From: a bacterium
Lineage (GTDB): Bacteria; Hinthialibacterota; Hinthialibacteria; Hinthialibacterales; Hinthialibacteraceae
Direction: 5' to 3'
DNA: 36,555 nt
NCBI GenBank assembly: GCA_016125385.1
Contig: WGLV01000062.1
Coordinates: 1-36,555, forward strand
The position numbers were made by a program, and so were the translations under genes. Below, one piece after another: positions 1-36,555 of this stretch (position 1 is its first letter; the number at the start of each line of letters is the position of its first letter). The notes below the pieces were generated by a model that saw nothing but the letters and a program-made list of their open reading frames with translations, did no database searches and was not told the origin of the DNA.

Positions 1-2
1 AG

Positions 3-1004
3 GGCGTAACCGAGTACACCGGGTACGGCCTGTTCTTCACCTCGATCCCGTACCGGTTTTACCCCATCCTGGCGTTGCTGATGTGCCTGGCGGTGTGCTG
101 GTCGGGGCGCGATTTCGGCCCCATGCGCCAGGCCGAACTCGACGCCCAACAGGGAGACGGCGGCCTCGGCAACGACGAGATCGACGAATTGAGCGGCGGG
201 CGGCTCCACCTCGGTACATTGCTGGTGTTCGCGCCGTTCGTGGTGTTAACCGTCTGTTCGCTGGGCGCGCTGGTTATCAGCGGACTCGGCAATGGCGCGG
301 AAATCGACAGGTCGTCGCTCTGGCAGACCCTGTCGAATATCTTCAACGAATCCGACGCCTACCGCAGCATCCTGTGGGCGACGCTGCTCTCCACCGTCAC
401 CGCCTTCGCGGTTCATCTCGCCGTGTTGCGCGAATCGTTCGAGGAGGTCTACGACGCCTGGTTGACCGGCTGCAAGTCGATGTTCCCCATTTCGATCATT
501 CTCGTACTGGCGTGGAGCATCGGCGCGGTCTGCACCGAACTGCGCACCGATCAGTTCATCGCCTCGCTGCTGGGCGCCGATTTCAACCCGGCGTTTCTGC
601 CCTTCTTCACCTTTCTCTGCGCGGCGCTCATCAGTTTTTCAACCGGGACCAGCTTCGGCACCATGTCGATTCTGATTCCCATCGTCACGCCCCTCGTCCT
701 CCCGTTCGGCGCGGACAACCCCGCCATCGTCAGCGCCGCCGTGGGCAGCATTCTGGGCGGCGCCATCTTCGGCGATCACTGCTCGCCGATCTCCGACACC
801 ACCATCCTGTCGTCGGGCGCCAGCGGCTGCACCGTAACCGCCCACGTCAACACCCAGTTGCCCTATGCGCTCAGCGCGGCGGGCGTATCGGCGTTATGTC
901 TGCTGGCGACGCCCTTCGCGCCCGTCTGGGCGCTCAACCTGGGCGGCATGGCGATCCTGATCGCGGTGGTGTACGTTTTCGGAAGCAAGACCGACGCGGC
1001 GTGA
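3..1004 (+). CDS. NhaC-family Na+/H+ antiporter, 3' part (5' end outside window)
   Basis: The reading frame is open from the left edge (codon at 3) to the TGA at 1002-1004, giving about 333 C-terminal residues of a multi-pass membrane protein. The diagnostic stretch is GGAIFGDHCSPISDTTILSS at about 750-810, a strongly conserved motif of the NhaC family of sodium/proton antiporters. It is followed by GASGCTVTAHVNTQLPYAL, as in that family. Several hydrophobic helices are visible, for example near 220-300, 480-540, 600-700 and 860-990. The protein would exchange Na+ for H+ across the inner membrane in pH or sodium homeostasis. The start lies upstream of the window, so length and promoter cannot be judged. 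The gene converges on gatB. Related NhaC-like proteins can exchange amino-acid or organic substrates, so the exact substrate is less certain than the family. Confidence 0.88.
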   Translation, partial: GVTEYTGYGLFFTSIPYRFYPILALLMCLAVCWSGRDFGPMRQAELDAQQGDGGLGNDEIDELSGGRLHLGTLLVFAPFVVLTVCSLGALVISGLGNGAEIDRSSLWQTLSNIFNESDAYRSILWATLLSTVTAFAVHLAVLRESFEEVYDAWLTGCKSMFPISIILVLAWSIGAVCTELRTDQFIASLLGADFNPAFLPFFTFLCAALISFSTGTSFGTMSILIPIVTPLVLPFGADNPAIVSAAVGSILGGAIFGDHCSPISDTTILSSGASGCTVTAHVNTQLPYALSAAGVSALCLLATPFAPVWALNLGGMAILIAVVYVFGSKTDAA

Positions 1005-1069
1005 GGCGTGAAAATTTGAGAGCATCGCATCACATTTTTGATCTCCGCGCCATTCAGCGGAAATGAGTA

Positions 1070-1091
1070 GGGGCACGTTGCAACGTGCCCC
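1070..1091. repeat. 22-bp perfect palindrome between convergent genes
   Basis: GGGGCACGTTG is followed directly by its exact reverse complement. As RNA it would fold into an 8-bp stem with a TTGCAA loop. It lies between the convergent ends of the antiporter gene and gatB. No T-run follows on either strand, so it is not a classical intrinsic terminator. It could be a REP-type extragenic palindrome or a weak bidirectional terminator. Confidence 0.5.
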
Positions 1092-1139
1092 AGGTAATAT
1101 CTTCAATTTCCACGGAAAAGAAAAAAACAATCGGCTCGT

Positions 1140-2579
1140 CTACGATCTCAACTTCCGGTTGAGAATTTCCTGCACGGCGCCGGGGTCGGCTTGACCGCGG
1201 CTCTTGCGCATGACCTGCCCCAGCAGAAAGTTGAGCGCCTTGTCCTTGCCGCCAGCGTATTCCTCCGCCGGACCGGGATTTTCCGCGATGACCTCGTCCA
1301 CGAATTTTTCGATGGCGCCGGCGTCGCTGACGACCTCAAGCCCCTGCTCTTTCACGATCGCGCCCGGCGTTTTTCCGCTCTCCATCATCTCCTTGAAGAC
1401 CTTTTTGGCGAGGTTCTGATTGATGGTCTTGTCGTCGATCAGTTTCACCAGTTCGGCGAGGTGCGCGGGTTTGACCGGCAGGTCGTTGATGTCGCTGTCT
1501 TCGTCTTTCAGCTCGGCGAGCAGGTAGGTCATGATCCAGTTGCTGAACGCCTTGGGCGCGTTGTGCGCCTGGCAACATTCGTCGAAATAATCGGCGACGT
1601 GCTTGTCGGCGGCCAGTACGCCCGCGTCATACTCGGGCAGGCCGTATTGTTCGACGTAACGCTTGCGTTTGGCGTCGCGCAGTTCGGGCAGTTCGGCGCG
1701 CAGGCGGTCGATGTAATCGCGTTCCAGCCGCACCGGCGGCAGGTCCGGCTCGGGAAAGTAGCGATAGTCCTTGGCGCCCTCTTTGACGCGCATCGGGCGG
1801 GTTTCGCCCTTATCGTCGTCCCACAGGCGGGTTTCCTGAATCACGCGCCCGCCTTCTTCCAGAATTTCGGTCTGGCGCTCCATCTCGTAATCGAGCGCGC
1901 GCAACACCGCCTTGATAGAGCCGACGTTTTTCACCTCGACCTTGGTGCCGTATTCGGTAGTACCGGCGGGCCGCATGGAAATATTAAGTTCAAAGCGCAA
2001 CGAACCTTCCTGCATCTTACAGTCGCTCACGCCGAGGTAGCGCAGCAGCCCCCGCATGGTCTGCATGAAGATTTCCGCTTCTTCCCGGCTGCGCAGATCG
2101 GGTTCGCTGACGATCTCAAGCAGGCTGGTGCCCGCTCGGTTGAGATCGACCAGCGAAATCCATTTCCCGCCGCGTTTTTCATGGATCAGTTTGCCGGCGT
2201 CTTCTTCGAGGTGAATGTTATGAATGCCGATGGTCTTTTCGGTCCCGTCGGGCATGACGATGTTGAGACGCCCGTGCCGCGCCAGCGGCTGATATTCCTG
2301 CGATATCTGGTAATTCTTGGGCAGGTCGGGGTAATAGTAATGTTTGCGGTCGAAAAGGGTGACCTCGGGAATCTCGCATTGCATGGCCAGCGCCGCCTTG
2401 AGCGACATCTCCATCGAAACGCGGTTCAACACCGGCAGCGTGCCGGGCAGCCCCAGGCAGACGGGATTGACGTATTCATTCGGCTGGCCGCCGAATTCAG
2501 CGCGGGTGGATGAAAACACCTTGGATCGGCTCGCCAGCTCGACGTGAGTCTCAAAACCGATAACGGGTTCATAGTTCAT
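1140..2579 (-). CDS. gatB: Aspartyl/glutamyl-tRNA(Asn/Gln) amidotransferase subunit B
   Basis: This 479-residue protein has the usual GatB length. It opens with MNYEPVIGFETHVELASRSK, the GatB N-terminal signature, and contains LNRAGTSLLEIVSEPDLRS, the classic GatB motif. The C-terminus is a GatB/YqeY tail domain (about 330-479). GatB is the tRNA-binding and kinase-like subunit of GatCAB, which converts mischarged Glu-tRNA(Gln) or Asp-tRNA(Asn) to the cognate amide forms in the cytoplasm. An ATG at 2594 is also in frame, but AAGGA sits inside that extension, about 8 nt before the ATG at 2579, so 2579 is preferred. gatA and gatC are not in this window. The gene is divergent from the membrane-protein gene at 2738. 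Confidence 0.96.
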   Translation of the reverse strand: MNYEPVIGFETHVELASRSKVFSSTRAEFGGQPNEYVNPVCLGLPGTLPVLNRVSMEMSLKAALAMQCEIPEVTLFDRKHYYYPDLPKNYQISQEYQPLARHGRLNIVMPDGTEKTIGIHNIHLEEDAGKLIHEKRGGKWISLVDLNRAGTSLLEIVSEPDLRSREEAEIFMQTMRGLLRYLGVSDCKMQEGSLRFELNISMRPAGTTEYGTKVEVKNVGSIKAVLRALDYEMERQTEILEEGGRVIQETRLWDDDKGETRPMRVKEGAKDYRYFPEPDLPPVRLERDYIDRLRAELPELRDAKRKRYVEQYGLPEYDAGVLAADKHVADYFDECCQAHNAPKAFSNWIMTYLLAELKDEDSDINDLPVKPAHLAELVKLIDDKTINQNLAKKVFKEMMESGKTPGAIVKEQGLEVVSDAGAIEKFVDEVIAENPGPAEEYAGGKDKALNFLLGQVMRKSRGQADPGAVQEILNRKLRS

Positions 2580-2737
2580 GACGAATTCCTTCAATCAAAA
2601 CGCGCGAACGGCGCTGGGAATGGTTGGATTGTAGCAACCGCGCGGAGATGCTCAAAGCGCGGCGAACCCGATGCCATTCACCCGGCGGCGGGTTCGCCGG
2701 TCTTGTATTTCGCCGCGATAACCATGAAAGTCTTGCC

Positions 2738-5533
2738 ATGATGAAACGGTTTCGATTCCCTTCTTTCCGCTTCGCTTTCACGCTGGCCTTTCTCGCGGCG
2801 GCGTGGCTGGCCGCATGGTACGCCCTCGCCTGCGGCGTGCGCAACGCCTGGCTCGATCCGGCGGGCGTCATGCTGTTCAAACACGCCTGCGGATGGCTGC
2901 TGGGCCTGTTGGCCGCCGCCGCGCTCCTCACCCGCGCTGAAGCCGGACGCGCCCGCTCGCGGCTGGGTTTGGCCGCCGAATGCGCGGCATGGGCGGGCTT
3001 TATCGCCCTGATGATCGCGATCGACTGGCCCCCGTTGCGCGATGGAGTGTTAACTTCGGGCGACAACCTGATGCACTTCACACTCGCTTCGCTGACGGAG
3101 AAAAACCTCTGGAGCCATTTCAAGCTGCGCGGCTGGTGTTCGGCGGTAGGGATGGGGTTCCCGCTCAACGATCTCTATCCCCCGGGCGGCAACCTGATCG
3201 TGGTTGCCTTCCGCGCACTGACCCTGTGGCTGATTTCGCTGGAGCGGGTCTATGCGTTCACCGTGTTTCTGAGCCTGCTGGGCTATGCGTTTTTCATGGC
3301 CCGCGCGGCGCGGCGCGCGGGAGGCCGCCTCGCGGCGATCGCGACGTTGCTGCTGCTCGTATTCGACAACGGCGACTGGTATTTCAGTTGGGCAAGTTCC
3401 CTCGACGGCGGCATGTGGGCGATTCTGCTGGGGCTGGGGATGTCGTTCAATGCGTTTTCATTGTACGCCCAACCGAATAGCCCCGCCTCGAAAAAAGAAG
3501 CGCTCGAACTGATCGGCTGCGTCGCGTTCAGCATTCTGTTGCATCCCTTTTACGTGTTCTTCAACGGATTCTGGCTGCTCTGCGCATGGTGGACGGCGTG
3601 GATGAGCCGCGGATGGAGCGAAGCCTCAAAAACCGGCGCCCCGCTGCCGCGCTTCGTCCTGTTCGCGTTCGGGTACGCGTTGGCGGCGTTCTGGTGGGTC
3701 CCCTTCGCGCTGAGCAAACAATGGATTTTTCCGTATGGATACTGGGGCCGCTCCATGGCCGAGTTCGGCCGCCTGATGATCGAAGGAACCCTGTTCAAGG
3801 AAGCCCCGGTCTATCTCACCCTCTTGGGGCTGGCCGCGATGGCGTGGGGGCTGTTTTCACGCCGGACGTTCATCGCGGCGCTGGCGCTGTTCGTGCTGGC
3901 GAACCTGTTTCTCGGTTCCGAACCGGCGCGCTACCTGCTCGCGGTTCCCGCGTACGCCGATTTTTTCGAACACATGCAGGCCGAGCGCCTGATCGCGGCG
4001 GCGAAAATCGGCTGCATTCTGCTCATCGCCATCGCGGCCGCTTCAGGATTAAAATCGTGGACGGCTTCGCCGCGCGCGCAACGTCTTCACGACGGGCTGC
4101 GCGGCTGGATATGGCCCGAACAGCCTCAACCCTGGACGCGAATCGCCGAAGGCGTCATCCACGATCTGGGAGCCGCGCTGATGGGGTTCGCGATATTGAT
4201 ACCCGCAGGATTCCTGCTTGAAAGCGCGGGCGCGGCGGCGATTCACTGGCAGGTGAATCCATCCCTCAAACGCGTCTACTCCTACCCGGACGACCAGTTC
4301 TGGCCCAGTTTTCAGGATATCAAATCGGCCATCGGCGGCGCCATCGCGGAGACTCCCGCCAGCGATCTGCTGAACAATCCCCTGCCCGGTCACCGAGCGC
4401 TGACGCGCATCGCCTGGCGCATGCCCGCCATCGCGGCCTACCTGCCGCTGAGCGTTTATGTAACCGGTTATCTGCCGGCCGACGTGCTGGGGACGAGGCC
4501 GCTGTTGCCGGATGAATGGACGTTCGATCTAGCCCGGGTTGATTTCATCATCGACGAAACGAATAATCCCGATCCCGCCGTGCAGGCCATGACAGGGCTG
4601 GAAACCCTGCGCGAAAACGGCCGCTACACCGTATACCGCCGCACGCCCGCCTTTGAACACGGCTGGGTGCTGCACGGCCCCGGCGAGGTCAGGCGTCTTG
4701 ATGACGAAGACGGCGCGATGCGCTTTGAATTCAGCGGGACGGCCGATCGGTCGTATTTCCGGCTCGGGATTTCACGCTATCGCAAATGGTCGGGCCGGAT
4801 GAACGGCCAGCCCGTGGATTTGCTCTTGCCCGCCGTGGGCGGCGAATCGGTGGAAGCCTGGAAATTCATCGGGACGAAAGTCAGCGACGGCGTGCTGGAG
4901 ATTCGCTACGCGCCGCAGTGGTTCGACCGCGCCGCCTTCGCGTTAAGCGCGGCCGCGCTGGCGTTGCTGATCGCGTTCGCCGCGTTCAGAAAACCTTTTG
5001 AGTGGTTGCGCGCTCTGCCTTCACCCCCGGCGTGGACGGCGCGCGCGGCGTCGATTGTTCTGAGCCTGGGCCTCGCCGGCGGATTCATCGCGCTGGCGGT
5101 GACGCCGGCGTATTTCGATTCCATCCACGCCGAACCGAAATTGCAATTCTTGGGTAATTACGTCGACCAGGTGGGCGCGGACGGTGACCGCCCCGACGGT
5201 CAGGCCGACATGATTTTCCTGCTCGAATTCGAACTCGCCGACCCGAACGGCGTCAAAGAACTGACTTTGATCCCGCTGGATGAGACCGGCGCGGAGCGGC
5301 CCGCCGAGACCTACAGCACGCGGCATCCTCACGAGCGCACTCTCGCCGTGCTCGATCTGTTGGGCCGCCGCGCCGACCGCATGGACGGATCGCTCGACCT
5401 CCCCGCGTCGCGTTTTCAACGCATGCTGATCTTCGCCAATAATCCAACCGGCGGCGCGATCCCCATGCCGTTACGCATGAAATGCGTGGTCGCTTACCGC
5501 TCCGGCGAGACGATGGAGGTGAAATTACCGTAA
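2738..5533 (+). CDS. Large multi-pass membrane protein, GT-C/YfhO/PTPS-related type
   Basis: This is a protein of about 931 residues. The N-terminal two thirds are dominated by hydrophobic segments (a first helix at residues 12-30, then about ten more). The early motif SGDNLMHFTLASL and the LNDLYPPGGNLI loop resemble the first large periplasmic loop of GT-C-fold membrane proteins, including the '6-pyruvoyl-tetrahydropterin synthase-related' membrane family. A soluble domain of about 250 residues follows, then two helices near 4930-4990 and 5040-5100 and a beta-rich C-terminal tail. It may transfer a lipid-linked sugar to an extracytoplasmic acceptor, but this is inferred from fold only. ATGs at 2738 and 2741 are adjacent; GAAAG lies just upstream. 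In-frame codons extend back to 2624, but that part overlaps the promoter region and is not membrane-protein-like. Intrinsic catalytic residues were not identified. Confidence 0.7.
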   Translation: MMKRFRFPSFRFAFTLAFLAAAWLAAWYALACGVRNAWLDPAGVMLFKHACGWLLGLLAAAALLTRAEAGRARSRLGLAAECAAWAGFIALMIAIDWPPLRDGVLTSGDNLMHFTLASLTEKNLWSHFKLRGWCSAVGMGFPLNDLYPPGGNLIVVAFRALTLWLISLERVYAFTVFLSLLGYAFFMARAARRAGGRLAAIATLLLLVFDNGDWYFSWASSLDGGMWAILLGLGMSFNAFSLYAQPNSPASKKEALELIGCVAFSILLHPFYVFFNGFWLLCAWWTAWMSRGWSEASKTGAPLPRFVLFAFGYALAAFWWVPFALSKQWIFPYGYWGRSMAEFGRLMIEGTLFKEAPVYLTLLGLAAMAWGLFSRRTFIAALALFVLANLFLGSEPARYLLAVPAYADFFEHMQAERLIAAAKIGCILLIAIAAASGLKSWTASPRAQRLHDGLRGWIWPEQPQPWTRIAEGVIHDLGAALMGFAILIPAGFLLESAGAAAIHWQVNPSLKRVYSYPDDQFWPSFQDIKSAIGGAIAETPASDLLNNPLPGHRALTRIAWRMPAIAAYLPLSVYVTGYLPADVLGTRPLLPDEWTFDLARVDFIIDETNNPDPAVQAMTGLETLRENGRYTVYRRTPAFEHGWVLHGPGEVRRLDDEDGAMRFEFSGTADRSYFRLGISRYRKWSGRMNGQPVDLLLPAVGGESVEAWKFIGTKVSDGVLEIRYAPQWFDRAAFALSAAALALLIAFAAFRKPFEWLRALPSPPAWTARAASIVLSLGLAGGFIALAVTPAYFDSIHAEPKLQFLGNYVDQVGADGDRPDGQADMIFLLEFELADPNGVKELTLIPLDETGAERPAETYSTRHPHERTLAVLDLLGRRADRMDGSLDLPASRFQRMLIFANNPTGGAIPMPLRMKCVVAYRSGETMEVKLP

Positions 5534-5623
5534 GAACGACGCCGCGTTCGTTGCCCGCGAACCGGGGGGTGGGTATCATGTACAAACGCCCCCGGCGGGG
5601 CGATATACACCCAGGAGCCAGGT

Positions 5624-7138
5624 ATGTCTCAATCGTTCTACATCACCACGGCCATCTCGTACGTCAACGCCAAGCCTCACATTGGCCACGCGTATGAATT
5701 CATCGCGTCCGACGCCATCGCGCGCTTCAAGCGGATGATGGGCATGAAGGTCTTTTTTCTGTCGGGCGTCGATGAACACAGCGCCAAGGTTGAAAAAGCC
5801 GCCGCCGCGCAGGGCCTGCCTCCGCGCGAATATTGCGACCAGATGTCTGACGTCTTTCGCGACGTTCACGCCAGACTGGGCAACCAGCTCGACGATTTTA
5901 TCCGTACCAGCGAACCGCGCCATCACGCCGCAACCAAAGAGATGCTGCGGCGCTCGTACGAAAACGGCGACATCTATAAAGCCAAGTACGCGGGCTGGTA
6001 CGACCTCACCGCCGAAGCCTTCGTGCCCGAAACCGATCTGCCCGAGCCGGACAAACGCAAAAACATCGAGTGGATCGAGGAAGAAAACTATTTCTTCAAA
6101 CTCAGCAATTACACCGAACGGTTGAAAGAACATTTCAACGCCCATCCCGAGTTCGTGCAGCCCGACATGTACCGCAACGAGATGCTGGCGCTGCTCGATC
6201 GCGGCTTGCAGGATATCAGCATCTCGCGCTCGACCACCCGGTGGGGCATCCCCCTGCCGTGGGACGAGACGCACGTCTCGTACGTGTGGTTCGACGCGCT
6301 GACCAATTACCTCACCGGCGTGGGCTTCGTGCATGACATGGCCATGTATGAAACCTTCTGGCCGGCCGACGCTCACATCATCGGCAAGGATATCAACCGC
6401 TTTCACTCGGTCTTCTGGCCGGCGATGCTGATGTCGGCGGGTTTGCCGCTGCCCAGACAGGTTTTCGTCCACGGCTTCATCAATCACAAGGGCGAAAAGA
6501 TGTCGAAGTCGATCGGCAACGTGGTCGACCCGTTGTCGCTGATCGAAAACTACGGCTGCGATCCGTTGCGCTATTTTCTGCTGCGTGAGATCGCCTTTGG
6601 CCGCGACGGCGATTATTCAGAAGACTCGCTCATCACGCGGTATAACGCCGATCTGGCCAACGATCTGGGCAACCTGTTTTCGCGCGTGCTTTCGATGATC
6701 AAAAAATACCGTGATTGCGTGGTTCCTAACGGCGCGGTTGACGATTCACTGCGCGGCGTGATCGATCGCGTACAGACGCAATACGCCGAGGCGATGAACC
6801 AGTTCATGCTGCATCAGGCGCTGGTCGCGATCTGGGAACTCGTGGGCCGCGCGAATCAGTACGTCGTCGAAAACGAACCTTGGGCGCTCGCCAAAGACGA
6901 AGCCAAGGCGGATCGCCTCGACGCGGTGTTGTTCAACCTCGCCGAAGCGCTGCGCCGCACGGCGATCATGGTCTATCCCTTCATGCCCTCCAAGGCGATG
7001 GAGATGCTCGGCGACCTCGGCCTCCCGCGGGAGGGCGCTCCTATGCTGAATCAACTGGACGCCGACGCCTGTTCGGGCGTCACCGTCACGCCGGGCAGGT
7101 CGCTGTTCCCCCGGCTGGAGCGCGAAGAAGCGAAATAA
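5624..7138 (+). CDS. metG: Methionyl-tRNA synthetase
   Basis: This 504-residue class I aminoacyl-tRNA synthetase charges tRNA(Met) in the cytoplasm. The HIGH motif is PHIGHAYEF (residues 18-26), and KMSKS occurs at 292-296 within GEKMSKSIGNVVDP. The FLSGVDEHSAKVEKAA stretch matches the MetRS catalytic core. The connective peptide reads YAGWYDLTAEAFVPETDL, with no Cys-X2-Cys knuckle, so this is the zinc-free type. There is no C-terminal tRNA-binding (EMAP-like) domain, which makes it a short form. AGGAG at 5613-5617 lies 6 nt before the ATG. A strong intrinsic terminator follows at 7168-7193. Confidence 0.97.
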   Translation: MSQSFYITTAISYVNAKPHIGHAYEFIASDAIARFKRMMGMKVFFLSGVDEHSAKVEKAAAAQGLPPREYCDQMSDVFRDVHARLGNQLDDFIRTSEPRHHAATKEMLRRSYENGDIYKAKYAGWYDLTAEAFVPETDLPEPDKRKNIEWIEEENYFFKLSNYTERLKEHFNAHPEFVQPDMYRNEMLALLDRGLQDISISRSTTRWGIPLPWDETHVSYVWFDALTNYLTGVGFVHDMAMYETFWPADAHIIGKDINRFHSVFWPAMLMSAGLPLPRQVFVHGFINHKGEKMSKSIGNVVDPLSLIENYGCDPLRYFLLREIAFGRDGDYSEDSLITRYNADLANDLGNLFSRVLSMIKKYRDCVVPNGAVDDSLRGVIDRVQTQYAEAMNQFMLHQALVAIWELVGRANQYVVENEPWALAKDEAKADRLDAVLFNLAEALRRTAIMVYPFMPSKAMEMLGDLGLPREGAPMLNQLDADACSGVTVTPGRSLFPRLEREEAK

Positions 7139-7167
7139 GACATTCATCCATACACAAAACAACATCG

Positions 7168-7193
7168 CGGGGGCGCTTTGACGCCCCCGTTTT
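7168..7193 (+). terminator. Intrinsic terminator after metG
   Basis: CGGGGGCG pairs with CGCCCCCG in a perfect 8-bp stem around a 6-nt loop (CTTTGA). A short T-run at 7190-7193 follows. It sits 30 bp after the metG stop codon. Confidence 0.85.
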
Positions 7194-7264
7194 GTTAGCC
7201 GGAAACCGCTTCCATACGACTATGACAGTGTTGGCCGTGCATATTGATGTCCGGGGGGATCATC

Positions 7265-9001
7265 ATGAACGGTTCCGTCACAAACCCGATCCTTTTGCTC
7301 TTTTTTCTGTTCCCGATCCAGATTGAACCCGCTCATGGCGCCGCCGATCCATCCGGCTCGGACGTAGAGGTTATTGAAATTCAGGGCCTGACGTTCGAAA
7401 TGATTTCACCGCCGGCTGGTGAATTCATCATGGGCGCGGACGGCGGAGCCATTCATGAAGGCCCCGCGCGCCAGTTCGAAATAAGCCGCCGATTCGCCTT
7501 GAGCCGGACGGAAGTCACGGTTGGTCAGTTCACCGCGTTTCAACAGGCGTCGGGTTATCTGTCCGAAGTCGAGCGAAACGGGTATATCGCGTGTGGAGAC
7601 GTATGGGTTAATTATTATCCCGTCACTTCAGTACGAATGTGGAAACGAAACGGATTTCTGGAGAATCCCGATTGTCCCATGACCGGCGTTTCATGGAACG
7701 ATGCGGCGGCGTTCTGCCATTGGCTCTCTGAACAAAGCGGCCGCCGCTTCCGTCTGCCCACGGAGGCCGAATGGGAATACGCCAGCCGGGCGGGCGACGC
7801 AAACGACAAACCCGTTCGAGTCGAAGAGCGGGCGTGGTTTAACTTCAATGCGGAAAAAGCCATTCACCCGGTCGGAGAAAAAGCGCCCAACGCATGGGGA
7901 TTTTGCGATATGCATGGCAACGTGGAAGAATGGTGCCTCGACCGATGGAAACCGCATTTTCCAAAAGCGCCCAACGAACTGGCCGCGAGTCTGGCGGCGA
8001 ACGAGATCGAACGCCTGGCGCCGCGCCGCGCCGTTCGAGGCGGATCGTGGGCCAAAGGCGTTGATGAACTGCGATACGCGTACCGATCCTGCGCTGAACA
8101 GGCGAACGGCGCCGACGACCTGGGCTTTCGCATCCTGATGGAACAGGAGAGCGCACAGTTCGAAGCCGACGCGCTTGAGAGGGTCTCCCGATCCACGGTT
8201 CCCGCCGGAACGACGCCATTGGAATTCACGGTGGGCGGAGCGGCGTTTCGATTCGTTCGAATTCCCGCGGGCGAGTACAAAGCCGGTCCGGCGGAATATA
8301 CGGGAAGCATCCGCGAGACGCCTTCGCGGCGCGTCCGCTTCGATCGCGGGTTCGACATAAGCGAAACCGAGACGACCGTCGCGCAGTTTGAAGCGTTCGT
8401 CAACGCGACCGGGTATGTCACCGACGCGGAGCGGGAAGGATTCGCACTATCCTGCTTCGACTCGTGGCGCGCCCAACTCGGCATAAACTGGCGAACCCCC
8501 GGGTTTCCCATCAGCGGCGCCCATCCGGTCGTGGCGATGACCTTGTACGACGCAGGGGCGTTTTGCGCGTGGCTCAGCCGGGAAACCGGGTGGACGATTC
8601 GCATCCCCACCGATGACGAATGGGAATACGCTTGCCGGGCCGGTGAAGAGGGAGATTACGGCGGCGAGGTCTGGCGAATGGCGTGGTGTAACGCGAATTC
8701 AAACATGAAGCCCCACCCCGTGGCCTGTCTTGAACCCAACGCATGGGGGTTATACGACATGCATGGCAATGCATGGGAATGGTGTATCGGGCTTGATGAA
8801 AAACAACGGACGCCGCAAGCCGTGCAATGGGTCGAATTGAAACCGGGAAGCTTCTTTACAATGATACGGGGTGGTTCTTTTTTAAATCCACCCGATTTGT
8901 TGAAAGCCTGGTTCCGGTTCCACACCAGCCCCTCGCTGATTCACTTTAACAACGGAATCCGGCTGGTTCGTGATATCGGCGAACCGCGTGAACTACCCTG
9001 A
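7265..9001 (+). CDS. Secreted tandem SUMF1/FGE-sulfatase-domain protein, FGE cysteine pair absent
   Basis: This 578-residue protein begins with a hydrophobic signal peptide (LLLFFLFPIQIEPAHGAA) and carries two full SUMF1-type (DUF323) domains, at about 35-300 and 310-575. Each has the family hallmarks: RLPTEAEWEYASRAG and RIPTDDEWEYACRAG, then DMHGNVEEW (Asp215) and DMHGNAWEW (Asp498), then RGGSW near 258 and RGGSF near 535. True formylglycine-generating enzymes place a catalytic cysteine pair just after RGGS. Here the two positions read RGGSWAKGVDELRY and RGGSFLNPPDLLKA, so neither copy should activate sulfatases. Other SUMF1-fold proteins bind ligands or act as accessory domains, so a structural or binding role outside the cytoplasm is more likely. 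The start at 7265 is preferred over TTG 7244 because of the GGGGGG tract at 7253-7258 and the signal peptide. The gene is probably transcribed alone. Confidence 0.85.
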   Translation: MNGSVTNPILLLFFLFPIQIEPAHGAADPSGSDVEVIEIQGLTFEMISPPAGEFIMGADGGAIHEGPARQFEISRRFALSRTEVTVGQFTAFQQASGYLSEVERNGYIACGDVWVNYYPVTSVRMWKRNGFLENPDCPMTGVSWNDAAAFCHWLSEQSGRRFRLPTEAEWEYASRAGDANDKPVRVEERAWFNFNAEKAIHPVGEKAPNAWGFCDMHGNVEEWCLDRWKPHFPKAPNELAASLAANEIERLAPRRAVRGGSWAKGVDELRYAYRSCAEQANGADDLGFRILMEQESAQFEADALERVSRSTVPAGTTPLEFTVGGAAFRFVRIPAGEYKAGPAEYTGSIRETPSRRVRFDRGFDISETETTVAQFEAFVNATGYVTDAEREGFALSCFDSWRAQLGINWRTPGFPISGAHPVVAMTLYDAGAFCAWLSRETGWTIRIPTDDEWEYACRAGEEGDYGGEVWRMAWCNANSNMKPHPVACLEPNAWGLYDMHGNAWEWCIGLDEKQRTPQAVQWVELKPGSFFTMIRGGSFLNPPDLLKAWFRFHTSPSLIHFNNGIRLVRDIGEPRELP

Positions 9002-9047
9002 CAATCCGGCTTATCCTACAATATCTCATCCCATCGGGAGGCCGCGA

Positions 9048-9497
9048 ATGTCCGACAACGCCGCCCGCGTCAAGGAAATGATCGAGGCGCTGGCGAAAAA
9101 CAAAAAATCGCCCAGGGGCGTCGTCACCCTGATCGAGATGCTGGCCCGCATGGACCGCCAGAGCGAACAGCAGATTCTACACGCGCTCGAATCGCAGGAC
9201 CCCGATCTGGCGCGCTCATTGCGCGAGCAGTATTTCACGTTTGAAGACCTCGTCACGATGGACGACGCCCAACTGAAACGCGCGCTGGAAGAAGTTCATC
9301 GCAAGACGCTGGCGATCGCGCTCAAAGGGACCGCGCCCTCGTTGCGCGACAAGGTCATGACCTGCCTGTCGTCCCGCGCGGCGCGCATGCTCGAAGACGA
9401 CATGGATGCGATGGGGCCGCAGCCGCGCCACCTGGTCGAAGAGGCCCAGCGCGTCGTGACCGAGGCTCTGCGACGCTGGCGCAACGTCGTGCTATGA
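9048..9497 (+). CDS. Stand-alone FliG C-terminal-domain protein
   Basis: This 149-residue protein matches the C-terminal domain of the flagellar switch protein FliG. The region FTFEDLVTMDDAQLKRALEE followed by TLAIALKGTAPSLRDKVM aligns well. Its Lys93, Arg110, Asp117 and Asp118 have exactly the spacing (17, 7, 1) of E. coli FliG Lys264, Arg281, Asp288 and Asp289, the charged face that meets the MotA stator. The FliG N-terminal and middle domains (FliF and FliM binding) are absent; full FliG has about 330 residues. No other flagellar gene is in the window. GGGAGG at 9036-9041 precedes the ATG at 9048, and the start is about 46 bp past the previous gene. It may be a FliG-derived adaptor or part of an unusual motor; the role is unknown. 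Confidence 0.75.
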   Translation: MSDNAARVKEMIEALAKNKKSPRGVVTLIEMLARMDRQSEQQILHALESQDPDLARSLREQYFTFEDLVTMDDAQLKRALEEVHRKTLAIALKGTAPSLRDKVMTCLSSRAARMLEDDMDAMGPQPRHLVEEAQRVVTEALRRWRNVVL

Positions 9498-9536
9498 AGT
9501 CGTTTCCAGAAGAACGCTCGAATACATACAGCAGGA

Positions 9537-9635
9537 TGAATTCATTTTCATTTTTTGAATCGGGTTGACGAGGCCGAAGGCCGAGGAAACCCAATCCCCA
9601 AATTGGGCCAGGGTGGGTGGGAGAAAATGAATTCA
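9537..9635. repeat. MITE-like inverted-repeat element between genes
   Basis: A 13-bp arm TGAATTCATTTTC (9537-9549) recurs as its exact reverse complement GAAAATGAATTCA (9623-9635). The interior contains smaller nested hairpins: GGGTT...AACCC, GGCCGAAGGCC, and CCCAAT/ATTGGG. No target-site duplication is evident beside the arms, and no open reading frame of note lies inside. It fills most of the gap between the FliG-like and PFOR-like genes. It could be a non-autonomous element, an extragenic repeat family or a folded transcript spacer. Confidence 0.45.
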
Positions 9636-9705
9636 CACCCAAACCCGGTGATTTAAATACAAGTATCCGGAACCGTTTCCGTAAACCGCCTCAGGATCAT
9701 TCGCC

Positions 9706-10770
9706 ATGCAGACCGTGTTGAAAACCATCGCCAAACAAGCCAACCTCGACCGCATCCTGTTCACACCGGCCCTCAAGCAGATTTATTTTGACCTTGCGGT
9801 GGGCTCGGGCGGCGGCGGCCAGTTCAAACACACCGAGTCGATCCGCCACGGCCTGACCTACGCGGCTGAAAAAGCCGCCGATAAAAAAAACGCGCTCCTC
9901 TTCTGCGCCGCGCATGAGCTGATACACGCCGCCGACCTCATGCAGCGCACCGCCATCGATCTCAAGCCCGTCGTCATCCTCGCGTTGCGCGGGCTTGAAC
10001 CCGACTGGGCGCGTGAGGCGGGCTCGTTTCTTCAATTCGGCCAATCCGGATGGATGCAGTTCTTCACCCATACCAATCAGGAAGCCTACGATCATCTCGC
10101 GCTGGCCTATCACCTGATCGCGGACAAAGAATCGCTGCTTCCGGCGGTGGTGTTTCATTCGGCGCTCAAACACGCCGATTCCGGTGAAATCACGCCCCAT
10201 GAAAACATCAACCTGGGTAGCCCCTTAAGCGGGTTGGGCGTTTCCGCGAAAAAGAAAGACGACCCCTTCGCCGCCGCGCTGGCCGCCGTCAAAAACAAAA
10301 CCAAAGAAAAGCCCACCCTGCGCGGCGGCTTCGCCGCGCTGCTTCCCGCCTTGCGCGCCGCGTATGAAACGCTGGGGCGCGCGCTTCCCCCCGAAGGAAC
10401 CCCGATCGCGGGCGACGCGGGCGGTGAGGAGTGGGCCGCGGTGACCTGTTCGCCGGTCGAAGGAAATCCGGCGGGCGTCTTGCGGATGCTGTGTCATCGG
10501 CCATTCGACGCGCTCGGCATCGAAGCCGCCCTGCGCGGCAAAAAAACCATCGCCGTCATCGAACCGGCCGCCGCGCCGGGAGTGACCGTCCCGCCTTATT
10601 ATGCTGAAATCGCGTCCTCGCTGGCCCCGCGTCTTGGCGCGCGGTTTTTATCCATCGTCACGCCCCATCATGAAAGCGTGATCGGCGCGGATCGATTCGG
10701 CGAAATTCAGCGCGCCATTACGGCCTTTCACTCCGGCGATGAACCAGACGCGTATATCACGCTTTTCTGA
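9706..10770 (+). CDS. Orphan pyruvate:ferredoxin oxidoreductase alpha-subunit-like protein
   Basis: This 354-residue protein resembles the alpha chain or N-terminal region of 2-oxoacid:ferredoxin oxidoreductases. The segment TNQEAYDHLALAYHLIADKE followed by LLPAVVFHS matches the conserved 'SHQEAQD...LIAYRLAED...LPVIV' region of domain I. LRMLCHRPFDALGIEAALRG followed by KKTIAVIEPA matches domain II. The canonical 'GNEA' cofactor-binding motif of domain I is not recognisable, and no gamma, delta or TPP-binding beta subunit lies nearby. The protein is therefore unlikely to be a complete enzyme by itself; it may be a derived or regulatory paralogue. The segment at 185-210, rich in Lys and Ala, looks like a linker. 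It is followed 32 bp later by the DtxR-type regulator, suggesting co-transcription. The ribosome-binding site is weak (AGGATC near 9692). Confidence 0.6.
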   Translation: MQTVLKTIAKQANLDRILFTPALKQIYFDLAVGSGGGGQFKHTESIRHGLTYAAEKAADKKNALLFCAAHELIHAADLMQRTAIDLKPVVILALRGLEPDWAREAGSFLQFGQSGWMQFFTHTNQEAYDHLALAYHLIADKESLLPAVVFHSALKHADSGEITPHENINLGSPLSGLGVSAKKKDDPFAAALAAVKNKTKEKPTLRGGFAALLPALRAAYETLGRALPPEGTPIAGDAGGEEWAAVTCSPVEGNPAGVLRMLCHRPFDALGIEAALRGKKTIAVIEPAAAPGVTVPPYYAEIASSLAPRLGARFLSIVTPHHESVIGADRFGEIQRAITAFHSGDEPDAYITLF

Positions 10771-10802
10771 AAACGGGTATGATGCGTCAAGGGAGCGCAA
10801 TC

Positions 10803-11330
10803 ATGGTTGAGACGGGAATCCAGTTATCGCCGGAAGTGACGCACAGCATGGGGCATTACCTCATGGCGGTGCGCGACCAGCTCAAAGAGATGGGCTATGC
10901 GCGCGTGACCGACGTCGCCTCGCGGCTCAACGTCTCGCGCAGCAGCGTATCCGCCGCGTTGGCCTCGTTGCGCGACAAAGGCTATCTCACCGAAGACAAA
11001 AATCATTTCTTTCAGATGACGAAAGAGGGCCAGAACCTCGCGGCGCAGATCTACGCCAACCACCTGCTGCTGGCGACGTTTTTCCATAAAATTCTTGGAG
11101 TCAAAGAAGACGCGGCGCTGGTTGACGCCTGCCAGATCGAACACCTGCTCAGCGCTGAAACCAGCCGCAAGCTCTACTGCATGGTGCATTACTTTCTTGA
11201 CAACCCCGCCGAAATCAAAAAACTCAAAAGCAATATCCGCGATTATCAGCACACCTGCCCCCGCCGCGACGTCTGCGAACTCTGCCAGACCGAACAGGAA
11301 TGCCCCTTCACCGATCTCGATGAATACTGA
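10803..11330 (+). CDS. DtxR/MntR-family metal-dependent regulator with a four-cysteine C-terminal tail
   Basis: This 175-residue protein has an N-terminal winged helix (about 15-75; RVTDVASRLNVSRSSVSAAL is the helix-turn-helix). A dimerisation and metal domain follows, with DACQIEHLLS giving Cys110, Glu113 and His114 in the typical DtxR/MntR ligand pattern. Unusually, the last 25 residues contain Cys152, Cys158, Cys161 and Cys167 (C-X5-C-X2-C-X5-C), which could hold zinc or an iron-sulfur cluster. It probably represses iron or manganese uptake genes when metal is bound, or senses redox or iron status. GGGAG at 10791-10795 sets the start at 10803. The gene follows the PFOR-like gene closely and may form an operon with it. 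It ends 13 bp from the convergent kinase gene. Confidence 0.85.
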   Translation: MVETGIQLSPEVTHSMGHYLMAVRDQLKEMGYARVTDVASRLNVSRSSVSAALASLRDKGYLTEDKNHFFQMTKEGQNLAAQIYANHLLLATFFHKILGVKEDAALVDACQIEHLLSAETSRKLYCMVHYFLDNPAEIKKLKSNIRDYQHTCPRRDVCELCQTEQECPFTDLDEY

Positions 11331-11343
11331 GCCCGCGTTTAGC

Positions 11344-12666
11344 TTACCCGTGCGACGCCATCGCCTCCGGCGTGGCGAGAATCGACTGCACGATATCAAC
11401 CGTATGGATGTTCGCCTTCAGTTCATGCAGCGTGTTGTACAGGCCGAGCTCGGCGCGCTTGATGAAGAAAAAATCCGGCTTGGTTCGACGGCATTTCATC
11501 ACCCGCTTCCACAAATCCGTCATTTTTTCAAATAACGTCATTTTGCTGAAATCGACGGCTGAACCATCCATTGGATACAGATGCTCATTGAAGACTCGTA
11601 GCGACTGTATGAGTTCCGCCTGGTTTTTCTTGCGGATATCAGCCTTTTCCTCAAAGATAAACCGGAGGAGCAAATCGGAATCGCATTCTCCCCGGGTCCG
11701 AATCTGATCGGAATAATCCCGAATGAAGACGGCGAAGGTTTCCGGAAGGTACTTCACGCAACCAAAATCGATCAAATGAATATCTCCCTCGCCGCTATAC
11801 AGATAGTTCCCGGGATGGGGATCGCCATGAATCGCTTTAAAACACAGGATCTGACGGTGAAACAGATCAAACAGCCGCGCGCCAATCCGGTTTCTCATCG
11901 TTTGGCTTAGATCGCTCCGCAGCAACGCGTCGAGGTGCATTCCTCCCATGAACTCCATTGTCAACACCTTGTCGGATGACAATTCCGAGTAGACCGCCGG
12001 CGCGCGAACGAAGGGCGTTTCCCCCAGACGCTCCCGGTAAAACTCTATGTTCTTCGCCTCGTTCACATAATCAGTTTCCAGAACAATCCCGCGCTCGATT
12101 TCATCCAGCATGTCTACGGTGACGAGTTGGGTCAGCCGTAACGGGAAAGCCGCCGACCGCAACGCGCAAAAGTCGTTTTGAATCGCCCGGCGAATGGCGG
12201 GGTATTGAACCTTGACCGCCACGTCGTCTCCGTCTTGCGTGACGGCGCGATGTACCTGCCCCAGCGAGGCGGCGGCGAAGGGCTGTGCGTCGAAGCGTGC
12301 GAACATCTCTTCGGGGTAACGCCCCATTGATTTCTTGAATTGCGTCCGCATCAGCGTAGGGTGCATGGCGGGGGCGTGCATCTGCAACTCGGCGAGTTCC
12401 CGGATTGTGCCTTCAGAGAGCCACTGCGACTGCATGCTCAACGCCTGCCCCAGCTTCATCACGGGGCCGCGCAGCTGTTGCAGTTCCCGCCGGATCCATT
12501 CCGCGTTTTTCCGTTGAAACGTCTTCTGATTTTCTTCTTTCGCTTCCGGGTCAAGATAGAGATTCTGAACCTGATAGCCGATATAGCTGCCGGCAACGCC
12601 GAATCCCAACTTCCCGATCTGCAAAGTCCGTTTCATGAAACCAGAGTCAAGATCGTCTTTTACCAT
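11344..12666 (-). CDS. ABC1/AarF (UbiB-like) atypical kinase
   Basis: This 440-residue protein of the ADCK/UbiB family carries the expected signatures: [12 protein letters not shown] (the KxGQ motif near residues 71-74), [12 protein letters not shown] (the Ala-rich loop replacing the Gly-rich loop), [16 protein letters not shown] (Asp282) and LIDFG. Family members act on isoprenoid-lipid or quinone metabolism by an ATPase-like activity. No quinone biosynthesis gene is nearby, so the partner is unknown. Two in-frame ATGs exist, at 12672 and 12666. GAGGGG lies only one base before the first but 7 nt before the second, so 12666 is chosen. The gene overlaps the end of the TetR gene by 7 bp, a translationally coupled pair. 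An N-terminal segment near 10-30 may associate with the membrane. Confidence 0.9.
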
Positions 12667-13340
12667 GTCCATGCCCCTCGCTTCAGAAAATGTTGAAAAA
12701 AGTGGATGGAACGGTCGAGAAGCGCCATAGTGTTTTCCTTCCCCTCCGATCGATCGTTCAACCAGTAGGTCAGGATTCCAAAATATCCGAGCGCCACCGC
12801 GTAAGCGCCGAAATCTCCCACAGGCGGGATGTCTTCATTTTCTTCCGCCTCCGCAAGTACGTCGCGCAAAAATTTCAACACTTTCACACGCAGTTCCTGC
12901 ACGTCGATGCTCAGGGGATTCAATTTCGAATGCGGTTGAAATGCGCGCAAATACACCGCGCCGATAAATTCCTCATATGGCGCCATGCGATCGAGGCTGT
13001 GCTGCGTAATAGCGAATAGTTTTTCTGGAAGCGGGGCCTGCTGGATGTATTCATCCTGATAATACCAATCGATGCGTTCCTGCAACTCTTTTGCAAAGAA
13101 ATACAGCGCCAGATCTTCCTTTGTTTTGAAATAGTTGAACAGCGTTCCTTCAGCGATGCGGGCTTTTTGAGAAATTTCCCGAGTCGTCGTTTTGTAAAAA
13201 CCTTTCTTGCGGAACAATTCCATGGCGGCTTTCAGTATGCGTTCCCGGGTTTGTTCTTTGTTCTGCTCGCGTTTCCGAACGGTATGCGTCGGGGTCTTAG
13301 ATGATGCGCCTCGCGCTTTGAGTTTTGTATCTTTTTTCAT
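12660..13340 (-). CDS. TetR/AcrR-family transcriptional regulator
   Basis: This is a 226-residue regulator. After a basic N-terminus comes a TetR DNA-binding domain (about 25-75): [20 protein letters not shown], then [20 protein letters not shown] and [18 protein letters not shown]. The ligand-binding half is about 150 residues and has no recognisable specificity signature. GAGGAT precedes the ATG at 13340; an earlier in-frame start at 13388 has no clear ribosome-binding site. The gene overlaps the ABC1 kinase gene, so repressor and kinase are expressed together. Two copies of an ATGAG-N4-CTCAT palindrome lie 83-147 bp upstream, suggesting autoregulation and that the repressor controls the kinase. 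The inducer may be a lipid or hydrophobic molecule, by analogy with the family and with the kinase's usual lipid role; this is inference. Confidence 0.9.
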
Positions 13341-13422
13341 GATAAAATCCTCGATTAAGCTGCGGCGCCAATGGCGAATTCCAGTCATCCCACCTCAGCG
13401 TTGCGGCTCATTCACATCAAAA

Positions 13423-13436
13423 ATGAGCACACTCAT
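13423..13436. promoter_or_regulatory. Operator-like palindrome 1 upstream of TetR gene
   Basis: The site reads ATGAGCACACTCAT, two ATGAG half-sites in dyad symmetry around a 4-base centre. It lies 83 bp upstream of the TetR start. It shares its arms and flanking A and T bases with the second site at 13474-13487, with a centre-to-centre distance of 51 bp (close to five helical turns). It is a likely TetR binding site. Confidence 0.6.
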
Positions 13437-13473
13437 ATTATAGAACAGAAGCCCGCGCGCCGTCAACAAAAAA

Positions 13474-13487
13474 ATGAGCGTGCTCAT
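13474..13487. promoter_or_regulatory. Operator-like palindrome 2 upstream of TetR gene
   Basis: The site reads ATGAGCGTGCTCAT and is nearly identical in arms to site 1 (13423-13436). Within the extended form both are preceded by AAA and followed by AT. It lies in the gap between the TetR start and the 3' end of the TPR/VCBS gene, so it most likely serves the TetR-kinase operon. Confidence 0.6.
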
Positions 13488-13539
13488 ATATTTTCAGAAC
13501 TGGTCAGGCAAGCGAAAAATCGCCGCCTCTCTCCGAAGA

Positions 13540-16377
13540 TTACGGCTTTTTAACTTGTATTTTCGAGAACAGCGGCGGATTTTTGATAACCTGCGGCTCG
13601 GCGCCGCGCCAGTAAATCGTCAGATCGTCGATCGCGTCCATCTCGCCGAAACCGAAATGCAGCGTCTGGCTGTTCTGCGAAAGATACCCCGATCCGCCGT
13701 CGGCGCTTCGCGTCCAGGTGCGGTCTCCCTTGCGGGCGACGGCGCGCGCACCGAACATGTCGGCGCTGGAAGCGTCGAGCCTGACTTCGAGCCACGCGCC
13801 CGAAACGCTTCGATTCTCAAGCAGCGTGGGCGTTGAATCGATGTTATTGATCACCACGTCGAGATCGCCGTCGCCGTCGTAATCGAACAGCGCTAGCCCC
13901 CTCCCGCTCGCCTCGGGCTGCGCCGCCAGTGCGGACGCGGTCGCGTCGTCGAAGCGTCCCTCGCGGTTGCGGTAAATAGATACGCCCTGGTTGTAACTCC
14001 GCCCCAGATTGAGCGAATCGACCTGGGGATACATATGACCGTTGGCGGTGATCGCGTCCAGCCAGCCGTCGGCGTTAAAGTCGCCCCATGCCACGCCCCA
14101 GGTGATCAGCATGCGGCTATCGGCGGAAAGCCCGGCCCGGCTGGTCACGTCGACGAAATACTCTCCCCCCGTGTTTTCAAACAACACGTCGGTCTGTTTT
14201 TCATACGACGTGATATAGATGTCGGTAAATCCATCGTTATTAAAATCGCCCGGCCCGACGCCCATGCTGGCCCCTTCGACGCCGCTTTCGGTAAAGGCGC
14301 CGCCGGAAGGCAGGCTGATATCCTCAAAGGTTCCATCGCCCTTGTTTTGCAGCACGAAGTTGAAGGTCGAATCGTTGGCGATATACAGATCGAGATCGCC
14401 GTCGTTATCCATATCGAAAAACACGGCGCCCATCGCCCTTCCGTATTCGGAAGGGAACCCTGCTTCCTCGGCCCGATCCATGAAGACGCCCTTGCCGTCG
14501 TTGATATACAACCGATCCGGTTGAGGGGGCATGGGCAGCGGCCCCATAAAAACCTGCTCGCCCTCATAATTGATCCGCGACTCTCCGTGCGTTTTCGGAT
14601 CGAACGCCACGTAGTTTCCCACGTACAGATCGAGGTCGCCGTCGTTGTCTACATCGCCAAACACGGCGGCGGCGGCGTACCCGTCATCGCCGACACCCGC
14701 TTCGATGGTGATATCGGTGAAGGTTCCATCGCCATTGTTCCGGTACATCACGTTCGCGCCGATATTGCCTGAATACAGGTCGAGGTCCCCATCGCCGTCC
14801 ACGTCGCCAAACGCCGCGCACATGCCGTATCCAGTATCCCCCACGCCCGCCTCATCGGTCACGTCGGTGAACGTTCCATCGTCATTGTTGCGGAATAGCG
14901 CGTTATGGTACGCGGGATCGGCTTTGTCGAGCTCGGGCCGCCCGTTGCAGAAATACACGTCGTCGTCGCCGTCGCCGTCGTAATCGCCCACCGCGACCCC
15001 TGACCCCATCGCGTCGGTGATCCATCGTTTGTCGGGATGCCCCAGCCGGTGCTTGAACGCCGTCAGCCCCGATCGCTCGCTGGCGTCGGTGAACCGGATG
15101 TCGCCGGGGCGCGCCTCGGATGTCGCGGCGGATGTTTGAGCGCCGCTGGACGCGGAGCCGATCTCCGCCGCCGGCTGAACGGCCTGAAAGGCCGATTCCA
15201 GGTTCTGAATTTCCTCCGAATCGGCGAATCGTGTTTTCGCTGAGTTGTAATACACGCGGGCGTCATCCAGCCGGCCGGTGCGCAGATCGATCAACACGCG
15301 CAGCAACGCGTACAAAGCCGACTCATGAAACTCGCCTTCATCCAGCGCGTGAATCAAAGTGGCCGCTTTGCCGAATTCCTGCTCGTTGTACGCCAGCCGC
15401 GCCAGCAGCAGTTTTTCCATGGGCGAGGCCAGATTGTTCGCCACGCGGTGATTCAGGTAACGGGTTGCGAGATCGGGCCGGTTCACCTTGCTGAGTTCGA
15501 CGGCGAGGGCCTGGGCGTCTTCGGGAGACGCCTGATCGGGATTACGGAACACATACCATACCCGATTGAGTTTGGCGGCGGGCCAGTCTCGCAGGTAGTT
15601 GTAGGTCTCCTGCGTTTGCATGACTTCTTCGGTCTTGCCCTGCCGCGACAGGGCCACCAGCAGCGCGGTGTACGCCTCTCGAAAGAACGGATAGTTACTG
15701 ATGGCGCGCTTGAGCAGGTCTTCCGCTTCGGCGCTTTCTCCCGCCCGGTTGGCCAGTTTGCCCAGTTCAAACAGTACCAGCTGGTTATCCGGCGCCTGCA
15801 TCTCGGCTTTTTTCAACTGGGCGCGGGCTTCGTCGTCATGCCCCATGCGCGCCAGAACGGTTCCAAGCAGCAGGTTGCCGTCGGGATTATTAGGTTCCAG
15901 ATCGAGCAGTTTTTGCAGCCACTCGCGGGCGAGATCGTAATTATTGACCGCGTAAGCGATCGCGGCCGAACGATAGAGCAACACCCCGTCTCGCGGCGCC
16001 AGTTCAACGGTTTTGCGCCCCCACCGCAGCGCCGCGTCGTCATCGCCCGCGCGCCAGTTGGCGCGCGCGAGCAGGTACGTATATTCCGCCTCGCCGGGTT
16101 CACGCTCGGCCATCGCCTCAAGAAACGGCAGCCACTCCCCGGCGGGCGCGAGACGCCGTAACGCCTCCAGCACGGAGACGCGTTCCTCGTCGCTAAACGT
16201 TCCCTCGATCTCCCCCAGCGCCTCCACGGCGGCGGCGGGCTGTTCGTCATGAATCGCGGCGAGCAGCGGCCCCACCCGCCCCGGCGAACGCAGCGGCTGC
16301 GCCCAGCATACGGTCGCCATTATGCAAAGGCTGAGAAAAACGGCTTGAATGCAACCCCATCGACATAGCGTAATCAT
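13540..16377 (-). CDS. Exported TPR / FG-GAP (VCBS) / ASPIC-UnbV repeat protein
   Basis: This 945-residue protein starts with a signal peptide (MITLCRWGCIQAVFLSLCIM, then ATVCWAQP). Residues 40-400 form tetratricopeptide repeats, for example AKLLDLEPNNPDGNLLLGTV-like units. Residues about 430-830 carry repeated FG-GAP/VCBS blades with calcium-binding Asp loops (GDYDGDGDDDVYF, GDVDGDGDLDLYSGN, GDVDNDGDLDLYVGN, FFDMDNDGDLDLYIA, GDFNNDGFTDIYI and others). Residues about 860-940 match the ASPIC/UnbV domain (DMFGARAVARKG, GSGYLSQNSQTLHFGFG). This CRTAC1-like architecture is common in Planctomycetes, Acidobacteria and related environmental bacteria. Its role is unknown but probably extracytoplasmic binding, with propeller stability dependent on Ca2+. 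It appears monocistronic; no T-rich terminator was recognised at 13540. Confidence 0.9.
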   Translation of the reverse strand: MITLCRWGCIQAVFLSLCIMATVCWAQPLRSPGRVGPLLAAIHDEQPAAAVEALGEIEGTFSDEERVSVLEALRRLAPAGEWLPFLEAMAEREPGEAEYTYLLARANWRAGDDDAALRWGRKTVELAPRDGVLLYRSAAIAYAVNNYDLAREWLQKLLDLEPNNPDGNLLLGTVLARMGHDDEARAQLKKAEMQAPDNQLVLFELGKLANRAGESAEAEDLLKRAISNYPFFREAYTALLVALSRQGKTEEVMQTQETYNYLRDWPAAKLNRVWYVFRNPDQASPEDAQALAVELSKVNRPDLATRYLNHRVANNLASPMEKLLLARLAYNEQEFGKAATLIHALDEGEFHESALYALLRVLIDLRTGRLDDARVYYNSAKTRFADSEEIQNLESAFQAVQPAAEIGSASSGAQTSAATSEARPGDIRFTDASERSGLTAFKHRLGHPDKRWITDAMGSGVAVGDYDGDGDDDVYFCNGRPELDKADPAYHNALFRNNDDGTFTDVTDEAGVGDTGYGMCAAFGDVDGDGDLDLYSGNIGANVMYRNNGDGTFTDITIEAGVGDDGYAAAAVFGDVDNDGDLDLYVGNYVAFDPKTHGESRINYEGEQVFMGPLPMPPQPDRLYINDGKGVFMDRAEEAGFPSEYGRAMGAVFFDMDNDGDLDLYIANDSTFNFVLQNKGDGTFEDISLPSGGAFTESGVEGASMGVGPGDFNNDGFTDIYITSYEKQTDVLFENTGGEYFVDVTSRAGLSADSRMLITWGVAWGDFNADGWLDAITANGHMYPQVDSLNLGRSYNQGVSIYRNREGRFDDATASALAAQPEASGRGLALFDYDGDGDLDVVINNIDSTPTLLENRSVSGAWLEVRLDASSADMFGARAVARKGDRTWTRSADGGSGYLSQNSQTLHFGFGEMDAIDDLTIYWRGAEPQVIKNPPLFSKIQVKKP

Positions 16378-16479
16378 GGATAATCCGATTCCCCGATTTC
16401 AGCGAATTAAATCAAACGATATGTTCTTTTCAACGACAGGCTATCAGAAAAGGGATTGGAAGACGAGCGCCCGTCAGCG

Positions 16480-16668
16480 TTACAAGGTAAGCCGGCGTTC
16501 ACGCTCGGGCAGAACCTCTTCCATGATGCGGCGGCGTTCGTCCAGCGGCGTTTCGCTCCATTCGCTGATTTCGCGAAGCGAGCGGTAACAGCCGATGCAG
16601 ACGTCATGGCGGGGGTCGAATTCACAAACCCCGATGCAGGGCGTGTAGCGGTTGCGTATTTTTTTCAA
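16480..16668 (-). CDS. DUF1289-family small protein
   Basis: This 62-residue protein has the DUF1289 signature PCIGVCEFDPRHDVCIGCYR followed by SLREISEW. Four cysteines (C-X3-C, then C-X2-C) suggest a small metal-binding fold. The start codon is probably TTG at 16668; GGGAT lies about 8 nt upstream. The function of the family is unknown. The gene lies on the minus strand upstream of the TPR/VCBS gene, separated by about 100 bp. DUF1289 is best known from Proteobacteria, so its presence here is slightly unexpected if the host is from another phylum. Confidence 0.8.
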   Translation of the reverse strand: MKKIRNRYTPCIGVCEFDPRHDVCIGCYRSLREISEWSETPLDERRRIMEEVLPERERRLTL

Positions 16669-16689
16669 TGCGTAATCCCGGCTTAAATG

Positions 16690-17086
16690 GATTCCATCTT
16701 AATGCCATACAGTATAGCGTTTTTTCCCCATTCAGGCGCGGTTGTCGGTCCTTGAGGACAGTCTGATTTGCCAGCGATGACCTGACCTCGGAAGAAAACG
16801 CCTTGTGGCCCATCTCCTCCTGTTCATACCGGTTTCAATCAGACCATTTACCGGGCGATCTACACGTATTCTACAATCCGAAATTTCACTAAAAAAAATT
16901 CAAAAATCCTATAGCCCGGCGATTTAAATCGTGTCATAATACCGCAAAGCAACACCCCAAGTACTTGGAATTACCGGAATCGCCTTCCTCGAGAATTGTC
17001 ATTGCACGGTCTTAGGAGAGCGCCCGGCAGGCCAGTATCACAGGGTGCAATCCCTTATTTCTCGAATCAGAGAAGGAGAACGAGCA
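16690..17086 (+). other. Intergenic region and probable structured leader of the cold-shock gene
   Basis: No credible gene lies in this stretch; the short minus-strand frame at 16622-16813 overlaps the DUF1289 gene and has no family match. A weak -10-like TACAAT occurs at about 16871-16876 and CATAAT near 16935. ATTGCAC at 17001-17007 pairs with GTGCAAT at 17045-17051, closing a 37-nt loop just before the ribosome-binding site. Long folded leaders are typical of cold-shock mRNAs, so this may be a thermoresponsive 5' UTR. Confidence 0.35.
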
Positions 17087-17290
17087 ATGGCGACAGGTCG
17101 TGTGAAGTGGTTTAACGAGCAAAAAGGTTATGGTTTCATTGAACGTGAAGGCGGCAAAGACCTTTTCGTTCACCACACCGGCATCAAAGGCGACGGCTAC
17201 AAAAACCTGTACGAAGGTCAAACCGTCGAGTTTGATATCGAAGAAGGTGAAAAAGGCCCCAAAGCCGTCAACGTGATGGCCGTTTCGTAA
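17087..17290 (+). CDS. Cold-shock domain protein (CspA family)
   Basis: This 67-residue single cold-shock domain protein contains [17 protein letters not shown] (RNP1 is KGYGFIE) and [10 protein letters not shown] (RNP2 is LFVHH). It is a nucleic-acid chaperone that binds single-stranded RNA or DNA and prevents or melts structure. AAGGAG at 17073-17078 is a strong ribosome-binding site 8 nt before the ATG. It is a single-gene unit, closed by an intrinsic terminator at 17317-17349 and preceded by a long leader. Several csp paralogues usually exist in one genome, so no specific letter is assigned. Confidence 0.96.
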
Positions 17291-17316
17291 ATCACGCATC
17301 AACCACGAATCTTCAA

Positions 17317-17349
17317 ACAGCCCGTTCTTTTGAGCGGGCTGTTTTTTTT
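17317..17349 (+). terminator. Intrinsic terminator after cold-shock gene
   Basis: ACAGCCCGTTC pairs with GAGCGGGCTGT (11 bp with one G-T wobble) around a TTTT loop, followed by eight Ts. It overlaps the last bases of the convergent radical SAM gene, whose stop is at 17348. Confidence 0.9.
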
Positions 17350-18154
17350 ATGCGTTCGCTTCTTCTTTCGAGCCGGGTCTCATCTTGACCAGAACGCCGG
17401 TTTCATCGCGCAGGCGCTGGGCGGCTGTCTGCATCCATTCATCGGGAAGCGTCTTCAGCGGCGTGGCCTCATAGGGGCGCTCGGCGGCGGAATGTCCCCC
17501 GCGCGACGCCACGTGCCACGCCCGTGGATATGGCCGCGATGGCGCGTTAAGTTGTACTTCGTCGGGCCCGATTCGTCCCACCAGGCGCAAGACGCCCTCA
17601 AACGCGTGCTGATTGAGTGGCATCATCATCACCTGTAAGCCTAAATACCCGCCATACGCCCGTTTGAATACTTCGATGTTCCTCAGGATTCCTTCGTGCG
17701 TTACGCCTGACGCGGGGCGGTTAACCCGGCACAACGACTCCTCATCGGCGGCGTCGAGTTTAACGAATACCTGATCGACCCCGCTCAAATCTTCGATGAC
17801 GCCGGGGTCGTTTAATCGGGTTCCATTGGTAAGCACGAGCTGCGGCAAGCCGCATCGTGATTTGAGCGCCCGGGACGCTTCGCCCAGGTTGAGCGCAAGC
17901 GTGGGCTCGCCACTGCCGCTGAACGTAATGATGTCCGACTCGCTCCACCGGCTGCGTTCAAAATCCTCCACCACCCGCTCGGTTGTGACGAACAGACAGC
18001 GCTCATTGGTGACCCGCTGAATCGCCCCCAGTTGGCAGTACACGCAGTTAAACGAGCAGACGGACTCATTGAGAATCAGGTCAACGCCCAGCGAACGGCC
18101 GACTCGCCAGGAGAAGACCGGACCATAAACTGTGGAGACCGCGTTATCATTCAT
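17348..18154 (-). CDS. Radical SAM protein (COG0731-like)
   Basis: This 268-residue protein has CSFNCVYCQLG, giving Cys33, Cys37 and Cys40 (C-X3-C-X2-C), the ligands of a [4Fe-4S] cluster that cleaves S-adenosylmethionine. The opening YGPVFSWRVGRSLGVDL is characteristic of the COG0731-like group of radical SAM oxidoreductases related to wybutosine biosynthesis enzymes. GSGEPTLALN is the glycine-rich SAM-binding motif. The natural substrate is unknown, because bacteria lack wybutosine. A short Gly/His/Ser-rich insertion near residues 215-230 precedes the C-terminal helix. The Shine-Dalgarno is weak (CGAAAG). The upstream region 18155-18346 has a short inverted repeat (GAGGCG/CGCCTC) that may fold in its leader. 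Confidence 0.88.
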   Translation of the reverse strand: MNDNAVSTVYGPVFSWRVGRSLGVDLILNESVCSFNCVYCQLGAIQRVTNERCLFVTTERVVEDFERSRWSESDIITFSGSGEPTLALNLGEASRALKSRCGLPQLVLTNGTRLNDPGVIEDLSGVDQVFVKLDAADEESLCRVNRPASGVTHEGILRNIEVFKRAYGGYLGLQVMMMPLNQHAFEGVLRLVGRIGPDEVQLNAPSRPYPRAWHVASRGGHSAAERPYEATPLKTLPDEWMQTAAQRLRDETGVLVKMRPGSKEEANA

Positions 18155-18346
18155 GTCGGGCTTTCGTTAGAAAGAGGCGGCTGGCGATCCTTCGCCTCCG
18201 GAAGTCATCAAACCCGGATGAATAATCAGCATAGGATCACGGTTGTAAAGAAAAACAGATGGGCTTACTCGTCTCACTTTCTTATTATTATGGCCCGTTC
18301 CATTAAAAAAACAACGTTGCGAAATCAGCGATAAAACGTTTATAAA

Positions 18347-18375
18347 TTGACAAAAATGTCCAATTGAGATAATAT
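18347..18375 (+). promoter_or_regulatory. Near-consensus sigma-70 promoter
   Basis: TTGACA at 18347-18352 and TAATAT at 18370-18375 are separated by exactly 17 bp. This is one of the best matches to the housekeeping consensus in the window. Transcription would begin near 18382 and run through the hairpin at 18417-18453. Confidence 0.6.
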
Positions 18376-18554
18376 TATAAATTAATGTCTTATATTAAAC
18401 AAATCAATCGTTTCTATTGTGGAAAAACTGCCCTTCCGTGATGATTTCCACAAGGGAGATATTAATATAAAATACTTTTATAACTTAACTTAAATCAAAA
18501 TAAGATGAATAAACCCACAAAAAACAGGCTGGGGAAAATTAAAAAAAAAATGTC

Positions 18555-18582
18555 TTGACGACCACTATTTTTTGTATAGACT
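18555..18582 (+). promoter_or_regulatory. Second promoter candidate, upstream of three hairpins
   Basis: TTGACG at 18555-18560 and TAGACT at 18577-18582 have a 16-bp spacer; TATAGA at 18575 is an alternative with too short a spacer (14 bp). The start would fall near 18590, giving a leader of about 170 nt before the TTG start at 18762. Confidence 0.35.
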
Positions 18583-18761
18583 CTATCAAGTAAGCATTTG
18601 TAATATTATGTTTAACGATGAAGAAATCCGGATTGAACGGATTTCTAACAGGGATGGCAGGGCATGTGAGCATTTTTTGTTACCGCCCTGCTATTGTTAT
18701 GATTCGCCGAGGTGACGTTGAGCGGCGAATTCGCGGAAGAGAGCATTCAGGAGTTTGATCG

Positions 18762-19136
18762 TTGCCTCACGCGGTCATTAACGGCGCGTTCGATCTCGGC
18801 GGATTCAGCCGGAATTTTCAGCCGATTCACGAAGAGAGCGACGCCTGGATCATAAAAGCCGATGAAATCTATGTAGAGCGCCTCGGCGCCCGGGCCATTC
18901 TCCCGGTCGTAGTCATTGAAGAGGGCCACCCGCAATCGTTCTACATTCGTCTTGCCGCCGCCGAATCGGGCGACCGCACCACGATCCGGCTGGATCCATC
19001 CACCGATCCGATCAAAACAGCAGGGGTAAAGCGGTCGGTCGCCCGGGTCGCTGAGGAGATTCTTCGCACTCAACCCGGCCTGCGGCTTGACCGCCATAAC
19101 CTGACAGGACTCATACAGTCAAACTTCCCGGCCTGA
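18762..19136 (+). CDS. Protein of unknown function, 124 residues
   Basis: The likely start is TTG at 18762: an in-frame TGA at 18756-18758 rules out any extension, and AGGAG at 18749-18753 sits 8 nt upstream. The protein is soluble, with no signal peptide, and reads MPHAVINGAFDLGGFSRNFQ onward. It has a beta-rich middle (IKADEIYVERLGARAILPVV, then VIEEGHPQSFYIRLAAAESG) and a helical C-terminus (KRSVARVAEEILRTQPG). I do not recognise a family. The mixed alpha/beta pattern suggests a small single-domain fold. It is preceded by an unusual structured leader (18590-18740), so its expression may be tightly controlled. The opposite-strand frame at 18747-19097 is judged a shadow. It is separated by 150 bp from the next unknown gene in the same direction. 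Confidence 0.7.
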   Translation: MPHAVINGAFDLGGFSRNFQPIHEESDAWIIKADEIYVERLGARAILPVVVIEEGHPQSFYIRLAAAESGDRTTIRLDPSTDPIKTAGVKRSVARVAEEILRTQPGLRLDRHNLTGLIQSNFPA

Positions 19137-19286
19137 CGCGAGGCGTTTCGCGCACGACGGCTTGGATATCCAATAGATTTGCCGGTTTTCATCTTTTTCG
19201 TTTCCATTCGCAATGGCGAGTGTCCGCGTCGCCCTGGGCGGTGCGCGGAAAGAAGAACCCCGGCATAGAAGGGAGGCAGTGTTTCG

Positions 19287-20012
19287 ATGGAATCGATTCA
19301 ACGGAATGAAGAGGCTGCATGCCGCGAGACCAAAGAATCCATCGAGAATCATCTCATTCAGGAATGGGGCATGTCGCCCGAAACCGCCCGCCGGTTCGTT
19401 CAGCGCCAGCCAGGCATCACTTTGAATGAGTCAGTCGAGTATATGCGAGCCGTTACCAAGGGATACCGGGTTCTGTACCGGCGCACCCACGGTCAACGCA
19501 TAAGCCCGATCTTGTTGCGCCGCGCAACGGAAATGGCGCTGGAGCGTACCGCTCGCCGCCGCCAGCCGTTGACCGAAAAAGACCTGATGTACCTGTTACA
19601 GCAGGCCCGCGACGCAACCGACGCGGATATCGCCCGCAAGAGCGATCCGTCCAGTGAAGAAGGCCGCGTACGGATTCTGCGGCCCCTGCGTGAAGCCGTG
19701 ATTTGTGAAGAAGACGCCGTGACCCGCAATCGTCTGATGGGCGTGGCAGACGTCTTCATCAAACACGGTTACGTGCTGAACAAACAGTTTCTGATCGACG
19801 ATTGCCTGCAACAGGAAGAAATTTTCCCCAATCGCCGCACCGTCGATGAAACGCTGGAAATTCTGCGTACTTCCTACGAAGCGCTCGGTTTTTCCAAGGA
19901 CGACGTCTTTATCGCCTCGGCGTATCTCGACGTTCCGTACGGTAAGGTAAGCACCGCGCGGACGCCGAAAAAAACCAATGGCAAGTCGTCCGATCCCCGC
20001 TTTATCTACTGA
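19287..20012 (+). CDS. Protein of unknown function, 241 residues, helical and charged
   Basis: GGGAGG at 19270-19275 lies 11 nt before the ATG, slightly far but acceptable. The protein is highly helical, with many Arg, Glu and Gln residues (for example RRATEMALERTARRRQPLTE near residues 80-98). No signal peptide, membrane segment or catalytic motif was seen. A C-terminal region reads VDETLEILRTSYEALGFSKD, suggesting a second helical bundle. The basic C-terminus (ARTPKKTNGKSSD) may be flexible or bind nucleic acid. I do not recognise a family. Its neighbours are another unknown protein and, across a terminator, the KtrB/KtrA pair. A strong terminator follows at 20035-20069. Confidence 0.75.
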   Translation: MESIQRNEEAACRETKESIENHLIQEWGMSPETARRFVQRQPGITLNESVEYMRAVTKGYRVLYRRTHGQRISPILLRRATEMALERTARRRQPLTEKDLMYLLQQARDATDADIARKSDPSSEEGRVRILRPLREAVICEEDAVTRNRLMGVADVFIKHGYVLNKQFLIDDCLQQEEIFPNRRTVDETLEILRTSYEALGFSKDDVFIASAYLDVPYGKVSTARTPKKTNGKSSDPRFIY

Positions 20013-20034
20013 CTCACGCATTGGATTGACTGAA

Positions 20035-20069
20035 AAAGCCGCGGTGGAATACTCCATCGCGGCTTTTTT
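20035..20069 (+). terminator. Intrinsic terminator after unknown gene 19287-20012
   Basis: AAAGCCGCGGTGGA pairs with TCCATCGCGGCTTT (14 bp with one G-T wobble) around an ATAC loop, ending in six Ts. It separates the unknown gene from ktrB. Confidence 0.9.
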
Positions 20070-20138
20070 CATGGGGGCGGGGCGGGCGTTATCACATCCC
20101 GCCGGCTCGGTTATAATAGTCATCGGCAATCCAAATCC

Positions 20139-21506
20139 ATGAAAATCCAAAAATACCTGACTCCATTTTCGCTGCCGGTCTTATCTTTCGCGCTGGTGAT
20201 CCTTCTCGGCGCCGCCTTGCTCCGTCTACCCATCAGCACGACGGGCGCGGGCGTCTCGTGGCTCGACGCGCTTTTTACCGCCACCTCGGCGACCTGCGTG
20301 ACCGGGCTGGTGGTGGTGGATACGGGAGGCGCCTACACACGCTTCGGCCAGTCGGTCATTCTCGCCCTGATTCAGTTGGGCGGGCTGGGTATCATGACCT
20401 ACGCCAGCCTGGTGTTTTATCTCTGGACCAAACGCATCCCCCTCAGCGACCGCCTCGCGGTAGGCGGCAGCCTTCTCCACGACCCGTCGTTTCACCTGGG
20501 GCGTTTTCTGCTGCGGGTGATCGTGTTGTGCCTCTCCATCGAAGCGGCGGGCGCGGTGTTGCTCTGGCTGTGCGATCCGGTGGGCTTCGCTCCCTTCTCC
20601 GCCCTGTTCCATTCAGTCTCCGCGTTCTGTAACGCCGGTTTCGGGCTCTACGCCGACAGCCTGACGCAATGGCGCGGCGACTGGGGCGTCAACCTGATCT
20701 TCATGGCGCTGATCACGCTGGGCGGTCTGGGTTTTTCCATCACCATCGAGTTGTTCCGCAAGTTGAAATCCTGGCTGCTGAACCGCAACTCAAAAGACCA
20801 TCGGCCGTTTCAACTGAGCTGGCAGGCGAGCATCGTTTTACGAACCAGCCTGATCCTCGTACTGGCCGGCGCGGCGCTGATCTGGTGGGCCGAAAACGTC
20901 CACATCCATTCCGATTTGAGCTGGGGCGATTCGATTCTGACCGCGCTCTTTCAATCGGTCACCTGCCGCACCGCCGGCTTCAACACGCTTGACGTCTCTC
21001 ACATGACCAACCTTTCGCTGATGGCGATGATATTGCTCATGTTCGTGGGTGGATCCCCGGGGTCCTGCGCCGGCGGCATCAAGACGACGACCTTCGCCGC
21101 CATGCTGGCGTATCTCCGCGCTCAATTGCAGGGCCGCCATCAGACCGTGATGGGGCGGTTCGCGCTCAATTCACAAGACCAGAACAAGGCGCTTTCATTA
21201 ACCACCTTTGCTGTGGCGGTGGTCCTGCTCAGCGTATTCATCATGACCATTACGGATGGAGAGCAGGCTCCGCACAGTCTGGCGGGCGGATCGTTTCTCG
21301 ATATTCTGTTTGAAACGGTTTCCGCCTTCGGTACGGTCGGGCTCAGTACCGGGCTGACCTCATCGCTGAGCGCGTTAGGAAAATGCTGGATCATCGCCTT
21401 GATGTTCATTGGCAGGCTGGGGCCGATTCTGTTTCTGACCATCATCATCGAATGGCAGAGCGAACCGCGCTTTAACTGGCCTGAAAGCCAGATGATGATC
21501 GGCTGA
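20139..21506 (+). CDS. ktrB: Potassium uptake protein, TrkH/KtrB family
   Basis: This 455-residue integral membrane protein has the four-repeat pore architecture of Ktr/Trk channels. Its four filter segments are visible: TATSATCVTGLVVVDTG, FHSVSAFCNAGFGL, FQSVTCRTAGFNT and FETVSAFGTVGLSTGL. The GSPGSCAGGIKTTTF loop near residue 305 is a typical gating-loop signature. It moves K+ (with Na+ in some species) across the inner membrane. The size suits KtrB better than TrkH. No clear Shine-Dalgarno lies before the ATG at 20139, unlike the neighbours. ktrA follows 33 bp later. Confidence 0.93.
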   Translation: MKIQKYLTPFSLPVLSFALVILLGAALLRLPISTTGAGVSWLDALFTATSATCVTGLVVVDTGGAYTRFGQSVILALIQLGGLGIMTYASLVFYLWTKRIPLSDRLAVGGSLLHDPSFHLGRFLLRVIVLCLSIEAAGAVLLWLCDPVGFAPFSALFHSVSAFCNAGFGLYADSLTQWRGDWGVNLIFMALITLGGLGFSITIELFRKLKSWLLNRNSKDHRPFQLSWQASIVLRTSLILVLAGAALIWWAENVHIHSDLSWGDSILTALFQSVTCRTAGFNTLDVSHMTNLSLMAMILLMFVGGSPGSCAGGIKTTTFAAMLAYLRAQLQGRHQTVMGRFALNSQDQNKALSLTTFAVAVVLLSVFIMTITDGEQAPHSLAGGSFLDILFETVSAFGTVGLSTGLTSSLSALGKCWIIALMFIGRLGPILFLTIIIEWQSEPRFNWPESQMMIG

Positions 21507-21539
21507 ATCTGGCAATCCACGTAAAAAGGAACCTCGACT

Positions 21540-22196
21540 ATGGGACGTCACATACAGATCGGTATAATCGGACTGGGAAAATTCGGACTCGCGCTCGGTG
21601 AGGCTCTGATGAAACAGGGCGCCGAAGTCGTCGGCGTCGACGCGCACCCCGCGATGGTCAAGCGCGCTCAGGACGTCCTCACGCAGGTCTACCAGGCCGA
21701 CGCCACCGATGAAACCGCCCTCAAACAGCTGGGGCTGGCTGACATGACCTACGTCGTGATCGGCGTGGGACAGCAGATGGAAGCTAGCACCCTGATCGCG
21801 TTACACCTCAAAGAACTCGGCGCCCCCCAGGTGTGGGTCAAGGCGGTCAGTGAAGATCACGAAAAAATTCTGTATAAGATCGGCGTCGATTTCGTCGTGT
21901 TTCCCGAGCGGGAAGCCGCCGAGCAGATCGCCCATCGCCTGACCGTCCCCGGTCTGATCGACATGCTGCCCTTCTGGCATGGCGTCGTACTGCAACAGCT
22001 GACCATCGACGAGTGGGAAGGCAAGACGCTCCGCGAGATCGACATGACCAACAAATACCACGTGCAGGCGGTGGCGATTGGAAATCAGGGCGATAAAGAC
22101 CTGAGCTTCGTCCCCAACGCCAACAAACCCCTCGCCCGGGGCGACGTGCTGATCGTCATCGGCAAAGAAGACGATATATCGAAAATCAAATCCTGA
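21540..22196 (+). CDS. ktrA: Cytoplasmic K+ uptake regulator, RCK-domain protein (KtrA/TrkA)
   Basis: This 218-residue protein has an RCK_N Rossmann domain with the dinucleotide-binding motif IGIIGLGKFGLALGEAL (residues about 6-22) and the acidic end of beta-2 in VVGVDAHP. An RCK_C domain follows at about 135-218 (LTIDEWEGKTLREIDMTNKY, ...GDVLIVIGKEDD). KtrA octamers bind ATP, ADP or NAD(H) and gate the KtrB channel at the inner membrane. AAGGA at 21525-21529 lies 10 nt before the ATG. The close spacing with ktrB indicates one operon. Confidence 0.94.
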   Translation: MGRHIQIGIIGLGKFGLALGEALMKQGAEVVGVDAHPAMVKRAQDVLTQVYQADATDETALKQLGLADMTYVVIGVGQQMEASTLIALHLKELGAPQVWVKAVSEDHEKILYKIGVDFVVFPEREAAEQIAHRLTVPGLIDMLPFWHGVVLQQLTIDEWEGKTLREIDMTNKYHVQAVAIGNQGDKDLSFVPNANKPLARGDVLIVIGKEDDISKIKS

Positions 22197-22567
22197 CTTT
22201 GAAGAATTCGAGATATTTCTGGTTCGGTTGTCAAAATTCCGTTCGTAATGAACACAAGGAAACGAATTTTTCCTCGCATTCGAACTCAACCTGACTTCGG
22301 CGGCAAATATAACCAGAAAGATACGCTTGAATTTCCTGACGCCTCCATCATTACGGCGAACATTCCAGTTCAACCCCGTCATTTTGACCCAGCGCTCCCC
22401 GTCATCCTGACGGATTCACTCCCATCGGCGTCATCTCTCGACGCAAAGCCATCCACCACATAACCAACTGCACAAACGAAACTTACGCACAAACTGGCCC
22501 AATTTGGAATCCTGTTTGCGATGGTTATTCATCAACTTGTTCATCACGCCATGACAGGAGGCCAATA
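22197..22567 (+). other. Intergenic region upstream of PRC-barrel gene
   Basis: This 371-bp gap has no credible gene; the 71-residue frame at 22248-22463 has no ribosome-binding site or recognisable features. A small perfect hairpin CCGTCATCCTGACGG lies near 22397-22411, without a T-run. A short CCCGTCAT motif occurs twice (about 22377 and 22398). The promoter of the PRC-barrel gene should lie here, but no convincing -35/-10 pair was seen. Confidence 0.3.
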
Positions 22568-23545
22568 ATGAATTTGAAAATGCGCAGTCTGATGACGATT
22601 CTGATCGGTTCAACGCTTTGTTTGAGTTCGGCCATCGCGTTCACGGGAAACCAGGACGGACAATTGACCGGCATGACGGTATACGATAACGCCCATCATC
22701 GCGTGGGAACGATCGCCGCCGTCTGGTCTGACTTGAATACGGGCCGAGTGGAATACACCGCGATCAAGCTGGACAAGAAAGATGGAATGAAACCGCAAAC
22801 CGTGCTGGCGCCATTCAGCGCGCTTCACTACAACACCCGCACAAAAGCGTTTCGCGTCGAAGCGAGCCGCGATCAATTGACGCGGGCGCCAGAAGTGATT
22901 CGCTCTGAATCACTGAATCCAGAAGCCAAAATTAATACGCGCAAGTACTATCGCAACCTCACCACAAAGCGCGGCAATGACGCAACCACGCCTCGCGACA
23001 TGGCTCCCCAGCCTTATGGCAAGGGAATAACGATGGGCCAGCGATCGGAAAAAGAAGACTCTCACGCGGACGAACTGAAGCGCGAGCAGGTTAAAGAATG
23101 GATTCATAATGAGGCGATTGAACGAGGCCAGGGCGAGGTCACCGAGGGCAATGATATCGATCCGCATCAGGGCCGCTTCAACGAAGCCTATCAGACGCCC
23201 TACGACCAGCCCGGGTACTTTTATCTGAGCGGTTTGAGCCCTGAGCCTTACGTTGATACGAAACCGGCCAGAGAAGACGCCGGCAAAAACAAGAAAGCGT
23301 TTATCTCTCCCGAACATCTCGATCGACTGCTGGGTAAGGAGTTGGTGGTGATCGCCATGACGCCCCGGAAAGACGATTCCCTGCGCAAGCTGGCGCGGAA
23401 GTATCAGGATGACGACGTCGCGTTCGTTCACGTCGACGCACGCCGCGGCGCGTATCTGATCGTGGGGAAGAAGATGAACGTCATCGCCTACGGCGGTCTC
23501 AACCACATGGACCGATTACAGCGCGAAATCAAACAGGCGTTTTAA
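22568..23545 (+). CDS. Exported PRC-barrel-domain protein
   Basis: This 325-residue protein has a signal peptide (residues 1-25, ending in SSAIAFTG). A PRC-barrel-like domain follows (about 30-110), including GMTVYDNAHHRVGTIAAVWS and VEYTAIKLDKKDGMKPQTVL. A low-complexity, charged middle (130-210) follows, then a compact C-terminal domain (about 240-325) with LGKELVVIAMTPRKDDSLRK and VAFVHVDARRGAYLIVGKKM. The C-terminal domain was not recognised. PRC-barrel proteins are usually small RNA- or protein-binding beta barrels, but exported ones often sit in the envelope of stress-related genes. The strong AGGAGG at 22556-22561 fits the start. A bidirectional terminator follows. Confidence 0.75.
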   Translation: MNLKMRSLMTILIGSTLCLSSAIAFTGNQDGQLTGMTVYDNAHHRVGTIAAVWSDLNTGRVEYTAIKLDKKDGMKPQTVLAPFSALHYNTRTKAFRVEASRDQLTRAPEVIRSESLNPEAKINTRKYYRNLTTKRGNDATTPRDMAPQPYGKGITMGQRSEKEDSHADELKREQVKEWIHNEAIERGQGEVTEGNDIDPHQGRFNEAYQTPYDQPGYFYLSGLSPEPYVDTKPAREDAGKNKKAFISPEHLDRLLGKELVVIAMTPRKDDSLRKLARKYQDDDVAFVHVDARRGAYLIVGKKMNVIAYGGLNHMDRLQREIKQAF

Positions 23546-23556
23546 CATAAACAATT

Positions 23557-23601
23557 CCGTCTCATTATCCCAGTACTCGGCGTCCGTCTCCACGGCGCCG
23601 G
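23557..23601. repeat. 45-bp duplicate of CBM9-gene 3' coding sequence (43/45 identical to 28199-28243)
   Basis: Bases 23557-23590 are identical to 28199-28232. After two mismatches another nine bases match, giving 43/45 by hand. On the minus strand both copies encode ETDAEYWDNET, which near 28200 is the end of the CBM9-like domain. Here it has no gene around it: it lies just after the PRC-barrel stop. It is best read as a remnant or recombination scar of a CBM9-like paralogue. Confidence 0.7.
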
Positions 23602-23638
23602 CTGCGGAGAAGATGAGGGAAATTTTCCGATGCGAACG

Positions 23639-23667
23639 AACCAGGGGCCGCGCGGCCCCTGGTTTTT
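23639..23667. terminator. Strong bidirectional palindromic terminator
   Basis: AACCAGGGGCCGC is followed directly by its exact reverse complement, a 26-bp perfect palindrome (23639-23664). On the plus strand five Ts follow, so it terminates the PRC-barrel gene. It lies in the gap between that gene and the convergent WD40-like gene and may also stop the latter. Confidence 0.8.
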
Positions 23668-23689
23668 GCTCCCATCACAACGAGGAATG

Positions 23690-24799
23690 TTAGTTTTTAT
23701 ACACATTCGCCGGTTTGATGGCCGTCGTCAGATCGCTGATGTCATAGATGTAAATGGTTTTATTGTTAACGGAAAGAATTCGTTCAGAATCCGGAAAAAA
23801 TCGGACGAGTGTATCAGGTGAATCCGGTTGATCTTTTCCGCTTTGCTTTGAAAATGGATACTCTCTCAAGGTCGTATTGCTTTCCACGCCAACAATGCTG
23901 CGCGGGAGAATAACAGAACCGTCTTCAAACGCAAGCGACGCGGTTAACAATAAATCGCCTTCCGCCGTTACGTCCTGAATATCCAAGTTGTCATCAGATA
24001 TATCAATGTATCGAATTATATTTTCGCTAAAGTTGACAAGCGCGTCGGGACCGTTTTTTCTGACGTAAAACCAATCCCCAAATTCGGATTTGATTTGTCC
24101 GGACGCGATGATGGTCGTCTCGTCGTTTCGATAATCCCAAATCACGGAATCAAAACCAGCGAAACCCGACGCCAAAATTCTCGATTCCGGTTCGGCATAG
24201 CTCATTTCATCCAGAAACTGATCGAAATGATCCGCAATCGACAGATCGCGGGGAAACGACAAGGATGAAAACTTTATTTCATTTAAATAATGGGCGAACT
24301 GATGCCGTGCGATTTCTCTGTAATCATCCAAATCGAATATGTGAACGCCTCCATTTGGATCGCCGATCGCAAGCAAAGACGAATCTTCGCTAAAATCGCT
24401 CGCTTCCACTCCACCAAGAACTTTTGTCGAGTCGTGTAATTCTTTTGTGAAAGTCGTGAATGTGTGAAGGAGCGTTCCATCTTCCACGCGATACAAATTC
24501 GCTTGAAAGAAATGATACCCTACCAGCAGAAAATTATCATTTGGAGAAAACGAAATAAGGGTAGTTCGAGCGACACCAGGCAATTCACCAAATTCTCGAA
24601 CGACGACACCTGTGAAACTATCGATCAACTTTGGATTATGACCCCCGATTGCAATATAATCACCATGATGAGACAGGGCGATTTGATCGATTGGATAATT
24701 GCATTCATCGCAATGATAACTTAAAATTGGGGAAGTTTGCGAAAAAGCCAACAAGCCGAAAAAAAAGCAAACAGAGGCAATTAAGAATTTGCGAATCAT
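23690..24799 (-). CDS. Secreted WD40-like beta-propeller protein (cassette copy A)
   Basis: This 369-residue protein has a signal peptide (IRKFLIASVCFFFGLLAFSQ). Repeats of WD40-type strands include IALSHHGDYIAIGG, ISFSPNDNFLLVGY, DFSEDSSLLAIGDPNGGVHIFD and VRFFPDSERILSVNNKTIYI, ending IYDISDLTTAIK. It starts 17 bp after the glycosidase stop with GAGGAG before the ATG, so the two are almost certainly co-transcribed. Its paralogue (32940-34025) has the same place after a second glycosidase gene, the same length, the same opening blade pattern and the same DISDL ending. The role is unknown; it may be a scaffold or ligand-binding partner of the glycosidase. Lower GC than the left half of the window. 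Confidence 0.8.
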   Translation of the reverse strand: MIRKFLIASVCFFFGLLAFSQTSPILSYHCDECNYPIDQIALSHHGDYIAIGGHNPKLIDSFTGVVVREFGELPGVARTTLISFSPNDNFLLVGYHFFQANLYRVEDGTLLHTFTTFTKELHDSTKVLGGVEASDFSEDSSLLAIGDPNGGVHIFDLDDYREIARHQFAHYLNEIKFSSLSFPRDLSIADHFDQFLDEMSYAEPESRILASGFAGFDSVIWDYRNDETTIIASGQIKSEFGDWFYVRKNGPDALVNFSENIIRYIDISDDNLDIQDVTAEGDLLLTASLAFEDGSVILPRSIVGVESNTTLREYPFSKQSGKDQPDSPDTLVRFFPDSERILSVNNKTIYIYDISDLTTAIKPANVYKN

Positions 24800-24816
24800 T
24801 TTTTTCTCTCCTCAAA

Positions 24817-27765
24817 TTAGAGATTTGGAGCTTTCGTGATCTTGATGAAGACGGGGTTTTCCGTCGTGATATCAAACTCAATGGTGGTTTTTTGGGTCCC
24901 CGATGAATAACTGACGTTGAAATCGTTGGAATCCGTGATGTCGTCAAAAACGTCATTGGGAGCCAGATCGGGATCAATGCGATAGAATGCGTAAACGTAT
25001 CCATCCTGATCGTCATCAAAATCTCCATTAATTTCAAATGATGCGGTAACGGGGGCGTCCGGCTTATAATAATAAACGTCATGTTTATAAACCCAAAACG
25101 CCGCCCACCTCACCGGTTCATCATTAATGATAACGTCCGTCTCCCATCCACACCACGCCTTTTTAATCGGACTCGAGTGAGTTGCAGTATTTATTTCGAT
25201 CCATTTCCGCGTAGTGGGATTACTTAATTCCAGCGCTGAAGTGGCCGCAAATATAGAGCGCGCAACGTAACTTATTTTTCGACGGAGTCCATACCCGCCG
25301 CTCTGATCGTAAAAACCGGTATCGATAGTTGGTTCATTTTTCGGGTGTTGAAAATAATTGACATGCGACCATGAATCATGTTGGTAACTTCCGCCAAAAG
25401 AAAATATTAGTAGATTACGAATAAAATACACTGCTTGTGTATATTCGTTGGGGGATATCCGATCCGCCTGATCGGGATCATCTATTTTGGGGCTATATGG
25501 ATTATCATTATCCTGATCTGGACTGAAACCATATTCTGTAATGACGAACTGTGGATAGTAATCTCTTTCTAAACAAATCGCGGATAATTCATCGATTCGA
25601 TGATGTGATTCCGTTCGTAAAAAAGGCGTGGCTCCCCAATTGCCAGTTTCCGGATTAACATCGTCAGTGTATGCATGAATTGCGAGCCATGATGGTAAAT
25701 AATCATCTCGATGCACTCCATCATCTTGTGCCACTTGCGTAACACTGTCGATGAAGCCTTTTATAAATTTCCCAGCACTACCATAATCCCCATCAGGCCA
25801 AGTCAAGGATTCAAGGCCATGAACACTCCCGCCCCCTATGATGACTAAATTCTTCCAGTGAGGGTAAGATGAGAAACCATCTCGAATCTTCTTCACCGCC
25901 GCCAGGTAAAATTGCGCGTAGTCGCCTCCTTCATCATAATCCCCATACCAAGGATCAGGCTTCGGATAGGGTGAGCCATCCCAAAATGCCCCCTCTTCTT
26001 CATTGCCAAGTTCCACCCCAATAACCGAACCATCTTGTATTTCATCATCGACTTTGACAAGCATGTCATATACGCGATTCGCGTATGTTGTAGTGGAACT
26101 GCCAATATAATCATTCGCCTTGAAAACAATATATGTTTTCATCTCATTCGCAGAGGCGGTTTCAGCGAATAGTTCCCACTTATCACCGTCTACGTCCGCA
26201 TCTCCTCCCGAGGCCGTGTGATCGAAAAACCGAATAGTGTCCAAAAAATCATCTCGCATGTGTTCCTGCCGATCATCAATATAATAATTCGCCGTATCGT
26301 TCCCATTTCCCGCATCCGCCCCAAAGTCGGTAATTCCATAACACACAGTCACAACTGGTCTATAGCTTAAATTTGTGTACTCGCTCGAACGAAAATACCA
26401 ATAAGCGTTAGAGGTGGTTTCACATTTCAACAAAAAACCACGATCACCGTTATCGCTTGAATCCGTTGCATAATGAGATTTAAAGGCCTGCGTAATATCA
26501 AACGTGACCCAAGCGCCAGATGACGACGGCATTTCGACGGGACGGCTCTTGAAACTGTTGGTATAAGAGCCTCCACTCCAGCCTGATGATCCACTTGAAT
26601 TCCATGTCACCGAGGACATATACCAATCTTGTGTTACTTTGTATGCATAAGCAATTTCGTTCCCCGCTGCATTGACGGCGCTATAGTTATACAGGCTAAG
26701 CGTGACCGACTGAATAATGTTTCCTGGCACTTTCTGATCGATATGGGTAACACCAACCAATGTCCTAATCTCAGAATTTGGCCCTCTCAACGCCAAATCA
26801 GAACTTGTTCCATAAGTTGAGTTGGGATAACTTGAATCGATTCTTGCATCATAGATATCTCCCCCATTATAAAACGCGTCACCAGTGAAGTAGATCGTCG
26901 GATCGATCACCAGCCCGCTGGGTGAATCAACAACATCATCCAGATACACCGACAGTTCCGCCGCTCCTGGCGCGTTACGGTTCAGTTTCCAGTTTTGCGC
27001 GGTGTGAACGCGCCGGGTTTGTTCGGTGTCAATTGCGCCGCCCTTTGAATCCAGATACTGAATCTCCACCGGTTTCATCTTGTGCAGCACCTTACCATCA
27101 CGCACGATTTCCAACGGCGCCCCATCGATATCCAGCGTTCCCGCGTACAGATCGATCGCTTTCCCGCCTTGCCTGGCTTCACTGCGGATCGAAACGCCGG
27201 GGATGTCGAACTTCGCGGTGAGGAACTCGCCGCCCGCGGCCGATTTGACCGCGTCCAGCCGGTTCTTTTTGACGATCACATCCACTTTCATGATGTCATT
27301 GATATAGCGCACTTCGAAATCAACGTCAGGGAAGACGTCCGCCCAGCGGATGCGATCGCCCAGCACGCTGAAGCGTGAAAAATCCGGCTCGCCCAGATTC
27401 AATGAACGGAAACCGTCTCCCCGGCCAAGGCCCAGGTCCGCCAGCCGGTAGGTGAACACGTCGCCCTCGTGCTCCGCTTGGTAGGTCCCATCGGTTCGAA
27501 CCCGCAACGTCCAGATTCCGGCGGTCACTTCGTAGTCCCAATCGGGGCTGCTTGATTTACGCAGCGTGGTATCTACAGGAACAAGCACATCATCCGCGTT
27601 TCGGTAGTATTTGGGGTAACTGAGAAAGGTCATGGTTCCCGGCGCGGTCTGTTCGATGTATTCGGAGATCGGCTTGGGTCCGTCCCCTTGCGCCGCCGCC
27701 GCGATCCCCAATAACCCGAATCCTAAAACAAAAAGAAACAACCCATTGAATAGACTCTTGCTCAT
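24817..27765 (-). CDS. Large secreted clan GH-A-like glycosidase with DNRLRE domain (cassette copy A)
   Basis: This 982-residue protein begins with a signal peptide (KSLFNGLFLFVLGFGLLGIA, then AAAQG). Residues 25-300 form an N-terminal module like those before DNRLRE domains (VFPDVDFEVRYINDIMKVDV). Residues about 300-475 resemble a DNRLRE/CBM96 domain (YDARIDSSYPNSTYGTSSDL). Residues about 480-860 look like a TIM barrel: VELGNEEEG places the putative acid/base at Glu589 and ITEYGFSP the nucleophile at Glu744, as in clan GH-A. A beta-rich tail closes it. The substrate cannot be told. The start at 27765 has GGAGG 9 bp upstream; the frame opens further but without a ribosome-binding site. The N-terminal third is GC-rich and the rest AT-rich. 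It leads a two-gene cassette with the propeller gene 17 bp downstream. Confidence 0.72.
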   Translation of the reverse strand: MSKSLFNGLFLFVLGFGLLGIAAAAQGDGPKPISEYIEQTAPGTMTFLSYPKYYRNADDVLVPVDTTLRKSSSPDWDYEVTAGIWTLRVRTDGTYQAEHEGDVFTYRLADLGLGRGDGFRSLNLGEPDFSRFSVLGDRIRWADVFPDVDFEVRYINDIMKVDVIVKKNRLDAVKSAAGGEFLTAKFDIPGVSIRSEARQGGKAIDLYAGTLDIDGAPLEIVRDGKVLHKMKPVEIQYLDSKGGAIDTEQTRRVHTAQNWKLNRNAPGAAELSVYLDDVVDSPSGLVIDPTIYFTGDAFYNGGDIYDARIDSSYPNSTYGTSSDLALRGPNSEIRTLVGVTHIDQKVPGNIIQSVTLSLYNYSAVNAAGNEIAYAYKVTQDWYMSSVTWNSSGSSGWSGGSYTNSFKSRPVEMPSSSGAWVTFDITQAFKSHYATDSSDNGDRGFLLKCETTSNAYWYFRSSEYTNLSYRPVVTVCYGITDFGADAGNGNDTANYYIDDRQEHMRDDFLDTIRFFDHTASGGDADVDGDKWELFAETASANEMKTYIVFKANDYIGSSTTTYANRVYDMLVKVDDEIQDGSVIGVELGNEEEGAFWDGSPYPKPDPWYGDYDEGGDYAQFYLAAVKKIRDGFSSYPHWKNLVIIGGGSVHGLESLTWPDGDYGSAGKFIKGFIDSVTQVAQDDGVHRDDYLPSWLAIHAYTDDVNPETGNWGATPFLRTESHHRIDELSAICLERDYYPQFVITEYGFSPDQDNDNPYSPKIDDPDQADRISPNEYTQAVYFIRNLLIFSFGGSYQHDSWSHVNYFQHPKNEPTIDTGFYDQSGGYGLRRKISYVARSIFAATSALELSNPTTRKWIEINTATHSSPIKKAWCGWETDVIINDEPVRWAAFWVYKHDVYYYKPDAPVTASFEINGDFDDDQDGYVYAFYRIDPDLAPNDVFDDITDSNDFNVSYSSGTQKTTIEFDITTENPVFIKITKAPNL

Positions 27766-28133
27766 GACCCACCCTCCGTTGCGTTGGTTAATCTGAACCA
27801 AATTTGACCGAATAAGAACCATGAAACGATCATTTCTGTGATCGATACAACGAATGCAACGTAAATTATTAGCAAGAAAAAAAAAACAAACGTCAACAAA
27901 AATATCATGAAAATTGCATGAGCGATTTATATCGAATGAAATACTCTTCACATAACCTTGGTACGACGGGGTGATTATGCACAATTGATTTCAAAGGCGA
28001 GAGACAGAATAATTTCCCCAACGAAACACACGTACGCGCGGAATGAACCTTCAAGACATCACCAAAAAAGCGGGCGGTGGATCTCTCCACCGCCCTTTTT
28101 TTATCGCAAGACGATCGTGTATGGAGCCGCGAA
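27766..28133 (-). other. Intergenic region with putative promoter of cassette A and a terminator
   Basis: This 368-bp region separates the CBM9-type gene from the glycosidase gene, both on the minus strand. No gene is evident. On the minus strand, TTGACG (complement of 27891-27896) with GCTAAT 17 bp on (complement of 27868-27873) is a possible promoter for the cassette. An A-tract covers 27877-27886. The terminator of the upstream gene is at 28064-28102. Confidence 0.35.
28064..28102. terminator. Bidirectional intrinsic terminator after CBM9-type gene
   Basis: GGGCGGTGG (28072-28080) pairs with CCACCGCCC (28087-28095) around an ATCTCT loop. It is flanked by AAAAAA on the left (T-run for the minus strand) and seven Ts on the right. 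It lies 30 bp after the stop of the 28134-30806 gene. Confidence 0.88.
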
Positions 28134-30806
28134 TTAATACAGCGACCATCCACCCACGCTTGAGGCGGGCTGTCCGAGCAATTCCATGACCGCCCAGCCC
28201 GTCTCATTATCCCAGTACTCGGCGTCCGTCTCGGCGGCGCCGGGGCTGGTGTTCCAATACCCCCACTTGGCGGTACGATCCGCCACGCCGGGTTCGGAAC
28301 TGTTCATCAGAATGTCGAAGCCAACCAGGCTGCGATTGACCGGAGCAAGCATCTGGCTCTTGTCGAGCTGATATTCGACGATAAAGCCGTCGCTCGCTTT
28401 GACATTCGCGCCATAGTTCCAGTAATTCGGGCTTTCACCCATGTAACCGCCGCCCGGCAGCTCGGCGGGCGTTGGAGCGTTGTTGCCGCTCGCGCCGGAG
28501 CCATCGCCCAACACGGTCATCTGAGCGCCATGAGCCGCGTTTTCTTTGGGATTGGAACGGCTCAGGTTGCCATCGAGATACAGTTCGACGGAGTCCTGCC
28601 GCCAATGATCGGTGCTTTCGTTGAAGGTCAACGCCTTGTCGAGAACATCAATCGCGATGTTGATGTACTGATCGTTGTGGAAGATGTAAAACGTGGCGTT
28701 GGATTCGCTTCGCGGGAGTTCCGCGCCATCCGGGCTGGAAAGAACGCCCGGCGGTACTTTATCCGCGCGATCGAAGGTGGTGGTGTAGGCGCCGTCATAT
28801 TCGCCCGCCGAAATCACGCCGTCCAGCGTGGTCGAGCGGTCGATTTTAGGAACCTGGAACTGTACCGCGAACATCGCCGCGTCGCCGCTGGTCGCCAGAC
28901 CGCCGAGATCGCCGGAGAATGGAGCGTAACCATTGGCCGCCGATGCGCTGATGTTCAGATCGTAAGTGAGCGTCGCCGTTCCGCTGAAGCCGCTGAACGT
29001 CCAGCTGATCTTGTTGCCGGACGTCGTCGGGGTTCCATCTGAAGCCTGCAGGTTAGTGGCGGTAACGCCCGCCGGCAGGTTTTCCGTCAGCGTATCGCTC
29101 AGGGTTTTACCCGGAGTCGTGTAGACGGTCAGGGTGTTGCCGGTGATGGTTCCACCGCCGCTGGGCAATACCTGGCTGCCCAGATTGCGTTCGGCCCATC
29201 CGTCGTATTCAGTCAGTTCAACATTGGCGAAATAGGCTTCATACACGGTTGCGTTGTCGTGAGACGTCAACGCCAGCCCCACGTACACCGGGTCGGAAAG
29301 ACCGGAAGTATTCGTGGTCAGAATGTTCGTCCATTCGTTGGTGGTGATGTTGAGGTATTCCAGCGTCACCGTGTCGCCGACGCGGCTGATGCGCATATCG
29401 CCCATCTGCTGATCGGTTCCAATCAGGCTGCCGGCCGCCGTCGAGGCTGCGCCGTCTTCCGTGCGCTGTTGCCAGCGCAGTGAATTGGAATCTTCAACCA
29501 TGTTGAAGTAATTCTTCGAATTCGCATTCAGGCTGTCGCGCACCATGATGCCGCCTTTGGTCCAGTCGTTGGACCCCACCACCAGGGTGTTGGCCTGAAA
29601 GACGAAGGGACCGCTGACTTCCTTGAACAGGAAGTGGAACTGATCGGCGGTGTCCCAGATATCGGCGCCGCTTCCGGTCAGGTAATACTCGTCCTGATCC
29701 AGCTCAGCCGAACCCGCGACGCCCACCGCGCCGATATCCATGTGTGCGTCAAAGATGCCCACCGGATCGGCGATGCGGCTCACGTTTGAGTCGCCGCTGA
29801 TCGAAAGCCCCTGGGCGCTTCCACTGAACGAACCGGTGCTGCCCGCGCTGGAGGGAACGGTGACTTTATAGCTGACCGTCTTGCTGTCCTCGCCGGAAGG
29901 CGCGGAAACGCTCCATGAGATCACGCCGGCTGCTTCCGTACCGCCATCGCTGATCTCGCTGACCGTCCACCCGGAGGGAACGGTTTCGCTGATCGCAACG
30001 GTCTGCGCCGATGAATAGGTGTTGGTAAGAGTCAGCGACACCGTGAATGAATCGCCGTCACGGTAGCTCTTGTCGGAGCCGAAATACTCCTGATCGCCGG
30101 CGATGGTGCGAACGCCGGCCACGACGTTGGCGGCCGCGGCGCCATACACGACGTCGGAAAACTCGGCCGTCGCCAGATTGGTGTCGTCTTCGTGATTGGT
30201 GACGACCAGCCCGTAAGCAATCTCATCTTTGAAGTCGAGCTTGCGCACGTCGCCGAAGGTCCAGGTGGAGCCGTCGAGCGAATACTCAAGACCGATCGTG
30301 TTCATATCGGCCCAGCGGGTAACGCGCAGCCAGATATAGCCGTCGCCGCCCGGAACGACGTTGGCGCCGTCCTTCTGAATGGTCAGCGAATTTGAGCTGC
30401 CGCCCTGCACGGGACGCCACTGCGGCCCGATCAGATCGTTCAACCCTTTCAGGATGCCCTGATAATGGCGGGAAGATGGATCGGTGGGGTCTTCGCGCAT
30501 CATGACGCCCGCCTTGGCCCATTCGTTGGTGCCATGATCGATCCATTTAATCTTGGCGCTCAGACTGTGGCTTCCCGAGGCGGTGTTATACAGATAATAA
30601 AATTCATCCGCCGTGCCCCAGATATCGTTGCCATTGCCCTTAATCGTGTATACGCCGCCCGAGAGGGTGGCGCTGCCGTCGGCGTGATTGCCGATCGCGG
30701 GCATGTCAAATGCATGATCGAAGATGCCAACTTGTGAAAAAGCAGGCGATATCGCTACGCCAAGAATGAATAATGCCATCAAAGGTTTGGTCAGACTTTT
30801 CAACAT
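28134..30806 (-). CDS. Secreted protein with two beta-sandwich modules and a C-terminal CBM9-like domain
   Basis: This 890-residue protein has a signal peptide (LKSLTKPLMALFILGVAISP, then AFSQ). Two homologous beta-sandwich modules (concanavalin/DUF1349-like) start at VGIFDHAFDMPAIG (residue 26) and VGIFDAHMDIGAVG (near residue 350). A DUF11-like repeat follows each (SYKVTVPSSAGSTGSF and LTYDLNISASAANGYAPF). Residues about 650-880 form a CBM9-like domain (TTLDGVISAGEYDGAYTT, DSVELYLDG, FIVEYQLDKSQM, ETDAEYWDNET). CBM9-type domains bind sugars at the ends of chains or act as fused lectins; no catalytic residues were seen. GGGGAG precedes the ATG at 30806. It is divergent from the TolB-like gene, which shares the same module. 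Confidence 0.8.
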   Translation of the reverse strand: MLKSLTKPLMALFILGVAISPAFSQVGIFDHAFDMPAIGNHADGSATLSGGVYTIKGNGNDIWGTADEFYYLYNTASGSHSLSAKIKWIDHGTNEWAKAGVMMREDPTDPSSRHYQGILKGLNDLIGPQWRPVQGGSSNSLTIQKDGANVVPGGDGYIWLRVTRWADMNTIGLEYSLDGSTWTFGDVRKLDFKDEIAYGLVVTNHEDDTNLATAEFSDVVYGAAAANVVAGVRTIAGDQEYFGSDKSYRDGDSFTVSLTLTNTYSSAQTVAISETVPSGWTVSEISDGGTEAAGVISWSVSAPSGEDSKTVSYKVTVPSSAGSTGSFSGSAQGLSISGDSNVSRIADPVGIFDAHMDIGAVGVAGSAELDQDEYYLTGSGADIWDTADQFHFLFKEVSGPFVFQANTLVVGSNDWTKGGIMVRDSLNANSKNYFNMVEDSNSLRWQQRTEDGAASTAAGSLIGTDQQMGDMRISRVGDTVTLEYLNITTNEWTNILTTNTSGLSDPVYVGLALTSHDNATVYEAYFANVELTEYDGWAERNLGSQVLPSGGGTITGNTLTVYTTPGKTLSDTLTENLPAGVTATNLQASDGTPTTSGNKISWTFSGFSGTATLTYDLNISASAANGYAPFSGDLGGLATSGDAAMFAVQFQVPKIDRSTTLDGVISAGEYDGAYTTTFDRADKVPPGVLSSPDGAELPRSESNATFYIFHNDQYINIAIDVLDKALTFNESTDHWRQDSVELYLDGNLSRSNPKENAAHGAQMTVLGDGSGASGNNAPTPAELPGGGYMGESPNYWNYGANVKASDGFIVEYQLDKSQMLAPVNRSLVGFDILMNSSEPGVADRTAKWGYWNTSPGAAETDAEYWDNETGWAVMELLGQPASSVGGWSLY

Positions 30807-31355
30807 ATACGACTCCCCTTTACTTTTGTGAATTCGTGATGTGAACAAACGAAAACGCGGTTCCATCCCCAAGGGATGAACCAGAAAACCTTGCCGATTG
30901 AAATGAATTCGCATTCATTTCCTGTTTCAGGTCATGCGATAGGCGCACCTCCCTTCCCATCGATGCTGGATAACGAATCTCATCATCACGAGCCCGATTG
31001 ATAGATAATATCGAACATAAACAATATCATAACAAATTCCAAGTGTACAGGATTTCCACAAGACTCCACTTTATAACCATCTCTAAAAAAATAATAATAC
31101 AAAGCAAGTTAATTCAAATATATATGTTTCACACCGCAAGTAATTGCGTTTTTTAAACCGCTATTCCGGTCAATCACAAAAATAATAAAGAACACCAATC
31201 AATAGATATATTTTTATCTATTAATATGGCACCTTCTTTTACCCTTTGGGGACGTAACAACAAATAATGTGGATTCGCCCGATTGAAGAAATAGCGCCGA
31301 AATGCGATCCATGATAAAAATGCATCCACGAAATCAATTCAAAAGGAGACAGGCC
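30807..31355. other. Divergent intergenic region with palindromic sites
   Basis: This 549-bp AT-rich gap contains the promoters of two divergent secreted-protein genes. No gene is seen. Two palindromes stand out: GAAATGAAT-TCGC-ATTCATTTC (30900-30921, 9-bp arms) and AATAGATA-TATTTT-TATCTATT (31201-31222, 8-bp arms). A partial hairpin TTCCATCCC/GGGATGAA lies near 30861-30880. Either palindrome may be an operator for coordinate control; no regulator is encoded nearby. Confidence 0.4.
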
Positions 31356-32837
31356 ATGATCAGGCGTTGGATGGCATCAATTGGATTCATGGGGATCGTT
31401 GGTCTATGCGCCCAATCGCAACCGCTGGGCTTGTTCACGGATCATTGCGACGTCGGCGCGGTCAAACACGCGGGCGGCGTGAGTTACGATAAAGCGGCTC
31501 AAACCTACGCCGTCACCGGCGGCGGTGAAAATATGTGGTTTACTGAAGACGCCCTGCATTATGTCTGGACCCGGCGTTCGGGCGATTTTTCTCTCGCGGC
31601 TGACGTCGCCTTCAAGGGCGAAGGCGGCAACGCGCACCGCAAGGCGTGCCTGATCATCCGCCAGGACCTGACGCCGGGCTCGGCCTACGCCGACGTGGCG
31701 CTGCACGGAGACGGCCTGACCTCGCTGCAATACCGCGAGGCGCCAGGCGGCATGACGCGCGAAATCCAGTCGAACGCCACCGCTCCCACGCGCCTGATGA
31801 TCGAGCGGCGCGGCGAATACGTCTTCATGTCGGTTCAACCGGAAGGCGGCGAGATGCAACCGGCGGGCGGATCGTTCCGCATCACCTTGAGCGATCCGGT
31901 GTACGTCGGCCTGGGCGTGTGCGCGCATGATAACAATGCATCTGAAACCGCCGTGTTCTCCAACGTCGAGTTGACCGCCCTGCCTCCCATGCCGGAAAAT
32001 CCCACCCGGCTGGAAAGTACGCTGGAAGTCATCGACGTCGCCTCGAAAGACCGCCGCGTGGTCTATCGCACCGAAGACCACATCGAAGCGCCCAACTGGT
32101 CGCGCGACGGCTCGTACTTTATCTTTAACAGCGGCGGAAAACTCTACACCCTGCCGGTCGAGGGCGGCGAACCAACCTTGCTCGACACCGGTTTCGCCAA
32201 CCGCTGCAATAACGATCATGGCATCTCACCCGACGCAACCACGCTCGCGATCAGCGATTCGTCTCAAAACAACGCGTCTCAGATTTACACCCTGCCCATC
32301 GGTGGCGGAACGCCCCGGCTCGTCACGCCGAAAGGCCCCTCTTACTGGCACGGCTGGTCGCCGGACGGCAAGACGCTGGCGTATTGCGCCGAACGCGGCG
32401 GTGAGTTCGACGTGTACTCGATTCCCGTCGATGGCGGCGAGGAGACGCGCCTCACCACGGCGGAAGGGCTCGACGACGGCCCCGACTACGCCCCGGACGG
32501 AAACTACATCTATTTCAACTCGGTCCGCACCGGCACGATGCAGATCTGGCGCATGAAACCGGACGGTTCGGAGCAGAAACAACTCACCACCGACGAGTAC
32601 AACGACTGGTTCGCGCATCCCTCGCCGGATGGGACGAAACTGGTCTTCGTCTCGTTCGAGCCGGGCGTCGAGGGTCATCCCCCCAACAAGGACGTCATGC
32701 TGCGCATGATGCCGGCCGAAGGCGGCGAGATTGAAACGCTCGCCAAATTGTTCGGCGGACAGGGAACGATGAACGTGCCCTCCTGGTCGCCCGACGGTAA
32801 AAAGATCGCTTTCGTGAGTTACCGGCTGCTGCCGTGA
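31356..32837 (+). CDS. Secreted protein: beta-sandwich module fused to TolB-like six-blade propeller
   Basis: This 493-residue protein has a signal peptide ([20 protein letters not shown]). Residues about 20-205 carry the same beta-sandwich module as the divergent neighbour ([36 protein letters not shown]). Residues about 220-490 contain six WD40-like (PD40/TolB) repeats such as [60 protein letters not shown] and [26 protein letters not shown] at 31342-31348 sets the start. This kind of fusion is widespread in some environmental phyla, where it probably binds ligands outside the cell; it is not the E. coli Tol-Pal system. A hairpin follows at 32888-32911. Confidence 0.82.
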
Positions 32838-32887
32838 TGGAGAAAACGAGCGGATAAGGACCTCTTCTTTCAACGCACCAAAATAAA

Positions 32888-32911
32888 CCGGGCGGCTCGA
32901 AAGCCGCCCGG
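32888..32911. terminator. Hairpin terminator between convergent genes
   Basis: CCGGGCGGCT pairs perfectly with AGCCGCCCGG around a CGAA loop. On the minus strand it is followed by TTTATTTT, so it best suits the WD40-like gene ending at 32940. On the plus strand the following bases are G-rich, so termination of the TolB-like gene is less certain. Confidence 0.65.
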
Positions 32912-32939
32912 GAGGGGGAGGGAAAGATTGTTCGATTTT

Positions 32940-34025
32940 TTAGCGACTCAGCAGTTGGCTTTTATCCGCGGAGGCTTTTAAATCGGAGATGTCAAATAAC
33001 TCCACTTTCCGGGCGGAAGACTGAATTACGTTTTTCCCATTCGGGGAAAACAACGTAAAAAATACTGGGGTTCTTCCTCCCACTTCAACCGGTGCCAAAT
33101 CCAGCGGCTGATTGGCGACCAATACGCTTTTGTTCAAATCATAAAACAAACGGTTGTAGTGTTGATATTGATCTTTCACTTCAAAACCATCAATAACCAA
33201 AAGCGTTTGTGAGAGTTGCAGGCTTATCAAACCTTGAGAAGGAGGCCAAAGGAATCTCGTCGCGGATTGATAAGTTTTCAGGTCAAAACTTTTAACAAGA
33301 AATTGATCTTGTCCGGCAGAATCTACTTCTTCCTCGAAAAATATGACAAAAGATTTATTGGGAGACAAAGCAGTATCTTTTGTTGTTATTGCTTTAATCA
33401 CATTGCCTGTTTCCGAATTCACCAACAAGTAACCCGATTCTTTTCCCTGAAATCCAATTACACTATTGCCTAAATCATCGATTCGTTTTGTACGGAACCG
33501 AAGGCCATACCGCTGAACTTCGCCACCGGTTTTCGTATTCCACCTTTGCAACGCGCCATTTCCATCGCAAGTACAAAAAGAGGCTCCATCATCAGAGAAA
33601 GCAACAGCTAACATACCCTCCAGCGAGGGAATATCATCGTACGGTTCAGTGAACGGATAGGACGTAACTTCAAGAAGTTTTTTGTTCGCGGAAACATCCC
33701 ACAACGCTGCCCTCGACTCATCATCGCCGACCAGCAGGTAACGATCATCGCGGGAAAAAGCCAAAGAAGTAATAATCTGGTGTGAGTGATCGTTCGGCAA
33801 GGTTGCAACAAACGAATTTTGAGAGCGATCGTACAATCTGACGTCTTTGGCTCCCACCGCGATAATATTTCCATCGCTGGATACCGCCATCGCCGTGATT
33901 TCCGGGGCTGATTCCTCCAATTGGATTGTCTGATACGGCGCTATTTGAGAGCTTGCAACCATCGATGCAATAATATTGGTCACCAGCATTGAAGCAACGA
34001 TTGAAACGATTTTTATAATATTCAT
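32940..34025 (-). CDS. Secreted WD40-like beta-propeller protein (cassette copy B)
   Basis: This 361-residue protein has an N-terminal hydrophobic signal (IIKIVSIVASMLVTNIIASM). WD40-like blades include MAVSSDGNIIAVGAKDVRLYD, LAFSRDDRYLLVGDD and VAFSDDGASFCTCDGNGALQRW, with a final FSPNGKNVIQSSARKVELFD. It lies 19 bp after the glycosidase stop; AAAGGAAAG precedes the ATG. It corresponds to copy A (23690-24799) in position, length, blade order and the DISDL ending, although the sequences have diverged strongly. Function unknown; a partner to the glycosidase is inferred from the duplicated arrangement. Low GC relative to the left half of the window. Confidence 0.8.
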   Translation of the reverse strand: MNIIKIVSIVASMLVTNIIASMVASSQIAPYQTIQLEESAPEITAMAVSSDGNIIAVGAKDVRLYDRSQNSFVATLPNDHSHQIITSLAFSRDDRYLLVGDDESRAALWDVSANKKLLEVTSYPFTEPYDDIPSLEGMLAVAFSDDGASFCTCDGNGALQRWNTKTGGEVQRYGLRFRTKRIDDLGNSVIGFQGKESGYLLVNSETGNVIKAITTKDTALSPNKSFVIFFEEEVDSAGQDQFLVKSFDLKTYQSATRFLWPPSQGLISLQLSQTLLVIDGFEVKDQYQHYNRLFYDLNKSVLVANQPLDLAPVEVGGRTPVFFTLFSPNGKNVIQSSARKVELFDISDLKASADKSQLLSR

Positions 34026-34044
34026 GTCACTTTCCTTTCCAGGT

Positions 34045-36555
34045 TTAGTTTTTCACGAACTTCACAAACGTTGGATTTTCCGTCACACCGGATACGGTGA
34101 TCTGGGTTAAAGGCGAATTCCAAGATGCGCTCATCAAACCAGAACCGAGTGTCGCAAACACATCATTTGGTTGCTGACTGAAATCGAACTGGTGGACCGA
34201 CCTTGTAAAACCGTCCACGAAGTTATCAGTAACAGCAACAGATCGTTGGGAGCCACTTATGGGGCGATAATATCTCTCTCGCTGGTTGTATCTCCAAATG
34301 GCAAGCCAATAAGTTGTTTCAGCGGCGTTCGACCACCCACAGTAGGCAAGATAATCGCCCGGACCTGTAGGAGGAATTGTCGTAAATGGAATCCAAATCT
34401 TATTGTCGTCCGCGTCGATGTTAATTTCATTATCACCGTAGAGTTTTCGCGACAAGTAACGGACATCGCGATCAGGGCCACAATCGATGATACCGCCTGA
34501 TGGCTGGCCATGAAAGCCTGTTTGGTGCTCATTCCAGGCATGTTGAAAATAATAATTCTTTTCCCACCCAATTCCATTCAAATACTGCATCGTCGAGAAT
34601 ATTAACGTGGATCGAAGATAGTAAACTGCCTGAGTGTATTCCGAAGGAGCAATTTCATCAGATAATTGATTTGTTAAGGGTCCGTAAACGTAATTGGCTT
34701 CAGGGCTGAATCCGTATTCCGTACAGGCGAAATTAGGGAAATAGCCATACTGGTTACAAATTGCATGCAACTGACTCAAACGATTTTTCATTTCGGAGAC
34801 ACCTGTTCCGTCACGATATTCCGGATTCCAGTGCCCCGTATAGAGATGAATGGATAGCGTCTCTGGCAACATGGAAACGTCATGATCGGTTCTAATCTTG
34901 CTGACGAATCCCTTCATGAATTCAGTAACGGTACCATGCCCATTATTAGGATTGGCATCCAAACTTGAGTGATTTTCAACACTGCCGCCGCTATAGATAA
35001 CCATGTTAGGCCATTGCGCTTTAATGGCGTTCCGAACCGCGATGTAATATTCAGCAAAATCAGCGCCATCATCCATGTCGCCAAACCAGTCTCCCGGTCG
35101 CGAACCCGTGCTCCCGGTTAAATCGCCCGTACCATTCCACCAATCACCTTCTTCTTCATTGCCGATCTCGACTCCAATGATGGTTCCATTGTTCATGTAC
35201 TTCCTTACGGATGCATAATTCGGATCGTTTGGATTGTGATAGTTCAGCACGCCCATCACGTAATCCGTAAATTGAGCGGCAGTGGATGCTGAATGAATAT
35301 TTTTAATAGGGAACACAGGAACGACTTTAATTCCGTTGCTTTCAGCATACCATAGATAATGGAAAAATGGATATCCTTGATCTTCAACTCCTGCAAAATA
35401 TCTGGATACGAATAGTTTGTCCGTAGTCTGATTACTCATTCTCTGATTCACAGTGAATGTTGTCCCAACATCATAGCCATTTCCATTATCCGCGCCAAAC
35501 TGGGTTGCCTCATATTCAACTGTAAGCACCGGCCTTTCGTTTGTCGTTGTGTATTCAGAAGTTTTAAATTCAATGTAGCGGCTCACCAATCCATCCGAGT
35601 TTTCTCTTTTCACCAAAAATCCATTCGTACCTACGGAATAAATATCAGATGAATAATGAGATTTAAAAATCTGTGACACATCGATGACGACTTCCTGATT
35701 CTCCATGCTTTCATCGATTGCTTTCGGTCTGCTCACATACTTGCTCGCCTCAAAATCTCCACCGGGAGTCCCCCATGTCGGCCCATACGACCGATAGAAC
35801 CAATTCGTATAATAATCCGACCAACTATTGGTGACCTTATAGGCTCGAATGTTGTACGTGTTTCCCTGCAAATCAATATACCGAGTATTCAAACTGAGCG
35901 TCGCTCCCAGGATATTCAATCCAGCCAGCGCGTCGCCAACGTCAAATTTGACCAAAAAACGATCTTCACGGCTCAAACTCACGACGGAATTATTGTAATA
36001 AGTCGTATACTGATTTTCATAATCAATGAGAGTATCCTGCATGTAGCCGCCAGAATCAAATGTCATGGGAGGATCGATAACGAATGCTTCACCGTTAGTT
36101 TCCTTTATGCCATCCAGGGAAATGGATATTTCCGCATTTCCTTTACCGTCTTCTTCCAAAATCCATTTTTGATAAGATTGGATCAGATTCATCCCATCTT
36201 TCTTGATTTCTTCACCAACATCGTCAACAAAGTAGGCGTCCACCGGCTTGACATAGTGAAGGCGTTTGCCGTTCCGATAGAATTCCAAAGCCGATTGGCT
36301 GACATCCAGCGCGTCGGCGTAGAGGTCGCGCGGCTGGCCGCCCTGGCGCGCCTCGCCGAGGATCGACACCCCGGGGATGTCGAACTTCGCGGTGAGGAAC
36401 TCGCCGCTCGCGGCTGATTTGATCGCGTCCAGCCGGTTCTTTTTCACGATCACATCCACTTTCATGATGTCATTGATATATCGCACTTCGAAATCAACGT
36501 CAGGGAAGACGTCCGCCCAGCGGATGCGGTCGCCCAGAACGCTGAAGCGGGAAAA
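34045..36555 (-). CDS. Clan GH-A-like glycosidase with DNRLRE domain (cassette copy B), 5' end outside window
   Basis: The frame is open from the right edge to the stop at 34045, about 836 residues. The right-edge residues FSRFSVLGDRIRWADVFPDV correspond to residues of copy A near 128-147, so roughly 130 N-terminal residues, including any signal peptide, are missing. A DNRLRE-like domain follows, then a TIM-barrel-like domain. VEIGNEEEGDWW holds the putative acid/base Glu (codon at 35155-35157) and CTEYGFSPEAN the nucleophile (codon at 34717-34719), 146 residues apart. Both motifs match copy A. The first 65 residues visible here are 63/65 identical to copy A, and then identity falls abruptly. 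The body is AT-rich. The substrate is unknown. Confidence 0.72.
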   Translation of the reverse strand, partial: FSRFSVLGDRIRWADVFPDVDFEVRYINDIMKVDVIVKKNRLDAIKSAASGEFLTAKFDIPGVSILGEARQGGQPRDLYADALDVSQSALEFYRNGKRLHYVKPVDAYFVDDVGEEIKKDGMNLIQSYQKWILEEDGKGNAEISISLDGIKETNGEAFVIDPPMTFDSGGYMQDTLIDYENQYTTYYNNSVVSLSREDRFLVKFDVGDALAGLNILGATLSLNTRYIDLQGNTYNIRAYKVTNSWSDYYTNWFYRSYGPTWGTPGGDFEASKYVSRPKAIDESMENQEVVIDVSQIFKSHYSSDIYSVGTNGFLVKRENSDGLVSRYIEFKTSEYTTTNERPVLTVEYEATQFGADNGNGYDVGTTFTVNQRMSNQTTDKLFVSRYFAGVEDQGYPFFHYLWYAESNGIKVVPVFPIKNIHSASTAAQFTDYVMGVLNYHNPNDPNYASVRKYMNNGTIIGVEIGNEEEGDWWNGTGDLTGSTGSRPGDWFGDMDDGADFAEYYIAVRNAIKAQWPNMVIYSGGSVENHSSLDANPNNGHGTVTEFMKGFVSKIRTDHDVSMLPETLSIHLYTGHWNPEYRDGTGVSEMKNRLSQLHAICNQYGYFPNFACTEYGFSPEANYVYGPLTNQLSDEIAPSEYTQAVYYLRSTLIFSTMQYLNGIGWEKNYYFQHAWNEHQTGFHGQPSGGIIDCGPDRDVRYLSRKLYGDNEINIDADDNKIWIPFTTIPPTGPGDYLAYCGWSNAAETTYWLAIWRYNQRERYYRPISGSQRSVAVTDNFVDGFTRSVHQFDFSQQPNDVFATLGSGLMSASWNSPLTQITVSGVTENPTFVKFVKN

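Follow-up and report, generated by a model that had tools for sequence, protein, structure and literature searches.

Does the AT-rich stretch that precedes a small TTG-initiated gene in contig WGLV01000062.1 specify a structured RNA and, if so, where does that RNA begin and what does it act on? The stretch belongs to a 607-bp intergenic region between a divergent radical-SAM gene and a two-gene unit, and lies within the window, by which we mean the whole 36,555 nucleotides of DNA that were analysed. An initial annotation had read positions 18,347 to 18,761 as a candidate riboswitch-like leader or novel structured RNA, naming in it two promoters, a 9-bp upstream hairpin, three further stems of 9, 7 and 8 bp, an AGGAG and a TTG start. 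Every one of these elements is present where it was placed, and the region is indeed intergenic and AT-rich (26–35% G+C vs. about 55–60% in the surroundings). The features of the locus are as follows.

17348-18154, minus strand: radical-SAM gene, divergent from the two-gene unit
18347-18375, plus strand: upstream promoter, TTGACA-17-TAATAT
18417-18453: upstream hairpin, 9 bp with a 19-nt loop
18535..18554, plus strand: A-tract, UP-element-like, 5' of the −35 element
18555..18582, plus strand: sigma-70-type promoter TTGACG-16-TAGACT, predicted to drive the leader
18588..18761, plus strand: structured 5' UTR of about 174 nt, its start site predicted from the sequence
18622..18646, plus strand: hairpin 1, AGAAATCCG-7-CGGATTTCT, a perfect 9-bp stem
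18656..18702, plus strand: hairpin 2 (GGCAGGGC-21-GCCCTGCT) with its conserved 3' tail ATTGTTATG
18701..18731, plus strand: hairpin 3, GATTCGCCG-13-CGGCGAATT, with a perfect 8-bp stem at 18702-18730
18749..18753, plus strand: Shine-Dalgarno sequence AGGAG, 8 nt 5' of the TTG start at 18762
18762..19136, plus strand: target gene, 124 aa, TTG start
19287..20012, plus strand: second gene of the unit, 241 aa, no family assigned
20033..20070, plus strand: intrinsic terminator closing the unit, a GC-rich inverted repeat followed by TTTTTT

The genes 18762 and 19287, whose order is conserved downstream in relatives, would be co-transcribed from the 18555 promoter; the K+ transporter genes trkH/trkA come after the unit and its terminator. 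On the other side of the intergenic region, a hairpin resembling a terminator, with a long run of T's (GGGCTGTTTTTTTT, plus strand), occupies 17312-17353, just past where the radical-SAM gene, on the minus strand, has its 3' end.

The promoter and the extent of the leader

Six leaders were compared, that of the window genome (G000) and those of five relatives from other genera of the same family (G001-G005), in a class sampled by 14 genomes. Those relatives that bear names, SURF_12 and MAGs like it, were deposited under Omnitrophota; the relatives belong to the OLB16/SURF_12 lineage, which was earlier misclassified as 'Omnitrophica' (PMC10066038). In all six genomes an A-rich tract precedes the −35 element, and the A-tract with its TCTTGACG promoter lies 209-246 bp 5' of the start codon of the 18762 orthologue. 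When the intergenic region was searched by BLAST against the five relatives, positions 18535-18618, which comprise the promoter and the first transcribed bases, matched G001 with 80% identity and gave shorter matches to G002 and G003. By these computations the promoter is conserved across the family. Judged from its sequence, it should be strong and in use in vivo; its TTGACG −35 element also occurs in the rrn promoters of the lineage. Several tandem TTGAC promoter-like sites were seen 5' of the 16S gene of G004.

No match to the relatives was returned 5' of 18535 by the same search, so the upstream promoter and hairpin lie outside the conserved element. The upstream 9-bp hairpin is also statistically marginal within 18376-18540 (P 0.04-0.13; z −1.5 to −2.1). 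Its inverted repeat, TTGTGGAAA-N19-TTTCCACAA, sits in a stretch of 26% G+C and is not conserved in the relatives; read on the minus strand it includes TTTTCCACA, which resembles a DnaA box.

Downstream of the second promoter, folding clearly exceeds expectation. Positions 18588-18761 hold three perfect Watson-Crick stems that are 7 bp long or longer, compared with an average of 0.14 in dinucleotide shuffles, none of which (0/500) reached three. The fold of 18585-18775 has an energy of −64.9 kcal/mol (MFE z = −3.6; 0/200 shuffles as good), and a 150-nt segment over the leader, at z −4.3, ranks second among the 274 such segments sampled along the contig (overall mean −0.35, sd 1.21); first place goes to a segment that contains the intrinsic terminator near 20033. 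Across the six family leaders the folding z values are −3.6, −2.6, −2.1, −1.5, −1.1 and −1.0. The Shine-Dalgarno bases are partly paired in the predicted folds and have low predicted accessibility in most of the six leaders, with pairing that is weak and varies from genome to genome. Inspection by eye suggested that the loops of hairpins 2 and 3 could pair, over a length at which chance pairing is likely. The structured leader originally proposed for the whole of 18347-18761 is thereby confined to 18555-18761, where the conserved promoter, the conserved hairpin 2, the compensatory pairs of hairpin 1 and excess folding speak for it; 18347-18453, neither conserved nor statistically convincing, drops out.

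Hairpin 2 and its flanking hairpins

The most conserved part of the leader is hairpin 2 with its tail. The perfect stem of 7 bp at 18657-18691 reaches 11 bp with G-U and further pairs, and is extendable to 18653/18695. Hairpin and tail together follow the consensus AGCAGGGC-N22-GCCCTGCTWTTGTTRTG in four of the six genera (G000, G001, G003 and G005), at one copy per genome, the window copy beginning GGCAGGGC; in the BLAST search against the five relatives, the 3' side of the hairpin (18678-18704) is the only segment besides 18535-18618 to give a match, to G001 and G005. Eight pairs form in all four genomes (100% of 32 cells), and only 28-63% remain paired once the partner columns are slid, a control that favours structures derived from the same sequences. 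Three pairs vary on one side (consistent changes) and no pair on both; without two-sided changes, hairpin 2 could therefore be conserved as DNA. Its placement is regular as well: its distances to the promoter and to the gene are similar in the four genera, and the promoter-to-hairpin spacing is 68-71 nt in three genomes.

Genome-wide searches tie the motif to a single position. With one mismatch allowed, pattern matches that carry the hairpin arms occur only 5' of 18762 orthologues; other near matches are to the tail without the arms, and the remainder differ little or not at all from the controls. A covariance model ranks the four copies first, and its scores then fall from 48 to 23 bits. Over 290 genomes it returns the four known copies and one 27-bit match in G017, which is at chance level because a per-genome E of 0.004 predicts about one such match in 290 genomes. 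A leave-one-out model built from the three relatives picks out the copy in the window with a score of 35.3 bits (E = 3.4e-7), the next best match scoring 16.4 bits. Hairpin 2 is thus, by computation, a conserved element, linked in four genera solely to one downstream gene. In G002 and G004 the gene and the promoter are present and hairpin 2 is absent; other, shorter hairpins lie near its position there and may be its equivalents.

The flanking hairpins behave differently in sequence. At the position of hairpin 1, the sister genus G001 has AAAAAAACT-10-AGTTTTTTT, which differs from the window by three double (compensatory) changes in seven compared pairs and by a one-base loop difference, all within one genome pair. 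At the position of hairpin 3, G001 has an 8-bp stem of unrelated sequence (CGCCGCAA/TTGCGGTG), and the best-stem P is about 0.05 both there and in the window. Hairpin 3 is not evident in G003 and G005, whose flanks cannot clearly be equated with hairpins 1 and 3, and the stems of G002, G004 and G005 are idiosyncratic. That the flanks keep their pairing in the sister genus is suggestive, on a basis of six sequences. Covarying stems upstream of orthologues, which the initial annotation had looked to as its check, are accordingly present in a weak form: hairpin 1 offers compensatory pairs between two genomes and hairpin 2 one-sided changes only, six leaders being too few for a statistical test of covariation.

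The target gene and a possible mode of control

Each of the family's six genera encodes an orthologue of 18762, with protein identities of 50-59%; others occur in two order-level relatives (G006 and G007), which have no such leader, and in another phylum. Of the orthologues of G000-G005, five start with TTG and one with GTG; the order-level relatives use ATG. The 124-aa protein has no Pfam, NCBIfam or PDB-sequence match. Its AlphaFold model is confident (pLDDT 93), and a PDB fold search with this model gave no match with E below 0.02 and no recognised RNA-binding fold. In the other phylum (G025 and relatives; L085-L096), the next gene downstream of the homologue is of the Methyltransf_4 family (TrmB-type, trmB), confirmed by Pfam in all five loci tested; further loci show a similar trmB-type sequence downstream when read by eye. 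G025 also carries rsmD divergently upstream of its homologue. An RNA-related role for the 18762 product is plausible, and we regard the gene as putatively translation-linked.

On sequence evidence, we take the element to be a real one: a conserved, narrowly distributed, cis-acting structured 5' UTR, whose motif is new and absent from Rfam and whose kind is already known. It probably acts as a switch on the message of its own gene. The best explanation as a whole, to which we give roughly even chances, is that of a structured leader on a two-gene transcript in which a factor bound to hairpin 2 controls translation or stability. Positions 18588-18761 would then be the untranslated leader of the 18762 and 19287 transcript made from the 18555 promoter. 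Hairpin 2 and its 3' tail would serve as a sequence-specific recognition site, presumably as RNA rather than DNA, and hairpins 1 and 3 may be structural flanks, free in sequence, with pairing kept at least in the sister genus. Binding of a trans-acting factor to hairpin 2 and tail would alter access to the partly paired Shine-Dalgarno sequence and the weak TTG/GTG start. Control of translation initiation or of message stability would be the most likely mechanism, and its direction is something we can only infer. The low modelled accessibility of the Shine-Dalgarno bases and the non-AUG starts would fit control at translation initiation and prove nothing.

As to the factor, the presumed candidate we favour is the 124-aa product itself, acting autogenously, because its homologues in the other phylum adjoin trmB and so may handle RNA. 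Binding of this product to its own leader is nevertheless a tentative and rather doubtful proposition. In a more far-reaching version, which we consider distinctly unlikely, this would be a new autoregulatory RNA element: the GCAGGG/CCCTGC hairpin and UWUUGUURUG tail of the leader would be bound by the product of the gene that follows, a member of an uncharacterised trmB-linked family spanning two or more phyla. Should that be true, a new RNA-binding fold and the RNA it targets would come to light together. Confirmation of the leader alone would add an Rfam-absent motif from a sparsely sampled, uncultured lineage. Furthermore, it would offer a way into an uncharacterised protein family whose genes adjoin trmB in another phylum, a position suggestive of a function in RNA modification or in translation. 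As the core motif is known from four genera only, the scope of all this is narrow.

Alternative explanations and known systems

The region might be nothing more than the usual 5' UTR of a gene with strong expression, with a conserved promoter and hairpins that only protect the message or keep it open. The promoter is found in six of six genomes and hairpin 2 in four, the stems of three genomes are idiosyncratic, folding z is near −1 in several, and the −35 element is common to the lineage's rrn promoters, all as this explanation would have it. Mere protection, however, needs no exact arm and tail sequence held at similar spacing in four genera, and we think it a fairly unlikely account. An independent small RNA of about 115-125 nt, running from the 18555 promoter to hairpin 2 with read-through into the gene, would suit the strong promoter, the near-constant promoter-hairpin spacing and the partly U-rich tail, which is best in G005 (TTTTGTTATGG). 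But an intrinsic terminator or small RNA end should show a GC stem, a short loop and a U run. The terminator scan called none between the 18555 promoter and the 18762 gene, the loop of hairpin 2 measures 22-25 nt, other bases break up its U tract, conservation of the tail goes further than termination would need, and the contig's real terminator at 20033 looks different. This reading is improbable.

Since the arms of hairpin 2 are invariant, show no compensatory change and form a single site by a promoter, the AGCAGGG...CCCTGCT inverted repeat could instead be a DNA operator, bound by a transcription regulator 3' of the promoter. A dimer operator would not usually have half sites 22-25 bp apart and at variable spacing; the conserved tail is one-sided, and hairpin 1 has compensatory changes, so that an operator, too, has a poor chance of being the answer. 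A metabolite riboswitch, as "riboswitch-like" would imply, is very improbable. A long structured 5' UTR before a gene and without an Rfam match is what such an element might look like, yet no specific sign of one was found: the motif has one copy per genome, in four of six genera, one target and a narrow distribution, with no large conserved core resembling a ligand pocket and no recognisable expression platform of the terminator/antiterminator type. The structured, factor-bound leader of the two-gene transcript remains our preferred reading.

The initial annotation had recognised no known riboswitch class here, and Rfam 15 bears it out, with no match at gathering score in the window or in the loci of the five relatives; a permissive scan returned just two matches, greA (16 bits) and VqmR (13 bits), both far under threshold. 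A leader-peptide attenuator was rejected: of the frames over hairpin 2, none is furnished with a start codon in every one of the four genomes, and one with four Leu codons over the tail has none in G000 and G003. A dispersed regulon was likewise set aside, because pattern and covariance-model searches give one site per genome only.

Among known systems, 6S RNA (RF00013) resembles the leader in length class and in having its own sigma-70 promoter, but in these genomes 6S is located elsewhere, the best match being on G000:C2 (below cut-off, E 1e-5) and likewise away from this locus in G001-G005. The rrn boxB-boxA antitermination leader shares a TTGACG promoter, as found before the 16S genes of the lineage, and a hairpin followed by a short conserved tail; the leader tail TGCTWTTGTTRTG, however, is unlike the lineage boxA GTTCTTTGACA that stands 5' of the 16S genes (L079, L081, L072, L078). 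The autogenous leaders of the ribosomal-protein type can be likened to the present one by sequence features and differ in that the target here is not a ribosomal protein, but they have in common with it a single copy before one operon, a hairpin of conserved sequence, restriction to a clade, a strong promoter and a weak start codon.
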